DNA of 64,000 nucleotides, from positions 1 through 64,000 of the forward strand of contig JAJXYO010000052.1 in the NCBI GenBank assembly GCA_021780495.1. The letters are read 5' to 3'. Positions 1-64,000 of this stretch are shown here, piece after piece (position 1 is the first letter of the stretch; the number at the start of each line of letters is the position of its first letter). Source of the DNA: Deltaproteobacteria bacterium. Its GTDB lineage: Bacteria > Desulfobacterota > Desulfuromonadia > Geobacterales > Pseudopelobacteraceae. Both the position numbers and the translations under genes were made by a program. The notes under the pieces are model-generated. The model had not been told where the DNA came from, searched no databases, and saw nothing but the letters and a program-made list of their open reading frames with translations.

Positions 1-617
1 TGCCAGCCCGGTCTGCCCTGGCCCCAGGGGGATTCCCAGAACGGTTCGCCCGGTTTGGAGCCCTTCCAGAGGGCGAAGTCCATCGGGTTGCGTTTCTTCT
101 CGCCGATCTCCACCCGCGCGCCGGCCAGCATCTCTTCCAGATTGCGTCCGGACAACTTGAGATACTGCGGGAAGGTCTCCACGGCATAATAGACATCGCC
201 TTCGGATTCGTAGGCGTGCCCCTTGGCGACCAGGGTCTGGATGATGGCGATAATCCCGTCGATATGGTCGGTGGCCTTGGGTTCCACCGTTGGCTTGGCC
301 AGCCCCAGGCGGTCCATGTCCTCGTCGAAGGCCTGGATGTAGCGGTCGGCGATCGTGCGGTAATCGACCCCCTCCTGGTTGGCGCGGTTGATGATCTTGT
401 CGTCGATGTCGGTGTAGTTGCGGACGTAGGTCACGTCGTAACCGGCATACTTCAGGTAGCGAAAGATCACGTCGAAGACCACGTTGGCCCGGGCATGGCC
501 GATGTGGCAGTAGTCGTAGACCGTTACACCGCAGACATACATGCCGGCCTTGCCGGGGATCAGCGGGACGAAGATTTCTTTTTCACCCGAAAGGGTATTG
601 TAGACACGCAAAGCCAT
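1..617 (-). CDS. cysS: Cysteinyl-tRNA synthetase, N-terminal part
   Basis: Cytoplasmic enzyme that charges tRNA-Cys with cysteine using ATP. The gene runs off the left edge, so only about 205 N-terminal residues are seen. The class I signature HIGH lies at residues 38-41, preceded by the conserved zinc-ligand cysteine C29 in the stretch YVCGVTVYD, and NYTDIDDKI is typical of CysS. The ATG at 617 has a GGGAG ribosome site about 8 bases upstream. The fold, motifs and order match CysS throughout. The KMSKS motif lies outside the window. Confidence 0.97.
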
Positions 618-700
618 AGTCAAAACTCCCAGCGGAAAAGTGGTGGTTATTGTGCCTTTTTTTAACGGTGAAGGCAAGCGGGGAAACAGGGTGTTTTTTT

Positions 701-854
701 AGTAAGTTAGAAATTATTTTCTGCGGTTTTATGGCAGAAAATATTTCGTGAACGCACTTATCCTGCGTAGCAGGGCTAGTAAGTTAGAAATTATTTTCTG
801 CGGTTTTATGGCAGAAAATATTTCGTGAACGCACGTATCCGGTTTATCCGGGCT
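701..854. repeat. Tandem 77-bp hairpin repeat (two copies)
   Basis: Two direct copies start at 701 and 778. Their first 57 bases are identical and the last 20 are similar. Each contains a hairpin with 9-bp arms (ATTTTCTGC and GCAGAAAAT) and a 9-base loop. The second copy ends on the stop codon of the minus-strand gene at 853, so the pair sits immediately 3' of that gene and may end its transcription. A longer version of the same stem occurs after galU at 52773. Confidence 0.85.
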
Positions 855-1791
855 AGAAAATCAGCAGGTGCAGTATGCCGCGAATTATGATCCCGACGGC
901 AGCTCCGGCTATGGCCGGCCTGACCACCGAGCTGCAGCGGGTGCCGGCCGAGATCAGGACCGCCACGCCGACCAGGTCGCAGGGATTGGTGAGAAAGCCG
1001 GCCATGCGGTTCAGCTCAAGGGGCGTGATAGCCCCCTCTTTCAGCAGATTGAGGGTGACCCCCATCATGGCGGTGCCGCCGGCCAGGTATTTGGTGGCCA
1101 GCGGCAGCACGGCCACTGCCGGGAAACCGATCAGCGCGAACAGGGGTGACAATCCTCGTTCCAGGAGGGCGATGGCCCCGACGGCCTTGAGGCAGTTGAC
1201 CAGGAAGATGGCCAGGATCAGCATCGGAATGGCCCCCAGGATGACCTGCACCGCCTCCTGGCCGCCCACGATCATCAGGTTGAGGGTTGTGCTCTTGCGG
1301 ATGGTCCCCGCCGCGCCGTCGAAGGCCGCGACCGGCGCGTGCTCGTCACCGGTCGAGCGGGCAAACAGGTAGTAGGTCGCTGCGGCCGCCGCCAGACCGC
1401 CGATGAACGAGGTCAGCATGATCACCCCCAGGTTCAGCCCCACCGCCACCATGGGAAAGACCACATTGGCCTGGGACATGGTGAAGACCATGGCCAGGGT
1501 GGCGGCGATCTGCCGCCGGCCGGTGCCGTCCTTTTCCATGATCGCCAGGGTGGCCAGGGGAGCGGCAAAGCTGACCAGCAGCAGCTGCAGGATGGCAAAG
1601 GCCCCGGCGCCGGGGATGCCGAAGAGCCGCAGCACAGGTTGCACCAGGCGGGCGATCCGGGCCAGAATCCCGCGGGCCTCGACCACCTTCATGATCGCCA
1701 TCATGATCACCAGCACCGGCAGCAGCACATACAGCGCCAGGTCGAGCCCCGCTTTTCCGGATTGCAGCATGATTCGGATTAGTTCTTCCAT
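853..1791 (-). CDS. Nucleoside-recognition (Gate) domain membrane protein
   Basis: A 312-residue, strongly hydrophobic inner-membrane protein with about eight predicted membrane segments. The organisation, with repeated glycine- and alanine-rich helices and a segment around residues 95-125 reading TMSQANVVFPM, fits the nucleoside-recognition/Gate family that includes SpmA- and SpmB-like proteins. Substrate and physiological role are not known for most of this family. It starts only 3 bases after the stop of the MFS transporter gene, so the two are probably co-transcribed. The tandem hairpin repeat follows directly. Confidence 0.8.
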   Translation of the reverse strand: MEELIRIMLQSGKAGLDLALYVLLPVLVIMMAIMKVVEARGILARIARLVQPVLRLFGIPGAGAFAILQLLLVSFAAPLATLAIMEKDGTGRRQIAATLAMVFTMSQANVVFPMVAVGLNLGVIMLTSFIGGLAAAAATYYLFARSTGDEHAPVAAFDGAAGTIRKSTTLNLMIVGGQEAVQVILGAIPMLILAIFLVNCLKAVGAIALLERGLSPLFALIGFPAVAVLPLATKYLAGGTAMMGVTLNLLKEGAITPLELNRMAGFLTNPCDLVGVAVLISAGTRCSSVVRPAIAGAAVGIIIRGILHLLIF

Positions 1792-1794
1792 GTC

Positions 1795-3042
1795 TTACCT
1801 CTCCATATAATCGCGCGCACACATAAACAGTACAATGGCAGCAGCCAGGCAGACGATCGGCAGCAGGAAGGCGGCGTGGAAGGCTGTTGCCGGTGCCCCG
1901 GCTGGCCCCCGCCCGAACGCCCCGACGATCATGCCCATGACCTGCTGGGTTGAGGCTGCCCCCATCAGGACAAAGAAGTTGAGCGACGTGAGTGCCGTGC
2001 CCACGATCTGCACCGGAAACATGGAGCGGATAATGGGGTAGATCATGACGCCGCTGGAAACCGCCAGTCCGATGCTAAAGAACAGCAGCAGCAAGAGCGG
2101 CTGCGCCAGCAGCTCGGCCCAGCCCAGAAAGGCTGACATGAGCAGCAGCAGTAACAGCTGCCCGGCCAGCAGGGTCCGTTTGTAGGATCTGAAGAAACGG
2201 CGCGCAATCGTGTCGGTCACCATGCTGCCGCTGATAAAGCCGAGCGAGGTGAACATCAGCACCCGTCCGGTGGCCTCACGCGAAAAATGCAGCACCTCCA
2301 TCAGATACGGCCCGCCCCACAAGCCCTGCAATGCCAGATACGCGCCGTACCAGGCAAAGGCGATCATCCCCAGCAGCCAGAAATCACGCGAGCCGAAGAT
2401 CGTGCCCCAGGCGACCAGCAGGCCGGTTGGCGCGTGGGGCCGGTCCTGTTCCGCATCCTGCTGCGGCGGCCGGTCCCGCACCACAGCATACACCAGCAGC
2501 GTGACCAGTACTTGCACGCCGCCGACCGCCAGAAACGACGAACGCCAGCCGATAGCCGCCACAGACAGGGCCAGCGGTGCCGTGCCGGCCAGGTTGCCCA
2601 GGTTTCCGAGCGCCACCATGAAGCCGGAGACCCGTCCGAACTCCTGCTTGGAGAACCAGTGGCTGAAGACCGTCATGGTGGCCATCAGCACGGAGGCGGT
2701 GCCGATGCCGATCAGCACCCGCGCCGCCATGGCAACGGGCAGGGTGGTGGCCTGGGAAAAGAGGATCCCGCCGATCGCGGTCAGGCAGCCGCTGGCGCTG
2801 ATCACCAGACGGCTGCCCAGCCGGTCGATCATCGGCCCCAGCGGGATCTGGGCCACGGCATACACATAGAACAGGATGCCGGACAGGGAGCCGAGCTGTT
2901 GCGGGGTCAGCCGCAGCTCCCGCGAGATGTCGCCGGCCACCACCGCCAGCGAGACGCGGTAAAAGTAGACCAGGATATACATCAGCGCCAGGCAGGCGAA
3001 GATGATCCAGCGCTGGCGGTGGAAGGAGTGGGTTTCAGGCAT
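1795..3042 (-). CDS. MFS transporter
   Basis: A 415-residue major facilitator superfamily permease of the inner membrane with 12 predicted membrane segments. The MFS loop signature between helices 2 and 3 is visible as GPMIDRLGSR near residue 73. An N-terminal segment reading YFYRVSLAVVAGDIS resembles permeases of the sugar-phosphate/anion type, but the substrate cannot be read from sequence. It precedes the Gate-domain gene by 3 bases in the same orientation, suggesting a two-gene transport operon. Confidence 0.88.
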   Translation of the reverse strand: MPETHSFHRQRWIIFACLALMYILVYFYRVSLAVVAGDISRELRLTPQQLGSLSGILFYVYAVAQIPLGPMIDRLGSRLVISASGCLTAIGGILFSQATTLPVAMAARVLIGIGTASVLMATMTVFSHWFSKQEFGRVSGFMVALGNLGNLAGTAPLALSVAAIGWRSSFLAVGGVQVLVTLLVYAVVRDRPPQQDAEQDRPHAPTGLLVAWGTIFGSRDFWLLGMIAFAWYGAYLALQGLWGGPYLMEVLHFSREATGRVLMFTSLGFISGSMVTDTIARRFFRSYKRTLLAGQLLLLLLMSAFLGWAELLAQPLLLLLFFSIGLAVSSGVMIYPIIRSMFPVQIVGTALTSLNFFVLMGAASTQQVMGMIVGAFGRGPAGAPATAFHAAFLLPIVCLAAAIVLFMCARDYMER

Positions 3043-3245
3043 GCTGAGACCTGTTCTGTGCGTGACGCTTGGAACAGTAGTTCTGCTTTTCAGGCAGAGG
3101 CGTGATGAGTGGGAGTTGTTTGATGTGGTGGGGCATGAATGATAAATTCCTGGTTTGGATTGTGGCTTGCGAGTTTATGAAGATGGTTCATTTCACGGAA
3201 CGTGGCGGCGCTTGACCAGCCGGGCGTCCATGGTCTGAGTGCGTG

Positions 3246-3701
3246 TTAAGCATCTTTCCATCTCATTTCCAGAGACTTGAACTGTTTCAGGTCTGTAGGG
3301 ATATTCCAAACGACCTCTTCTGCTGACTTTGTTGGGTTCTTTCTAACGATAAGCCGGCCATCGGTGAAAGAAAAAGGTTGAAAATAGTAGGTGTACTCTG
3401 GTGCAACAAAAACACTTCGATTATGAACGTCAATTAGAAGTAGTCTCTGTTTTCTAAAAAGCCCGAACCGCGTGAAGAACTGAGGCACCACCAAGTAACG
3501 AGAATCATCTGACCAAAGAAAACTCGGATTACAATTCTCTATTTCGAGTCCGGCAGATAGGTGCAACAATCCAGAGGTAGGATTGCTCATCGACACTTCA
3601 TAAGCCTTCTCAATCTCTGCGAAGAATTCTTCATTTGGAGATGATGCTCGATGTGTACGACGCCAGATCGGCAAATTGTATGGCCATTTTTCTTCTGTCA
3701 T
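3246..3701 (-). CDS. Hypothetical protein, 151 residues
   Basis: I do not recognise this family. The product is soluble, with no signal peptide or membrane helix, and is rich in aromatic residues and beta-type segments such as SRYLVVPQF and QRLLLIDVHNR, which recall WD/beta-propeller-like strands. A good ribosome site (AGGAAAG) directly precedes the ATG at 3701. Its codon use is more AT-rich than its neighbours. It lies beside a broken nucleotidyltransferase and a transposase unit, so it may belong to accessory DNA. Confidence 0.6.
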   Translation of the reverse strand: MTEEKWPYNLPIWRRTHRASSPNEEFFAEIEKAYEVSMSNPTSGLLHLSAGLEIENCNPSFLWSDDSRYLVVPQFFTRFGLFRKQRLLLIDVHNRSVFVAPEYTYYFQPFSFTDGRLIVRKNPTKSAEEVVWNIPTDLKQFKSLEMRWKDA

Positions 3702-3725
3702 CTTTCCTGCCTAACTTAATTATTG

Positions 3726-3751
3726 ACCAGTTCAAGCGCGCGTGAACTGGT
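3726..3751. other. Perfect 9-bp inverted repeat
   Basis: ACCAGTTCA and TGAACTGGT are separated by 8 bases (AGCGCGCG). It lies just upstream of the gene starting at 3701 and downstream of the nucleotidyltransferase remnant, so it could be an operator for the former or a terminator for the latter. No clear T-tract follows on either strand. Confidence 0.5.
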
Positions 3752-3814
3752 GATCGTCCCAAATGGAACATTTATCAACTAATTGCGTTTATCTGAAAAT
3801 TTAATACACAAGAT

Positions 3815-4062
3815 TTATTGTAAATCCCTGTCAACCACCACCTCAAGCGCCTCCTCAAGAATTCCCCGAAACGCCTCACCCGATGCCGCCCAATCCACCA
3901 CATCCACGCGGAAGGGGAGGTTGGATTCGGCAAAGGCGTCATTCAGGGCGGCCAGCTGCCGGAAGTCGAGTTGAGTTTTGCCAATGACGGCCAAGTCGAG
4001 GTCGGAAAAGGGTTTGGAGGTTCCCGGCACGCGGGAACCGAAGGTGTTACCACCCTGTTGCA
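3815..4062 (-). pseudogene. Truncated MNT-type nucleotidyltransferase
   Basis: The C-terminal part matches minimal nucleotidyltransferases of the MNT/HEPN toxin-antitoxin type: GSR followed after 11 residues by the metal-binding DLD (SDLDLAV), then a region ending in VDVVDW. The usual 25-30 N-terminal residues before GSR are missing. Instead the frame continues into GC-rich repeat-like DNA that leads to the REP repeat at 4156. No credible start with a ribosome site is seen. No HEPN partner is present. Most likely this is a remnant cut by arrival of the transposase element. Confidence 0.65.
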
Positions 4063-4155
4063 AACCCTCTACAACTCTATACACCACTCCCCGCCGCCCG
4101 CGCCAGTAATATCCCGCGCCCCTCCAGGGCGCTGCATTGCTTGTTACGCCGCTGA

Positions 4156-4294
4156 TTCCGGGGGTTACCGCGCTGCGGTCACCCCCGGCTGATATCCGTT
4201 GCCCCGCTGGGGCACAATGGCTTTCGGCCTGGAAGGCCGGATGGAATTTAGCCGGGGGTAAGCCCAACGGGCTCACCCCCGGAATTGGTTGCGG
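4156..4294. repeat. REP-like multi-hairpin repeat, copy A
   Basis: 139 bp, identical base for base to copy B at 4775. Two outer imperfect hairpins share the arms CCGGGGGT and ACCCCCGG, with inner stems CCGC/GCGG and GCCC/GGGC. Between them are smaller stems (GCCCC/GGGGC and GGCC/GGCC). This is typical of clustered REP/BIME sequences. Confidence 0.9.
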
Positions 4295-4316
4295 CGGATC
4301 CACCCCGGAAATGATA

Positions 4317-4763
4317 TCACCACACATATCGTTCATCGAATTCCACCCCGGCCTGCCGCAGAAAGGCCAGGTATTCATCCTGAAACCTCCGTGCCTGGTG
4401 ATGGGCTTCCTGATTCTGGATGTAAAGCTGGATCGCTTCGCGCCGATTTTCGCTGACCGTGAATGCGCCGTAACCATCCTGCCAGGCGAATTCCCGCAAC
4501 CCGATTGCCTCATGGACCCACTTCGAGGATGAAACCTTGACCTCCCTGATCACATCACATAGTCGATGAGTTGCCTTCAGCCCGATCAACAGGTGGACAT
4601 GATCGGCAATACCTCCCACGCACTCGGGAACGCCGCCCAGGTCGCGGATAACCCCGCCGAGGTAGGCATGGAGACGTACCCGCCATGCCTGATCGATCAG
4701 GGGATGACGTTCCTTGGTGCTGAACACCACGTGGTAATGCAGACTCAAATGGGTTGATGGCAT
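4317..4763 (-). CDS. REP-associated tyrosine (Y1) transposase
   Basis: A 148-residue HUH-type single-strand DNA transposase of the IS200/RAYT family, which cuts and joins at hairpin-flanked sites. The HUH motif is HVHLL in the middle of the protein. The catalytic tyrosine is probably in WQDGYGAF. The N-terminus HYHVVFSTKERHPLI is characteristic of the family. The start at 4763 (MPSTHL) gives the usual family length. The longer frame reading back into copy B of the repeat is rejected. The gene is bracketed by identical multi-hairpin repeats, its probable substrates. All key motifs look intact. Confidence 0.9.
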   Translation of the reverse strand: MPSTHLSLHYHVVFSTKERHPLIDQAWRVRLHAYLGGVIRDLGGVPECVGGIADHVHLLIGLKATHRLCDVIREVKVSSSKWVHEAIGLREFAWQDGYGAFTVSENRREAIQLYIQNQEAHHQARRFQDEYLAFLRQAGVEFDERYVW

Positions 4764-4774
4764 TTTTGCCTCAT

Positions 4775-4913
4775 TTCCGGGGGTTACCGCGCTGCGGTCA
4801 CCCCCGGCTGATATCCGTTGCCCCGCTGGGGCACAATGGCTTTCGGCCTGGAAGGCCGGATGGAATTTAGCCGGGGGTAAGCCCAACGGGCTCACCCCCG
4901 GAATTGGTTGCGG
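4775..4913. repeat. REP-like multi-hairpin repeat, copy B
   Basis: Identical to copy A (offset 619 bp). It covers the last codons and the stop of the histidine kinase gene: the kinase TAA at 4867-4869 lies inside the repeat. Confidence 0.9.
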
Positions 4914-6111
4914 AGAATTGTCCCCCGGTATCGGTTTTAACCCCGGGATCCTGCCGCAGCGGCAGCCGCACGATGAACGCGGCCCCCTGCCCCGCCGCGC
5001 TCTCGACCCGGATGTCGCCGCCGTGATCCTTGACGATGCCGTAGGAGACGGCCAGCCCCAGGCCGGTTCCCCGGGGTTTGGTAGTGAAAAACGGGGTGAA
5101 CAGCTTGGCCTGGATGTCCGCAGAGATGCCGGTCCCGCTGTCGCGTATCGTGACCGAGCAGTTGCCCGCCTCTTGGTCCGGCAGGGTTGCCACCGTCAGT
5201 GTCCCCCCGCTTTCCATGGCCTGCAGCCCGTTCAGGATCAGGTTGGTGAACACCTGCCGCAGCTGGTCCTCATCGCCTTCCAGATACCCCCCGGCGTTCC
5301 GGTATTCCCGCTGGATATGGTAGCCCTCCAGCGGGATCTGATGATTGATCTGGTCCAGGATCGCATCCAGCAGGGTTTCGAGCTGAAAGGGGCGGATGGC
5401 CTTTTTCTTTGTCCGGGCAAAGGTCAGCAGATTGGATACGATCCGTTCCACCCGCCCGACCTGGCGGATGATGGTCGCCACCTCCGATTGATCCGAGACG
5501 TCCAGTCGGGGTGACATCTCCAGCAGTTCGGCATTGCCGCGGATAATCGCCAGCGGGTTGTTGATCTCGTGGGCCACGCCCGATGCCAGCATGCCGATGC
5601 CCACCAGCCGTTCTGCCCGGGCCAGCTCCTGTTGCGCCACCAGCAGCCACTGGTTTTTTTCATCCAGTTGTGCGCTGCGCGCGGCCACCTTCTCTTCCAG
5701 GGTGCGATTGAGCTGCAGGATTTCGTCTTCGCGCTCGATCAGGCGATGTTTCATGATGTTGAATTCTTCCGCCATGACGGAGATCTCGTCATGGCCGCCC
5801 ACAACGATATCAGGGATATGTTCGCCCATGGCCAGCAGGCGGGCTCCTTCCTCAACCGCCTTGATCGGGCGGGCCAGACTCGAACCGAGCCAGGCCGAAA
5901 GGGATACGCCTACCAGGGTCACAAACAGCAGGATGGCCGAGAAGATGACGTGGATCCGGGAACGCACATCGAAGAAGGGGAGTTCGGGCACCCCCAGGTA
6001 GAGCGTCGAGGCGCCGATCACCCAGAACAGGACCACCGCGGTCACCAGCGGTGTCAGGGTGGCCAGTGTCAGCTTCAGGCGGATCGAATAGCGTAGCGGG
6101 GAGGCTCTCAC
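4867..6111 (-). CDS. Sensor histidine kinase (HAMP-HisKA-HATPase)
   Basis: Membrane sensor kinase that would phosphorylate the response regulator encoded just upstream. It has two membrane helices (about residues 16-38 and 53-75) with only a short periplasmic loop, a HAMP region after the second, a coiled segment, and the phospho-acceptor His181 in GVAHEINNPLA. The ATP-binding domain follows, with an N box (NLILNGLQ) and G boxes (DSGTGIS, GTGLGLAVSYG). A GTG start at 6111 overlaps the regulator stop (GTGA), so translation is coupled. The last 20 or so residues are encoded by the REP repeat and do not belong to the family, but the catalytic core is complete. Confidence 0.92.
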   Translation of the reverse strand: MRASPLRYSIRLKLTLATLTPLVTAVVLFWVIGASTLYLGVPELPFFDVRSRIHVIFSAILLFVTLVGVSLSAWLGSSLARPIKAVEEGARLLAMGEHIPDIVVGGHDEISVMAEEFNIMKHRLIEREDEILQLNRTLEEKVAARSAQLDEKNQWLLVAQQELARAERLVGIGMLASGVAHEINNPLAIIRGNAELLEMSPRLDVSDQSEVATIIRQVGRVERIVSNLLTFARTKKKAIRPFQLETLLDAILDQINHQIPLEGYHIQREYRNAGGYLEGDEDQLRQVFTNLILNGLQAMESGGTLTVATLPDQEAGNCSVTIRDSGTGISADIQAKLFTPFFTTKPRGTGLGLAVSYGIVKDHGGDIRVESAAGQGAAFIVRLPLRQDPGVKTDTGGQFSATNSGGEPVGLTPG

Positions 6112-7478
6112 GTGTTGTCCCTCTCCGCCAGATGATACTCGCTGATCTTGCGGTCCAGGGTCTTGCGCGAGATGCCCAGAATCGCCGCGGCACGGCTTTT
6201 GTGGAAGCCGGTCTCTTTCAGGATGGCCGTGATGTGCTGGCGCTCGATCTCATCCAGGCCAACCAGTTGAGCGGCGCCGCTCGCGACCGCGAGCGCCTCC
6301 CGGCGCGCACCCAGCGGCAGCAGCCCGATGGTGATCATGGTGTCGCGGGCCAGGATGACCGCCCGCTCCATGACGTTTTCCAGTTCGCGCACATTGCCTG
6401 GCCAGTCGTACTGCAGCAGTGCCTGCAAGGCGTCCGGGTCGATACCGCGCACATCCTTTTTCATGCGCCGGGTGGATGCGTTCAGGAAATGGCGGGCCAG
6501 CGGTTCGATGTCGTCGCGCCGCTCGCGCAGGGGGGGCAGGTTGATGGAGATCACGTTCAGGCGGTAGTACAGATCCTCCCGGAAGCGCCCCTCCCGGACC
6601 TCGTTGATCAGGTCTTTGTTGGTGGCGGCCACGAAGCGCACGTCCACCTTGCGGGTCCGGGTCGAACCCAGCACGATGAAGTCCTTTTCCTGGGTAACCC
6701 GCAGCAGCTTGGCCTGTACCGCCGGACTGACGTCGCCGATCTCGTCCAGAAAGAGCGTGCCGCCGTCGGCCTCTTCCAGCAGCCCCTTCTGGTTCATGAC
6801 CGCGCCGGTGAAGGCGCCGCGCACATGCCCGAACAGCTGGCTCTCCAGCAGGGTGTCGGACAGGGCCGCGCAGTTGAGCGAGACGAACGGTTTTGCCCGG
6901 CGCGGGCTGTTGCGGTGCAGGGCGGCGGCGATCAGCTCCTTGCCGGTGCCGGACTCGCCCATGATCAGGATGTTGGCATCGCTTTCGGCCACCTGCAGGG
7001 TCAGGTCATAGACCTCGCGAAAGGCCTGGCTCTGGAAAATGATGGCATCCGTTCCGGAGCTGCCGCGTTGCAGCTTGTCGCGCAGCTGCTGGTTCTCTTT
7101 GGCCAGCCGGCGATGGTCCAGCAGGCGCTCCAGCATGCCCAGCAGCTTCTCCTTGGGAAAGGGCTTGGTGATGTAGTCGTAGGCGCCCTGCTTGATGGCG
7201 CTGATGGCATCGTCGATGGTGCCGTGGGCGGTCATGATCACGACCGGGATGTCCGGCCAGCGCCGGCAGAGCTGGTCAAGCATCTGCAGGCCGTCCAGGT
7301 CGGGCATGCGCACATCCTGCAGGATCACATCACAGGGCGCGATCGGAGCGCTCTCCAGGCGGGTCAGCAACTCCTTCCCGCGTGAAAATATCTCCACCCG
7401 GTAGCCGCTGGCCTGCAGCAGCTTGTCCAGATAGCGCAGGATCTCCGGCTCGTCGTCGCAGATGAATATGGTTGGCAT
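6108..7478 (-). CDS. NtrC-family sigma-54 response regulator
   Basis: A 456-residue transcription activator. The receiver domain has acidic residues DDE at 8-10, phospho-acceptor Asp55, Thr83 and Lys105. The AAA+ domain has Walker A GESGTGKE, the sigma-54 contact loop GAFTGA and Walker B GTLFLDEIG. A Fis-type helix-turn-helix lies at the C-terminus (SRAAAILGISRKTLDRKI). It is co-transcribed with the overlapping kinase gene and divergent from the hydrogenase operon, whose leader carries a perfect -24/-12 promoter. It is therefore the best candidate activator of hyb, resembling HydG/HoxA-type systems; that link is inferred from position. The ATG at 7478 has a GAGG ribosome site. Confidence 0.95.
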   Translation of the reverse strand: MPTIFICDDEPEILRYLDKLLQASGYRVEIFSRGKELLTRLESAPIAPCDVILQDVRMPDLDGLQMLDQLCRRWPDIPVVIMTAHGTIDDAISAIKQGAYDYITKPFPKEKLLGMLERLLDHRRLAKENQQLRDKLQRGSSGTDAIIFQSQAFREVYDLTLQVAESDANILIMGESGTGKELIAAALHRNSPRRAKPFVSLNCAALSDTLLESQLFGHVRGAFTGAVMNQKGLLEEADGGTLFLDEIGDVSPAVQAKLLRVTQEKDFIVLGSTRTRKVDVRFVAATNKDLINEVREGRFREDLYYRLNVISINLPPLRERRDDIEPLARHFLNASTRRMKKDVRGIDPDALQALLQYDWPGNVRELENVMERAVILARDTMITIGLLPLGARREALAVASGAAQLVGLDEIERQHITAILKETGFHKSRAAAILGISRKTLDRKISEYHLAERDNT

Positions 7479-7539
7479 GGGGCTACCTCGTTCCTGGATC
7501 TGGGTTGTTCACGCTTTTCGGGGAGCATGGTTCTGTGCG

Positions 7540-7567
7540 GGACAAAATGATACATAGCCGGACAAAA
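7540..7567. promoter_or_regulatory. Possible enhancer: direct repeat GGACAAAA
   Basis: The octamer GGACAAAA occurs at 7540 and again at 7560, 20 bp apart and so on nearly the same face of the helix. It lies about 110-130 bp upstream of the sigma-54 promoter, the usual distance for activator binding sites. Assigning it to the adjacent regulator is inference. Confidence 0.35.
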
Positions 7568-7670
7568 AGAAGCAACTGTTGTTTCTTTCTGCTGTGTGCC
7601 TGGTGCGGTTCACCTCGTACATATCGTTTAAAAACATGATGTTGTGAGAGTGGGCCAAGCCCGGCTTTTT

Positions 7671-7685
7671 TGGCACATAGGTTGC
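7671..7685 (+). promoter_or_regulatory. Sigma-54 (-24/-12) promoter of the hyb operon
   Basis: TGGCAC, five bases, TTGC: a perfect match to the RpoN consensus with the essential GG and GC dinucleotides separated by 10 bases. It points towards hybS, whose ATG is at 7756, giving a predicted transcript start near 7697 and a leader of about 60 bases. Confidence 0.88.
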
Positions 7686-7755
7686 CGTATACGTCGGGAT
7701 GTGCCTCGTGGAAACATCTGGACGCACACTAACATATACGGAAGCGGAGGGTCGT

Positions 7756-8868
7756 ATGGCTAAAGCAGATCTGTTCCCCGGTGTAAGCCGCAGGGACTTC
7801 ATGAAAACATGCATCACGGTCTCGGCCATGCTGGGATTGCCGATCGGCATGGTCAGCAAGGTTGCGGCAGCGGCACTGAAGAACGACAAACGCCCGGCGG
7901 TCATCTGGCTGCACTTTCAGGAGTGCACCGGTTGCTCGGAATCCCTGCTGCGGTCCTCGCACCCGACCGTTGCCAATCTGATCCTGGACATGATCTCCCT
8001 GGATTATCACGAAACCCTGATGGCCGGCTCCGGCCACCAGGCTGAAAAAGCGCTGCACGACTCCATGACCGCCAACAGGGGCAAATATATCCTGGTGGTC
8101 GAAGGTGGCATCCCCACCAAGGACAACGGCATCTACTGCAAAGTGGCCGGCGTCACCGCCCTGGAATCCCTGAGAAAGGCGGCCGAGGGCGCTGCCGCCA
8201 TCATCTCGATCGGCACCTGTGCCAGTTATGGCGGCATCCAGTCCGTCGGCCCCAACCCGACCGGCGCCGTGGGTGTCGGCGAGATCATCAAGGACAAGCC
8301 GATCATCAACATCCCCGGTTGTCCCCCCAACCCCTACAACTTCCTTTCAACCGTTCTGTACTATGTCACCTTCAACAAACTGCCCGAGCTGGATCAGATC
8401 GGACGTCCCAAGTTTGCCTACGGCCGCAGGATCCACGAGCACTGCGAGCGGCGGGCCCACTTCGATGCCGGCCGCTTTGCCAAGGCCTACGGCGATGCGA
8501 CCCATGCCAAGGGCTACTGCCTCTACAAGCTGGGGTGCAAAGGCCCGGCCACTTATGCCAATTGTTCGGTGGTCCGCTTCAACGACGGCGTGGCCTGGCC
8601 GGTAGGCATCGGCCACCCCTGTATCGGCTGCACCGAACCGGATCTGCTCTTCAAGACCGCCATCGCCGACAAGGTCCAGATCCACGAACCGACGCCCTTT
8701 GACAGTTATGCGCCGGTCGATCTCAAGAACAGGGGCAAAGGCCCTGATCCGCTGACCACCGGTGTCATCGGCCTGGCGGCCGGGGCCGCCATCGGGGCCG
8801 GGGTGATGATGGCCAGGAAACTTCCGGACGGTCCCGAGAAGGGGGATGACCATGGCAAAACCGAGTAG
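7756..8868 (+). CDS. hybS: [NiFe] hydrogenase small subunit
   Basis: Electron-transfer subunit of a periplasm-facing uptake hydrogenase, 370 residues. The Tat signal SRRDFMK is at residues 10-16 and is followed by a hydrophobic stretch. Cysteines for the proximal cluster lie in ECTGCS, GTCASYGG and PGCPPNP. The medial and distal cluster ligands are in a HEHCERR-like region, GCKGP and HPCIGCTEPD. A C-terminal hydrophobic helix (about residues 334-355) anchors it to the membrane. The start at 7756 follows a GGAGG ribosome site and places the Tat motif correctly. The upstream in-frame ATG at 7699 sits almost at the predicted transcript start and is rejected. Confidence 0.95.
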   Translation: MAKADLFPGVSRRDFMKTCITVSAMLGLPIGMVSKVAAAALKNDKRPAVIWLHFQECTGCSESLLRSSHPTVANLILDMISLDYHETLMAGSGHQAEKALHDSMTANRGKYILVVEGGIPTKDNGIYCKVAGVTALESLRKAAEGAAAIISIGTCASYGGIQSVGPNPTGAVGVGEIIKDKPIINIPGCPPNPYNFLSTVLYYVTFNKLPELDQIGRPKFAYGRRIHEHCERRAHFDAGRFAKAYGDATHAKGYCLYKLGCKGPATYANCSVVRFNDGVAWPVGIGHPCIGCTEPDLLFKTAIADKVQIHEPTPFDSYAPVDLKNRGKGPDPLTTGVIGLAAGAAIGAGVMMARKLPDGPEKGDDHGKTE

Positions 8869-9799
8869 ACGCCAGTTTCTGAAGATCATGGGCGCCACCG
8901 GCGCGGCCCTGGTGGCCGGGCGCGGTCTGACAGCAGCGTCCGAGGTGCATCAGGTCAATAACGAGACGCTCGGCATGCTCTACGACGCCACCCGCTGCGT
9001 CGGCTGCAAGGCCTGCATGTCGGCCTGCAAGCGGGTCAACAGCGATTACGGCAGCCTGTCGTACGAGCGGGCCAAATTCGACCCGGATGGCCTCTGGGAC
9101 GCCCCCCAGGACCTGTCCGGCAGCACCCGCACCCTGATCAAGCTCTTCAAGGAATCGGACAAGGAATGGTCCTACGTCAAGTATTCCTGCATGCACTGCC
9201 AGAAACCGTCCTGTGTGTCGGTCTGCCCGGTCAGCGCCATGACCCGCGACAAAATCAGCGGGGCCGTCGTCTACAACAAGGATACCTGCATCGGCTGCCG
9301 TTACTGCCAGGTGGCCTGCGCCTTCAACATCCCCAAGTTCCAGTGGCAAAAGGCTATTCCCCAGATCGTCAAGTGCGATCTGTGCACCAACACCAATCTG
9401 CTGAAAAAAGGGATCACGGCCTGTGCCGAGACCTGCCCGACCGGGGCGATCATGTTCGGCAAGCGCAGGGAACTGCTGGCGGAGGCCAAGAAGCGCTTGC
9501 AGGAGCACCCCGGCAGGTACCAGCAGCACATCTATGGTGAACATGAGTTGGGCGGCACCAACCACCTCTACCTGTCGAGGATGCAGTTCAACAAGCTGGG
9601 GCTGCCGATCCTGAAAAACGATGCGCCGGCCGAGTTCTCAGAGAAGATCCAGCACACCATCTACAAAGGCTTTATCGCACCGGTGGCCTTGTACAGTACG
9701 CTCTGCTTCATTGCCATCAAGAACATGAAGGGGCACGGCGAGGTGGAAAAGAAGCCGGCCGGAACATCCGACACAGGGGAGACGCACAATGAGCCATGA
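8852..9799 (+). CDS. hybA: Hydrogenase iron-sulfur subunit HybA
   Basis: Tat-exported ferredoxin-like protein that carries electrons from the small subunit to HybB. The signal SRRQFLK is at the very N-terminus. Several four-cysteine 4Fe-4S motifs follow: CVGCKACMSAC, CMHCQKPSCVSVC, CIGCRYCQVAC and CDLCTN...CAETC. A C-terminal hydrophobic stretch near residue 280 (FIAPVALYSTLCFIAI) probably anchors it. Two ATGs are possible. The one at 8852 has a properly spaced AGGGGG ribosome site, while that at 8846 abuts it. The gene overlaps the end of hybS by 17 bases and runs into hybB. Confidence 0.93.
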   Translation: MAKPSRRQFLKIMGATGAALVAGRGLTAASEVHQVNNETLGMLYDATRCVGCKACMSACKRVNSDYGSLSYERAKFDPDGLWDAPQDLSGSTRTLIKLFKESDKEWSYVKYSCMHCQKPSCVSVCPVSAMTRDKISGAVVYNKDTCIGCRYCQVACAFNIPKFQWQKAIPQIVKCDLCTNTNLLKKGITACAETCPTGAIMFGKRRELLAEAKKRLQEHPGRYQQHIYGEHELGGTNHLYLSRMQFNKLGLPILKNDAPAEFSEKIQHTIYKGFIAPVALYSTLCFIAIKNMKGHGEVEKKPAGTSDTGETHNEP

Positions 9800-11078
9800 T
9801 GAATATCAACGGCATGATGCCAAGATCCTGACCCCCTCGTTCATAACCCTGCTGATCCTGACCTTGATCGGATTTGGCCTGATCGCGGTGCGCTTCATCA
9901 AGGGCATCGGCGCGGTCTCCAACATGAATGACGGCTACCCCTGGGGTATCTGGATCACCTACGATGTGGCGACCGGCACGGCCATCGCCTGCGGCGGCTA
10001 TGCCATGGCGATCCTGATCTACATAAGGAACCGCATGCACTACCACCCCATGATCCGCTCGGCCATCCTGACCAGCATGTTCGGCTACGGACTGGCCGGT
10101 TTTTCGGTTATGGTCGATGTGGGGCGCCCCTGGAACGCCTACAACTTCTTCATCCCCTCCAAGTGGCAGGCCAACTCGGCCATGTTCGAGGTGGCCCTGT
10201 GCGTTATGGCCTATACGGTCGTGCTGCTGCTGGAGTTCCTGCCGGCGGTGCTGACAACACTGGAGCGCACGGAATGGCGCACGCTCCAGCTGTGTATGGA
10301 TCGGCTGCACCACTATACCGGCATCAACCGACCGGAGCGTCTGGACGAGCGGCTGGAGGCGGTCAAGGATCTGGGGGCCTGGCTCAAGCCGCGCCTGGAC
10401 AAGGCGTTGATCTTCATCATCGTGCTCGGCATCACCCTGCCGACCATGCACCAGTCCTCGCTCGGTTCCCTGCTGCTGATCGCGTCCACCAAGCTGCACC
10501 CCCTGTGGTACACCGGCTTCCTGCCGCTGCTGTTCCTGATCAACTGCATGTACATCGGCTACTCCATCGCCATCCTGGAATCGGTCATCTCCAGTTATGC
10601 CTTCAAGCGTCCCTTTGAGACCAAAGAACTGTCCGGCATGGCCCGCATCATCCCCTGGTTGACGGTGATCTGGCTCAGCGTGGTGGTGGGCGATCTGGCC
10701 TGGCGTGGGCAGTTGCCGGCGGCGGTCTCGTTTGACTTCTACTCGCGCTTCTTTCTGCTGGAGTTCTGCCTGGTGGCGGGCGGGTCGCTGCTGATGTTCA
10801 GTGGCAAAAAGCGGGAATCGATCCGCTGGCTGTTCGTTTCGGCGGTACTGATTGTGCTGGGCGGCGCACTGTACCGCTTCAACGTCTACCTGATCGGCTT
10901 CAACCCCGGCCAGGGCTGGCACTACTTCCCGGCCCTGGCCGAGCTGCTGATCACGGTCGGCATCGTGGCCTTCGAGATCCTGGGTTACCAGATGATCGTC
11001 AAGATCCTGCCGGTTCTGCCAAAGCTGCATACCCGCCAGCAGCTTGATGCAAAGCACGGTCTGGCGGAGAAGGCGTAA
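9789..11078 (+). CDS. hybB: Hydrogenase membrane subunit HybB (NrfD family)
   Basis: A 429-residue integral membrane protein with about ten helices, of the HybB/NrfD/PsrC family. It lacks haem and passes electrons from HybA to the quinone pool. Characteristic segments are GYPWGIWITYDV near residue 45 and MHQSSLGSLLL near residue 220. The ATG at 9789 overlaps the hybA stop by 11 bases and has a GGGGAGA ribosome site. The gene order S-A-B-L-P is that of Geobacter Hyb. A repeat element separates it from hybL. Confidence 0.93.
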   Translation: MSHDEYQRHDAKILTPSFITLLILTLIGFGLIAVRFIKGIGAVSNMNDGYPWGIWITYDVATGTAIACGGYAMAILIYIRNRMHYHPMIRSAILTSMFGYGLAGFSVMVDVGRPWNAYNFFIPSKWQANSAMFEVALCVMAYTVVLLLEFLPAVLTTLERTEWRTLQLCMDRLHHYTGINRPERLDERLEAVKDLGAWLKPRLDKALIFIIVLGITLPTMHQSSLGSLLLIASTKLHPLWYTGFLPLLFLINCMYIGYSIAILESVISSYAFKRPFETKELSGMARIIPWLTVIWLSVVVGDLAWRGQLPAAVSFDFYSRFFLLEFCLVAGGSLLMFSGKKRESIRWLFVSAVLIVLGGALYRFNVYLIGFNPGQGWHYFPALAELLITVGIVAFEILGYQMIVKILPVLPKLHTRQQLDAKHGLAEKA

Positions 11079-11087
11079 CAGCAAAGT

Positions 11088-11176
11088 TCCCCCCTTTGCA
11101 AAGGGGGGGCTAGGGGGGATTTGATTCAAGGCGTTCAAGGCAAATCCCCCTCGATCCCCCTTTATTAAAGGGGGAA
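11088..11176. repeat. Palindromic CCCCCTTT/AAAGGGGG repeat inside hyb operon
   Basis: The hybB-hybL gap contains C-runs and G-runs arranged as nested palindromes: CCCCCCTTTGCAAAGGGGGG at the left, then GGGGGGATTTG pairing with CAAATCCCCC, and CCCCCTTTATTAAAGGGGG at the right. The same family occurs at 18501 and, degraded, near 22525. It may lower expression of the distal genes or process the mRNA; no terminal T-run is seen. Confidence 0.8.
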
Positions 11177-11210
11177 GACAAACAAACAACCCTATCGGAG
11201 GTAGTTCATA

Positions 11211-12890
11211 ATGGCTCGTATCACCCTTGACCCGGTCACCCGTATCGAAGGTCACCTGAGAATCGATGTGGAAGTAAATGGCGGCGCAGTCACCAATGCC
11301 TGGTCATCGGCCCAGATGTGGCGCGGGATCGAGACCATCCTGCAGGGTCGCCCGCCCCAGGATGCCTGGATCTATGCCCAGCGTTTCTGCGGCGTCTGTA
11401 CCACGGTGCATGCCATCTCGTCGATCCGCTCGGTGGAGCACGCCCTCAAGGTGGAGGTGCCGCTCAACGCCCAGTACATCCGCAACATGATCATGGCCCA
11501 GCACTCGGTGCAGGACCACATCGTCCATTTCTACCACCTGTCGGCCCTGGACTGGGTGGACGTGGTCTCGGCCCTCAAGGCCGACCCCAAGAAGACCGCC
11601 CGGCTGGCCCAGGGCATCTCCGACTGGTCCGGCAACAGCGAAACCGAGTTCCGTGCGGTGCAGGCCCGGTTGAAGTCGTTTGTGGAGACCGGCCGCCTGG
11701 GGATCTTCTCCTCCGGCTACTGGGGGCACCCGGCCATGAAACTGCCGCCGGAGGCCAACCTGATGGCCGTGGCCCATTACCTGAAGGCCCTGGACTATCA
11801 GCGCCGGGCGGCCCAGGTGGGTGCCATCCTGGGGGGCAAGAATCCGCATATCCAGAACCTGTGCGTGGGTGGCGTTGCCACCGCCATCAACATGGAAAAC
11901 CTGGCGACCCTCAACATGGAAAAGATCGCGGCCCTGCGCACCCTGATGGCAGAGACCCGCGATTTCGTCCAGCAGGTCTACTACCCGGACATGCTGGCCA
12001 TCGCTTCGGCCTACAAGGAATGGTTCCAATACGGCCGGGGCGTCACCAATTATCTGGCCGTGCCGGAAATGGCGGAAGATACCACCAATACCCGCTTTGC
12101 CCTGCCGGGCGCCATCATCACCAATGCTGATCTCAAGGGGGCCCGCATCATCAGCAATCATCAGGATCCGGCGCTGATCGGCAGCATCACGGAAAATGTG
12201 GCCCATGCCTGGTACGAAGGCGTGGGCAGTCATCACCCCTGGGAAGGTGAAACCCGGCCGCACTACACCGATTTTGAGGACAACGGCAAATACTCCTGGT
12301 GCAAGGCCCCCCGTCTTGACGGCAAGGCCGTGCAGGTCGGTCCGCCGGCCCAGCTCTTCGCGGCTTATGCCGGCGGCAACCAGAAGGTCCGCAAGCTGGT
12401 GGACGCATCCTGCCACAAGATCGGCATCGGGGTGAATGATCTGCACTCCACCATGGGCCGCCTGGGCGCCCGCGCTATCCGTGCCCACCTGATGGCCGAC
12501 TATTCCATCGAGTACCTGGATAAACTGGTGGAGAATATCGCCAAGGGTGATACGGCCTATGCCAACCCGACCGAGATACCCAACGGGGAGTACCGCGGTG
12601 TCGGCTTCCACGAGGCCCCGCGCGGCACGCTGTCGCACTGGATCGTGATAGAGAAGCAGAAGATCAAGAACTACCAGGCGGTCGTGCCATCCACCTGGAA
12701 CGCCTCGCCCCGCGATGAAAAGGGTGCCCTGGGCCCCTACGAGGCCTCGCTGGTGGGCAACCCGGTGGCCGACAGCGAGAAACCGCTGGAGGTGTTGCGG
12801 ACGATCCACTCCTTCGACCCCTGCATCGCCTGTGCGGTGCATACTATCGATCCGGAGGGGAAAGAGATCACGAAAGTGAAAGTGATGTAG
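11211..12890 (+). CDS. hybL: [NiFe] hydrogenase large subunit
   Basis: Catalytic subunit carrying the Ni-Fe(CN)2CO site, 559 residues. The N-terminal nickel motif is RFCGVCTTVH (near residue 62) and the C-terminal one is DPCIACAVH. About 15 residues after the last histidine (TIDPEGKEITKVKVM) form the peptide normally removed by the maturation protease once nickel is inserted; that protease is encoded by hybP just downstream. RVTRIEGH-type sequence at the start (PVTRIEGHLRI) is typical. The ATG at 11211 has a GGAGG ribosome site. Exported with the small subunit through its Tat signal. Confidence 0.97.
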   Translation: MARITLDPVTRIEGHLRIDVEVNGGAVTNAWSSAQMWRGIETILQGRPPQDAWIYAQRFCGVCTTVHAISSIRSVEHALKVEVPLNAQYIRNMIMAQHSVQDHIVHFYHLSALDWVDVVSALKADPKKTARLAQGISDWSGNSETEFRAVQARLKSFVETGRLGIFSSGYWGHPAMKLPPEANLMAVAHYLKALDYQRRAAQVGAILGGKNPHIQNLCVGGVATAINMENLATLNMEKIAALRTLMAETRDFVQQVYYPDMLAIASAYKEWFQYGRGVTNYLAVPEMAEDTTNTRFALPGAIITNADLKGARIISNHQDPALIGSITENVAHAWYEGVGSHHPWEGETRPHYTDFEDNGKYSWCKAPRLDGKAVQVGPPAQLFAAYAGGNQKVRKLVDASCHKIGIGVNDLHSTMGRLGARAIRAHLMADYSIEYLDKLVENIAKGDTAYANPTEIPNGEYRGVGFHEAPRGTLSHWIVIEKQKIKNYQAVVPSTWNASPRDEKGALGPYEASLVGNPVADSEKPLEVLRTIHSFDPCIACAVHTIDPEGKEITKVKVM

Positions 12891-12898
12891 ATCAAAAT

Positions 12899-13058
12899 CC
12901 ACCACGGAGGCACGGCCAAAAGTAGGCGCTTTTAAGCGAGACACGGAGACAATCAGAAAAAACATAAAATCTGTCTTAGGGTGTAAATCCTGAAAGGCAT
13001 GTGTTTTCCGATTAGTTTCGGTTTTCTCCGTGCCTCCGTGCCTCCGTGTCTCCGTGGT
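12899..13058. repeat. Gene-less element bounded by CCACGGAGGCACGG terminal repeats
   Basis: The hybL-hybP gap is a 160-bp unit. Its left end begins CCACCACGGAGGCACGG and its right end is the inverted form, an array of 9-bp units (CTCCGTGCC/CTCCGTGTC) ending CCGTGGT. The left array is interrupted by about 24 bp with its own AAAAG/CTTTT stem. The ends match those of the GxxExxY cassette at 14910, so this looks like an empty or internally deleted relative. Confidence 0.75.
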
Positions 13059-13075
13059 AAAAAGGATTCAAATAA

Positions 13076-13567
13076 ATGCAAACATTGATATTTGGCGCAG
13101 GTAACCTGCTCTGTTCGGACGAAGGTTTCGGCGTGCATTTCATTCAATACCTGGAAAAGCACTACGTGTTTCAGGACGATGTCGAGCTGTACGACGGCGG
13201 TACCCTGGGGATCATGGTTACCCACATGCTGGAGGCGGCCGATCATGTCTATCTGGTGGATGTGATCGACGCCCCGGGTGAGCCGGGGGATATCTATCGT
13301 TATGAAAAGGCGGATTTCATGCTGGGCAGGCTGCCGGTCAAGATGTCGCCGCACCAGATCGGCATCCAGGAGGTACTGACCCTCTCCGATCTGCGTGAGC
13401 GCTGCCCGGAAAAGGTATCCCTGTTGGGCGTTATTCCCCACAGCTACGAAGCCGGGGTGGAGCTGTCGCCACTGCTGGCCGCCAAGCTGCCCGGGCTGGC
13501 GGAACTGGTGCTGGGGGAGCTTGCGGCTGCCGGTCACCTGATCCTGCCGCAAGAAAGCAGGGCCTGA
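13076..13567 (+). CDS. hybP: Hydrogenase maturation endopeptidase
   Basis: A 163-residue cytoplasmic protease of the HybD/HyaD family that clips the C-terminal peptide from the nickel-loaded large subunit. Expected metal-binding residues are visible: Glu in CSDEGFGVH (about residue 16), Asp in YLVDVIDA (about 61) and His in SPHQIG (about 92). An AAGGA ribosome site precedes the ATG at 13076. It is the last gene of the operon and is followed by a strong hairpin terminator. Confidence 0.95.
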   Translation: MQTLIFGAGNLLCSDEGFGVHFIQYLEKHYVFQDDVELYDGGTLGIMVTHMLEAADHVYLVDVIDAPGEPGDIYRYEKADFMLGRLPVKMSPHQIGIQEVLTLSDLRERCPEKVSLLGVIPHSYEAGVELSPLLAAKLPGLAELVLGELAAAGHLILPQESRA

Positions 13568-13579
13568 TTTACGCCAACA

Positions 13580-13625
13580 GATGCAAAACAGGGGACGCAA
13601 TGTAGTGCGTCCCCTGTTTTGCATC
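13580..13625. terminator. Perfect 20-bp-stem terminator between convergent operons
   Basis: Arms 13580-13599 and 13606-13625 are perfectly complementary over 20 bp with a 6-base loop. The stem carries AAAAC/GTTTT near its base, so both strands have a T-run. It ends hyb on the plus strand and the efflux operon on the minus strand. Confidence 0.9.
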
Positions 13626-13645
13626 AGAAGCCGGTGTGGTGAGCG

Positions 13646-14974
13646 TTACTCGCCCGCGACGCCCATGGCCCATTCATAGCTGACCTGTGCCACCCGATAG
13701 TCGCGCTGTGCCCGCGCCAGGTTGCTCCTGGCGAGGACCAGGTTCAGTTGGGCATCATCGACCTCCAGCCGGATCTTGACCCCGTACTCGTACCCCTTTT
13801 CAGCCATCTGCAACAGGCGCTCGGCCTGCTTGACCGTGCCGGTCAGGGCCTGGACGATCTCGGCCGCCTCCCTGACCGCATTACCGGCATCACGGACCTC
13901 CAGCGCCACCGAGTCCAGCAGCTTGGATTCCTCGATCTGGCGGGTATGCAGATCGCTTCTGGCCTGGGTTACGCGTCCACTGGTCCGGAAGCCGTCAAAA
14001 AAGGGAAAGGTCAGATACACGCCCACGTTCCAGGCTACGCCGTTCTCATTGATGCCCTGGCCCTGGCCCATGCCGGTCACATCCAGCCAGTGCCAGCCGG
14101 CCGATCCTTTCAGGTCCAGGCGGGGTTTGTTGTCAGCCGCGGCGATCGTCACCAGCTCGTCGTAGATACCGATGCGCAGTTTCGCATCAGCCAGCTCCGG
14201 CCGTTTGCTGCGGGCCGTTGCAAGCGCCTCAGGATAGCTGCGGGGCTGTTGGATGACGCTGTCCAGCGAGCCGGCGACATCGATCGGCTCACCTTCAAGG
14301 GCCAGCAGATAGCGCAGTTTCTCACAGGCCGTGCGAATGCTGTTTGCGCTGCGGATCACATCGGGGCGGGCGTTTTCAACCGCTACCTCGGCCGCCAGAA
14401 TGTCATAATCAGTCGCAACACCGGCCGTAAACTTACGGCGGGCCTCGTCCAGATGGCGCTTTTTCTGGGCCAGGTTCTCCACTGCCAGGCGGTTGAGCTC
14501 CCGGGCCAGCAGAATATCGTAAAAGGCAGCCACGACATCACGGTAAGCGGCTTGCCGGTACAGGCGCAGCTGCTCATCGGCGGTTTTCAGCCCGACGGTT
14601 GCCGCCCTGATGGCCGCGCCGACCTTGCCCCAGGTGAAGAGCGGTTGCGTGAGCGAGATATCTGCCGTGCGGCTGTACTGGCGGGCCGCCGCACCGATCA
14701 GGGCCTTCTGGCTTTCATCCATCGCCAGGCTGGCACCACCGTTCAGCGAAAGCTGCGGCAGGGCCGCCGCACGCTCCTCGATGTAGCGCCCCTGGACGTA
14801 GCGGGCGTATTCACGGGCCTTTTCGATATCGCGGTTCTTGCTCATGGCGATAGAAAGCGCCTGGTCGAGCGTCAGGTTGCGGGTCCCGGCGGCATGGGCA
14901 TATTGAAGTCCACCACGGAGGCACGGAGACACGGAGAAGATCAACGACAAAACTAATAAGATGGCATTTTTCAT
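13646..14974 (-). CDS. TolC-like outer-membrane efflux protein
   Basis: A 442-residue outer-membrane channel that completes the tripartite RND pump. Two outer membrane efflux protein repeats are seen, with long amphipathic helices (for example [17 protein letters not shown]) and beta-strands such as [16 protein letters not shown]. The ATG at 14974 overlaps the upstream stop (ATGA), so translation is coupled. The signal peptide is odd: residues 13-22 are encoded by the terminal repeat of the inserted cassette and residues 1-12 by its interior. The original N-terminus has apparently been replaced, yet still yields a hydrophobic core and an AHAAG cleavage region. Confidence 0.92.
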
Positions 14975-15385
14975 AACACCATCCGGCGTATGCCATCTTT
15001 CAAGACCGCTGCGTTGAAGTTGAGAAGTAAGCCGGTTTTGATTCCGGTCAACTTGAGGTATGTAATCAGCTGAGCATCATGAATCGGCAGTAGTTTTTCA
15101 ATACTCTTCAGCTCGACTACTACCTTTTGGCCAATCAGTAGATCAATTCTATAGACTGCATTCAGTTTGTTCTCCTTATAGACAACCGGAAGCACGACTT
15201 GACGTTCCACCTGTATGTTCCGTGCAGATAATTCGTAACACAAACATTCCTCATAAGCCGATTCGAGTAGGCCTGGTCCCAGTTCCTTATGTACCTCAAT
15301 CGCACAGCCAATAATTGCCTCCGTTAGCTCCCGATCATACATGCGAATTCCTCCGTGTCTCCGTGTCTCCGTGTCTCCGTGGTGG
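14910..15385 (-). mobile_element. GxxExxY cassette with inverted 9-bp-unit terminal arrays
   Basis: A 476-bp unit. The left end (14910-14936) reads CCACCACGGAGGCACGGAG... and the right end (15351-15385) is its inverse, an array of CTCCGTGTC units ending CCGTGGTGG. It contains one gene, a GxxExxY protein. The cassette lies precisely between the RND pump and TolC genes and has changed the coding ends of both. No transposase is encoded, so movement would need an outside enzyme. A shorter relative without the gene lies at 12899. Confidence 0.75.
14971..15342 (-). CDS. GxxExxY protein (PD-(D/E)XK nuclease fold)
   Basis: A 123-residue protein with the family hallmark GLLESAYEE (the GxxExxY motif) near residue 26 and a PD-(D/E)XK-like core: Asp in YRIDLLIG followed by VVVELKSIE. 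Function is unknown; the nuclease-like residues appear intact. The ATG at 15342 has its own GGAGG ribosome site 7 bases away, formed by the end of the terminal repeat array. The frame is also open to the upstream RND gene, so it can be made either alone or as the C-terminal domain of the pump. Its stop overlaps the TolC start. Confidence 0.85.
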
Positions 15386-18300
15386 GTCTTTAAGCTCCAT
15401 TTCCGTTTCAGCCAGCCGCCGAAATCATCCATCAGGGTGTACATGACCGGTACCACCAGCAGTGTCAGGAAGGTCGAGGTGATCAGGCCGCCCACCACGG
15501 CGCGGGCCATGGGGGCGCGCATCTCGGCGCCGCTGCCGATGGCCAGAAACAGCGGCAGCATGCCGAAGATCATGGCCAGGGTCGTCATGATGATCGGCCG
15601 CAGCCGGGTCCGTCCGGCCAGGATGACGGCCTCGCGGCGCGCCAGGCCATCCCTTCGCTGCAGGACCTTGGCGTAGTCCACCAGCAGGATGGCATTCTTG
15701 GTGACCAGACCCATCAGCATGATCAGGCCGATCAGGGACATGATGTTGACGGTATCGCCGGTCAGCTTGAGCATCCCGGCCATGCCGACGATGGAAAGCG
15801 GCAGGGACAGCATGATGGCCAGCGGTTCAAGGAACGACTCGAACTGGGCCGCCAGGATCAGGTAGACGAACAGCACCGCCAGGATCAGTGATTCGGCCAT
15901 GTAGCCGAAGGATTCGGCCATGTCCTCGGCCTCTCCCGACAGATCGATGCTGTAGCCGGGCGGCATGTTGATCCGCCGGGCGGCCGCTTCAACACGCTTG
16001 GCTGCCGTGCCGATCGGCAGGTTGTCCAGATTGGCCGAAACGGTGACCTGACGTGCCAGGTCGCGGCGGTTGATCTCGGTGGGTGAGGCGGCCACCACGG
16101 TGCTGACCAGACTGCCCAGCGGCAGCATCTTGGTCCCGCCAGCGCCGTCGGGCACGGAAATGTTCAGGTCCCGCACCTGCGACGGATTCTGACGCAAGCG
16201 CGCCGGCAGCCGCACCCGCACATCCACGGCATCGCCATCCTCATCCTCAAAGGTAGAGATCGCCTCGCCCCCGATCAGCCGCCCGACAGCGCCGACAATA
16301 TCGTTGGTGGTCACCCCGGCCGAGAGCGCCTTGGCACGATCAACCCGCAGGCGGTACTCGGGAATGTCGTTCTCCAGGGTCATGGAGAGATCGACAATGC
16401 CGGGCACCTTGTAGAGCTCTTCCTTCAGCCGGGCGCCGAGCTGTTTGAGGACCTGCAGGTCATCGCCCTTCAGGTTGATGTTGAGCGGTTTCTGTGCCCC
16501 GCCGATCTGGCCGACCTCCTCAATCGAGAAGGTGATCCCGGCCACCTTGTGCAGGCGTTCACGGATCTCGCGCTGCAGGACAAACTGGCCTTTTGCGCGT
16601 TCGTTGCGCTCCTTGAGTTTCACATACAGCAGGCCGTCGCGTACCGTGCCGCTGTCGCCGGCGCCGATTGTGGCGTAGGTGTGGTCGATCTCGGGTATGC
16701 CCTTGATGGCTGCCAGGATAGCATTCAGGCGGCCCTCCGTTTCAGTGATGCTGGCATCGGGCGCTGTTTTGAACGAAATCTGGAATTCGCCTTTGTCATA
16801 TTGGGCCATAAAGGAGGACTCCAGCGTGCCGAAGATCATGATGCCGGCTATAAAGGAGGCCACGGCCAGCGCCATGACGGTTGTGCGGTGGTCCAGGGCC
16901 CAGCCGACAGCCGTGCGATAGCGGTCGGCGGTCCGGTCGAACCAGCTGTTGAAGGTTTCCAGCCAGCGGGCGATGCCGCTGCGCCGGCCTTGCAGGTGGA
17001 TGGAGGGGTCGTGCCAGCGGGAGGAGAGCATCGGGTCCAGGGTAAAGGAGACGAACAGCGAGACCAGTACGGCAAAGGCCACCGTGATGCCGAACTGGTA
17101 GAAGAAACGGCCGACGATGCCCTTCATGAAGGCCACCGGCACGAATACGGCGATGATCGACAGGGAGGTGGCAAAAACGGCCAGACCGATCTCCGAGGTG
17201 CCGAAACGGGCCGCTTCCATGTGGTCTTTGCCCATCTCCAGGTGGCGGACGATGTTCTCGCGCACCACGATGGCATCGTCGATCAGCAGACCGATGGCCA
17301 GGGACAGCGCCATCAGGGTCATGACGTTGAGGGTCATGCCCAGTGCGTTCATGACAATAAAGGATGAAATGACCGAGATGGGCAGGGTCACGCCGGTGAT
17401 GACGGTGGAACGCCAGGAGTTGATGAAACAGAACACGATCAGGATCGTCAGGACCCCGCCGATGACCAGTGTTTCCTTGACGTCGGCCAGGGACTCGCGG
17501 GTCATGATCGACCCGTCCCGCACCAGGCTGATCGTGACCCCGGCCGGCAGCTCCTTCTGTACCTTGCTGATGACCTTCTTGACCGTATCGACCAGTTCCA
17601 CCTGATTGCCGCCAGACTGCTTGTAGATATCCAGGCCGATGGCCGGCTGACCATTGATCAGCGCCAGTTTGCGCTTTTCCTCGACACCGTCACTGACCTG
17701 GGCTACCTCGCCCAGGGTGATCGGCCGGCCATCCTTCTGGATGACCACCATCTGGCGATACTGATCGGCCCGCTCCGGTTTGCCCTCGATCCGCAGGGGA
17801 TATTCGGCCTGGCCTTTGGTGATGCGTCCCAGCGGGGTGTTGGTGTTCTCGGATTTGATGCCGTTGACCACATCGTTGACCCCCAGGCCCAGGGCATCCA
17901 GGCGGACCGGGTCCAGATCGACATTGATCTCACGCTTCCGGCCGCCGACCATGTCCACCTTGCCCACACCGGCTACACTCTCGAAGCGCTTCTTGATCCG
18001 TTTCTCTACCAGGCTCGTCAGTTCGCGGGGGGTAAGGGTGCTGGACTGCACCGCCAGGGCTGCCACCGGGGCGGCATTGAAATCGAGTTTCTGGATAATC
18101 GGCTCTTCGATGCCGGTGGGGAGTGTGCCGCGGATGGAAGCGATCTTGGCACGCACCTCCTGGGCGCAGTCGTTGACCTTCTCCTCCAGGCGGAACTCGA
18201 CCACTACCGTGGAAACGCCCTCGCGGGAGGTGGAGAAGACATGCTTGACCCCGGCCACCTGGTTGACCGCCTCCTCGATGCGCTTGGAGAGCTCGCGCTC

Positions 18301-18477
18301 GACCGTTTCGGGCGATGCGCCGGCGAAGACCGTCACCACCGAGACCACCGGAAATTCCACATTGGGAAACATCTCCACCGCGAGGCGGCGGTAGGAGAAT
18401 ATGCCGAGCACCACCAGCGCCAGGATCATGACCGTGGCGAAGATGGGGCGTTTGATGGAGGTGTTGGAGAGGATCAT
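14971..18477 (-). CDS. RND efflux pump fused to GxxExxY domain
   Basis: AcrB/MexB-type inner-membrane proton-driven pump. Residues 1-1030 are a complete RND transporter: first helix after [11 protein letters not shown], two large periplasmic loops, and the proton-relay aspartates in [13 protein letters not shown]. Residues 1031-1045 are encoded by the cassette's terminal array and are rich in H, G, T and R. Residues 1046-1168 are the GxxExxY domain. Normal family members stop near residue 1030. The ATG at 18477 matches the family start; an in-frame TTG at 18504 is an alternative. It follows the DMT gene, with a repeat element between. Confidence 0.9.
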
Positions 18478-18500
18478 GGGGTGTGCGCCTTTGTTGAATG

Positions 18501-18679
18501 GCAAATCCCCCTCAGTCCCCCTTTACAAAGGGGGAAGCTTTAAAACCCACCACTTTTCAATGGGGGAAGCTTTAAAACCCACCACTTTTCAATGGGGGAA
18601 GCTTTAAAGTCCCTCACTTTTCAATGGGGGAAGATTTAAAGTCCCCCACTTTGTAAAGAGGGGTTAGGGGGGATTTGCT
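18501..18679. repeat. Palindromic element with four 32-bp tandem units
   Basis: Ends are inverted: GCAAATCCCCCT...CTTTACAAAG on the left and CTTTGTAAAG...AGGGGGGATTTGC on the right. Inside, a 32-bp unit beginning GGGGGAAGCTTT repeats at 18530, 18562, 18594 and 18626 with few changes. It belongs to the same CCCCCTTT family as the repeat in the hyb operon, here expanded in tandem. It lies between the DMT and RND genes of the operon. Confidence 0.85.
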
Positions 18680-18697
18680 CTTACTACGTAAATACCC

Positions 18698-19135
18698 TCA
18701 ACGTTTGATGATCAAGGCTGCTCCGGCCGCCAGCAGCAGCATGCCGGCCAGCCGCAGCGGCGTAAGTGGCAGCTGGCGGAGACCGAACAGCCCGAAATGG
18801 TCGAGCAGCGCCCCGGTGGCGAGCTGTCCGGCAATGACCGCGGCCATGACGGCGGTTGTCCCCAGGCGCGGTACGGTGATGATCGTCAGGGTGACAAAGA
18901 AGGCCCCCAGCAATCCGCCGGTCAGCTCCCACCAGCTGGCAGTGCCTATGCCGCGCAGTGTGCCGCGCCCCTGGATCAGGACGACTAGCAGCAAGGCCAA
19001 CGTCCCCACGGCAAAGGAGATCAGCGAACTTTCGTAGGGCCCGACCTTCTGTGCCAGCCGGGCGTTGATCGAGGGCTGCACGGCGACCGCCATCCCGCCC
19101 AGGATCATCAAGATCAGCCAGAGAAGGTTGCTCAT
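18698..19135 (-). CDS. DMT-family small membrane transporter (YdcZ/DUF606 type)
   Basis: A 145-residue inner-membrane protein with five predicted helices, matching the YdcZ/DUF606 branch of the drug/metabolite transporter superfamily. The motif AVQPSINARLAQKVG near residue 18 and the GALLDHFGLFG segment in the C-terminal half are typical. The ATG at 19135 has a GGAG ribosome site. Substrate is not known. It lies between the adaptor and pump genes, an unusual place, and is probably co-transcribed with them. Confidence 0.85.
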   Translation of the reverse strand: MSNLLWLILMILGGMAVAVQPSINARLAQKVGPYESSLISFAVGTLALLLVVLIQGRGTLRGIGTASWWELTGGLLGAFFVTLTIITVPRLGTTAVMAAVIAGQLATGALLDHFGLFGLRQLPLTPLRLAGMLLLAAGAALIIKR

Positions 19136-19202
19136 GCCCGTCGCTCCGTAACCGCACTTTTGGTTGCAGTGCCGGGGATGACGGAGAAGGCTGTTGTGGA
19201 CG

Positions 19203-20360
19203 TCATTTGACACCTCCCGCAGGTGCTGCCGTGACCCGGTCGCCATCCTTGAGGCTGAAGCCGCCGCGCACCACGTACTGTTCACCATTTTTCAAACCGC
19301 TGGCAATTTCGACCTGCTCGTTGTTCACGCTGCCGGTGCTGACCTCCCGGCGGTGCGCGCTACCGTTTGCGATGACAAACAGCGTGCCGGTGCGGGCCGC
19401 CAGGTCGAGCCGGTCGATGGCGCTGCGCGGGACCTGCAGCACTTGAGCCCGGGTGCCGGTGATGATACGCCCTTTGGCGAACAGCCCGCCCTTGAGGACC
19501 TCGGGCACATTTGCTACTTCGGCAATCACTTTCAGTGAGCGGTCGCTTGCGTTGAGTTCGGGATTGATGAACATGACCGTGCCCTTGAAGGTGCGCCCCG
19601 GCAGCGCATCGACGCTGAACTCGACCGGCTGCCCGACCTTGATCCGGGCGGAGTCTGCCGATGAGACCGTCACCGTCAGGTTGAGCAGGCGGTTGTCCAC
19701 GATGCGGAAGATCGGTTTGGCGGCGGCCGCATCGCTGGCCAGATCGCCAACATTGACGTTGCGCAGGGCCACGATGCCGTCGATGGGTGCGGTCACCGCC
19801 CCCTTGGCCTTCCGGGCCCTGGCCTGGTGAACATCGCCCTCGGCCGCTGCGATCTGGGCCTGTGCCGCCGCGACCCGCGTCTTTGCGGCCTCTGCTTCAG
19901 AGCGGGCGTCATCCACGGCCTGTTGCGTGGCCAGACCGGATTCCTTCAGCTTGAGCATGCGGGCCAGTTCCCGTTCGGCCCGGCTGGCGGCCACAGCGGC
20001 CTGCGCCCGGCCGGCCTTGGCCGACTCGACCCCGGCCTCGGCCCGTTTGAGCAGGGCCTCGGCCTCGGCGACATCGATCCTGGCCAGCGTCTGACCTTTC
20101 CTGACCCGCACCCATTCGGTCACATACACCTGTGTTACCAGGCCCGGGATCTGGGTCTTGATGTCCACGGAGAATTTGGGTTCCAGGCTGCCGGTTACCT
20201 CAATGCCATCCGTCAGGTTGGTGCTGGCCGCTGTCAGTGTTTCCACGGCAACTGGTGGTTTGACGGACTGCTGCGGTGTTTTGGAGGCATCACTCCGTGT
20301 GCAGGCGCTCAGGGCGAAGAGCGCTGTTATTATTACAATACCTGTTGTCAGCCGTTTCAT
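19203..20360 (-). CDS. RND periplasmic adaptor lipoprotein (MFP)
   Basis: Membrane fusion protein linking the RND pump with TolC. A lipoprotein signal peptide ends in LSAC, so the mature protein is lipid-anchored. The biotinyl-lipoyl halves (around VDIKTQIPGLV and VTAPIDGIVALRNVNVG) flank a long alpha-helical hairpin rich in Ala, Glu and Arg, followed by beta-barrel and membrane-proximal domains. The start at 20360 follows a GAGGT ribosome site; a GTG 12 bases upstream overlaps that site and is rejected. First structural gene of the efflux operon, just after the TetR gene. Confidence 0.93.
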   Translation of the reverse strand: MKRLTTGIVIITALFALSACTRSDASKTPQQSVKPPVAVETLTAASTNLTDGIEVTGSLEPKFSVDIKTQIPGLVTQVYVTEWVRVRKGQTLARIDVAEAEALLKRAEAGVESAKAGRAQAAVAASRAERELARMLKLKESGLATQQAVDDARSEAEAAKTRVAAAQAQIAAAEGDVHQARARKAKGAVTAPIDGIVALRNVNVGDLASDAAAAKPIFRIVDNRLLNLTVTVSSADSARIKVGQPVEFSVDALPGRTFKGTVMFINPELNASDRSLKVIAEVANVPEVLKGGLFAKGRIITGTRAQVLQVPRSAIDRLDLAARTGTLFVIANGSAHRREVSTGSVNNEQVEIASGLKNGEQYVVRGGFSLKDGDRVTAAPAGGVK

Positions 20361-20399
20361 GTGATACCTCACAAATAAGTCCTCCTCCCTGAGTGAGAA

Positions 20400-20492
20400 G
20401 GTTGCCGAAGGCCGGATGAGGGAGCATCTGTGTCATGTAATACCAGTGCAGCCCCTTCACCTTGCCCCCTCCCTCAGAGAGAGGGGGGATTA
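20400..20492. repeat. Degenerate CCCTCCCTC palindromic repeat
   Basis: The stretch between the TetR and adaptor genes contains GATGAGGGAG at the left and GCCCCTTCACC...CCCTCCCTCAGAGAGAGGGGGG at the right. It resembles the common dispersed C-rich intergenic palindromes and overlaps the last codons of the TetR gene, whose C-terminus (NPPSL) is encoded by it. Confidence 0.5.
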
Positions 20493-21091
20493 AGCGCCAT
20501 GCCATCAAAAACCAGCTCCAGCATGCGGCACATGGCCAGCCGTCCGATGCGGGGTGTGCAGTGGCAGAGCTGCTCTTCAATGGCGATGCTCAGGCATGCC
20601 AGCGTTGCCCAGACCATATCGGCCACGTTGCCCGGCCGGAGTTCACCCCGCTCGATGCCTGCCTGCATCAGATCGGAGAGGACCTGCAGCATGCGGTCGT
20701 AATAACGCTCCAGATCGAAGGCCGGCGCGCCCTGGGGTGCGCCGTAGTAGATCGAATAAAACAGTTTCACCAGTGGCAATTGCTGGATGCTGGCATCGAA
20801 AACACCCTGGCAGAAATGGATGACGCGTTGCCGGACCGTGCCGGAAAAACTGTGCAATTCGGCCAGGGTGGTTTCAAACTGGTCATAGGACTCTTCCATC
20901 AGCTGAAGGTAGAGGCCCTCCTTGCTCCTGAAATAATAATAGAGCACTGGCTTGGTCACGGCGGCCGACTGGCAGATCTCGCGCACCGATGAGGCCGCGT
21001 AACCGCGCCGGCTAAACTGCTCCAGGGCGGCAGCCAGCAGGCGCTCACGGGCATCGGAAACAGCTGGTTGTATGTCGTCAGTAGGAGTCAT
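20474..21091 (-). CDS. TetR-family repressor of the efflux operon
   Basis: A 205-residue TetR regulator. The DNA-binding helix-turn-helix is at residues 30-55 (GYAASSVREICQSAAVTKPV followed by LYYYFRSKEGL, the family signature). The C-terminal helical ligand domain is more variable. It is the first gene of the minus-strand efflux run, and a palindrome typical of TetR operators lies about 20 bp upstream of its start. Autorepression and control of the pump genes by a ligand are therefore likely; the ligand is unknown. The last residues are encoded by a repeat. Confidence 0.93.
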   Translation of the reverse strand: MTPTDDIQPAVSDARERLLAAALEQFSRRGYAASSVREICQSAAVTKPVLYYYFRSKEGLYLQLMEESYDQFETTLAELHSFSGTVRQRVIHFCQGVFDASIQQLPLVKLFYSIYYGAPQGAPAFDLERYYDRMLQVLSDLMQAGIERGELRPGNVADMVWATLACLSIAIEEQLCHCTPRIGRLAMCRMLELVFDGMALNPPSL

Positions 21092-21108
21092 GGAGTCCCT
21101 GATATGAA

Positions 21109-21128
21109 TATACCTATCGGTAGGTATA
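21109..21128. promoter_or_regulatory. TetR-type operator palindrome
   Basis: TATACCTA, four bases, TAGGTATA: a perfect 8-bp inverted repeat just upstream of the TetR start at 21091. Form and place match autoregulatory operators of AcrR-like repressors. Confidence 0.75.
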
Positions 21129-21155
21129 GAAGAGGATGGGTCGTTGTGTCAAATT

Positions 21156-21179
21156 GAATTTCGCGGTTATGCGAAATTC
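21156..21179. other. Perfect 9-bp inverted repeat, possible hairpin-repeat relative
   Basis: GAATTTCGC and GCGAAATTC with loop GGTTAT. The loop and the trailing CTAATCCGGGC resemble the tandem repeat at 701-854. It may be a degenerate member of that family or a regulatory site in the 519-bp gap between 21091 and 21611. Confidence 0.4.
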
Positions 21180-21441
21180 TCGCTAATCCGGGCGTGTCTG
21201 TTTGCCGGTGGTAAGGGCCTGGGCGGGCAGCACGGTTATAAACATCGTCCCGTTGATGTGGTACTAATGTTGCAAATGATAAAATCCACGGAATCGGTAT
21301 TTCAGAGCGTAACATCCCGGAGTAGCTGAAAAAGCCTTGTTGGCGGGTCATCGGCCTCGGGTGTTGGTTCGTTATTGTGTGCATGATCCTTTACGTCAAA
21401 TCGCTACAGTCCGATTGCTCATCGCAATTCAATAATGATTT

Positions 21442-21482
21442 TTGACGCAATTGCTTGCATAAATTTTAATTGCATTTATAAT
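21442..21482 (+). promoter_or_regulatory. Likely sigma-70 promoter for the gene at 21611
   Basis: The AT-rich gap has two overlapping candidates: TTGACG at 21442 with TTTAAT 17 bases later, and TTGCAT at 21455 with a consensus TATAAT at 21477 (spacer 16). Either would give a leader of 120-140 bases. Confidence 0.5.
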
Positions 21483-21610
21483 AATGCCTATCTATTATGA
21501 TGAACGAGCAATATTTTGTACGGTACAAGTAATAAAATAATTACGATTAATCAGCCCCCTGCGGATTTGTAGGGTTACCCAAAGTAAAGGCATACAAGGA
21601 GGAAGTTATT

Positions 21611-22351
21611 ATGAAAAAAACAGTTATTTTGATGGCAGGACTTTTAGCCGTAGCGCTGGCCGGCTCGGCACAGGCAGCAACGATGTTCGCGGTGCAGAAT
21701 TCAACAGGAACACAGGATATGGCTGCGATTAGTGATGCTGGGGATATTGCGGCGCAAGGCACAATAACCGCCGCAAAAATTGGTGTAAATGTCGCAACTC
21801 CAGATTCTGGATTAGCTGTAGCAGAAACGACCACTAATGCGGTTCGTGGCATTATATCTTCTCAACACAATGATGGAATTCAAGCGGCGTATATTCTATT
21901 CAGAAAGTCTCGTGGCACTTCAACAGCCGTAGCTCCAGGTGCTTTTGCTGCTATGGTTAAGACCGGTGATTATACAGGATCTCTCGATGCCTCAGGCTGG
22001 GATGGCTATAATTATCTGAATGGCGCAGGAGCCGCATTTTTAGTAGACGGACCTGTTGTACAAGGTGACCCTACCATTACTCCTCAAGGATTAGCTACCT
22101 ACCCCGGTCGTGTACCGACAGCGTTTGTTGTTCTTACAGGCAATAAAACAGGTTCTCTTGCAGCCAGTGGTAGAGGTGAGAGATTCAGGGTTGCAAGCGA
22201 CGGACGTCTCCGGATTTCGAATCAGCCTGCTGCACCTGTAAGCGGAACAACAGCCTGCACTGCTGGAGACCTGATCCTTGATGCAGCAAATGCTTCTCTT
22301 TACCTGTGTACTGCTGCACCAAACACTTGGAAAAAAGCTACGTTCAACTGA
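21611..22351 (+). CDS. Secreted protein with phage-fibre-like segment
   Basis: A 246-residue exported protein with a clear signal peptide (cleavage after SAQA, about residue 22). The middle and C-terminal parts resemble domains of tail-fibre or collar-like surface proteins, with LFRKSRGTST near residue 95 and a stretch ending GERFRVASDGRLRIS near residue 200. The C-terminus has CTAGDLILDAANASLYLCT, a two-cysteine element. It has a strong GGAGGAAG ribosome site, its own promoter and a strong terminator, so it is a single-gene unit and probably well expressed. Exact role unknown; a surface or adhesion role is inference. Confidence 0.7.
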   Translation: MKKTVILMAGLLAVALAGSAQAATMFAVQNSTGTQDMAAISDAGDIAAQGTITAAKIGVNVATPDSGLAVAETTTNAVRGIISSQHNDGIQAAYILFRKSRGTSTAVAPGAFAAMVKTGDYTGSLDASGWDGYNYLNGAGAAFLVDGPVVQGDPTITPQGLATYPGRVPTAFVVLTGNKTGSLAASGRGERFRVASDGRLRISNQPAAPVSGTTACTAGDLILDAANASLYLCTAAPNTWKKATFN

Positions 22352-22417
22352 TTTATTAGCAAGCCTTTCAACGCATACGGCTTCAATCTAAACACAGTAT
22401 ATGACATCAATTTTAAC

Positions 22418-22456
22418 AAAAAAAGACGACTGCTTTCGGGCAGTCGTCTTTTTTTG
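22418..22456 (+). terminator. Rho-independent terminator
   Basis: GACGACTGC and GCAGTCGTC with a TTTCGG loop (22425-22448), flanked by an A-run before and seven or more T after, ending the gene at 21611. The A-run makes it work on the other strand too. Confidence 0.93.
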
Positions 22457-22524
22457 TATAAAAGTGCTAGTACCTTGTAACTCAGATTCTTTCGCAGCAA
22501 ACCCCTCTAATTATCTCCTTATCA

Positions 22525-22562
22525 AGGGAGAAAGCTTCCCCCCCCCTGAAAGGGGGAGCTGA
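22525..22562. repeat. Fragment of the CCCCC/GGGGG palindromic repeat
   Basis: GAAAGCTTCCCCCCCC followed by TGAAAGGGGGAGC matches the units of the element at 18501 in reduced form. It lies in the 397-bp gap between 22351 and 22749; no gene is seen there. Confidence 0.5.
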
Positions 22563-22748
22563 GGTGCTGGTTTTAGGCGTTCCAGCGTGCTAGTTCAGTA
22601 TCTAAGACGTTGAAACATGTTGACGGTTATTCTTTCGGAGAGATGTACAGGCTAACGACTGTAAGCTGCAATGTATCAGGGCTTGATGAATGATTGTTGG
22701 AGTGTTATTATTTCGCACAAAATATGCAGTCCCCTGTAAGGAGATTAG

Positions 22749-23501
22749 ATGGAAGACACAACAATATTTCATATAACACACTGGAAGGCTGGGTCACAGT
22801 GGATTAAGAGAATACTTAAGGAAGCTGCACCCAGAAGGTACATAGATTCTAAGATTGCTCCTAGAAAGTACGTAGATTCTAAGATCAACATTGCACACTT
22901 TCTTAACGATCCAATTCGGCAAGGTTATATATATCCCACAGTTTATGTAACTAAAGAACAGTTTGAAAGCGTGAGCTTGCCAAGTAAATGGTCCAGATTC
23001 ATTGTAATAAGGGACTTACGAGATACGCTTGTGTCCGGATATTTCAGTATGAAAATTAGTCACCCCATTTTAACGGATTACAATAAGGAGCTAAGAACCA
23101 ATCTAAATTCAATGAGTTTTGACGATGGCATGATATTTCTTGCAGAAGGGTGGCTTAAAGGAAGTGCCGCTATACAAAAATCTTGGGTTGACTTAGGTGA
23201 AGAAATAATTCGTTATGAGGATTTGTTGCAAAACGATACGGAAATTCTAACAAAAACTCTAATTGATAAATGCGGCTTAAATATTAGCAAGGATAAATTA
23301 TTTAAAATAATAATGGCTAGTCGATTTGAAGTCTTAACAGGTGGCAGGAAAAAAGGGGATGAAGATATTTACTCGCATGAACGAAAAGGTATTTGCGGGG
23401 ATTGGAAAAATTATTTCAGTGAAAAGATTTCAGAGCGGTTTAAATTGTTATATGGAGACTTATTGATAGCTACCGGATATGAAAAAGACATGATCTGGTA
23501 A
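22749..23501 (+). CDS. Sulfotransferase
   Basis: A 250-residue soluble PAPS-dependent sulfotransferase that would transfer sulfate to a sugar hydroxyl or amine. The 5'-phosphosulfate loop is HWKAGSQWIKRIL (residues 11-23), the 3'-phosphate site is RDLRDTLVSGYF (about residue 95), and the C-terminal RKGICGDWKNYF matches the family RKGxxGDWKN motif. An AAGGAG ribosome site precedes the ATG. A 10-codon tandem duplication (22831-22890) lies just after the first motif. AT-rich relative to the efflux operon, like its neighbours. Confidence 0.88.
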   Translation: MEDTTIFHITHWKAGSQWIKRILKEAAPRRYIDSKIAPRKYVDSKINIAHFLNDPIRQGYIYPTVYVTKEQFESVSLPSKWSRFIVIRDLRDTLVSGYFSMKISHPILTDYNKELRTNLNSMSFDDGMIFLAEGWLKGSAAIQKSWVDLGEEIIRYEDLLQNDTEILTKTLIDKCGLNISKDKLFKIIMASRFEVLTGGRKKGDEDIYSHERKGICGDWKNYFSEKISERFKLLYGDLLIATGYEKDMIW

Positions 23502-23747
23502 TTTACTCGACTTTTGCAGTTGATTATTTAGGTTCAACATCATGAATCATGAAAGATAAACTTTTGAGTTGATCCAATAAATTGTTGCAATCACGTAATT
23601 TGGTCAAAAGTTTTTTATATTAAAAATCGCTTCCGATGGGGGTGTAGTCCGTTAATTAGATATTTGCCTGGTATAGGCGAAGGTAACTACTTAATATATA
23701 TCGTTAAAACAATTCAAAAAAATTACTAATTGGGAGATTTGTAAGTA

Positions 23748-24458
23748 ATGCAATATTTTGCAGACGATGTTTTTCTTGTTTCGTATCCTAGATCAGGCAA
23801 TACTTGGATGAGATATCTTCTATCTAACATATTAGAACCTTGTAAGGCGTGGCATCTTAGAAATATTAATGAAGTTGTACCCGACATCTATGAAGTTGAT
23901 ATAAGTTTATTTGCTCGTCCAAGAATTATAAAAAGCCACGAGCCTTTCACCTGTCTTTACCCAAAAGTAATCTATATGTATAGGGATGGTAGAGATGTCG
24001 CTGCATCATACTACAATCTATCTAAGACCGCATTTGGTTATAAAAAGTCATTTGAGGTCTTTCTTTTGGCAATGCTGACGGGAGGCAAAGAGGCTGTATT
24101 TGGATCTTGGCAAGCGCATGTATCAGGATGGTTGGATGCCGCGCAGAGTGGCAGCGTCTTTTATATAAAATACGAGGATTTATGTCAGAATACAGTTAAT
24201 GTTATGGAAAAGCTTGGATGTTTTATGGGGAATAATTTTGATAGGGTAATGATCTTGTCCGCCATTGATAAATCTACATTTGATGTACAAAAAGAACATG
24301 TAAAGAAATATTCAGAACATTATGTCAAAGGCTTCCACGGTGGGATCAAGGGCGGACCAGGGAAATGGCGAGAAGTTTTTACAGAAGAGATGAATGAGCT
24401 TTTTTGGCATCACGCTGGAGTTTTGATGACCAGACTAGGTTATAAAAAGTATGATTAG
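23748..24458 (+). CDS. Sulfotransferase
   Basis: A 236-residue sulfotransferase of a second subtype. The 5'-phosphosulfate loop is SYPRSGNTWMRYLL (residues 12-25), the 3'-phosphate motif is YRDGRDVAASYYN (about residue 77), and GGPGKWREVF occurs near residue 203. The motifs are more canonical than in the preceding gene and the two share little outside them, so they are not recent duplicates. It has 246 bases of AT-rich gap before it with no clear promoter. Likely acts on the polysaccharide made by this locus. Confidence 0.9.
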   Translation: MQYFADDVFLVSYPRSGNTWMRYLLSNILEPCKAWHLRNINEVVPDIYEVDISLFARPRIIKSHEPFTCLYPKVIYMYRDGRDVAASYYNLSKTAFGYKKSFEVFLLAMLTGGKEAVFGSWQAHVSGWLDAAQSGSVFYIKYEDLCQNTVNVMEKLGCFMGNNFDRVMILSAIDKSTFDVQKEHVKKYSEHYVKGFHGGIKGGPGKWREVFTEEMNELFWHHAGVLMTRLGYKKYD

Positions 24459-24698
24459 CAATGAGGCAAATCAAAGTCACAATAGCCGTTCAAGCAAGTA
24501 TTGGTAACGAAAAAACAATTTAATGATGACTTGAATATTTCATTTGTTGGCAATAAATTAAGCGGTTTGAAGATGGATTTGTACTAATTGCCGGCTGTAT
24601 CGATTGTCAGCATTACAACATGCACTGTTGGCATTGGGTGTTGTTGGAAGGTTTTCTCTCATACGCTTAGACTAGATACCGACCTATTAAATGATTCG

Positions 24699-25301
24699 CT
24701 ATTTGTGATCTTGTAGCAAAGTCTCTTCTATTAGTTTGGTTTCAAATTCTAAAAGTCGTTTTGATCTATTTTTTAGGCGCTTGACAGGACTCCCAAAAAA
24801 AACGCCCCAAGCATCTAGGCTTTTCGTTACAAGAGAAAGGGCACCAACAGACGAACCTTCTCCAATCGTGACTTTTGGCAATATTACAGTTCCAGAACCA
24901 ATAATGACATGTTTTTTTAATATAACAGTACCATGTATAACACTTGTAAACTGTTCGGGAATTGTTGGATTAGTTAGGGCCTTACCAGTGTAGTCGTCTG
25001 TTCTACTATATATTTTAACCCCTTGTGAAAGGCCGCTAAAGTCTTCCATCGTAATACCATCACCGGCAGATAAATAACACCAGCCTCCGATATGAATAAA
25101 TGAGCCAATATTTAACCAACCGTTTTTGTCGGCAATGATACAGCAGAAATCATCAATGCGGACGTTATTTCCGATTGAGATGTTAGCGAGACCGATTATA
25201 GTGCAGCTTTTAGCTATCTTGACGTTTGATCCGATTGACTTGAAGCCAAAGCCCGCAAGCTCTTTCTCATTGAAATAGCCGGCATCAAATGGATTGGTCA
25301 T
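24699..25301 (-). CDS. Left-handed beta-helix acyltransferase
   Basis: A 200-residue O- or N-acetyltransferase of the hexapeptide-repeat family (WcaF/CysE-like) that would acetylate a sugar using acetyl-CoA. Hexapeptide turns are visible as IGSNVKIAKSCTIIG, ISIGNNVRIDDF, IGSGTVILPKVTIGEGSSVG. The start at 25301 (MTNPFDAGYF) is chosen because relatives begin this way and a GGGA site precedes it; an upstream in-frame start at 25391 would add 30 residues. It is the only gene in the sugar locus on the minus strand. Confidence 0.85.
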   Translation of the reverse strand: MTNPFDAGYFNEKELAGFGFKSIGSNVKIAKSCTIIGLANISIGNNVRIDDFCCIIADKNGWLNIGSFIHIGGWCYLSAGDGITMEDFSGLSQGVKIYSRTDDYTGKALTNPTIPEQFTSVIHGTVILKKHVIIGSGTVILPKVTIGEGSSVGALSLVTKSLDAWGVFFGSPVKRLKNRSKRLLEFETKLIEETLLQDHK

Positions 25302-25801
25302 AATTATCCCTTTCGTTGACTCGAGCTGCTTTTTGGATATTCTATTTATCGCAGCTGTTATCAGCTCTTTTTTATGGTTAATTTGTGGCATCTAAGTCAG
25401 TGCTGTCATTCGGTCAATCGTATCAAACAGTAGTGCTGTTTAGACTTTTGTCTTGGAATTCATCGTAAAATGTCATAACTTTACGCCTCGTTTGAAGTTT
25501 AAGTCACACGCCATGGGAATGCAAGTACCACCTCAATTTGAGCTTTAAACGCTGTATGTTGCTATGTTTGAGAATATGAATATGTCTTGCAATACTTCTG
25601 CGCAATATTTCAAGACTGAATTTGAAACACTACTGTGTTCGGACCATGATTATGAAGTCACACCCCTTGGTGAGGGTTGATTACTGACTTTTTTCAGTAC
25701 CAATGGCTCAAATAAAGGATTAAAATCTTTCGATGATTGCACTTATTATTGTGACGCCTTAAAGGCTAATTATTTTGTTGTTCCATAAGGCGGCTTTGCC
25801 T
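25302..25801. other. 500-bp AT-rich divergent gap
   Basis: No gene is recognised between the acetyltransferase and the aminotransferase, which diverge from here. Promoters for both are expected. A short stem ACTGA/TCAGT with a T-rich loop lies near 25685-25700. Nothing else can be supported. Confidence 0.5.
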
Positions 25802-26899
25802 ATGAAAATTCCGGTTTCCCAACCTGCTCTTGTTGGTAATGAAAAAAAATACGTTATTGACTGCTTGGACTCTAACTGGATATCTTCCAAAGGCAAGTAT
25901 ATTCATCTGTTTGAACAGAAATTCGCTGAATACCTTGGCGTTAAACATGCCCTTTCCTGCTGCAACGGCACGACAGCACTGCATCTGTCTTTGCTTGCTT
26001 TAGGGATTGGAGCGGGAGATGAGGTCATTGTTCCTACTTTTACCTATGTGGCAACTGCCAATGCGGTTGCCTACACAGGAGCAACTCCCGTATTAGTTGA
26101 TTGCGAGCCGGATACCTGGAATATTGATCCTTTGAAAATTGAGGCGCTCGTAACGGCTCGGACAAAAGCAATTATACCTGTTCCTTTGTATGGGCACCCG
26201 TGCGACATGAACCCCATTCTAGATGTTGCCCAACGGTATGGTCTGTATGTTGTCGAGGATGCCGCTGAGGCTTTAGGTGCGCGTTACAAGGAGAGTTTGT
26301 GCGGCAGTATGGCCAAGATTTCTACCTTCAGCCTATACGGCAATAAAACCATCACCACTGGCGAAGGTGGCATGTTAGTTACCAATGACGATGAGTTGGC
26401 CGCAAAGGTCAGGCTTTTCAAAGGCCAGGGAATGGCCCCGAATCGTCAGTACTGGTTTTCTCAGATCGGGTACAATTACCGGATGACCAATATCCAAGCA
26501 GCCATTGGCTTGGCGCAGCTAGAGAACATTGAGCTGTTTCTGGCGAAACGACGTGAGATAGCCGGGTGGTACAAACAGCATTTATCAGGTATTCCCGGAA
26601 TTACGTTACCAGTAATCAAGAAGTACGCTTCACATTCGTGGTGGATGTATTCGATCTTGATTGAGAATGAGTACGGTGAAAGTCGTGATACTGTAATTTA
26701 TAGACTTTCGGAAGATGGTATTGAGTCACGCCCATTTTTTTATCCGATGCATGTCATGCCGGTATATTCTAAAGGCGGTGCGCCTTTTAAAATTGCAACG
26801 GCGGTTGCCAGCAAGGGAATCAATTTGCCGACGTATTATGATCTTTGTGAACAAGATATTGTGCGTGTTGCCAGTGTGTTAAGAGATATATGTAAATGA
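25802..26899 (+). CDS. per: DegT/DnrJ-type aminotransferase, probable GDP-perosamine synthase
   Basis: A 365-residue PLP enzyme of the DegT/DnrJ/EryC1 family that would aminate GDP-4-keto-6-deoxy-mannose with glutamate to give GDP-perosamine. The PLP lysine is in YGNKTITTGEGGM (about residue 179). VEDAAEALGA and GYNYRMTNIQAAIGLAQLE are typical, and overall wording is closest to perosamine synthases (ISQP-like start, NWISSKGKY). The start at 25802 has AAGGCGG upstream. The GDP-mannose 4,6-dehydratase that would supply its substrate is encoded at 30864. Confidence 0.88.
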   Translation: MKIPVSQPALVGNEKKYVIDCLDSNWISSKGKYIHLFEQKFAEYLGVKHALSCCNGTTALHLSLLALGIGAGDEVIVPTFTYVATANAVAYTGATPVLVDCEPDTWNIDPLKIEALVTARTKAIIPVPLYGHPCDMNPILDVAQRYGLYVVEDAAEALGARYKESLCGSMAKISTFSLYGNKTITTGEGGMLVTNDDELAAKVRLFKGQGMAPNRQYWFSQIGYNYRMTNIQAAIGLAQLENIELFLAKRREIAGWYKQHLSGIPGITLPVIKKYASHSWWMYSILIENEYGESRDTVIYRLSEDGIESRPFFYPMHVMPVYSKGGAPFKIATAVASKGINLPTYYDLCEQDIVRVASVLRDICK

Positions 26900-27001
26900 T
26901 GATATTTAACTACTAATTAGTGCAATGAATTATTCTCTATTAACAGTCAATAGTGTGAAAATAAAGATGTTTATCACATTAATTAAATATTTGCTTAATA
27001 T

Positions 27002-28261
27002 ATGATTATTGCACTCGACCTGACTTGGATGTCCATTCAAAATAAGAGTGGTGGAATATTCCAATACGGCATACGCGTTTTGACTGCACTTGTAAGGCAT
27101 TCTTCCCACTCAATTGTGGCGATTGTTTCTGAAGGTTGTGAAGGGGCAGTATCTGATCTTGCAGATGCAGCGAACTTTAAGCTGGTTGTCAGACGAAAAA
27201 ACAGATCTTTTACAAAAATTATCAAAAATGAAAATATTGACGTTATCCATACTCCTTTTCAATATCATGTAAATTTCACCCTGGCTGCTCCCATGATATC
27301 GACACTTCACGATCTGCAGCAATTTCACTACCCTGAATTTTTTTCTCCTGATGAAATAGAAAGCCGCAATGTCTATTATCGGAAATCAGCCGAATTCAGT
27401 GAGCGGATCATCGTAACGTTCCAGCATGTAAAGGATGATATTGTAAAATTCTATGGTATTCCACCTGATAAGATTGATGTCTGTGCCATGGGGATGCCTG
27501 AAGCAAAGCCTTTAAACACGGAATTTATCGAAACAGTCAAGCGCAAGTACGATCTCCCTGAAAAATATCTCTTTTATTCTGCCAACACCTGGCGGCACAA
27601 GAATCATCTTGGTTTGATACGTGGATTGAAACTTCTGCATGAAAAACATGACGTAAAAGTTCCGCTCATCTGCACCGGCTTTCAGTATCCTGACTTTTTT
27701 CCTCAGATCGAAGACGAGATTAGCCGGCTTGACCTTGTCGGTAATGTCCGCTTCCTTGGGTACCTGCCGGATGAAACAATGCCGGCAGTCCTTTGCGGGG
27801 CTGCCCTTTCGGTTATACCGACTCTGTACGAGGCAGGCAGTTTCCCACTAATGGAGGCAATGAATCACGGTGTTCCCGTGATCTGCTCAACGGCCACATC
27901 TCTTCCTGCCACTATCGGTGACCGGCGCTTCGTGTTCGATCCGAACTCGCCGGAACAGATGGCGGAACAGATGGCGATAATGCTTACGGATGAAAAAATG
28001 CGGCGGGAAAATATTGTCAACTCTGCAACACGGGTGAAAGAATGGCGTTGGGAAAAGGCTGTAACGTCTTTTTTAGAGAGCTACCAAAAAGCAATCGACG
28101 GGTATGATTACAAGAAGAAATATCGTTGGTACAGTGACTGGACCATAAATTACGAGATTATGGCAATGCGGATAAATTCGAAACTGCGGCGTAAATTCGC
28201 CTTCTATTCGGATAAGTTTGCAAGAGAACGTGATAAAAGGCGAATTAATCTCGGGCAATAG
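27002..28261 (+). CDS. Glycosyltransferase, GT4 family
   Basis: A 419-residue GT-B fold glycosyltransferase. The N-terminal domain has a glycine-rich loop (SGGIFQYGIRVL). The C-terminal domain shows the GT4 signature: SANTWRHKNHLGLIRGL near residue 195, then GFLGYL-type FLGYLPDETM and PTLYEAGSFPLMEAMNHGVPVI with the E-x7-E arrangement. It would add a sugar, possibly perosamine, to the lipid-linked repeat unit. Acceptor and donor cannot be told from sequence. No good ribosome site precedes the ATG. Confidence 0.88.
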   Translation: MIIALDLTWMSIQNKSGGIFQYGIRVLTALVRHSSHSIVAIVSEGCEGAVSDLADAANFKLVVRRKNRSFTKIIKNENIDVIHTPFQYHVNFTLAAPMISTLHDLQQFHYPEFFSPDEIESRNVYYRKSAEFSERIIVTFQHVKDDIVKFYGIPPDKIDVCAMGMPEAKPLNTEFIETVKRKYDLPEKYLFYSANTWRHKNHLGLIRGLKLLHEKHDVKVPLICTGFQYPDFFPQIEDEISRLDLVGNVRFLGYLPDETMPAVLCGAALSVIPTLYEAGSFPLMEAMNHGVPVICSTATSLPATIGDRRFVFDPNSPEQMAEQMAIMLTDEKMRRENIVNSATRVKEWRWEKAVTSFLESYQKAIDGYDYKKKYRWYSDWTINYEIMAMRINSKLRRKFAFYSDKFARERDKRRINLGQ

Positions 28262-28342
28262 TACGTTTTGCCATAGAAAGAGCGCATGATTGCTGAGATG
28301 AAAACAATACTGAAAACTACGCGCTGAAAAGGATTTACGCAT

Positions 28343-28966
28343 ATGCTTATATCAGACAAGAGTCGTTTTATCTTTATTCATGTTCCAAAGACTGCAGGAA
28401 CTAGCGTACTTACAGCTTTGACGCCATTTACCTCAAGCAAGTGGTCGCTGTTTGTGGAAAGGCTTTTTAGAAAAGCTGGGATTCAGACACTTAATGTCAA
28501 ATCATATCACACTCATATTAGAGCAAAGGAACTTTTAGAGAAAATAGGGGCAGAAAACTTTAAAAGTTACTTTTCATTTGCATTTATTCGCAACCCATGG
28601 GACATGCAAGCATCTTTATATGCATACATTATCAAGTCTCCAGTACATCGCTTGCATGAATTTGTTAAAGGTTTGGGCTCTTTTGATAGCTATCTTGAAT
28701 GGCGATGTAGTGATGGTCTATATCTACAAAAAGATTTTGTTTATTCAGATAACGGCGAACTTTTAATTAATTTTCTTGGGAGATATGAAAATTTAGATGC
28801 AGACTTTAAATTGATATGTGATCAAATTGGAATTACAGCTGAACTCCCTGTGTTGAATGTAAGTAAGTCTAAACCTTATCAGGAATATTATACCAAAGAA
28901 TCAATTGAACTTGTACGTCGTGCGTTTTTCCAAGATATTGAGCTTTTTAAGTATGAATTCGAGTGA
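28343..28966 (+). CDS. Sulfotransferase family 2 protein
   Basis: A 207-residue sulfotransferase of the Sulfotransfer_2 type. The PAPS loop is FIHVPKTAGTSVL (about residues 12-24) and the 3'-phosphate site is FAFIRNPWDMQASLY (about residue 78). An AAAAGGATT ribosome site precedes the ATG at 28343. This is the third sulfotransferase in the locus and belongs to a different family from the other two, which suggests separate acceptor positions. Short but complete. Confidence 0.87.
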   Translation: MLISDKSRFIFIHVPKTAGTSVLTALTPFTSSKWSLFVERLFRKAGIQTLNVKSYHTHIRAKELLEKIGAENFKSYFSFAFIRNPWDMQASLYAYIIKSPVHRLHEFVKGLGSFDSYLEWRCSDGLYLQKDFVYSDNGELLINFLGRYENLDADFKLICDQIGITAELPVLNVSKSKPYQEYYTKESIELVRRAFFQDIELFKYEFE

Positions 28967-29018
28967 CAGTGGATACCACCTATTGATGACTTGTAGTTGT
29001 CTATAATAAAAACATACT

Positions 29019-30830
29019 ATGCTCATAATCATTAGATATTTTTATAAACTCCTCTCAAAAAAAGAAAAGAAAAAACTTATTTTTCTTTTTGCTGCTACTA
29101 TAACTACGTCTTTTATCGAAGTTGTTGGAATTGCTTCTATCATGCCATTTATGGCAGTTGTTTCCAACCCTGATGTAACCAGAACCAACAAGTGGCTTCA
29201 AAAGACGTATGAATTATTCCAATTTGACAATACCCACAACTTTCTTATCTTTTTAGGGACAATACTTCTTGTACTGCTGATTTGCAGTAATCTCTTTAAG
29301 GCTCTGACGGTTTGGGCCACCCTCAAATACTGTAACCGTTTCAATTATATTCTGTCACGCAGACTTCTTGCGCAATACCTGTCCCGTCCCTATTCATTTT
29401 TTCTGAACCGTAATACTTCTGATATGGGGAAAAATGTATTGGCTGAAGTTAAAGGCGCCATTGACGGCTGTTTTATTGCGGGCATGCAAGTGGTGTCGAG
29501 CGGATTGGTAATTTTATTTATAATGGGGTTGCTGTTGCTTGTTGAACCTCTTATCGCAGTGACTATCGCCGTTTTTCTCGGCGGTGCCTATGCAGGGATT
29601 TTTTTGCTCGTACGGCGCAGATTGACGAGGATCAGCAAAGAACAGGTTCATGCCCAAACCATGAAGTTCAAGGCCGCCAATGAGGCATTGGGTGGCATCA
29701 AGGATATAAAAATACTGGGCCGCGAACTCCAGTTCTTGAAAAATTTTGCCGTGCATGCCGAGCAACACTCGCTGAACACTGTTGTCGCTGGTACTATCTC
29801 ACTACTCCCCAAATATGTGCTGGAAGTGCTGTCGTTAGGCGGCATTCTGTTGATCACCATGTACTACATAGGGGCAAGGAATGACTCTGCAACCCAGATG
29901 GTGCCACTTTTGGCGGTGTATGCCTTTGCCGGCTATCGCATTCTTCCGGCCCTGCAACAGATATTTGCCGGCATTGCTACGGTGCGTTTGAACCTGGCTA
30001 CTCTCGAGTTATTATACCGCGATCTGAACGATGAGGAGGGTAATCATGCACCTGAATGTGTCCTTCAACATCGCGAGATCGTGCAGCCAGTTCCTTTCCG
30101 AAGTGTCTTTGAGCTTCAAAACGTCAGTTTCTGTTACAAAGCGGACCAGGGACCTGTTGTAAACGGGGTTAATGTAACAATAGCCCGAAATACCTCCATC
30201 GGGTTGGTCGGTGCTACCGGCTCCGGCAAAACGACCCTGGTTGATATCATTCTCGGTTTGCTGATCCCGACAGCAGGGCGCTTGCTTGTGGACGGCATGG
30301 AAATAAGCGGAGAAGCCCTAGTCTCCTGGCAGCGTAACTTTGGCTATGTGCCCCAGCAGATCTATCTTTGCGACGACACAGTTACAAGGAATATCGCATT
30401 CGGAGTTCCTGACGAAAAGATTGATATGCCGGCCGTGATCCGGGCCGCTCGAATTGCCAATCTGCACGATTTTGTCGAAAAAAAACTGCCGCATGGTTAT
30501 GAAACTATCATCGGTGAGCGTGGCGTGCGGTTGAGTGGCGGCCAGCGGCAGCGTATCGGGATTGCCCGTGCGCTTTATGGCGATCCTGCGTTCTTGATAA
30601 TGGATGAGGCCACTAACGCCTTGGACGGCATCACTGAAGAGGCGGTGATGGAGGCGCTTGGAAGCTTGTCGGGTAAAAAGACGATTATCATGATTGCGCA
30701 CCGCCTGACTACGGTGAAAGATTGTGACATGATTTATATAATGGAGCACGGGCGCATAACTAACAAAGGCACATATGAAGAACTGATGAAATCATCGGCT
30801 TGGTTCCAGTCGGCGACACGTCAAGCATAA
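29019..30830 (+). CDS. ABC transporter, PglK/MsbA-type lipid-oligosaccharide flippase
   Basis: A 603-residue half-transporter with membrane domain and ATPase fused. Six helices are predicted in residues 1-330, with SFIEVVGIASIMPFM, typical of PglK-like flippases, near residue 30. The ATPase has Walker A GATGSGKTT, signature LSGGQRQRIGIARALY, Walker B FLIMDEATNALD and the switch histidine in IAHRLTTV. It would use ATP to flip a lipid-linked glycan. A separate Wzx flippase at 33210 makes two export routes in one locus. Confidence 0.92.
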   Translation: MLIIIRYFYKLLSKKEKKKLIFLFAATITTSFIEVVGIASIMPFMAVVSNPDVTRTNKWLQKTYELFQFDNTHNFLIFLGTILLVLLICSNLFKALTVWATLKYCNRFNYILSRRLLAQYLSRPYSFFLNRNTSDMGKNVLAEVKGAIDGCFIAGMQVVSSGLVILFIMGLLLLVEPLIAVTIAVFLGGAYAGIFLLVRRRLTRISKEQVHAQTMKFKAANEALGGIKDIKILGRELQFLKNFAVHAEQHSLNTVVAGTISLLPKYVLEVLSLGGILLITMYYIGARNDSATQMVPLLAVYAFAGYRILPALQQIFAGIATVRLNLATLELLYRDLNDEEGNHAPECVLQHREIVQPVPFRSVFELQNVSFCYKADQGPVVNGVNVTIARNTSIGLVGATGSGKTTLVDIILGLLIPTAGRLLVDGMEISGEALVSWQRNFGYVPQQIYLCDDTVTRNIAFGVPDEKIDMPAVIRAARIANLHDFVEKKLPHGYETIIGERGVRLSGGQRQRIGIARALYGDPAFLIMDEATNALDGITEEAVMEALGSLSGKKTIIMIAHRLTTVKDCDMIYIMEHGRITNKGTYEELMKSSAWFQSATRQA

Positions 30831-30863
30831 TTACGTAAATTTACATAACGTCAGGATTATAGC

Positions 30864-31814
30864 ATGTCTAAAAGAGCGCTAATTTGCGGTATTTCCGGAC
30901 AGGATGGCGCGTACCTCGCCCGTTTTCTCACTGAAAAAGGATACCAGGTTTATGGAACGGCTCGGGACGCACAAATGGCAACGTTTCATAACCTTCAACA
31001 ACTGGATATCAAAGAGCGTCTGACGTTCCACTCAATGGCCCTCAACGACTTTCGCAGTGTCCTTCAGGTCTTGGTAAAGGTTCAGCCCGACGAGATTTAT
31101 AATCTTGCCGGACAAAGTTCCGTGGGGCTCTCATTTGACCAACCGGTAGAGACATTGGAAAGTATCAGCGTTGGAACCCTTAACCTTTTGGAGGCTATCC
31201 GCTTTATCGGGCAGCCCATAAAACTTTACAATGCAGGGTCCAGCGAGTGCTTTGGCAATACCGGCGGAATGCCGGCAGACGAAGCAACTCCTTTCAGGCC
31301 CCGTAGTCCTTACGCAGTTGCCAAGGCTACCGCCTTCTGGGAAGTCTCCAATTATCGTGAAGCCTATAACCTTTTTTGCTGTACCGGCATCCTCTTTAAT
31401 CATGAATCACCACTACGGCCAGAGCGCTTTGTCACTCAGAAGATCGTAAAAGCTGCCGGCCGCATTGCGGCGGGTAGTCGTGAAAAGCTTTATTTAGGAA
31501 ACACGTCAATCGCCCGGGACTGGGGCTGGGCGCCGGAGTACATCGAGGCCATGTGGCTGATGCTGCAGCAGGAAAAAGCGGATGATTACGTGATTGCCAC
31601 CGGTGAAACCAGCACCCTGGAGGATTTTGTAGCGGAAACGTTCAGTACGGTTGGATTAGAATGGAAAGACCATGTGATTAGTGACTCGTCGCTGCTTCGT
31701 CCTTCAGAAATAATGGTCAGTTGCGGTGATGCATCCAAAGCGGCAAATGTGCTTGGGTGGCAGGCCGGTTTCAGGATGCGGGATGTTGTGAAAATGATGG
31801 TTGAAGGTTTGTAG
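30864..31814 (+). CDS. gmd: GDP-mannose 4,6-dehydratase
   Basis: A 316-residue short-chain dehydrogenase of the extended type that converts GDP-mannose to GDP-4-keto-6-deoxy-mannose. The NAD(P) loop is GISGQDGAYLA at the N-terminus; the catalytic Ser-Ser-Glu is in AGSSECFGN and the Tyr-Lys pair in SPYAVAKA. GILFNHESP and RDWGW are hallmarks of Gmd. It is shorter than the about 370 residues of E. coli Gmd but matches the short branch. Together with the aminotransferase at 25802 it gives GDP-perosamine. CAGGA precedes the ATG. Confidence 0.88.
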   Translation: MSKRALICGISGQDGAYLARFLTEKGYQVYGTARDAQMATFHNLQQLDIKERLTFHSMALNDFRSVLQVLVKVQPDEIYNLAGQSSVGLSFDQPVETLESISVGTLNLLEAIRFIGQPIKLYNAGSSECFGNTGGMPADEATPFRPRSPYAVAKATAFWEVSNYREAYNLFCCTGILFNHESPLRPERFVTQKIVKAAGRIAAGSREKLYLGNTSIARDWGWAPEYIEAMWLMLQQEKADDYVIATGETSTLEDFVAETFSTVGLEWKDHVISDSSLLRPSEIMVSCGDASKAANVLGWQAGFRMRDVVKMMVEGL

Positions 31815-32080
31815 AAGAAAATAGCCCGGCCGCGGTACAGGTTGCAGTCTGGAAGCTGGAACTGAAGGGCGAACCCGGGCCGGAAACGATCCGTGCTTAA
31901 CCAGAAAAAAACTGTGACGGTGTAAACACACACAGTGACTCTCTCCCCGTTGGCCAAAATCACCGTAACGTTGCCCGCCATCACGTTATTTCGACTCGAA
32001 ATACGCCCCCATCACATCCTAATGCCTGGTCCCGAATTTCTTGCTTCTCGGCGGTATATTCGCTATAGTCTTGGGCTCAT

Positions 32081-33118
32081 ATGCCACTCCACAATCCCAC
32101 ATACTCCACGATCAACCTGTTGACCACCCGGCTGCCCGACGGCTTGAAAGAACTGCCACCCGGTATTGGGAGGGTTGCTGAAGGCGGTTTGCGTACCAAA
32201 GGCTGCTTCAAGACCTCAACAGACATAAAACCGCTGATCTCCATCATCGTCGTTGTGCTCAATCGCGCCCACTGTTTTGAGAGCTGCATTCAAAGCATAC
32301 TGGGTCAGTCTTACGATAACGTTGAATTTATCGTTATTGACGGCGGTTCCACTGATGGTACCCTTGACCTTTTGTACAAATACAGTGACAAGATCGACTA
32401 CTGGGTAAGCGAGCCCGATCAGGGGCTCTATTACGCCATGAACAAGGCGGTTGAGATCGCAAGCGGGGATTGGTTCAATTTCATAGGGTCTGACGATGTG
32501 TTGCTGAATTGTTTAACGACAGTTGCCGCGCAATTACAGAATAATCAGGCCATATACTATGGAGAGGTTTATGGCATCGGTAAAAAACGAACCTATAATG
32601 GACCGTTTAAAGCCCGTCAATTATATTCAAGAGGCCTGCACCAACAGGGCATGTTTTACCCGCGCAGTGTATTCTCTACGCGTAGCTACAATGTCACCTA
32701 CAGCATTGCCGCCGACTGGGATCTAAATCTGCGTTGTTACATTGAGGGCTCCTACCAGTTTATCTATTTTCAGTGTTTAGTCGCTATCTATAACGATATT
32801 GATGGGTTAAGTTCCAAGGAAATCCGTAACACCATGAGAGAGTGGCGCTCAATAACCCGTAATCGTCTCGGTTTGATGAGTATATTTTTTACAGCTCGAT
32901 GGTCATTTATGAATTTACTTGAAATATTGAACATCAGGACCCCATTGAAACGTTTATTTTCAGGATGGCTGGAGTCTGGAAGGGAGCAGGAAAACCTGCT
33001 GGTTGCAAAGCGATTGATAGAGCAAGGTATGCCGGTGGAGGAAGCGGCTGGGGTTGTCGGATTGAATCTGAATGAAGTGCGTACAATTGTGAGCGATCAG
33101 AAAAACTGCGGAGTTTGA
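32081..33118 (+). CDS. Glycosyltransferase, GT2 family, with odd C-terminal tail
   Basis: A 345-residue GT-A transferase. An N-terminal extension containing GGLRTKGCFK precedes the catalytic start LISIIVVVLNRA; this extension is found in related surface-sugar GT2 enzymes, supporting the start at 32081. The nucleotide-binding aspartates are in IDGGSTDGT and IGSDDV. The last 35 residues (LLVAKRLIEQGMPVEEAAGV and onwards) are not part of the GT2 fold and resemble the C-terminal helices of Rpn/PD-(D/E)XK transposase-like proteins. The 266 bases before it hold no recognised gene. Confidence 0.85.
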   Translation: MPLHNPTYSTINLLTTRLPDGLKELPPGIGRVAEGGLRTKGCFKTSTDIKPLISIIVVVLNRAHCFESCIQSILGQSYDNVEFIVIDGGSTDGTLDLLYKYSDKIDYWVSEPDQGLYYAMNKAVEIASGDWFNFIGSDDVLLNCLTTVAAQLQNNQAIYYGEVYGIGKKRTYNGPFKARQLYSRGLHQQGMFYPRSVFSTRSYNVTYSIAADWDLNLRCYIEGSYQFIYFQCLVAIYNDIDGLSSKEIRNTMREWRSITRNRLGLMSIFFTARWSFMNLLEILNIRTPLKRLFSGWLESGREQENLLVAKRLIEQGMPVEEAAGVVGLNLNEVRTIVSDQKNCGV

Positions 33119-33209
33119 CCATGACCGGCTTGGTTAGATGGGATCGGCTGGAATTGTTTCATAAAAACCGCACTACGAGGATCTTCTGAGTGAGAATTGC
33201 CGGACAAAT

Positions 33210-34715
33210 ATGACAAATGTAATGCGTGGTGAGAGCGTAGCTAAAAATACCGTGATTAATCTGGTCGGGCAGATTTTACCGCTTCTTGTGGGGATTGTTA
33301 CAATCCCGATGCTCATCAAAGGCTTGGGGACCGAGCGCTTTGGTGTCCTTACATTGGCCTGGATGGTCATAGGCTATTTCAGCCTGTTTGATCTCGGCCT
33401 GGGAAGGGCGCTCACACATATCATTGCGCAGCGTTTAGGCAAGGAAGAGGCACGGGAACTGCCTGGCCTGGTCTGGACCGCTCTGGTTATCATGGCGGTC
33501 ATGGGTGTTATAGGAGGGGGGATTGCCGGGGCGTTATCCCCATATCTGATTGCAAAAGTATTCAAGATGCCTGACCAATTGCGCCCGGAAACGCTACAGG
33601 CCTTTTATATTTTGTCCGCTTCAATTCCGATTGTCGTTATTTCTTCCGGCTGCGTCGGGATCCTTACCGCTTATCAGCGCTTTGACCTGATTAATGCGGT
33701 GCGCGCCCCGCTTGGACTGACGAATTTCATCGTTCCCTTGCTGGTGCTCCCTTTCAGCACCAGCCTGGTTCCCATCACCCTGTTGCTGGCAGTAAGCCGT
33801 CTTGTTTCATGTGTGGCCCAGTATTGGCTGTGTGCGCGTGTCATGCCGTCATTGCGCATGAAAAAGCGTTTTATACCCGGAGCAGTAAAACCGCTCTTTG
33901 GTTTTGGCGGGTGGATGACTGTCTCCAATATTATCGGACCATTAATGGTCTATCTTGACCGCTTTGTTATAGGCGCCGTTATCTCCGTAACCGCTGTCGC
34001 CTATTATGCAACTCCCTACGAAATGGTAACCAAGCTATGGATTATATCCGGCGCGCTTGTCACCTCGCTGTTTCCGGCTTTTGCGGCCAGTAATAAAAGC
34101 GACGCAGGCAGGACTGTGCAACTGATTTCAAAAAGTATTGCAGCTATTTTCATTCTCATATTCCCGATCGTGCTTATCATTGTGACATTCTCTCAAGAGG
34201 GTTTGATGCTCTGGCTCGGCAAAGATTTTGCCAATAATAGTGCTACCGTCTTGCAGTGGCTGGCAGCTGGAGTGTTTATTAATTGTCTTGCGCAAGTGAT
34301 TTACACCTTGATACAGGGGCAGGGGCGCCCCGATCTTACGGCAAAAATCCATCTTCTGGAGCTTGCCTTCTACCTCCCGTTACTGTGGTGGATACTCAAA
34401 CAGTACGGTATTGTCGGCGCTGCCATTGCATGGACGCTACGTGTTGTTGTTGATGCCATCCTGCTTATGTGGGTTGCACATCGCATGAACCCATTAGTGC
34501 ACAAACTCGTAGTGAAGCTGACAGGTTATGCATTTATGGCATCCCTGGCTCTGGCACTCTGTGCTTACCCTGATTCATTAGCCATTCGCTCAATTTTATT
34601 TGCTTGTATCAGTCTATGCCTCTTGGCATTCAGTGTCCCATATCTGCGGCGTAATAGACTCCTGGGATTAAAATCTCCGGGAACTGTTCGGGTTGAGGCA
34701 ACACATTCACCATGA
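33210..34715 (+). CDS. Wzx-type polysaccharide flippase
   Basis: A 501-residue inner-membrane protein with about 12-14 helices, of the polysaccharide transporter (MOP/MATE) family. The N-terminus VAKNTVINLVGQILPLLVGI and the SLFDLGLGRAL segment near residue 60 are typical of Wzx/RfbX proteins. It would move undecaprenyl-linked repeat units to the periplasm for polymerisation by the Wzy-like protein at 36586. Two nearby ATGs (33210 and 33222) are both possible starts. Confidence 0.92.
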   Translation: MTNVMRGESVAKNTVINLVGQILPLLVGIVTIPMLIKGLGTERFGVLTLAWMVIGYFSLFDLGLGRALTHIIAQRLGKEEARELPGLVWTALVIMAVMGVIGGGIAGALSPYLIAKVFKMPDQLRPETLQAFYILSASIPIVVISSGCVGILTAYQRFDLINAVRAPLGLTNFIVPLLVLPFSTSLVPITLLLAVSRLVSCVAQYWLCARVMPSLRMKKRFIPGAVKPLFGFGGWMTVSNIIGPLMVYLDRFVIGAVISVTAVAYYATPYEMVTKLWIISGALVTSLFPAFAASNKSDAGRTVQLISKSIAAIFILIFPIVLIIVTFSQEGLMLWLGKDFANNSATVLQWLAAGVFINCLAQVIYTLIQGQGRPDLTAKIHLLELAFYLPLLWWILKQYGIVGAAIAWTLRVVVDAILLMWVAHRMNPLVHKLVVKLTGYAFMASLALALCAYPDSLAIRSILFACISLCLLAFSVPYLRRNRLLGLKSPGTVRVEATHSP

Positions 34716-34737
34716 ATGACCCTTCAAAGGCTTGGCA

Positions 34738-35418
34738 ATGAAATTCTACCAGGAAAAAAACAGCGGATACTATGCAATTGCCCGGACCGAAATCCTGCCG
34801 TTACTGCCTGAAAAGGCGGAACGGATTTTTGAAATCGGCTGCGCCGACGGTTCTACATTGCTGTGGGTGCGTGAACAGCTGGCAAGTTCCTGGGCGGGTG
34901 GTGTCGAACTTTTCGAAGATGCCGCAGAGAAAGCGCGCCAGCGGATCGACTGGGTGTCGCAAGGCAACTTTGAAGCGATGGAACTTCCCTTTGATGACAA
35001 TTCAATGGACTTAATCCTGTGTCTCGATGTGCTGGAACACCTTGTTGATCCGTGGGCTGTCATTAAGCGCCTTCACGGTCTATTAAAGCCGGGAGGCGTT
35101 ATAATTGCCAGCATTCCGAATATCCGCCACGCAAAGGTCTCCCTTGCACTGTTATGTAGAGGGGAGTGGAACTATACCGATGTTGGGATACTGGACAGAA
35201 CCCATATCAGGTTTTTTACGCGATCTACCGCCAAGCAGTTAGTGGAATCGTCCGGGCTTAAGATTGACAAGGTATTATCCAGCAGCAGCGATACATGGAT
35301 ATGGAGCTGGTTTAACCTGTTCACATTTTCTCTGTTCAAACCCTTGCTGGAATATCAGTATTTAATTCGAGCCAGGAAACCAGAGATCGATCGAAACTAC
35401 AGCCCAGGGACTTCATAG
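34738..35418 (+). CDS. Class I SAM-dependent methyltransferase
   Basis: A 226-residue Rossmann-fold methyltransferase. Motif I is FEIGCADGS (about residue 33), motif II region GGVELFEDAAEKA, and the acidic DLILCLDVLEH lies near residue 86. It is likely to methylate a sugar or a terminal residue of the polymer. The ATG at 34738 has an AAAGG site; an in-frame TTG two codons earlier is less likely. It follows the flippase gene closely and precedes a GT2 gene by 10 bases. Confidence 0.87.
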   Translation: MKFYQEKNSGYYAIARTEILPLLPEKAERIFEIGCADGSTLLWVREQLASSWAGGVELFEDAAEKARQRIDWVSQGNFEAMELPFDDNSMDLILCLDVLEHLVDPWAVIKRLHGLLKPGGVIIASIPNIRHAKVSLALLCRGEWNYTDVGILDRTHIRFFTRSTAKQLVESSGLKIDKVLSSSSDTWIWSWFNLFTFSLFKPLLEYQYLIRARKPEIDRNYSPGTS

Positions 35419-35428
35419 AAAGTAATGC

Positions 35429-36487
35429 ATGGAATACTCTCCTAAAGTATATATCCTGATTGTTAACTGGAATGGCTGGGCAGACACCATTGAGTGTTTG
35501 GAAAGCGTTTTCAAATGCGATTATCCACACTACCAAGTCATTGTCTGCGACAATGATTCACAAAATAATTCGATTGAACATATAAAAGCCTGGGCTGATG
35601 GCTCCTTGAATGTTTATGTCCATCCCTCAAATTCTCTTCGTCAGCTCTCATTTCCTCCCGTTCCAAAACCAATTGAATATGTGGAGTATGATCGAGCACA
35701 GGCGGAACGTGGCGGACTGCAAGGCGTTAATAAAGCTTCGCTCATTATTGTTAAGATAGGCGCGAATCTCGGTTTTGCAGGCGCCAACAATGTGGGACTC
35801 CGGTATGTACTTGCCAAAAAAGATTGTAGGTACGTCTGGTTATTGAATAATGACACAGTGATTGCCTCAGATGCGCTCATCACCTTGGTGCATAGAATGA
35901 AAAAGCGCCCAGAAGCCGGGATATGTGGCGCAACACTGTTACATTATAACAAACCTGATACCATTCAGACTCTGGGAGGAGCACGATATAACCGTTGGTT
36001 TGCAACAACACATCTAATCGGAAACCATCAAAATAAAACAGTGCCAATAGATACAGCGGCTGTTGAGAGCAAGATCAGCTATGTCGATGGTTCGTCGATG
36101 TTTATTTCTATGGAATTCCTTCTAAAGATTGGATTGTTGAATGAGGATTACTTTTTATATTTCGAAGAAATTGATTGGTCTGTAAGGGCACAAAACATTA
36201 TTGGTCACACATATTCACAATCAAGTATTGTGTATCATAAAGGCGGGGCAAGCACTGGTTCTTGTTACAGTTCACACACGAGAACTGCATTAGCTGATTA
36301 TTACATTATACGAAACAGGATAAAATTCACCAAACGTTACTATCCATTATTTCTGCCGATAGTTTATATCGGTCAGATTGGTGTTATATTCAACAGGATT
36401 GCACGTAGGCAATGGAAAATGGCGCTTACTACCTTTGGTATAATTATTACATCTATAATCAATTATAGTGAAAACAGTGCTGACTAA
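35429..36487 (+). CDS. Glycosyltransferase, GT2 family (rhamnosyltransferase-like)
   Basis: A 352-residue GT-A enzyme. The catalytic domain begins VYILIVNWNGW, with the nucleotide-binding aspartate in VIVCDNDSQNN, the acceptor-side NNDTVI near residue 142, and the EEIDWSVRAQ motif near residue 248 that is typical of rhamnosyltransferase-like GT2 enzymes. A long loop (residues 55-105) is inserted before the GFAGANNVG segment. The C-terminus has a hydrophobic segment that may bind the membrane. Donor sugar not determined. Confidence 0.88.
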   Translation: MEYSPKVYILIVNWNGWADTIECLESVFKCDYPHYQVIVCDNDSQNNSIEHIKAWADGSLNVYVHPSNSLRQLSFPPVPKPIEYVEYDRAQAERGGLQGVNKASLIIVKIGANLGFAGANNVGLRYVLAKKDCRYVWLLNNDTVIASDALITLVHRMKKRPEAGICGATLLHYNKPDTIQTLGGARYNRWFATTHLIGNHQNKTVPIDTAAVESKISYVDGSSMFISMEFLLKIGLLNEDYFLYFEEIDWSVRAQNIIGHTYSQSSIVYHKGGASTGSCYSSHTRTALADYYIIRNRIKFTKRYYPLFLPIVYIGQIGVIFNRIARRQWKMALTTFGIIITSIINYSENSAD

Positions 36488-36585
36488 GTAAAGTAGTGAA
36501 GTGACTTTAAACGGCAAGCCATAAGGAACTGTTATGATATATATTACAGAATCATATAACAATAAATTTATTCACATAATAATGT

Positions 36586-37878
36586 TTGTTAGATTATTTG
36601 AGTGTTGCTATTAGTATGCTACAGTTATGGTTTGTAGTAAATACACTGTTATGGCCTATCAATGTTCATATAGGTGACAATGCACTTGGTCTAAATACGG
36701 TTTTAATGGTTTCTGGGGGAACCTATTGGATCGGCACAAGACGGAGACTGTCAAAATTTACAGTTAAAACAGCAATATGCCTTGTATTGTTTTTCCTTTT
36801 ATCATCAGTTATTGCCTTAAAAGGTCCTTGCGAGGACAAGTTCTTTAAGTCCTTTTTATCGGCGCCATTACTATTTGTTCTTATTTGCATCGGAATTGAA
36901 ATCAGCAAACAGGCCAAGCCGCAAGACTGGTTAAAAATGCAACAAACTGCACTCTGGATTCTCATCATAGCAGCTAGTTTCGTAGTTTTTGAATTCTTTT
37001 TACCAAATTTATTTTCTCCGGAAAAAGCAGCGTACCACTTAGAAGGAAAATACTCAGGATTGTATTCCGAACCAAGCCTTCTGGCCATTTCTCTGTTCAC
37101 CCCTGTTGCTTTATTATTGTCTTCACAAGTAAAAAAATACAATAGATGCGGTGTTATTGCATTATTATTTTTTTTGTTGTTCTCCAGATCATCAACACTT
37201 ATCTTGCTAACTTTTTGCTATGTTCTCTACCGTTCGATGTTCTCACATAAAATCAGTCAAATATTTCGATATGTTTTAGCTATAATAGGCATTGTTTGCA
37301 TTGCTTCATATATCAATTTCGATCTATTAATAGCTCCAACAATTGATCGTATTGCCGGTATCACGAAGAGCAGTAATCAAAATCTTTCGAGTTTAATTTA
37401 TATTAAAGGCTGGCAGGATGCATGGGCCAACATAAATAGGACAAACGGTCTCGGACTGGGTTTCAATATGATGGGTTGTACACCTCTTCCGGCTGTTCCA
37501 GTTCGTAACATATTAAAACTAGATACGATGGCACTAAATGATGACGATGGTTCATTTCTTTTCAGCAAAATTGTTTCAGAAACAGGTTTGATTGGCGTAT
37601 GTTTTTTTATTTGGATTGTCTGGAGTTGGATAGCATATGAAAGAAAAACTAGGAAATTAGAAGGAACCGTCGCTTTTGAGATAGCTTCAGTGCACACAAC
37701 GTTCATGTTTTGTTTTGTTTTTTCATCGCTGGTACGCACGGCTGGCTATTTTCAGGGTGGTGGGCTGCTTTGGGTAACTGCTGCAGTTGCTGCCTACCAT
37801 TTACAACGGGAAAATCTTATAAAAAGCAAGCTACCTATAGTTGAAAGAGTTAAATTGGTCGCCCCTGAGAAAGTCTGA
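36586..37878 (+). CDS. Wzy-like O-antigen polymerase/ligase
   Basis: A 430-residue multi-helix protein with about ten membrane segments and a large periplasmic loop around residues 250-330, the usual layout of Wzy polymerases and WaaL ligases. YSGLYSEPSLLAISLF near residue 150 and NGLGLGFNMMG near residue 287 fit O-antigen polymerases. Its codon use is AT-rich, as is common for wzy genes. The start is uncertain: TTG at 36586 has no ribosome site, and an ATG near 36616 would trim 10 residues. Confidence 0.8.
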   Translation: MLDYLSVAISMLQLWFVVNTLLWPINVHIGDNALGLNTVLMVSGGTYWIGTRRRLSKFTVKTAICLVLFFLLSSVIALKGPCEDKFFKSFLSAPLLFVLICIGIEISKQAKPQDWLKMQQTALWILIIAASFVVFEFFLPNLFSPEKAAYHLEGKYSGLYSEPSLLAISLFTPVALLLSSQVKKYNRCGVIALLFFLLFSRSSTLILLTFCYVLYRSMFSHKISQIFRYVLAIIGIVCIASYINFDLLIAPTIDRIAGITKSSNQNLSSLIYIKGWQDAWANINRTNGLGLGFNMMGCTPLPAVPVRNILKLDTMALNDDDGSFLFSKIVSETGLIGVCFFIWIVWSWIAYERKTRKLEGTVAFEIASVHTTFMFCFVFSSLVRTAGYFQGGGLLWVTAAVAAYHLQRENLIKSKLPIVERVKLVAPEKV

Positions 37879-37952
37879 ATTTAGTTTCAGGCCGATTGAA
37901 GCTGTTGTTCCAATTGTTGTCACTCAACCTACTAGTCCTTGTCGGAACAATT

Positions 37953-39068
37953 ATGCAATGTGTAATATACTCTCCAGAAATATTTAGCTGGCAGAAACAA
38001 GGTGGTGTTTCGCGTTACTTTGCGGAACTTATACCTGCTGTTATTGCGTCTGGTTGGCAGGTAGAAGTTTGCGCCGGCCTTTATTCTAACGATTTAATTG
38101 AGTACTTGCGAAGTACAGGCACTGTATCGGGATATGACGTGAGTTGTTGCGGAAAGCTTGGGAAATTGGGGCGTACTTTCCTGTCGTTGTCCAATTCCCT
38201 GGCCTTTAATGTGCAGAATCACAACAACGATGTTGTTCATCAGACATACTATTCTCCTTTTGCACGGCGTAATGGGCGCTTAGTCGTAACGGTATACGAT
38301 CTTATTCTTGAAAAAATGTGCTCAGGGCAACAGGGAAGAGGATCTAAAATAGCCCGCCACGCTTCTATCCATGCCGCTGAAAAAATAATAGCCATTTCAG
38401 AGGCGACCAGGAACGATCTGCTGGATTATTATGATATTCCCCCTAATCGTGTTGACGTCATTCATCTTGGGGTGCGCTTGCCTGAAAATCTGCCTTCGCA
38501 AACTGAGAAATGTGATGCAACTCCCCCGTATCTTCTCTACGTTGGGGTGCGTACCGGCTATAAGAACTTTGAAAAATTCGTGCGCGCTTATGCAACATCG
38601 GGCCAGCTTCGTTCGACATTCAAACTGGTCTGTTTTGGAGGAGGACCATTTTCCGCTGAGGAACTGAATCTGTTTTCCAGCCTTACGGTCAACGACTCTG
38701 TTGGTTGGCTGGAAGGCAACGATGCCTTGCTTTCAAAATATTACAGGGATGCGACAATGCTGGTCTATCCATCTCTTTATGAAGGTTTTGGGCTGCCGGT
38801 TCTGGAAGCGATGGCCAATGGCTGTCCGGTTGCCTGCTCCAATACCAGTTCATTGCCCGAAGTCGGCGGGGATGCAGCGTATTATTTTTCCCCGGATGAT
38901 ATTGACAGCATACGCTATTCTATTGAATGCGCGGTTTCTGATATCTGCAATCTAAGGAAAAAGATTCAAGATGGTTTTCGGCGTGCAAAGAGTTTTAGTT
39001 GGCAGGAAACCGCCAGGAAAACCATAAACATTTACAACCAAGTACTTGAAGGCGACAAATACAGATGA
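37953..39068 (+). CDS. Glycosyltransferase, GT4 family
   Basis: A 371-residue GT-B transferase of the mannosyltransferase-like type. The N-terminus IYSPEIFSWQKQGGVSRYF is characteristic. In the C-terminal domain LLYVGVRTGYKNFEKFVRA and VYPSLYEGFGLPVLEAMANG carry the donor-site E-x7-E. The start at 37953 matches relatives; an in-frame TTG at 37896 would add a 19-residue hydrophobic extension. It overlaps the following methyltransferase by 4 bases (ATGA), so the two are translationally coupled. Confidence 0.88.
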   Translation: MQCVIYSPEIFSWQKQGGVSRYFAELIPAVIASGWQVEVCAGLYSNDLIEYLRSTGTVSGYDVSCCGKLGKLGRTFLSLSNSLAFNVQNHNNDVVHQTYYSPFARRNGRLVVTVYDLILEKMCSGQQGRGSKIARHASIHAAEKIIAISEATRNDLLDYYDIPPNRVDVIHLGVRLPENLPSQTEKCDATPPYLLYVGVRTGYKNFEKFVRAYATSGQLRSTFKLVCFGGGPFSAEELNLFSSLTVNDSVGWLEGNDALLSKYYRDATMLVYPSLYEGFGLPVLEAMANGCPVACSNTSSLPEVGGDAAYYFSPDDIDSIRYSIECAVSDICNLRKKIQDGFRRAKSFSWQETARKTINIYNQVLEGDKYR

Positions 39069-40018
39069 ACTCCGTTTTCTTACATGCTGAAAATATTGCG
39101 TGCCTGAGCTGCGGCAACAATGCAGAAATAGCTCAAACGGGCTTATTCGATACGCGCTTTGGAATACGTGCCGCCTATTCCATCGCCCGTTGCTCAGTCT
39201 GCGGTTTTGAGCAGACAACCCCGCTGCCGTCGCCTGAAGAAATCAAATCATTATATGAAAGCTACTACAATTTCGGCGGCGAGAACGGTACAATCTACAC
39301 CCGCCTGCGAAGACTGTTCCTGTCTTCGTTGCTGTATCGCTTCTGGATGATTCTTGACGGAGACATATCCTTTCATTCCAAACATGGATCTGGCCGCCTG
39401 CTTGATGTCGGCTGTAATGAGGGGCGAGGTCTTGCAATCTACAAAATGAACGGTTTTTCTGCTGAAGGTCTGGAATTGAACGAAAACGCAGCCAATGTTG
39501 CGCGTTCTCTGGGTTTTGTTGTTCATACGCAACTTGTAGAGACGTTTGAACCGTCTGAATTGTATGATGTTGTAGTTCTTTCCAACGTGTTGGAACACTC
39601 ACTGGATCCGTCTCGCATGATGGTGCATGTTAACCGCCTTCTCAGGCCGGGCGGCGAAGTGTGGATCAGCTGCCCAAATAACAGAAGCTGGTTACGTTCA
39701 GTGTTCGGCCGTTATTGGATAAACTGGCATGTGCCATTCCATGTATCTCATTTTTCTGCCGAAACGTTGCGTGGTTTGTTGCGTAAAAAAGGATTCACGG
39801 TTGTCGATGCGAAACAATGCACTCCGGCCCTATGGGTGGCGCATTCGATCGTTTCCCGTTTCTTTGCCAGAAGTGGCAAACCGACAAAACAACTCCGTAA
39901 TCCTGTGCTGATAATGTTGTTAATCAGCTTAATCAGAGGGTTGTTTTTTCCGTTGCTCTGGGTGGGTAATTTCAGGGGGCGCGGCGATTGTCTCATTGTT
40001 GCTGCCAGCAAAAAATAA
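39065..40018 (+). CDS. SAM-dependent methyltransferase with N-terminal zinc ribbon
   Basis: A 317-residue methyltransferase. A CLSCG...CSVCGF pair in the first 50 residues forms a probable zinc ribbon. The SAM motif I is LLDVGCNEGRGL (about residue 112), followed by VVVLSNVLEHSLDP and LLRPGGEVWIS. Such zinc-ribbon methyltransferases are common in surface-sugar loci, where they methylate NDP-sugars or end residues. The C-terminal 40 residues are hydrophobic and may bind the membrane. Confidence 0.87.
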   Translation: MNSVFLHAENIACLSCGNNAEIAQTGLFDTRFGIRAAYSIARCSVCGFEQTTPLPSPEEIKSLYESYYNFGGENGTIYTRLRRLFLSSLLYRFWMILDGDISFHSKHGSGRLLDVGCNEGRGLAIYKMNGFSAEGLELNENAANVARSLGFVVHTQLVETFEPSELYDVVVLSNVLEHSLDPSRMMVHVNRLLRPGGEVWISCPNNRSWLRSVFGRYWINWHVPFHVSHFSAETLRGLLRKKGFTVVDAKQCTPALWVAHSIVSRFFARSGKPTKQLRNPVLIMLLISLIRGLFFPLLWVGNFRGRGDCLIVAASKK

Positions 40019-40021
40019 AAC

Positions 40022-41260
40022 ATGCGAATTCTGGTTTATGGAATAAACTATGCTCCTGAGTTGACCGGTGTCGGCAAATATACTGGTGAGATGTGTGAAT
40101 GGCTTGCCAGTCAAGGTCATGAGGTAAAAGTTGTTTGTGCCCCGCCTTATTATCCTGCCTGGAGAGTTGCAGAGGGTTATTCTGCAACTGGGTACTCACG
40201 CGAAAACCTGAATGGTGTTACCGTTATGCGCTGTCCGCTCTGGATACCGGCACGCCAGTCCGGCATACGTCGCATCATGCATCTCTTTTCATTTGCCATC
40301 AGCACATTGCCCGTTGTGCTGGGAACTGCATTGGGATGGCGTCCGGATGTTGTGTTCGTTCTGGAGCCAACCTTCTTCTGTGCCCCTGTGGCTTTGCTTG
40401 CAGCGCGTTTGGCCGGCGCAAAAACGTGGCTTCATATTCAGGATTTAGAACTTGATGCCGCCTTTGCGCTTAATTTGATCCGCTCTCGCCTGCTCCAACG
40501 CATGGTGGAAAATGCTGAACGATTTATTATGGGAATGTTTGACCTTGTATCGAGCATTTCAAGCAGCATGCTTGCCAAGATCCATGCAAAGCGAGTCTCT
40601 AGAGGCAGTACGTTCTGTTTTCCAAACTGGGTAGACACAAAAATAATCTTCCCAATTCAGGGTGATAATCACCTTAGAAAAGAGTGGGGAATCTCGCCGG
40701 ATTCAATTGTTGTCCTCTATTCAGGAAACATGGGCGAAAAGCAGGGGTTGGAGATTGTGGTGGAAGCCGCTCGTATCTTGTCACACGATAAGCGAATTCA
40801 GTTCGTGCTCAGTGGCGATGGTTCTGCCCGTCAGCGCCTCGAAAATTTAGCAAATGGCGTGGCTAGTATTAAATTTACTCATCTTCAGCCATTGGAACGA
40901 CTAAATGACTTGCTGAATCTGGCGGATATTCATATGTTACCGCAGCGATCAGATGTGGCCAGCTTGGTGATGCCATCCAAGCTGCTTGGAATGTTGGCAA
41001 GCGCCCGGCCTGTCGTGGCCACTGTCGCTGCCGGCTCCGAGTTGGCTCCTTTGGTGAGCAGATGTGGAATTGTTGTACTGCCTGGAGATGCCCATGCTCT
41101 AGCTGAAGCTATTCAGCTGCTCGCGGACCATCCTGAGATGCGCGTCGACTTGGGAGCCACAGCAAGAGAGTTATGCGTGGCGCAGTGGGATAGTAGGGGC
41201 GTACTGACGGCATTTGAAAAAAAATTGACACAATTGTGCAGCGGATTACCTGATGCTTAA
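40022..41260 (+). CDS. Glycosyltransferase, WcaI-like
   Basis: A 412-residue GT4 transferase resembling colanic-acid WcaI, which adds an early sugar to the lipid-linked unit. The start MRILVYGINYAPELTGVGKY and VVCAPPYYPAW near residue 38 are characteristic. Its donor domain contains LYSGNMGEKQGLEIVVEA and ends with a MPSKLLGMLASARPVV motif. It overlaps the following initiating transferase by 8 bases, which fits consecutive steps. Confidence 0.9.
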   Translation: MRILVYGINYAPELTGVGKYTGEMCEWLASQGHEVKVVCAPPYYPAWRVAEGYSATGYSRENLNGVTVMRCPLWIPARQSGIRRIMHLFSFAISTLPVVLGTALGWRPDVVFVLEPTFFCAPVALLAARLAGAKTWLHIQDLELDAAFALNLIRSRLLQRMVENAERFIMGMFDLVSSISSSMLAKIHAKRVSRGSTFCFPNWVDTKIIFPIQGDNHLRKEWGISPDSIVVLYSGNMGEKQGLEIVVEAARILSHDKRIQFVLSGDGSARQRLENLANGVASIKFTHLQPLERLNDLLNLADIHMLPQRSDVASLVMPSKLLGMLASARPVVATVAAGSELAPLVSRCGIVVLPGDAHALAEAIQLLADHPEMRVDLGATARELCVAQWDSRGVLTAFEKKLTQLCSGLPDA

Positions 41261-42665
41261 ACAGCAGGCTCGACTATTTACCAAATTGGCTGTTGCGGTT
41301 GATACTGCAGTTATTGTGACTGCATTTGTGCTGGCGTTTTACGCCGTTCACACGGCCACTGGCCGCTTGAGCGATTTTCGGGACTATAGCTGGGTGCTTG
41401 TCGTTGTAATACCGGTCTGGATCTTCCTGCTGACATATTTTGGGCTCTATGGCTCGTTGCGTACGAAATCCTTCAGCGCCGTTATCGCAGCGCTCCTGAA
41501 AGTTCATGCTATTGGCGGCCTCGTTGTCTCATCCTGTGTATTTCTTGTCCATGCCACCAATTACAGCAGACTTCTGTTTGCCGGCTTCATCGTGTTCTCG
41601 CTGACCCTCATGATCGTGGCCAAGGGCGGCATCACGCTGCTGCTCAAATATTTCCGCAGCAAGGGCTACAACAGCAGAAATATCCTGATGGTCGGGTCCG
41701 GTTCGAAAATCCAGCCCTTTGTCGATACTATCCACAGCCATGGTGACTGGGGTCTGAACATCATCGGTATCCTCGGATTGGCCGATGATCCCTCTGCTGG
41801 AAACATCAGCGGGTGCCCGTATCTGGGTCAAATTGACAGGATCGTGGAGATATGCAAGGAACGCAGCATTGATGAGGTCGTCTTCTCGTTGCCCAGTGAA
41901 CACTTGTCATTTGTGGATGAGTATCTGGTCGGATTGCAGGAGATGGGCATTACCGTGCGTATGGTGGTTGACCTGTACGATTCCCCGAGCTCACGCAAAG
42001 AACTGGCCATGTTCCATGGCGATATACCGATTCTGACGTATCATAGCAAGGCATTCGATTCCGGGCAGCTTTTTCTGAAGCGCTGCCTGGATATTCTTGG
42101 TGCGCTGGTTGGTCTGATATTCACAGCTGCTCTGTTTCCATTCATTGCCACTGCTATTCGCTTTGAATCGCCGGGGCCGCTGTTTTTCGGACAGAAACGG
42201 GTCGGCGAAAACGGCCGCACCTTCATCTGCTGGAAGTTTCGCTCCATGTTTGCGGATGCCGAGGAACAAAAACAGGAACTTATGGCGCACAATGAGATGA
42301 ACGGGGCCATGTTCAAGATGAAGAACGATCCCCGTGTTACCAGGGTGGGCCGGTTCATCCGCACGACCAGTCTTGATGAGCTGCCCCAGTTCTGGAATGT
42401 GCTGAAGGGTGAGATGAGCCTGGTGGGTACGCGACCGCCCACACCGGATGAGGTGGCGACCTATGAAAACTGGCACCGCAAGCGCATCTGCATCAAGCCG
42501 GGCATTACCGGTTTGTGGCAGGTGAGCGGCCGTAACCAGGTTCAGGATTTTGATGACGTTGTCAGGCTCGATATCCGTTACATCGAGGAGTGGTCATTGT
42601 GGCTGGATATCAAGCTGCTCTTCAGGACCATTTGGGTGGTCGTAGCCGGAAAAGGGGCACGGTGA
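41253..42665 (+). CDS. Polyprenyl-phosphate sugar phosphotransferase (WcaJ/WbaP type)
   Basis: A 470-residue inner-membrane enzyme that starts repeat-unit synthesis by moving a sugar-1-phosphate from its nucleotide carrier to undecaprenyl phosphate. Four N-terminal helices (residues 1-110) are followed by a CoA-binding-like domain (about 140-250), a re-entrant helix near residue 285, and the catalytic domain with KRVGENGRTFICWKFRSM, TSLDELPQFWNVL and GITGLWQVSGRN. GalU, encoded at 51902, makes UDP-glucose and could supply a donor. Sugar specificity is not certain. Confidence 0.93.
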   Translation: MLKQQARLFTKLAVAVDTAVIVTAFVLAFYAVHTATGRLSDFRDYSWVLVVVIPVWIFLLTYFGLYGSLRTKSFSAVIAALLKVHAIGGLVVSSCVFLVHATNYSRLLFAGFIVFSLTLMIVAKGGITLLLKYFRSKGYNSRNILMVGSGSKIQPFVDTIHSHGDWGLNIIGILGLADDPSAGNISGCPYLGQIDRIVEICKERSIDEVVFSLPSEHLSFVDEYLVGLQEMGITVRMVVDLYDSPSSRKELAMFHGDIPILTYHSKAFDSGQLFLKRCLDILGALVGLIFTAALFPFIATAIRFESPGPLFFGQKRVGENGRTFICWKFRSMFADAEEQKQELMAHNEMNGAMFKMKNDPRVTRVGRFIRTTSLDELPQFWNVLKGEMSLVGTRPPTPDEVATYENWHRKRICIKPGITGLWQVSGRNQVQDFDDVVRLDIRYIEEWSLWLDIKLLFRTIWVVVAGKGAR

Positions 42666-42671
42666 TTTTGA

Positions 42672-44393
42672 ATGGGGCATGTGTTGACAATTGTAAGCAA
42701 TAAATTGAAGAACCTTTTGAAAACAGCCGAATTGCCGGGTATTCGCCTGTGCATGGCCGGCGTGGGGCTGCTGACAACGCTTGTGTGCGTAAAACCGGCC
42801 TGTGCCCTTTCCTCGGCCAATATCCCCCTGAGCAGCCCGGTCTACAGTTACCTCGACAAGCTGGCCGGCATGGGGCTGATCACCTCTGATATAAAAGGGT
42901 TGCGACCCTATTCCAAAGCAGAGGCCGCCCGGTTACTGCTGGAGGCGCTTAAGAGCATTGCCGGTCAGGATGTTGCCGCTCCGGCCTTTGCCATGGAGCT
43001 GGTGAGGCGGGTTCGCGAACTTCTGCCCCGTGAAGTCTCGCTGCAAGCACATCCCGAACATAAACCGCCCCTGGTTGACTACAATCCGGTATCTGCCCTG
43101 CGTGCCCGTTATGTCTATCTGGATGGGGCGCCCCGGAACTACAGCCGGCCGGTCTTTATCCGTGGAGGTCAATCCGCTTTCGGCTTTATCGGGGGGACGC
43201 TCCGTCCGCTCAGCGACGCCGGCGTGCTGTATGAATCCGGAACCGAAGGAACGCCCCTTGATGAGAACAACAACGGCATTATATATAAACGTGGAAACAA
43301 TGCCGAAATTCGTCTGTCTGCCGAAGGGTATGTAAGCGACAAGGCATCTGCCCTGCTTGAACCGCTGCTGCAATACTCACCCGATGATACCCGTTTACTG
43401 CTCAACAGGGGCTATATAAAGCTGGGAGGTGGCGGCCTGGAACTGGAGGCAGGGCGCGATGAAAACTGGTTCGGGCCGGGATATCGCGGTGCCTTGACCC
43501 TTTCCAGCAATGCCAGGAACTTTGATCTGGTCAAGCTGTCCAGCCCCGAGCCCTTGGATGTGGCCTGGATAAAACGCTGGCTGGGGGATGTCAAGTATGC
43601 CTTGATCGTGTCGCGCTTTAACGAGACCGATGCAGGTACCCCCGCGCATCGGCGCCCCTATTTTATCGGAGCCAAGCTGGCAGTGAAACCTTACACCTGG
43701 TTCGAATACGGGATTAATTTTGTACGCCAGCAAGGCGGACCCGGCTTCATCGGATCTACCAGCCTCACAGACGAGATTTTTGGCGGGGGGAATACCAATC
43801 ACAATAATAGTATCGCCGGAATAGATCTTCGCTTTCGAGTACCCTGGTTACGAAATACGGAGATCTATGGTGAGTACGCGGGAGAAGATTCTGCCTCATT
43901 CTGGCCTATTGTTGAAAGCTATGTTGCCGGCGTTTACGTCCCCTGCCTGACCGCTTCCTGTCGCGATGATCTGAGGTTTGAGTTTTTCTGGGGCAATCCC
44001 ATGTTGTACACCGACTTCAAGTTTCCTCGCGGCTACAGCTACCAAGGCATGACTCCCGGCCATTCCCAGGGCGGAAGCGCCCAGGATTTTTTTGTACGAT
44101 ACAGTCACTCCTTCTCTGCCCGCAATGTTGCCGCCCTGGAATATTTTCATACGGATCGCGGCCAGGAGGGGCGTGTTCCGGTTGACAGTGCCGGGCAATA
44201 TGATCCGCTCAATGGTGTCATGCAGGCCATGGAGCATAAGGATGCCGGACGTATCAGCTGGTCGCTGCCGATCTACGGTGATGTTGATGGCCAGATACTC
44301 TACGGTCTTGAAAAAATCAGGAACCTGAATCTGGTAGCGGGCGCCGTGCGAACAAACCAGCTTGCCACGTTTGAACTCAGGTATCGGTATTGA
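42672..44393 (+). CDS. Capsule assembly Wzi-like outer-membrane protein
   Basis: A 573-residue exported protein. The signal peptide ends at about residue 46 (KPACA). A first module of about 70 residues (residues 50-122), with SPVYSYLDKLAGMGLI and RPYSKAEAARLLLEA, recalls S-layer-homology-type helices. The rest is a beta-barrel with GRDENWFGPGYRGALTLSSN near residue 260, typical of Wzi, which holds capsule on the cell surface. The C-terminus ends in an aromatic residue (RYRY), as barrel proteins do. The same module recurs inside the export protein encoded next. Confidence 0.88.
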   Translation: MGHVLTIVSNKLKNLLKTAELPGIRLCMAGVGLLTTLVCVKPACALSSANIPLSSPVYSYLDKLAGMGLITSDIKGLRPYSKAEAARLLLEALKSIAGQDVAAPAFAMELVRRVRELLPREVSLQAHPEHKPPLVDYNPVSALRARYVYLDGAPRNYSRPVFIRGGQSAFGFIGGTLRPLSDAGVLYESGTEGTPLDENNNGIIYKRGNNAEIRLSAEGYVSDKASALLEPLLQYSPDDTRLLLNRGYIKLGGGGLELEAGRDENWFGPGYRGALTLSSNARNFDLVKLSSPEPLDVAWIKRWLGDVKYALIVSRFNETDAGTPAHRRPYFIGAKLAVKPYTWFEYGINFVRQQGGPGFIGSTSLTDEIFGGGNTNHNNSIAGIDLRFRVPWLRNTEIYGEYAGEDSASFWPIVESYVAGVYVPCLTASCRDDLRFEFFWGNPMLYTDFKFPRGYSYQGMTPGHSQGGSAQDFFVRYSHSFSARNVAALEYFHTDRGQEGRVPVDSAGQYDPLNGVMQAMEHKDAGRISWSLPIYGDVDGQILYGLEKIRNLNLVAGAVRTNQLATFELRYRY

Positions 44394-44498
44394 ATACCCG
44401 TCAATGCTCGCTCCCGGAAGGCCAGACGTAGTGCCGCACCGCATTATCCATTGCATGGCCGTATGATGTGATGGTATATCATGACGGAATAGTTAACT

Positions 44499-44603
44499 TA
44501 TTATTCCACGTTGCTTTCAAGTTGGCCGTTTCAAACCTCCGAGAGTTTTGAAACCTCGGAGGTTTCTTCTGGATTAAATGTCATCTTGATTGCAAAAGTG
44601 AAT
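44499..44603. repeat. 103-bp dispersed repeat, copy 1
   Basis: Starts ATTATTCCACG and ends TTGATTGCAAAAGTGAAT, with a central stem AAACCTC(C/G)GAG. An inverted copy of good similarity lies at 50171-50274. It occupies much of the 303-bp gap between the Wzi-like and export genes. Confidence 0.8.
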
Positions 44604-44696
44604 GAGTAACGTGGTAATCAGCTTCCGCGCTTGTTTACGGGCATGGTTTTGTTAACGCCTGTTTTATGTTTTTTTGGAGATAGTAAGGAGAGCTCG

Positions 44697-47600
44697 ATGA
44701 AATTGTTGATAGTACGAGTACTGGCCCTTGTCTGGATTCTGACGTTTGCCGGCATTTCTTACGCTGCTACGGATGGCAATGTGCGGGAAAATTGGGGCAA
44801 GGAATCGAGCGGGAACGTGTCATCGCCACAATTCCAGGCCGGGAGTCAGACCTCACCAGGCACGCTCAGTGATGATACTCTCCTGCGCCTGCTTGAAAAT
44901 CGCCGCGATCAAAAAAAACTGGATGTTCAGAACGGCGACCCCAGGGATGAAATAATTGGTCAGGATAAGGCGGAAATCGATTCCCGCACGGGCAGGGCAA
45001 AGAAGCCGCAAGTGCTGGTAACCGCTGAGCCGGGAGATGGCCTGATCAAGCTCACCTGGAAGTTGGTCAATCTGCCGGTAAAGAGTGACAATCAGCCCCT
45101 GCGTTTCGCTGTCCGCTATGGTATCGAGTCGGAAAAGATGACCAAAACCCTGCAGGTAGGAACCACTGACAGCTATGTGCTGCGAGGGCTGAAAAACAAT
45201 CAGCCCTATTATATTCAGATTGCGGCACTTGACCGCGAACAATTGGTGTCATTCAAGTCTGATGAAATCAAGGCTGTGCCGCTGCCGGCCGAGGATCAGG
45301 GCTCCCGGCTGGAAAAGGCCTTTTCCAAAAAGACCCTGACCTTGATGGATAAAAATGTACCGGAACCTTTTGAGCGGGATTTGCACCAGTTCGGCTACGA
45401 TTTCTTCAAAAACAGCTTACAGAGCTTGGGGGCAATGGATTCCCTGCCGGTTGGTAACGATTATATCCTTGGTCCGGGGGATACCCTCAACTTGAGGGTG
45501 TGGGGCGCCATTAATTTCCGTCACGAGCTGACGGTTGATCGTAACGGCGAAATCATGATTCCGAATGTCGGCGTTGTCAATGTCTGGGGACTGACGTACG
45601 AACAGGGCCGGGATGCCATCAATAAAGCCATTGGCCGTCTTTACAAAAACTTTGAGATGAACTTAACACTTGGGCGTCTGAGAACGATCCAGGTGTTTGT
45701 GGTTGGAGAGGTTGAGGCGCCGGGCAGCTATTCGGTCAGTTCTTTGGCCACCGTCATCAATGCCCTTTCAGCCGCCGGCGGGCCTTCCCGCAATGGCTCG
45801 TTACGGAGGATCCGAATCACACGCAACGGGCAGTCGCCTATTGCCGCGAAGGTCCCACTGGACAGCCCGATTTACGGCTACCTGGATAAATTGGCCGGCA
45901 TGGGCTTGATTGCGCAGGGGACCAAGGAATCCCGGCCGTATACCAAAGCAGATGTTTTGCGCCGGGTGCGGGAAGCAGAGAAGAATATTGCCGTGAATGA
46001 TAAGGCTTCTCCGGGCGCGGCCATGGAATTGGTCGTGCGTATTCGCGAGTTGATCCAGCGCGCGGATGCCACGGGGGAACAATCGGGTACGAGCCAGGCG
46101 CCAGGACAGAATCTGGCTGCCCGCGAAGTCGACCTGTACGATATGTTTCTGTCCGGTGATCGCAGTAAGGATATACGGCTTCAGAACGGCGACACCATCT
46201 TTGTGCCGGTGATCGGACCGGTGGTAGCTGTGGCTGGTGAGGTTAAACGCCCGGCAATTTACGAGATTGCAAAGAATACGACGCTTCCCGATGTGCTCAA
46301 GATGGCCGGGGGCGTAACGGCGAACGGCTATACCGGCCGTATCCAGGTTGAACGCATATCAAACAACGCCAGGGTGGTACTCGATTATGCGTCGAAAGGT
46401 AGTAACCTTGATGCTGCGCTGGGAAAGGTTCAGATCCTGGATCGTGACATGATCAAGGTCTTCCCGGTTCAGGAGGCGACCCGTCAGGTGGTCAGCCTGA
46501 AGGGCAATGTTGTTCGTCCCGGAGAATACCAGTACCGGAAAGGGATGCGACTGACGGATCTGATCCACGGTTTTCGGGCCTTGCTGCCTGAGTCATACCT
46601 GGAATCGGTCGAGATTACCCGCCTGGCCCCCCCCGATTTTCATCGCGAGTTGTTAACCGCCAACCTGCGCCGTGCTTTAGGCGGCAGCACGGCCGACAAT
46701 GTCCTGCTGCAGGAACAGGATACGGTGAAGGTCTTTTCACGCTGGGAGATGGAGGAGAAGCCCCGGGTTTCCATAAATGGCGCGGTGGTGAACCCCGGTA
46801 CCTATGACTTTTATCCCGGTATGAGGGTCAGGGATCTGATCACCGCTGCCGGAAGCCCGAAGCGTAATGCCTACCTGGAAACAGGCGAACTGAGCCGTAT
46901 CGTGATTGTGGGTGACAAGGCCAACCCCAGTCGTCTGTCTCTGGACCTGTCAAAAGCGCTGGCTGGTGATCCTACGCAAAACCTGCCGCTTCAATCGGAC
47001 GATGTGTTGATTGTCCGGAGCGTTTCTGATTGGTTCGATGCCTCGGACAAGTTTATCACGCTGAAGGGTGAGGTGCGATTTCCCGGTGTCTACTCGGTTG
47101 CACGCGGCGAGAAGCTGAGCTCAGTCATTGCCAGGGCTGGCGGGTATACCGAGAGAGCCTATCTGCGCGGGGCGAAATTCGAGCGACGCTCTGTGCGCGA
47201 AACCCAGCAGCTCAGGATGAATGAAATCGTAGCACGGACGGAGAAGGAAATTCTGCAGAAGCAGGTCGCGTTATCCTCGGTGTCCTCTTCGCGGGATGAG
47301 CTTGAGGCCACCAAGGCCGCGCTGGATGGTCTGATGAAGAATGTCGAGAGGATGAAGACCATGAAGGCCGAGGGGCGTGTTGTCATCCGTCTGACACCGC
47401 TCGATGAGTTGCAAAAGAGCAGTTTCGATGTGGTGGTGGAGGGGGGCGACGAGCTTGAAATACCGGCGCGCCCGAGTGTTGTGAACGTGCTGGGCATGGT
47501 CTACAATCCCATCTCTTTTGTATATCAGCCGGAGGCTTCCGATATTGAATCCTATCTTAAAAAAGCGGGTGGACCAACCAATGATGCCGATCCATCTGAA

Positions 47601-47849
47601 ATGTATGTCGTCAGGGCTGACGGTACCGTATTCAGTAATCAGCAATCTACGTTCGGGCTGCATTGGGACGATAGTGACCGGCGCTGGACCTTCGGCGGTT
47701 TCACAGCGTCCACACTCGAACCGGGTGATACCTTGGTTGTGCCGCAGAAGATCGAGCGTATTGCCTGGATGAGGGAAATAAAAGATATCACACAAATTTT
47801 AGCGAATGTTGCCCTTACAGCAGGCACTGTTCTGATCGGTCTGAGATAG
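44697..47849 (+). CDS. Polysaccharide export protein (SLBB, Wza-like) with FN3-like domain and embedded module
   Basis: A 1050-residue exported protein, far longer than the about 380 residues of Wza. In order: signal peptide (1-23); a fibronectin III-like domain (about 100-190, VLVTAEPGDGLIKLTWKLVN to YYIQIAALD); a poly-export domain (about 255-345, LGPGDTLNLRVWGAI); then a series of SLBB domains to the C-terminus, with a coiled segment before the last one and a final hydrophobic helix. The first SLBB domain is split at about residues 385-475 by a module like that of the Wzi-like protein. The ATG at 44697 has an AAGGAGAG ribosome site. Probably the outer-membrane exit channel. Confidence 0.9.
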   Translation: MKLLIVRVLALVWILTFAGISYAATDGNVRENWGKESSGNVSSPQFQAGSQTSPGTLSDDTLLRLLENRRDQKKLDVQNGDPRDEIIGQDKAEIDSRTGRAKKPQVLVTAEPGDGLIKLTWKLVNLPVKSDNQPLRFAVRYGIESEKMTKTLQVGTTDSYVLRGLKNNQPYYIQIAALDREQLVSFKSDEIKAVPLPAEDQGSRLEKAFSKKTLTLMDKNVPEPFERDLHQFGYDFFKNSLQSLGAMDSLPVGNDYILGPGDTLNLRVWGAINFRHELTVDRNGEIMIPNVGVVNVWGLTYEQGRDAINKAIGRLYKNFEMNLTLGRLRTIQVFVVGEVEAPGSYSVSSLATVINALSAAGGPSRNGSLRRIRITRNGQSPIAAKVPLDSPIYGYLDKLAGMGLIAQGTKESRPYTKADVLRRVREAEKNIAVNDKASPGAAMELVVRIRELIQRADATGEQSGTSQAPGQNLAAREVDLYDMFLSGDRSKDIRLQNGDTIFVPVIGPVVAVAGEVKRPAIYEIAKNTTLPDVLKMAGGVTANGYTGRIQVERISNNARVVLDYASKGSNLDAALGKVQILDRDMIKVFPVQEATRQVVSLKGNVVRPGEYQYRKGMRLTDLIHGFRALLPESYLESVEITRLAPPDFHRELLTANLRRALGGSTADNVLLQEQDTVKVFSRWEMEEKPRVSINGAVVNPGTYDFYPGMRVRDLITAAGSPKRNAYLETGELSRIVIVGDKANPSRLSLDLSKALAGDPTQNLPLQSDDVLIVRSVSDWFDASDKFITLKGEVRFPGVYSVARGEKLSSVIARAGGYTERAYLRGAKFERRSVRETQQLRMNEIVARTEKEILQKQVALSSVSSSRDELEATKAALDGLMKNVERMKTMKAEGRVVIRLTPLDELQKSSFDVVVEGGDELEIPARPSVVNVLGMVYNPISFVYQPEASDIESYLKKAGGPTNDADPSEMYVVRADGTVFSNQQSTFGLHWDDSDRRWTFGGFTASTLEPGDTLVVPQKIERIAWMREIKDITQILANVALTAGTVLIGLR

Positions 47850-47858
47850 GGGTATCGT

Positions 47859-49076
47859 ATGAACCAGCAACCATATACAAATCCACCATCTGAAAGTTGC
47901 GATGAAGACGAGGTCAACCTGCTTGAATTATTGCAGGTGATCGTCAGGCGCAAAATGCTGATTATCAAAATCTGCACAAGCGCCATAATCCTTTCGGTCT
48001 GCTTCTCGCTGTTTCTGGATAATATTTATACCGCTACAAACCAGTTTCTTCCGCCACAAAAAGAGAACACGAGTGCTGCATTCTCTGCACTGCTTTCCCA
48101 GGCGGGTGGTTTGGGAGCTCTTGCTGCTGGTGGCTTGGGAGGTTCGACCGATCTGTATCTGGGAATTATCAAAAGCCGTTCCGTGGCCGATGCCGTTATC
48201 AAACGTCTGGATCTGCAGAAGGAGTTTAAGAAAAAAAATATTGATGACACCCGTAAGGCCCTTGAAAAGGTTGTAACGTTCAAGGCAGGTAAAAACGGCA
48301 TCATTTCAGTTTCAGCTGATAGCAAGGACCCTCAGAAAGCAGCCCTGCTGGCCAATACCTTCGTGGATGAACTGACCCATCGGAGCATACAGCTCTTCCT
48401 TTTAAAAGCCGGGGGGGAACGCCTTTTTCTGGAACAACGTCTGGCGGTCGTCAAGCAGGATCTCAAAAAAGCTGAGGATGATTTAAGGTCGTTCCAGGAA
48501 AAATACAAGACCATCAAGATTGACGCTCAGGCCGCAGTTGCTATTGAAGGGATCGCACGAATCAAGGCGGAAATTGTTTCCAAAGAGGTGCAGCTTGCTA
48601 CGTTGAGGAATTCCAGAACCGATGAAAGTAGCGATGTAATGGCACTTCAAGCAGGTATTTCCAAATTGAAGAGTCAGTTGGGCACCATGGTCGGCAGCGG
48701 CGGCGCTGAAAACGTTATTCCAGCCACCGGAAATTTGCCGGCACTCGGTGTTGAGTATCTGCGCAAGATGCGCGACCTGAAGATTCAAGAGGCGATCTTC
48801 GAGCAGCTAACCAAACAGTACGAAATGGCAAAAATAAATGAAAATAAAGATACCTCAACACTCCAGGTACTTGATGAGGCCGTGGCTCCGGCAAAGAAAA
48901 GTAAGCCGAAGCGATTGCTCATCGTGCTATTGTCAACGTTTACAGCCTTTCTGTTCTCAATTGTGACCATATTCGTACAGGAACACCTCGCTAAGTTGCC
49001 TCCCGAAGATGCGGAGATTCTCAGGGAGATCAAGCAGTCGCTGAGCTTTTGGAGAAGAAGAGCAGGAGGAGCATGA
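47859..49076 (+). CDS. Wzz-type chain-length/co-polymerase protein
   Basis: A 405-residue polysaccharide co-polymerase. The first helix (about residues 32-55) and the last helix (about 345-368) bracket a long periplasmic part with coiled-coil segments (for example KAEDDLRSFQEKYKTIKIDA). The opening DEVNLLELLQVIVRRKMLI is the Wzz signature, and the Pro-rich LDEAVAPAKKSKPKRLLIV precedes the second helix as expected. No tyrosine-kinase domain is attached. It follows the export gene by 9 bases. Confidence 0.92.
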   Translation: MNQQPYTNPPSESCDEDEVNLLELLQVIVRRKMLIIKICTSAIILSVCFSLFLDNIYTATNQFLPPQKENTSAAFSALLSQAGGLGALAAGGLGGSTDLYLGIIKSRSVADAVIKRLDLQKEFKKKNIDDTRKALEKVVTFKAGKNGIISVSADSKDPQKAALLANTFVDELTHRSIQLFLLKAGGERLFLEQRLAVVKQDLKKAEDDLRSFQEKYKTIKIDAQAAVAIEGIARIKAEIVSKEVQLATLRNSRTDESSDVMALQAGISKLKSQLGTMVGSGGAENVIPATGNLPALGVEYLRKMRDLKIQEAIFEQLTKQYEMAKINENKDTSTLQVLDEAVAPAKKSKPKRLLIVLLSTFTAFLFSIVTIFVQEHLAKLPPEDAEILREIKQSLSFWRRRAGGA

Positions 49077-49089
49077 CCTGAGCTGCCCG

Positions 49090-49728
49090 TCAGGGGTCCG
49101 GTAAACGGTTTTTTGAGAAGAGATGATGGATGCCCAATGTTGTCAGGATGCCGCAGCAGATACCTGCCAGTATATCGCTGACAAAATGGTAACTTGTTAG
49201 CAGGAGCGCCAGTGCGAGTCCGGAAAGCGCCGCAACAACCAGCGGGCGGCTCCGCGGATAGTACAGCCAGGTCGCAGTAAAAAATGCTGTAAAAACCACC
49301 ATATGCCCGGAGGGGAAGCCCCCGCTGTCTTGCAACGGCTTGAACCAGTTGAACTCAAGCGGGCCCCCAATTTTCAACCACAAGCGGGTGGTTGTGCGTC
49401 CGAAGGCAAATTGCATAAAAGTTTTTAATAAAAATGCAACCGGTACCGCTGTTGCTGCTAGCTGGAAGAAGTGAGCCGGTTTGTGTGATCCTTTCGTGTG
49501 GACCACGAGATAATACGCCAGCCACATGAGAACGGTGCCTATGGCAACAATCTTGGACAATGTGTCCGGGATGTTTTCGAAGTGCGACTTCAGTACGGGT
49601 TGCGACGACGTAAAGGCCCAGATCCCCAAGGCCACTCCCGTGTCCACGAAGCGGATGCAGCTGACGATAGCCAGCGCGGCAAGAAAAAATGATGAGGCGA
49701 GCACGGTTCGGTTGGAAACTTTTTGCAT
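49090..49728 (-). CDS. PAP2-family phosphatase
   Basis: A 212-residue inner-membrane phosphatase with six helices. The three PAP2 motifs are present in slightly altered form: KTFMQFAFGRTTTR, PSGH, and SYHFVSDILAG with its catalytic His and Asp. It may recycle undecaprenyl pyrophosphate after polymerisation, which would fit its place beside the polysaccharide genes, but the strand is opposite. The ATG at 49728 is chosen because the helices start soon after; a longer frame extends to 49824. Confidence 0.88.
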   Translation of the reverse strand: MQKVSNRTVLASSFFLAALAIVSCIRFVDTGVALGIWAFTSSQPVLKSHFENIPDTLSKIVAIGTVLMWLAYYLVVHTKGSHKPAHFFQLAATAVPVAFLLKTFMQFAFGRTTTRLWLKIGGPLEFNWFKPLQDSGGFPSGHMVVFTAFFTATWLYYPRSRPLVVAALSGLALALLLTSYHFVSDILAGICCGILTTLGIHHLFSKNRLPDP

Positions 49729-49809
49729 GCCTGCAGAAATATCATACTCCCGCAGATAATGATATAGTTGGGACGCGTGCCGGAAAGTGCCACCGAAAAT
49801 TCCCGAACG

Positions 49810-49839
49810 TTGACAAACCACCACCCTGATTATTATATT
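49810..49839 (+). promoter_or_regulatory. Sigma-70 promoter for the FmdB gene
   Basis: Consensus TTGACA at 49810, 17 bases, then TTATAT (or TATATT after 18). The gene starts at 49878. Confidence 0.65.
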
Positions 49840-49877
49840 GATACTACATACGAAATAAGCGGAGGAGTCTATACGTC

Positions 49878-50114
49878 ATGCCCATGTACGAGTACAAATG
49901 TTCAGCCTGCAGCTACCAATTTGAACTGCGCCAGAAGTTTTCCGATGCCCCAGCCAGCGAATGTCCCCAGTGTGGCGGACCGGTTGATAAACAGATTTCA
50001 TCGACGGCGTTCAGCCTGAAAGGTGATGGCTGGTTCAAGACCGGATACTGCCCCAAGACGGAGGCCCCCAAGCCGGCTGCCTGTGCCGGCGGCGGATGTT
50101 GCGGTGGCGAGTAA
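49878..50114 (+). CDS. FmdB-type zinc ribbon protein
   Basis: A 78-residue protein. The ribbon is MPMYEYKCSACSY followed by CPQCGG about 25 residues later, matching the FmdB/regulatory-protein family. A C-terminal tail rich in Ala, Gly and Cys (CAGGGCCGGE) is common in these proteins. Role in the cell is not settled. It is a single-gene unit with its own promoter and a GC-rich terminator. Confidence 0.9.
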   Translation: MPMYEYKCSACSYQFELRQKFSDAPASECPQCGGPVDKQISSTAFSLKGDGWFKTGYCPKTEAPKPAACAGGGCCGGE

Positions 50115-50138
50115 GCGGGTGAGTGCTGCCGTGTCTCA

Positions 50139-50170
50139 GAGACCTCCGGGGTTTGTCCCCCGGGGGTCTT
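50139..50170 (+). terminator. Rho-independent terminator after FmdB gene
   Basis: GAGACCTCCGGGG pairs with CCCCGGGGGTCTT around a short TTTGTC loop, followed by a modest T/A stretch. Confidence 0.75.
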
Positions 50171-50274
50171 ATTCACTTTTGCAATCAAGGTGACCGGTAT
50201 TCCAAGAGAAACCTCCGAGGTTTCAAAAACCTCGAAGGTTTGAAACGGTCAACTTGAATGCACGTGGAATTAAT
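50171..50274. repeat. 103-bp dispersed repeat, copy 2 (inverted)
   Basis: Reverse complement of the repeat at 44499, with the same ends (ATTCACTTTTGCAATCAAGG at the left) and the same internal stem AAACCTCCGAGGTTT. It lies in the gap before metV. Confidence 0.8.
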
Positions 50275-50364
50275 GTGTTTCGACTGCACACCCACTTTGC
50301 AAAAAACGACCCGTGAACGTAGTAGGCAGCGGGCTCCTGCCATGTCAGTCCTAGAGGAATTCTT

Positions 50365-51012
50365 ATGATCGTATCCACCCAGAAGCCGCTTGATCAGATC
50401 CTCGCCGCCCTGGAAGGCGCTGCCCGTGTCTTTATCATCGGCTGCGCCAAGTGCGCCACGGTCTGCAAAGCCGGCGGCGAGGAAGAGGTCTTCCGGATGC
50501 AGGACGAGTTGACGGCGGCCGGCAAGGAAGTGACCGGCACGATCGTTATCGATGAGACCTGCCACATGCTCCGTACGGGTCGCGACCTGCGCTCCCGCAA
50601 AGAACAGGTGGAGGAGGCCGATTTCCTGCTGGTGCTTTCGTGTGGCGCCGGTATCCAGTCCGTGGCCGAGGCCTGCAATCAGAAGGTTGTGGCCGGGACC
50701 GATTCCAAATTCCTCGGCAATATCCGCCGCTTTGGCCAGTTCGAACAACGCTGCAGCCTGTGTGGTGACTGCCGTCTGAACGACACCGGTGGTATCTGCC
50801 CGGTTACCGTCTGCCCCAAGGGATTGCTCAATGGTCCCTGCGGCGGCATGGAGGATGGCAATTGTGAGGTCGACCGCACGAACCGCTGCGCCTGGGTAAC
50901 GATCTACGAACGCCTGGAGCAGCAAGGGCGGGTGGAAAACCTCCATCGCACGACAGCGTCACGGGATTTTACTCACAAACGTCATCCCCATCACCTCAAA
51001 TTGGAGAAATGA
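50365..51012 (+). CDS. metV: Methylenetetrahydrofolate reductase C-terminal partner (MetV)
   Basis: A 215-residue iron-sulfur and zinc protein that partners MetF in methyl-branch reduction of methylene-THF. Cysteines are in FIIGCAKCATVCKAGG and VLSCGAGIQ (N-terminal domain) and in RCSLCGDCRLNDTGGICPVT, then CPKGLLNGPCGG (C-terminal domain). The stop overlaps the start region of metF, so the two are translationally coupled. Such pairs are known from Wood-Ljungdahl-type methyl branches. Confidence 0.9.
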   Translation: MIVSTQKPLDQILAALEGAARVFIIGCAKCATVCKAGGEEEVFRMQDELTAAGKEVTGTIVIDETCHMLRTGRDLRSRKEQVEEADFLLVLSCGAGIQSVAEACNQKVVAGTDSKFLGNIRRFGQFEQRCSLCGDCRLNDTGGICPVTVCPKGLLNGPCGGMEDGNCEVDRTNRCAWVTIYERLEQQGRVENLHRTTASRDFTHKRHPHHLKLEK

Positions 51013-51014
51013 CA

Positions 51015-51884
51015 ATGCCCACGGTGCTGTCCCGAAAAATGGGCGACAACAGTTTTATCATTACCGCCGAGCTGGCTCCTCCGCATGGCAGCGATATGTC
51101 AACATTCCTGCGGATGGCGGCATTTGTTGCAGCACATGTGGACGCGATCAACATCACCGATAACCAGGGCGCCAATATGCGCATGACACCACTGACCGCT
51201 GCCGCTTTGCTGGTACGTGAAGGCATCGAGCCGATCATGCAGCTTACCTGCCGCGACCGTAACCGGCTGGCTTTGCAAAGCGACCTGCTGGGAGCCGCAG
51301 CCATGGGGATAAATAACCTTCTGGCGCTGACCGGTGATGACATCGGCTGTGGTGACCATCGCCAGGGGCGGGCCGTGTTTGATCTGGATTCGGTTCTTCT
51401 GCTCCGCACGATTCAGGCGCTCAACGCCGGCCGGGATATGAATGGCAAGGCTCTGGCCGGGCATACGTCGTTCTTTACCGGTGCCGCCGCTGCACCCGAG
51501 GTGGAGCCGTTTGCTGCCACCCGTCCCAAGCTGGCAAAAAAGAGTGCGGCCGGCGCCCGTTTTTTCCAGACCCAGGCCATCTTTGACCCGCAGCGTTTGG
51601 CCGGGTTCTGCTCAACGGTTCAACCCTTGAATGTAAAGGTGATAGCCGGAGTGCTGGTTCTCAAATCTGCAAAAATGGCCGATTTTATCAATCGCAACAT
51701 CCCCGGCCTGAAGATTCCTGCCGCTGTTGTGGAGCGGCTCGCATCCGCTGCTGATCCTGCGGCCGAAGGAGTCAGGATTGCCACAGAGCTGGCGCTGCAG
51801 TGTCGCGAGCTCTGCGATGGCGTTCACCTGATGGCCATGGGGCGTGACGAGGTTGTGCCGGAAATCGTAGCTGCTTTGAAATGA
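51015..51884 (+). CDS. metF: Methylenetetrahydrofolate reductase
   Basis: A 289-residue flavin enzyme that reduces 5,10-methylene-THF to 5-methyl-THF. The TIM-barrel motifs are visible: ELAPPHGSD near residue 15, INITDNQGANMRM, QLTCRDRNRLALQSDLLG and LLALTGDD. The start at 51015 has GGAG eight bases upstream; an ATG at 51009 is too close to it. Its MetV partner is encoded immediately before. A methionine or acetyl-CoA-pathway role depends on genes outside the window. Confidence 0.92.
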   Translation: MPTVLSRKMGDNSFIITAELAPPHGSDMSTFLRMAAFVAAHVDAINITDNQGANMRMTPLTAAALLVREGIEPIMQLTCRDRNRLALQSDLLGAAAMGINNLLALTGDDIGCGDHRQGRAVFDLDSVLLLRTIQALNAGRDMNGKALAGHTSFFTGAAAAPEVEPFAATRPKLAKKSAAGARFFQTQAIFDPQRLAGFCSTVQPLNVKVIAGVLVLKSAKMADFINRNIPGLKIPAAVVERLASAADPAAEGVRIATELALQCRELCDGVHLMAMGRDEVVPEIVAALK

Positions 51885-51901
51885 AGCCAGGAGGTACCAC
51901 A

Positions 51902-52768
51902 TTGAAGGTTAAAAAAGCTATATTCCCCGTTGCGGGTATGGGGACACGTTTCCTGCCGGCCACAAAATCATCTCCCAAGGAAATGCTGCCGCTGATTGAC
52001 AAGCCACTGGTACAGTACGTCGTGGAAGAAGCGGTGGCTGCAGGAATCGAGCAGATCCTGTTTGTCACAGGCCGTGGCAAGCGGGCCATTGAGGATCATT
52101 TCGATAACTCAACCGAACTGGAACAGCATCTGGAGGAAAAGGGGAAGCAGAAGACCCTCCAGATTATGCGCGAAATAGCAGACATGGTTGACATATTTTA
52201 CGTCCGCCAGAAAAAGGCCCTCGGTCTCGGACATGCCATTCTCTGTGGTAAGGATTTTATCGGAAATGAGCCGTTTGCCGTGTTGCTGGGGGATGATATC
52301 ATCGACAGTCAGCGCCCTTGTCTGAAACAGCTGCTGGATGTGTATGATGACCTGCATGGCTCGGTGCTGGCGCTGGAGAAGGTGCCGATGGACAATATCT
52401 CGTCCTATGGTTGTGTCAAGGCCGAACAGCTTTCCGAGCATGTGTTCCAGGTGACGGATATGGTCGAAAAGCCGAGCCGGGAGGAAGCGCCCTCGGATAT
52501 GGCCATTATCGGACGTTATGTGCTGACACCACGTATCTTTGGTATCCTGGAGCAGCAGGAAGCGGGCAAGGGGGGCGAGATCCAGTTGACGGATGCAATC
52601 CTCAAACTTTCCAAGGAAGAAAAGGTGTATGGTTGCCTGTTCGAGGGTCTGCGGCACGATTGCGGTGACAAGCTGGGGTTTCTCAAGGCCACGGTTGATA
52701 TGGCGCTCAAGCGGGATGAATTTAAAGTCGCATTCGAGGCGCACCTGCGGCAGCGATTGGCATTATAA
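51902..52768 (+). CDS. galU: UTP-glucose-1-phosphate uridylyltransferase
   Basis: A 288-residue enzyme that makes UDP-glucose, a donor for surface polysaccharides. The pyrophosphorylase signature AIFPVAGMGTRFLPATKS is at the N-terminus, followed by EMLPLIDKPLVQYVVEEA. VLLGDDII and VEKPSREEAPSD are typical of GalU. The TTG at 51902 is taken as start because it has an AGGAGGT ribosome site six bases upstream and sets the N-terminus as in relatives; the ATG at 51881 overlaps metF. A strong hairpin follows the stop. Confidence 0.94.
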   Translation: MKVKKAIFPVAGMGTRFLPATKSSPKEMLPLIDKPLVQYVVEEAVAAGIEQILFVTGRGKRAIEDHFDNSTELEQHLEEKGKQKTLQIMREIADMVDIFYVRQKKALGLGHAILCGKDFIGNEPFAVLLGDDIIDSQRPCLKQLLDVYDDLHGSVLALEKVPMDNISSYGCVKAEQLSEHVFQVTDMVEKPSREEAPSDMAIIGRYVLTPRIFGILEQQEAGKGGEIQLTDAILKLSKEEKVYGCLFEGLRHDCGDKLGFLKATVDMALKRDEFKVAFEAHLRQRLAL

Positions 52769-52772
52769 TGTA

Positions 52773-52811
52773 GACGTTATTTTCTGCGCTATTCGGGCAG
52801 AAAATAACGTC
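52773..52811. terminator. 15-bp-stem hairpin of the GCAGAAAAT family
   Basis: Perfect arms at 52773-52787 and 52797-52811 with a 9-base loop. The core (ATTTTCTGC/GCAGAAAAT) is the same as in the tandem repeat at 701-854 and lies likewise directly after a stop codon. It could end both galU and the convergent gene at 52827. Confidence 0.8.
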
Positions 52812-52826
52812 AATCGTATAGGTCGG

Positions 52827-53222
52827 TTATTTACCGGTATCCGGCATGGGTGGTGTCGTGTCTCGCTTTGGCTCCCATCCCTCCCAGACATAGGCTGGTT
52901 CGATCATAGAGTCATAGTAACCTGGCTGCGGCACTAGGAAGAAAACTGTCTCGGTCAGGCCGATGACACCGCGATAGAGTGACATGCCGATCCCTTTGAG
53001 CGGACCGATCAGTGCATATCCCATGGGCCCCATCTCTCTGCCGGTCAGGATGGTTTGTTTGGGGATTTCGGCAAGACTGGTAAAGGTGTTGGCTACGCCG
53101 CGCGCCAATTTGATCGACATTTTCTCGGCAATCATTTCAGGTTGCTGCTCGGCAGCGGCCGAGTACGGTAACGTGAGTATCACGCTCAGCAATAAAAGGT
53201 TGATCAGAAGTATTCTCTTCAT
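52827..53222 (-). CDS. Exosortase system-associated protein, TIGR04073-like
   Basis: A 131-residue exported protein. The signal peptide ends around YSAAA (residue 23). The mature part matches a small family often found in genomes with exosortase/PEP-CTERM systems: KLARGVANTFTSLAEIPKQ near residue 38, then a glycine-rich helix GPLKGIGMSLYRGVIGLTE, and a C-terminus with PGYYDSMIEPAYVWE. Its function is unknown, and no exosortase is visible in the window. An AGGAGATAC site precedes the start. Confidence 0.7.
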   Translation of the reverse strand: MKRILLINLLLLSVILTLPYSAAAEQQPEMIAEKMSIKLARGVANTFTSLAEIPKQTILTGREMGPMGYALIGPLKGIGMSLYRGVIGLTETVFFLVPQPGYYDSMIEPAYVWEGWEPKRDTTPPMPDTGK

Positions 53223-53296
53223 GGTATCTCCTTAATTTATCGATTTAAAATAATGTATTTTTGTCTCATACCACAAAGAATCCCTACTTGCAAGCA

Positions 53297-55537
53297 TCAC
53301 AGGTCGAATAGCGACGGTTCCCGCGGCAGGAACGGCTCGAAGCGTTTCTTCAGCAGGCGCAGCTTTTCAATATAGTAAGGTGCGTTGATATCAGGATGCG
53401 CCGGGTTGAAGGCCCGCGTTGGCCGGCAGTTTTCATAGGCGGCCACGTCTTTAGTCGATCCGCTGACATAATAGCTGACCTGATCACCGGCACGGTAGGG
53501 CTTTTCTGCAGCCAGGGCAATCTCGAAGGCCGCCGAGGGATTGCGTTTACCGCAGCGCACTTTCTCGCGGTAGGCCGCCGGCGATTCGTTGATCGTTTCT
53601 GAGCGGCTGATCCAGGCTGCATCCAGGTCGTGCGAGCGGAGGCGGGCAACATAATCGGCGTAGAGACGTTCGATTCCGGCAGCCTGGCCGGCCAGCAGCA
53701 GTGCGATCAGCTCCTGCATGAACTCGCGCAGATAGCGTTCGATCCCGCGGGACTTGAGGCTGCTGCCGCGGATGGTGATTCTGCCGTCATACCCCAGCAG
53801 GGCATAGTTCTTGATTTTATAGGCAAACATGGAAGAGTAGCGTCCATCCAATTCCACCTCGATCCCGGCCGGTAACGCCTTTGAAATCCGCTGTACCAGA
53901 GCCTGTTCCGCATCCTCGTTGTCGCATCCTGTTGGCGGCCGGAAGTAGATGCCGTCCGTATCAACCTCCACCGGTTCCGCCCCTTCCGCATTCAGCAATT
54001 CAATCATATTTCTGATGGTGACCCGCCCCAGGCGTGTTACCTCAGCCGCAGCTGCCGGGTCGGAGAAGTTGTGCAGTGCCGCGCCCAGGTAGCCGAAGAA
54101 CGAGTTGATCAAGACCTTGAAAACCTGTTGCAAGGCGTCGAAATAGTGACGTTCGCCATCGGTAGCCGCCTCCCGGGCCGACCGCTTGGCATCCAGGCGG
54201 AATCGCCGCAGTTCAGCCAGCATTGGCAGAAACAGTCCCAGCGAGTCATTACTTGGACCCAGGCGGTAGGTCAGCATCAACGACGGATACAGCGAAGCCA
54301 CATCGCAATGGACGATCGGGCCGCAGACCCCCTGCCGGGCCAATTCGGTATACCCACCTTCGAAGGGAGCATTCTCCGCAGTACGGGCAGGAATGGCATG
54401 GCCGCGGTACAGGTATTCGCGCAGAAAAAGGGAGTTGATGCGGGTGGCATTGCCCCGGAGCGGGCAGTTCTGGAACGAATAGGGAAAGATGCGGGTCTGC
54501 AGGAACCAGGGGTATGCCAGCAGCCGGAAGAGCGCCAATGTTTCGCGTACATCGTCCAGATTGTAGCGGTAGAGCCGTTCCGGGTCCGTTTGGAAGGTCG
54601 CCGAGATGTTGCCGCCATCCACATAGACCCGTGTGTCTGCTGCAATGCCAAAGTGGCGGGCAACCTGTTTCAGCCCGTGACTTTCGAGGCTGCGCAGACC
54701 GATATCGTAGAGTTGCACCAAAAAATAGGTGTCGATGATATGGCGGCCGTACACATCCCAACGGGGGTAGTCGATGACTTTTTCGGCCAGGCTCCAGCGT
54801 GAATTGGGGGAAACGTGCGCCGTCGTACCGTTGCGGCCCCAGTCCAGGCGGATAGCGTGCATCTTGGCGCGCTTGCCGATGTAATCCAGGTCGAAACGGA
54901 ATATGTTGTGACCAACGATTATGTCCGGGTCAGTGCGGCGGATGGTTTCGTTCAGTGCCAGCAGCAATTCCGGTTCGGACAGGACGTCCCCGCGCAGCAC
55001 GATCTCATCCCCGTGGGAATCCTTGAGCGCAATGGAAACAATACGGTCTTCCGGCCGTTCCGGGTTCGAAAATTCGTACCCTTCGGCGCAGAGCGTCTCG
55101 ATATCCAGCGCGAGACAGTGCAGATCGCCGAAATCCATGCCTTTGAAGAGCGTCGCACCGGTTGAGAGCAGGTATTGATGGGAAAGGTCTGAGATGAAGA
55201 GATAGGGGGCATCGCTTGAACCGGAGGTCTTTCCGGATTTTGCTGCCATAAAATCCCGTGCAGTCAGGCAGTCGCCCCATGAGTCGAATTGCAATTGGTA
55301 ACGAAAGGCGTCGCTGCCATCTAGCTGGCGGATTGAGCAGGGCACCCGGCAGCCGGTAAGCAGGGCCGGGTCGCTGACCAGCACAAACGGCCGGAAAGGT
55401 TCGTCGTGAAAAAGAAGGCCGTTGTCTGTCCGGAAAAAGAGCCGGACAAAATGTCCGGCCGGCTCTACGGCTACAATGCCGGTGCGTTGGTCATGTCCGA
55501 AAAGCAGCGGTGTATGTTCGATCGAGCTTGTATGCAT
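53297..55537 (-). CDS. Family B DNA polymerase (Pol II-like)
   Basis: A 746-residue DNA polymerase with 3'-5' proofreading. The exonuclease motifs are LALDIETL (Exo I), VGHNIFRFDLDYIG (Exo II) and YNLDDVRETL (Exo III). The polymerase motifs are CDVASLYPSLML (A), KVLINSFFGYLG (B) and VDTDGIYF (C). All catalytic aspartates are present. Length is close to bacterial Pol II. It probably acts in damage tolerance or repair; there is no nearby gene to support a narrower role. Alone on the minus strand. Confidence 0.92.
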   Translation of the reverse strand: MHTSSIEHTPLLFGHDQRTGIVAVEPAGHFVRLFFRTDNGLLFHDEPFRPFVLVSDPALLTGCRVPCSIRQLDGSDAFRYQLQFDSWGDCLTARDFMAAKSGKTSGSSDAPYLFISDLSHQYLLSTGATLFKGMDFGDLHCLALDIETLCAEGYEFSNPERPEDRIVSIALKDSHGDEIVLRGDVLSEPELLLALNETIRRTDPDIIVGHNIFRFDLDYIGKRAKMHAIRLDWGRNGTTAHVSPNSRWSLAEKVIDYPRWDVYGRHIIDTYFLVQLYDIGLRSLESHGLKQVARHFGIAADTRVYVDGGNISATFQTDPERLYRYNLDDVRETLALFRLLAYPWFLQTRIFPYSFQNCPLRGNATRINSLFLREYLYRGHAIPARTAENAPFEGGYTELARQGVCGPIVHCDVASLYPSLMLTYRLGPSNDSLGLFLPMLAELRRFRLDAKRSAREAATDGERHYFDALQQVFKVLINSFFGYLGAALHNFSDPAAAAEVTRLGRVTIRNMIELLNAEGAEPVEVDTDGIYFRPPTGCDNEDAEQALVQRISKALPAGIEVELDGRYSSMFAYKIKNYALLGYDGRITIRGSSLKSRGIERYLREFMQELIALLLAGQAAGIERLYADYVARLRSHDLDAAWISRSETINESPAAYREKVRCGKRNPSAAFEIALAAEKPYRAGDQVSYYVSGSTKDVAAYENCRPTRAFNPAHPDINAPYYIEKLRLLKKRFEPFLPREPSLFDL

Positions 55538-55572
55538 TCTCTAACTCTAATGCAGGTATCAGCAGGGAGGCA

Positions 55573-55605
55573 ATAAAAAAGGCGTACCCATTGTGGGTGC
55601 GCCTT
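55573..55605 (-). terminator. Rho-independent terminator of the peroxiredoxin gene
   Basis: AAGGCGTACCCA and TGGGTGCGCCTT around a 3-base loop, with one G-T pair. On the minus strand the stem is followed by six T. Confidence 0.85.
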
Positions 55606-55627
55606 GATCAAAGCAGATGTCCCTTGT

Positions 55628-56227
55628 TTATTGCTTGGCGTGTTTGGCCAGATACCCAGCGACACCTTCTGCAGTCGGTTTCATGGCCTCGTCGCCTTCC
55701 TGCCAGTTGGCTGGGCAGACCTGATCGCCGTGCGTTTCAACGAACTGCAGGGCATCCACCATGCGCAGGGCCTCATTGACGCTGCGTCCCAATGGCAGGT
55801 CGTTGATGACAGAGTGACGGATGACCCCTTTGGTGTCGATCAGAAACAGACCGCGCAGGGCAACAGCTTCGTTGAAGAGGATGCCGTATTCTCTGGCAAT
55901 GTTCTTGTTCAGGTCGGACACGAGGGTATACTGGATATTGCCGATGCCGCCATCCTCCAGCTTGGTGTTTCTCCAGGCCAGATGGGTGAACTTGGAATCC
56001 ACGGAAACGCCGATCACCTCAGTATTGCGGCTCTTGAATTCCTCAAGTTTTTTGTTGAAGGCCAGGATCTCGGACGGGCAGACGAAGGTGAAATCCAGTG
56101 GATAGAAAAACAGTACGACATTTTTTCCTTTAAAGCTGGAAAGTGTAATCTGCCCGAAAGTATTGTCAGGTAGAACAGCGTCAGCAGTAAAATCAGGGGC
56201 TTGCTTGGTGACGAGGGTTGTGCTCAT
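55628..56227 (-). CDS. 2-Cys peroxiredoxin (AhpC/Prx1 type)
   Basis: A 199-residue thiol peroxidase that reduces peroxides. The peroxidatic cysteine is in FYPLDFTFVCPSE (about residue 51) and the resolving cysteine in GDQVCPANW (about 172), so both are present as in typical 2-Cys enzymes. The AAAGGAGA ribosome site is strong. A promoter is expected in the AT-rich gap to its right, where TTGACA occurs on the minus strand around 56298. In an anaerobe it would protect against oxygen exposure. Confidence 0.94.
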   Translation of the reverse strand: MSTTLVTKQAPDFTADAVLPDNTFGQITLSSFKGKNVVLFFYPLDFTFVCPSEILAFNKKLEEFKSRNTEVIGVSVDSKFTHLAWRNTKLEDGGIGNIQYTLVSDLNKNIAREYGILFNEAVALRGLFLIDTKGVIRHSVINDLPLGRSVNEALRMVDALQFVETHGDQVCPANWQEGDEAMKPTAEGVAGYLAKHAKQ

Positions 56228-56352
56228 GAGAATGTCTCCTTTGATATGGACGTAAATTGACGATGATTATACTCATACCAGTCAAACGTACGTCTGTCAA
56301 TAGGATAAAAATACTCTTTTAGTCTTGTTTGTGTTTTATCATCTTTGACAAA

Positions 56353-56492
56353 TGACAATAAAAGTTGTCACTGGACAATCTATGTTGTCACTCTGATAAA
56401 GATTTGAGAGAAATCACGAATAATACAGGTAGGTTATGGTTGAAATTAATGACAAAATAAGTTGTCACCCAATTTGACAATAAAAGTTGTCA
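56353..56492. promoter_or_regulatory. Four TGACAA-N6-TTGTCA palindromes left of hipBA
   Basis: Four 18-bp sites at 56353-56370, 56373-56390, 56450-56467 and 56475-56492. Three have perfect TGACAA/TTGTCA arms; the second starts GGACAA. The first two are 20 bp apart. The rest of the 645-bp gap (56228-56872) is AT-rich and holds only the doubtful gene at 56490. Two more such palindromes lie beyond hipA. Confidence 0.8.
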
Positions 56493-56849
56493 CTCTTGTG
56501 CCTTGATTGCGAGGCTGCGTATATGAACATTGCAAAAGGCATCTACAATACCTACGACCAAATCTGGACACTGGACGCACTCCAATCGGAATGGCCGTGA
56601 ACCATAGAACAATTCTCCATATCGATATGAAGTGTAACCCCCGCTTGTTACATCAACAGAGTTGGTGTTAATAACTCCGATTGTCACGATAATCGCCAAT
56701 AGCAGCCATCCACAAAGGTTGTCAGCCAGCTGGTCAGCAGCGAGCCCCACTATTTTATCCGGAATATCTCTGGGAGTCGGGAGATAGACTGAAACCTTCC
56801 GCGGCTCTAAAATGGCATAACGGCAATTATAATTGACAAAATAACGCAT
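56490..56849 (-). CDS. Doubtful small membrane protein
   Basis: A 119-residue open frame with one hydrophobic helix (WLLLAIIVTIGVI near residue 48). It has no ribosome site, no recognised family, and its stop lies inside an operator-like palindrome, while its start overlaps the probable hipB promoter. It may be chance or a decayed gene. Confidence 0.2.
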   Translation of the reverse strand: MRYFVNYNCRYAILEPRKVSVYLPTPRDIPDKIVGLAADQLADNLCGWLLLAIIVTIGVINTNSVDVTSGGYTSYRYGELFYGSRPFRLECVQCPDLVVGIVDAFCNVHIRSLAIKAQE

Positions 56850-56862
56850 TTATGTAAATAAT
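56833..56862 (+). promoter_or_regulatory. Probable hipB promoter with operator half-site
   Basis: TTGACA at 56833 followed after 18 bases by AATAAT, just before the hipB ATG at 56873. The TGACAAAATAA within it matches the left half of the palindrome at 56450, so the repressor may bind here. Confidence 0.5.
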
Positions 56863-56872
56863 AGTTACCATT

Positions 56873-57244
56873 ATGGCCAATAAAAGAACAACGACAATTT
56901 ATCCTTCCTCCTCTAAGGAACTGAAGGAACTGGGGCAACGCCTCAAGGACGCCAGGCTTCGACGCAAGTTTTCCATGGAGACTGTATGTGCCAGGGCTGA
57001 TATTTCACGTCCAACGCTTTACAAGGTCGAAAATGGGGAGCCTTCTGTTGCGATCGGGATCTATGTGCAGGTCCTGCGCGTGCTTGGTATGACAGGTGAT
57101 TTGTCACTGGTCGCCAAGGAGGATGCTCTTGGTCGCCGCCTCCAGGATGAGTCCCTTTCCTTGAGAAAGAGGGCTCCAAAGATAAGACTCAGATCTTTTG
57201 CTGGCAACTTCCGTGGAAGCAAAATCGAGGATAAAGATGGCTAA
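56873..57244 (+). CDS. HipB-like XRE-family antitoxin/repressor
   Basis: A 123-residue DNA-binding protein with a helix-turn-helix around residues 22-75 (LGQRLKDARLRRKFSMETVC, then RADISRPTLYKVENGEPSV). In HipBA-type modules this protein neutralises the kinase toxin and represses the operon. The tail (RKRAPKIRLRSF) is basic. It overlaps hipA by 8 bases. Palindromes probably recognised by it flank the module on both sides. Longer than the 88-residue E. coli HipB. Confidence 0.9.
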   Translation: MANKRTTTIYPSSSKELKELGQRLKDARLRRKFSMETVCARADISRPTLYKVENGEPSVAIGIYVQVLRVLGMTGDLSLVAKEDALGRRLQDESLSLRKRAPKIRLRSFAGNFRGSKIEDKDG

Positions 57245-58478
57245 ACCATCAATGGACCAAATATGGGTATGGCTTGACGACCCAGCCTTTGGCCCACTAC
57301 AGCAAATCGGTACGCTTTCCCGAGGTGATCGCGGCAGTGTGCGTTTTGCTTATAACCAAACCTGGCTCAATCATGCTCACGCTTTCCCTCTCGACCCCGA
57401 ACTGGATATCATGCCTGGTGAATTTTTCCCGGGCCATTCCAATTTCGGTGTGTTCATGGATTCGTGCCCAGACCGATGGGGCCAGGTGTTGATGCAGCGA
57501 CGGGAAGCGGTCGAAGCCAGGGAGGAAAAGAGGGGGCCGCGTACGCTCGGACCGTGGGAGTTCCTGATCGGAGTCCAGGACTGCACTCGTATGGGGGCTC
57601 TGCGTTTCAGCTGGGCAGGGGATGAGGATTTTCTTGCGAACGAGATATTGGCCGCACCGCCGATTACAAAAATCGGAGAGTTGCAAGCGATAGCCTATGA
57701 GTTAAGCAAGAAGAAGATAGACGATCTTGGTAAAATCAAAGAGTGGTTGAAGGTTTTGGTTGCACCCGGTTCGTCGCTTGGTGGTGCCCGACCCAAGGCT
57801 AACCTTATCGATGAGGAGGGGGCACTTTGGATTGCCAAGTTTCCTTCCTCTGAAGATGAAAACGATGTGGCGGTATGGGAAAAGCTTGTTCATGACATGG
57901 CAAGGGAGTGTGGCATAACGGTGCCGGACTCTCGACTTATGATGATCGGTCATGGCTATCACACCTTCATGGTCAAGAGGTTTGACCGTAATGGCGATGA
58001 CCGATCTTTCTTCGCTTCGGCCATGACTATGACCAGGCATATCGATACCGAAGATGCCAGTTATCTTGAGTTGGCTGAGTTCATTGCCACTTTTGGGAAG
58101 GCGGAACATATTGTTCAGGATCTCGAAGAGTTGTTTACCAGGGTTGTTTTCAACGTGGCCACTGCCAATCGGGATGATCACCTACGTAATCATGGATTCA
58201 TCCGTTCCCCGGCCGGCTGGCGACTGGCACCGGCGTTCGATATGAATCCGTCATTCAAGAAGGGTGAGCATGCCCTGTCCCTGAATCTTTACGATCGAGT
58301 GCCAGATCTGGGGCTTGTGGTTTCGACCTCGGAATACTATCGTGTGAGCGCAAGCCGGGCAAAAGAGATTGTGGCTATGGTGTGCGAGGTTGTAGCTGGC
58401 TGGAAGGGTAAGGCAAAGAAGTTGAAATTATCGGCTGGTGAGGTCGCGATAGCGGAGCATCTGTTCCTCATGGCATAA
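57237..58478 (+). CDS. HipA-like serine/threonine kinase toxin
   Basis: A 413-residue HipA-family kinase that in known cases phosphorylates a target such as an aminoacyl-tRNA synthetase and slows growth. The N-terminal subdomain is seen at residues 1-100, with LDPELDIMPGEFF and DSCPDRWG. The ATP loop is GSSLGGARPKA, the lysine region FMVKRFDR, the catalytic loop NRDDHLRNHGF and the metal-binding APAFDMNPS. All key residues look intact, so the toxin is probably active. Start at 57237 overlaps hipB. Confidence 0.9.
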   Translation: MAKPSMDQIWVWLDDPAFGPLQQIGTLSRGDRGSVRFAYNQTWLNHAHAFPLDPELDIMPGEFFPGHSNFGVFMDSCPDRWGQVLMQRREAVEAREEKRGPRTLGPWEFLIGVQDCTRMGALRFSWAGDEDFLANEILAAPPITKIGELQAIAYELSKKKIDDLGKIKEWLKVLVAPGSSLGGARPKANLIDEEGALWIAKFPSSEDENDVAVWEKLVHDMARECGITVPDSRLMMIGHGYHTFMVKRFDRNGDDRSFFASAMTMTRHIDTEDASYLELAEFIATFGKAEHIVQDLEELFTRVVFNVATANRDDHLRNHGFIRSPAGWRLAPAFDMNPSFKKGEHALSLNLYDRVPDLGLVVSTSEYYRVSASRAKEIVAMVCEVVAGWKGKAKKLKLSAGEVAIAEHLFLMA

Positions 58479-58865
58479 AAAAGCCCACCGAAGTTCAGAC
58501 CGGCTCAATGCACTCCGGCCCGCTAATTCTGGGAGAATTCATCCAGTCGGTGACCCGGTATCCAACCAAATGCTCAGCGGTGAACCCACTGTGCACTCAG
58601 CGTTGCCTCTGTCGAACAGCAGGCAGATCCCTCACTTCGTGACGGATCCTGGCTGGACGTCACACATTCCCTCTCCATCTTTGGATCCGCAGAGAGGATC
58701 GCATATCTAATCAAGGCTAGGATCAGGCACAGCTTCGGGATCACGTGCTCCGTCGGTTTCGATTATCATGGCTCAAACATTGAAAGTCGGCAACGGAAAA
58801 AACGCATTAATCTATCTTACCTGTAATAAATCTGGTACATGAGATTCCGCTTTTTGCCCAATCAG
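58479..58865. other. Gap after hipA, nothing recognised
   Basis: About 390 bases with no credible gene, RNA or strong hairpin seen. It may hold decayed sequence. Palindromes begin at 58866. Confidence 0.5.
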
Positions 58866-58946
58866 TGACAACATTTATTGTCATTTCCCCTTTTGCTAAC
58901 CTATTGATCTATCGTATGCCTGAGTGACAACTTATTTATTTTGTCA
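58866..58946. promoter_or_regulatory. Two TGACAA/TTGTCA palindromes right of hipBA
   Basis: One at 58866-58883 with a 6-base spacer as on the left side, and one at 58922-58949 in which the arms extend to GAGTGACAA/TTGTCACTC with a 10-base AT-rich spacer. Same core as the four sites at 56353-56492. No gene start lies close enough for ordinary promoter control. Confidence 0.75.
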
Positions 58947-59080
58947 CTCGGCATCGTGTGAATCGTCAATATTTGGGTGGAGTGATCAATAACGGTGACG
59001 TTCGATGAGTTGTCCGGATGGTAGATCGGTTTGTTGCCCTGTTTTGCAGTATACTGAATCAGTCCATCCCAATAATCACA

Positions 59081-59109
59081 AAAAAATCCCCTCCTTTGAA
59101 AGAGGGGAT
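59081..59109 (-). terminator. Rho-independent terminator of the cytochrome gene
   Basis: ATCCCCTC and GAGGGGAT around an 8-base loop, followed on the minus strand by seven T. Confidence 0.9.
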
Positions 59110-59138
59110 CATGCGCCCAGACCGCATATAGCCACGCA

Positions 59139-59411
59139 CTACTTCTTATGGCAGTCTTTGCAGCTTTTAGGGCCCTTTTTCATTTCGATGTGACATCCTT
59201 GACAGGTTTTGTGTGCCCACGCTTTGCCTAGTTCCGCAATCTTACCCGGACCTTTTGCGTGGCATTTTTTACAGTCCTTCAAAATTTCCTGATGTTTCTT
59301 GTGAGGAAACGAAACCTTGCCCATGGAAGCGGGTAATTCGATAACATCGGCGGCAAAGGCGGTTCCGGCAAAGCTAAACAGGGCCAGCAGGATAACTACG
59401 ATTTTTTTCAT
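59139..59411 (-). CDS. Triheme c7-type periplasmic cytochrome
   Basis: A 90-residue precursor with a signal peptide ending at AFAA, giving a mature protein of about 70 residues with three CxxCH haem sites: CKKCH, CQGCH and CKDCH. Size, haem number and the Lys-rich sequence match the PpcA family of Geobacter and Desulfuromonas, which carries electrons across the periplasm for extracellular respiration. The ATG at 59411 has an AGGAGAT site. It is a single-gene unit with its own terminator. The in-frame extension upstream is considered separately. Confidence 0.93.
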   Translation of the reverse strand: MKKIVVILLALFSFAGTAFAADVIELPASMGKVSFPHKKHQEILKDCKKCHAKGPGKIAELGKAWAHKTCQGCHIEMKKGPKSCKDCHKK

Positions 59412-59681
59412 GATCATCTCCTTGATGTAAAATCCTGCCAGGTGGCAGTTGAAAAATTGATTGGGGTATTGGTGTTGACGATGCCCTCGATTGTTTTTAC
59501 GTGACGTAATGGAAATAAATGGTTGCCATCGCCCCATCTTCATCCTCGTTAAACGGGGTGGCATTATCAGAGCCTGCTCCTGTTTTGCATGCTGAACAGT
59601 TGGTTTACGGTGTTCACGTTGCATATCGATTGATGCATCCGGCGGTCTCCCGCATTTTTTACAGAGAATATACTTATCCAT
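59412..59681 (-). other. Open frame upstream of, and in frame with, the cytochrome
   Basis: From an ATG at 59681 with an AAAGGAT site, a frame starting MDKYILCKKCGRPP runs without a stop into the cytochrome gene. The two cysteines suggest a zinc knuckle. It could be a small protein that lost its stop, a leader, or chance in the 423-bp gap between 59411 and 59835. Not a known cytochrome domain. Confidence 0.25.
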
Positions 59682-59834
59682 ATCCTTTCCGTTGTCAATC
59701 GGCTTTGACTTCAGCTCCACTCCAAGGGGTCGTGTTCAGTGGCGCCAGACAGTGAAAAGATGATTGTAACGCTGAAAAATTGAGCGTAATATGATTAAAA
59801 TTATAATATCAGGATTCTAAGAGACCCCCCGTGT

Positions 59835-60164
59835 ATGATTAGAGACAGAATCGGAGTAACTTCAATCACGGTTGTTGTAATTATGTTTCTGACGGTTATG
59901 GGTGTGCGGCAACCTTTCCTGGATAAGTCCGGAAAACCAAAGCCGGGCACCGGTGCGGTTCTTAATCATTTCGCAAAATTGATATCAGACCCCGTACTCT
60001 CAACGAAGCCCTCGTTTCCCACCTCGATTGATGTCAGTAATATCCCCGTGGCACCCCGTGTACCTCTCTCGTGCGAGATTTGCGGCTACCTGGTCCTGCA
60101 GGTCTCACCAGCAGCTTCCGCCGGCGTATCTCTCTCAAAGGGGCGTTCTCCACCCTGCAGCTAA
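59835..60164 (+). CDS. Hypothetical small protein
   Basis: A 109-residue frame with one N-terminal hydrophobic segment (SITVVVIMFLTVMG) and a CEIC pair near residue 80. No ribosome site and no recognised family. The C-terminal part looks like chance coding. The 128 bases that follow, up to 60293, show nothing clear. Confidence 0.3.
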   Translation: MIRDRIGVTSITVVVIMFLTVMGVRQPFLDKSGKPKPGTGAVLNHFAKLISDPVLSTKPSFPTSIDVSNIPVAPRVPLSCEICGYLVLQVSPAASAGVSLSKGRSPPCS

Positions 60165-60292
60165 TGGCGGCACCCCCTTGGGTCAGATTTCATAATTACC
60201 GCTGCCTCCGAGTACGTGACGGTGGTTTTGACGCGCATGTTGTCCGGACCAAGGGATTCCCCCGTCTGGCCAAACGTGCATGAGGAGAGTTC

Positions 60293-61249
60293 ATGACATA
60301 CCTTTCGATAGTCATTCCTGTCTACAATGCCGAAAAAACCATCGCGAACCTCTGCCGCGATCTGATCACGCTTTTGGGCCTGCGATACCGGCTTGAGATC
60401 GTGCTGGTCAATGATTGCAGCCGGGATAACAGTGGCATCATCTGCAGGGAGATCCATGCGGAATTTCCCGATGTCGTTACCTGTATCAGCCTGTCACGCA
60501 ATTTCAGTGAACATAACGCCGTCATGGCCGGACTCCATCACGCGAATGGCGAGTATATCGTCATCATGGATGACGACTTCCAGAATCCGCCGGATGAGGT
60601 GTCCACGCTCGTCGCAGAGATCGAGAAAGGCTTTGATGTTGTCTATTGCCATTACTCCGAAAAGAAGGACAGTATTTTCCGCAACTTCGGCAGCTATCTG
60701 AACGGCAGCATGGCGCGCGTCGTTCTCTCAATACCGGCCAACCTCTATCTTTCGAGTTTCAAGGTCATAAACCGTTTTCTGCGGGATGAGATCATTAAAT
60801 TCAGTGGTCCCCATCCCTATCTGGATGCCATCATCCTGCGAACGACGCGAAACATCAGCTCGGTCTTGGTGCGTCACGATGAAAGGCGATCCGGGCGATC
60901 CGGTTATACCTTTAAAAAACTGGTATCACTGTGGGGGAACATGATTGTCAGCTGCTCCCTGATTCCTCTTCGTATCATAGGAATCAGCGGTGCTGCCTTG
61001 ACGGTGCTTGGGCTCTATTCGGTGGCGAGTGCCATGGTCAGGGACCTGCTCCCGATGCTTGCCGATCCTTCCGATCTGGAGAAAATGGCCTCGGTCACCA
61101 TGTTCTTTCGGGGCTTTCAGCTTGTTGCCACCAGTATTGTCGGTGAATATGTGGGGCGTATCTACATGAAACTCAACAGTGAGCCGCAGTTTATAATCCG
61201 GGATATGTGCCAGGCAACCACAAATGGAGGGTCAGAACATCGTGATTGA
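60293..61249 (+). CDS. GtrB-like polyprenyl-phosphate glycosyltransferase
   Basis: A 318-residue GT2 enzyme that loads a sugar onto undecaprenyl phosphate. The catalytic domain has LSIVIPVYNAE, VNDCSRDNS, the metal-binding MDDDFQNPP and SLSRNFSEHNA near residue 66. Two C-terminal helices (about residues 225-250 and 265-290) are followed by GEYVGRIYMKL, a hallmark of GtrB/DPM1-like enzymes. GAGGAGAG precedes the ATG. The next gene overlaps its end, so both probably serve one sugar-transfer pathway. Confidence 0.92.
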   Translation: MTYLSIVIPVYNAEKTIANLCRDLITLLGLRYRLEIVLVNDCSRDNSGIICREIHAEFPDVVTCISLSRNFSEHNAVMAGLHHANGEYIVIMDDDFQNPPDEVSTLVAEIEKGFDVVYCHYSEKKDSIFRNFGSYLNGSMARVVLSIPANLYLSSFKVINRFLRDEIIKFSGPHPYLDAIILRTTRNISSVLVRHDERRSGRSGYTFKKLVSLWGNMIVSCSLIPLRIIGISGAALTVLGLYSVASAMVRDLLPMLADPSDLEKMASVTMFFRGFQLVATSIVGEYVGRIYMKLNSEPQFIIRDMCQATTNGGSEHRD

Positions 61250-62777
61250 AACACGCGCCGGAAATGGCGCCCATAACTCAGGAAGCGGGATGGGAGGGTG
61301 CCAGCGGGATGGCTTTCCACGGGAACTTGCTATTCGCGCGAGCGATATGTCCGCTGTCTTGGATTCATTCTCGTCCGCCAGGGCGCTTCATGACGATCTG
61401 TATGTCGAAACCTGGATCCAGAGTAGCAGGCGGTGTGCCTCGCTGAATACCATGATCGTTCCCCTGGATGCCGTCAAGGGGTGGAACAGAGACCCGCAGT
61501 CCGGCAATCTTGCACATGATACCGGGCGCTTTTTCAGCGTTATCGGGCTTCAGGTCCGCCATCAGGGCAAACAGGCTGAAATCGTATGGGACCAGCCGAT
61601 TATCGAGCAACCCGAGATCGGCATCCTGGGGATTCTGGCGAAATCCATACATGGCAGCTTGCATTTCTGTATGCAGGCCAAAGAAGAACCCGGCAATATC
61701 GGCGCTGCCCAGCTCTCCCCAACCGTTCAGGCTACGTATAGTAACTATAGCGGCGCCCATGGTGGCGGCAAGCCTCAGTTTCTGGAGTATTTTCTGGACC
61801 CTGATCCCGACAGGCTCATTTTTTCCCGGCTGCAAACCGAGGATGGCGGCAGATTCCTGTACAAGTCGAATCGCAACATGATTGTCTCCGTTGGAGACGA
61901 TTTCCCGGTGCAGCTTCCCGCGGGCTTCATCTGGCTGACGCTCAAGCAGATCTCCGCTCTGCTTGACAGGGACTATCTGTTTAACGCCTGCACGCGCAGT
62001 ATCCTGTCCAGCTTTTTCTGGGCCGGAACGCGTGTCAGGAGCGGTTCCGGACACGTTGATCCAGGCGATGCGGACAAACCGCATGATCGTGCCGCTGCTG
62101 CTGCCTGCCCGGTAGCAGTGGAGAAAACGGGGCCGGCACCCTCAGAATCCCAAGACCTGCGCGCCACCCTTCAATGGATTGATGACCAAAAAGCATGTAA
62201 CCATATGCTGGCCAAGCGGATCGGTTTGAATGACCTGCAGGAATGGGAGCTCGATGGAAAGGGCTTTTTTTCTCATAAAGAAAAGCGTTTTTTCAGGATC
62301 GTGGGGCTGAGTGTTTCTACCGAATCCAGAGAAATCAGGACATGGGAGCAACCGATTATCGAGAATCAGACGGCAGGTATAATCGGGTTGTTGGTCAGGA
62401 ACGGCCGCAATGGAATAGAATTGCTCATGCAAGCCAAGGCAGAGGTTGGCAACAAGAGTGCGGTCCAACTCGGCCCTACGGTCCAGTTTACCCAGTGCAA
62501 TTATGAGGGAAGTAAAAAACTTCACAAGCCGTTTCTGTACGACGAATTTTCAGAATCCCGGACTTTCAAGGTGATCCATGAGAGCAGGCAGACCGAGGAG
62601 GGGGCCCGCTTCTACCGTGAATTTCATCTGCACCGTGTGCTGATGTTGCCGGATGAGATGGAAATCAAGCTACCTGCCGACTACCGCTGGTTACCGCTGG
62701 AGCATATCGCCTTTCTTCTTCACCTGGGGGATCAGGTCAATTCATGTGCCCGTAGCATTTTATTCTGTCTGTTCTAA
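61242..62777 (+). CDS. NDP-hexose 2,3-dehydratase
   Basis: A 511-residue protein made of two homologous halves, as in EvaA/TylC-type dehydratases that remove the C2 hydroxyl from a dTDP-4-keto-6-deoxy sugar on the way to 2,6-dideoxy sugars. In the first half WDQPIIEQPEIGILGIL and FCMQAKEEPGNIGAAQLSPT are close to the family signature. In the second half WEQPIIENQTAGIIGLL and LLMQAKAEVGNKSAVQLGPT repeat it. The GTG at 61242 has a GGAGGG site; an ATG at 61224 overlaps that site. The linker (residues 265-295) is Ala/Pro-rich. Confidence 0.85.
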   Translation: MIETRAGNGAHNSGSGMGGCQRDGFPRELAIRASDMSAVLDSFSSARALHDDLYVETWIQSSRRCASLNTMIVPLDAVKGWNRDPQSGNLAHDTGRFFSVIGLQVRHQGKQAEIVWDQPIIEQPEIGILGILAKSIHGSLHFCMQAKEEPGNIGAAQLSPTVQATYSNYSGAHGGGKPQFLEYFLDPDPDRLIFSRLQTEDGGRFLYKSNRNMIVSVGDDFPVQLPAGFIWLTLKQISALLDRDYLFNACTRSILSSFFWAGTRVRSGSGHVDPGDADKPHDRAAAAACPVAVEKTGPAPSESQDLRATLQWIDDQKACNHMLAKRIGLNDLQEWELDGKGFFSHKEKRFFRIVGLSVSTESREIRTWEQPIIENQTAGIIGLLVRNGRNGIELLMQAKAEVGNKSAVQLGPTVQFTQCNYEGSKKLHKPFLYDEFSESRTFKVIHESRQTEEGARFYREFHLHRVLMLPDEMEIKLPADYRWLPLEHIAFLLHLGDQVNSCARSILFCLF

Positions 62778-62785
62778 GGATTGTC

Positions 62786-64000
62786 ATGCCAGATATCATC
62801 ACTGACCGTTACCGGCCATCAGCGGATGCGAACCGTGAAAAAAAACTGCATCGATTTGATGGTGTTGCAATTCTGCTGCTGTTCCTGGTTGCTCTCGGGA
62901 TACGCCTGTACCTCTATCGCTTCAATGATGTGATCTCCGTTGATGGCACCGGGTATGTTGGCACAGCCCGTAAACTTATGAGCGGTGATATCAGCGGTCT
63001 GGGGTATTACGGATTTTACCCCGTGCTGGCGTGGTTGTTAGGACTGACAGGCATTGACCTGGAAACAGCGGCGCAGCTTGTGTCGGTTATCATGGGGAGC
63101 CTGCTGGTTGTCCCGCTGTATCTCCTGGGCCAGCTGCTTTACTCGCGGACCACCGCTTTAGCCGCGTGTATTGTGTCAATCGTGTGGTCATCCCACCTGT
63201 TTGTTTCCTGTATAGTCGCGAATCAATCCACCTACACGACCTTGGCGCTGACGGCTGTTTACCTTGTCATGCGCATGTTTGATCGACGTCTGTTTTCCTA
63301 TGGTTGTTGGGCGGGCATCGTCATGGGGCTGGCCTTTTTCACGCGGCCGGAAGCCTTTCTGCTTTTTCTGGTCATGCCGCTTGCGTATGTGTTTGAAAAT
63401 CGCCGGGAGCTGCGTGCGGTGTGGCGGCCAATCGTTGCATACGGAACGGTCTTTGCCGTCATTCTTCTCATGAACACGCTCCTGATACATCACTTCAGTG
63501 GTGTATGGCAGCTCTCCGCCAAAACATCCAGCGCATTGGGCGACAGCTTGAGCTATTACCTGAAAATACGAGACGTCAACCTGATCCCGGGTGGCAAATC
63601 TATTGGCTATCTGGAGTTGATCACTCGGTATCCGGGGTTTATTCTGACAAATCCGATTCAGAATCTGAAAACCATCGTCGAAACAACATTGCCCGTATCC
63701 CTGTGGCTGCTTGCCGTGATCGGCTTTGTCTCAGGCGGCATGCGCGGTCAGATCGTGTTCAAGCGCTTGTATCTGATCTGCACGTTCGCGCCGCTTGCTG
63801 TCATCATACTGTTTTACTACATAAATGGTGGCTATATGGAACCATACCTGCCGGTACTGTTCCTGTGGTGCGCGGAAGGAGGACGTTCCGTTGAACGATT
63901 CGTAATGCAGCGGGTACTGGTACCGGCTGGTTATTGTTCTGAGAAGCTTGTCCGGCACACCCCCGGTGTGCTGATCGCCTCATGCATCTATGCCGTGGTC
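62786..64000 (+). CDS. GT39-like membrane glycosyltransferase, C-terminus missing
   Basis: About 405 residues are seen before the right edge of the window; the gene continues. It is a polytopic protein with a first helix at residues 30-48 and then a periplasmic loop with VDGTGYVGTARKLMSGD, the acidic active-site type of loop found in ArnT/PMT-like enzymes. FFTRPEAFLLFLV near residue 180 is also typical. It would transfer a sugar from the polyprenyl carrier loaded by the GtrB-like protein. TAAGGA precedes the ATG. Confidence 0.82.
   Translation, partial: MPDIITDRYRPSADANREKKLHRFDGVAILLLFLVALGIRLYLYRFNDVISVDGTGYVGTARKLMSGDISGLGYYGFYPVLAWLLGLTGIDLETAAQLVSVIMGSLLVVPLYLLGQLLYSRTTALAACIVSIVWSSHLFVSCIVANQSTYTTLALTAVYLVMRMFDRRLFSYGCWAGIVMGLAFFTRPEAFLLFLVMPLAYVFENRRELRAVWRPIVAYGTVFAVILLMNTLLIHHFSGVWQLSAKTSSALGDSLSYYLKIRDVNLIPGGKSIGYLELITRYPGFILTNPIQNLKTIVETTLPVSLWLLAVIGFVSGGMRGQIVFKRLYLICTFAPLAVIILFYYINGGYMEPYLPVLFLWCAEGGRSVERFVMQRVLVPAGYCSEKLVRHTPGVLIASCIYAVV

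Follow-up and report, generated by a model that had tools for sequence, protein, structure and literature searches.

The Wzi protein of E. coli (structure 2YNK) carries an N-terminal three-helix bundle which plugs its own 18-stranded barrel from the periplasmic end, and glycine substitution of an exposed part of helix 1 is tolerated (PMC3791409). This protein is the sole source of structure-based information on the Wzi plug domain (PMC3791409), which is not known to bind a partner. A polysaccharide export (OPX) protein that has no outer-membrane segment of its own can function together with an 18-stranded barrel (PMC9601211, PMC9603273). Genes for Wzi-type barrels often lie close to OPX genes (PMC9603273). 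Wzi has been kept apart from the barrels of such composite translocons because its barrel is plugged (PMC9601211). Research on capsule assembly has yet to settle the position of Wzi relative to the exporter and the purpose of the plug. A literature search on domain insertion in export proteins returned nothing relevant.

The locus described here belongs to the draft genome (68 contigs, 90% complete) of a Geobacter-like species. In the 64-kb stretch of DNA that was analysed ("the window"), a Pfam scan revealed a polysaccharide cluster from ~25.8 to 49.1 kb, which codes for sugar-nucleotide enzymes, glycosyltransferases, a Wzx-type flippase, methyltransferases, and a phosphoglycosyl transferase. 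At its 3′ end it carries a Wzi-family gene, an OPX exporter gene, and a Wzz-type gene, in that order. The Wzi-family outer-membrane beta-barrel protein (573 aa; 42672..44393, + strand) is assigned to the Wzi capsule assembly family by its Caps_assemb_Wzi barrel (aa 188-563, Pfam E 5e-111) and by its AlphaFold2 (AF2) model. The OPX exporter (1050 aa; 44697..47849, + strand) has a weak fn3-like Pfam match at its N-terminus, followed by a Poly_export domain (aa 252-325, Pfam E 5.5e-19) and six SLBB stretches (E 7e-56). No Wza_C or GfcC domain was detected by Pfam above the cut-off in this protein, also when the tail and the N-terminus were scanned separately. Its C-terminus (ITQILANVALTAGTVLIGL) is hydrophobic and, judged by sequence, could be a Class 1 Wza_C-type outer-membrane helix. 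The downstream gene (47859..49076, + strand) codes for a Wzz/GNVR-type chain-length protein devoid of a kinase domain (Pfam GNVR E 2e-13, Wzz E 7.5e-12), the expected inner-membrane partner of the exporter.

Several further features of the window were recorded. The polysaccharide cluster is directly preceded by two sulfotransferase-domain genes (22749-23501 and 23748-24458, both + strand), and sulfation of the exported polymer is therefore possible. A 430-aa protein encoded mid-cluster (36586-37878, + strand) has no Pfam match and, from its position, is a candidate for the Wzy polymerase. Between wzi and the exporter gene is a perfect 11-bp inverted repeat (AAACCTCCGAG...CTCGGAGGTTT, 44533-44565), while the chance expectation for the window is none. 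Four such elements occur in the genome, the three others having a more regular centre; for this one, a dispersed repeat and a terminator are both possible. At 14971-18504 (- strand), a single open frame of 1177 aa combines an RND efflux pump (ACR_tran, aa 13-1025, Pfam E 1e-271) with a C-terminal nuclease-like domain (PDDEXK_3 (GxxExxY), aa 1059-1175, E 1.5e-44).

In the exporter, RIRITRNGQ (aa 371-379) is followed by a foreign segment (aa 380-476; 45834..46124, + strand), after which the protein continues with EVDLYD. A preliminary description of this DNA had noticed this interruption, placing it at 45846-46122, which is correct to ~12 nt, and had equated it with the module at the mature N-terminus of the adjacent Wzi; both observations were borne out. 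Exporter aa 383-455 (45843..46061, + strand) and Wzi aa 48-120 (42813..43031, + strand) align without a gap and are identical at ~58% of residues. The alignment has a BLOSUM62 score of 204, far above the scores obtained when the insert was shuffled 2000 times (mean 31.7, sd 4.9, maximum 58), so that the proviso of the preliminary description, a similarity at background level, is set aside. The DNA similarity claimed there is also real: 58 nt match at 77.6% (blastn E 1e-6), the top non-self match in the window. A profile of the module matches the insert with E 1.4e-36, the insert having itself been one row of that profile. Exactly two copies of the module are present in the genome, one in the Wzi gene and one in the exporter gene, and no second Wzi barrel was found in it, the adjacent Wzi being the sole one.

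The Wzi-like part of the segment stops near 46061. The final ~21 residues (ADATGEQSGTSQAPGQNLAAR; 46062..46124, + strand) are a low-complexity linker, a counterpart of which was not found in Wzi. Because the segment begins at the mature N-terminus of Wzi and stops ahead of the barrel, it corresponds to one whole domain without the signal peptide.

Comparison with related exporters shows that this domain was inserted. Exporter matches were obtained in 53 of the 57 relatives' genomes that were searched, and these matches are interrupted at query residues 379-382 and 474-477, which are contiguous in the relatives. The segment is absent from all 29 aligned related exporters, which run straight through the site. 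The closest comparison is with the orthologue from the same-genus genome G001, which is 82% identical (dS 1.2) and lacks the segment: RSGQ-APL-EVDLYD corresponds to RNGQ-[97 residues]-EVDLYD. At the DNA level, 291 nt replace 9 nt, a net gain of 94 codons that is in frame (282 nt). The orthologue from a second same-genus genome (L135, G003:C22:31069-31944), which is 81% identical, falls outside this check, as its contig ends at query residue 759. The insertion site is the beta-hairpin turn of the first SLBB domain, a turn that varies in sequence among the relatives. Wza structures align up to exporter residue 379-380, and the alignment of 2W8H skips aa 380-476 and resumes at 477. Together with the alignment of the relatives, this substantiates the earlier claim that the first SLBB domain is split. 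No Pfam model matches the inserted segment.

That the segment might be an ordinary part of SLBB domains, the other proviso of the preliminary description, is therefore ruled out by the relatives, by Pfam, and by the Wza-type structures, and we give this explanation practically no chance of being correct. An assembly artefact which joined pieces of two genes has to be kept in mind for a draft genome of 68 contigs from a species with one available assembly. However, the insert and the second module copy of this genome differ at 42% of residues, and the insert is in frame at both junctions and has a linker of its own; we consider such an artefact very improbable. As none of the related exporters that were checked has the segment, the domain insertion is genuine and rare. 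By sequence comparison, a Wzi-family domain is inserted in a member of a known exporter family in a single lineage. Domain and protein family are both known; what is new is that a copy of the plug has been placed inside an exporter.

Both modules were modelled, and helices are predicted at matching residues. The AF2 model of full-length Wzi (pLDDT 88, pTM 0.89) shows three N-terminal helices (H13-23, H39-55, H62-83), then the barrel, and its top Foldseek match is E. coli Wzi 2YNK (E 2.6e-20, TM 0.79 on target, 548 columns). A direct sequence match between the plug and 2YNK was not significant, though a weak segment occurs in the expected place. The exporter fragment was folded as a monomer with exporter homologues only, so that the insert was folded without homologues; the model reaches pLDDT 69 and pTM 0.42 overall, the insert helices (H157-167, H183-199, H205-225) being at ~77-88. 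After an offset of 144 residues these fall on the plug helices of Wzi, both sets being AF2 predictions. Confidence decreases to pLDDT 36 over fragment residues 231-240, in the linker. Foldseek matches the exporter model to Wza structures. According to the models, the insert is the periplasmic three-helix plug domain of Wzi, with the same helix boundaries.

The same models gave one hint in another direction. In a Foldseek search, the exporter fragment matched OmpM1 in its SLH region (8BZ2; E 0.037, probability 1.00, TM 0.63 on target). The SKAE/TKAD motif of the module resembles TRAE of SLH, and OmpM1 likewise has an N-terminal helical domain ahead of a barrel (PMC10628300). On this reading the module would be a divergent single SLH-type repeat, and its inserted copy would anchor the exporter to peptidoglycan or to a polymer of the cell wall. 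This structural hint was not upheld by profiles: Pfam SLH (PF00395) gave no match in a set of 38 Wzi proteins when E values up to 10 were admitted. A comparison of profiles, made with a small set of SLH sequences which includes one stray sequence, equals its reversed control and is itself a weak negative. Moreover, 8BZ2 represents a compact state which is thought by its authors not to bind peptidoglycan (PMC10628300). We consider an SLH identity of the module, and with it a wall tether, unlikely. Separately, we note that the plug motif SPxYxYLDKLAGxGLI...PFSKAEAARLL (42813-43031, and relatives L063-L125) is reminiscent of an SLH repeat on visual inspection, with weak similarity by Foldseek as well, and that the model of the Deinococcus SlpA barrel (PF21620) is also matched by one Wzi (E 0.0004). 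A distant kinship of Wzi with SLH-barrel proteins is possible; a literature search on Wzi with SLH returned nothing relevant.

The distribution of the module was surveyed in 141 genomes of the order, 277 of the class, a phylum sample of 395, and 63 loci from a scan of GTDB species; these sets overlap. The module is common in all of them, yet it resides in Wzi-sized genes everywhere except in the exporter of the window. This search for exporters with and without the insertion, suggested in the preliminary description, returned the exporter of the window as the only carrier, with no other one in the 141-, 277-, and 395-genome sets or the 63 GTDB loci. The two longest frames (G394, 789; G497, 681) were inspected, and both proved to be Wzi genes with an upstream open frame. 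In about 11 other loci, wzi is directly upstream of an exporter which is free of the insert, and genome G001 has the exporter while Wzi is absent entirely. Neither the presence of wzi nor that of the exporter predicts the insert. Since insert-free exporters also adjoin Wzi, the module is not required for any general partnership between the two. Conservation of the chimera cannot be shown because only one exporter with the insert is known.

The comparison shows that the plug-coding stretch of a Wzi-family gene was copied, minus signal peptide and barrel, in frame into the exporter gene in the lineage of this Geobacter-like species, at the point where the first SLBB domain makes its hairpin turn. 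The donor was possibly the neighbouring wzi gene. The insert could not be placed in the module tree; a small codon tree puts it, weakly, beside the Wzi of its own genus. The insert is predicted to form a three-helix bundle of its own that is carried by a flexible linker and leaves the flanking SLBB strands in place. We further infer that the exporter ring displays plugs which may touch the Wzi barrel next to it at the periplasmic mouth and so hold both together. The fact that the sole Wzi of the genome adjoins the exporter was counted in favour of this explanation, as was the position of wzi directly upstream of the exporter elsewhere. We rate the chances of this explanation as a whole, a Wzi plug inserted into an exporter together with an exporter-Wzi contact, as about even, which makes it the best one available. 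Its functional step, that exporter-borne plugs hold the exporter and the anchoring Wzi together, is by itself tentative and more doubtful.

About as likely as a plug-docking function is a passenger: Wzi coding DNA that entered a permissive loop in frame by accident, is tolerated because the domain can fold by itself, and has no role. Its single occurrence, at a hairpin turn of variable sequence, is what such a passenger would leave, and no Wzi plug has diverged as far as the insert. In the module tree its end branch measures 3.8, compared to a median of 0.17, and its pN/pS is 0.56, compared to 0.39 for Wzi pairs. Of 30 strongly conserved plug positions (the same in at least 85% of Wzi plugs), the insert keeps 20 and has lost 10, while any Wzi has lost 7 at most; some of the lost positions belong to loops which might touch the barrel. 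However, the frame is open, with no stop or frameshift, despite synonymous sites which are saturated compared to all known Wzi. In addition, 13 of 13 conserved positions are kept within positions 5-22 (the first helix block), compared to 7 of 17 elsewhere (Fisher p 0.0006, the split having been chosen after looking). A two-rate codon model yielded omega 0.32 on the insert branch and 0.11 for the background. The likelihoods speak against omega = 1 (2dlnL 4.1) and, about as strongly, against an omega equal to that of the background (3.9). The test is marginal: it covers 79 codons, its synonymous sites are saturated, and the insert branch may include evolution of the donor Wzi. Relaxed or altered purifying selection fits the sequence data best, which is suggestive; a frame that stays open, with the first helix block intact and the remainder changed, would weakly point to such a constraint. 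A passenger without a role is a serious alternative, which we place somewhat below an even chance.

The preliminary description had read the segment as an N-terminal module of Wzi that splits an SLBB domain and is not a normal part of it, and this reading stands. Its proposal of a docking module shared by exporter and Wzi went beyond the evidence, and the plug of E. coli Wzi packs into its own barrel (PMC3791409). A stricter version, in which the exporter plug docks into the Wzi barrel or swaps with the Wzi plug and so joins the OPX ring to Wzi, appears improbable to us. If it is true that the two proteins meet through the plug, the natural fusion would reveal an exporter-Wzi contact which exists unfused in other capsule systems, and the Wzi plug would be a movable gate. 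The chimera makes this possible contact testable, as domain fusions elsewhere have pointed to interacting proteins. Even as a passenger, the insert would be a clean case of a domain of one protein that landed intact inside another. The insertion also identifies the turn of the first SLBB hairpin as a site that can take up an entire folded domain.

Among the systems described to date, OmpM1 of Veillonella parvula (SLH plus porin; PMC10628300) shares with Wzi the order of an N-terminal helical periplasmic domain and a barrel; it differs in that neither sequence nor profile comparison relates the Wzi plug module significantly to SLH. OPX/Wza-type exporters agree with the exporter of the window in having Poly_export and SLBB domains and an adjoining Wzz-type gene, and Foldseek matches it to Wza. 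In contrast to these, it has six SLBB stretches, no detected Wza_C, and the plug insertion. Composite OPX/beta-barrel translocons likewise combine a periplasmic OPX protein with an 18-stranded barrel encoded nearby (PMC9601211, PMC9603273), but no shared domain links their partners. E. coli Wzi (2YNK; PMC3791409) has the same three-helix bundle before an 18-stranded barrel, and the model of the Wzi encoded in the window matches it; whereas the bundle of the E. coli protein seals its own barrel, the window carries a second copy of the plug inside an exporter.
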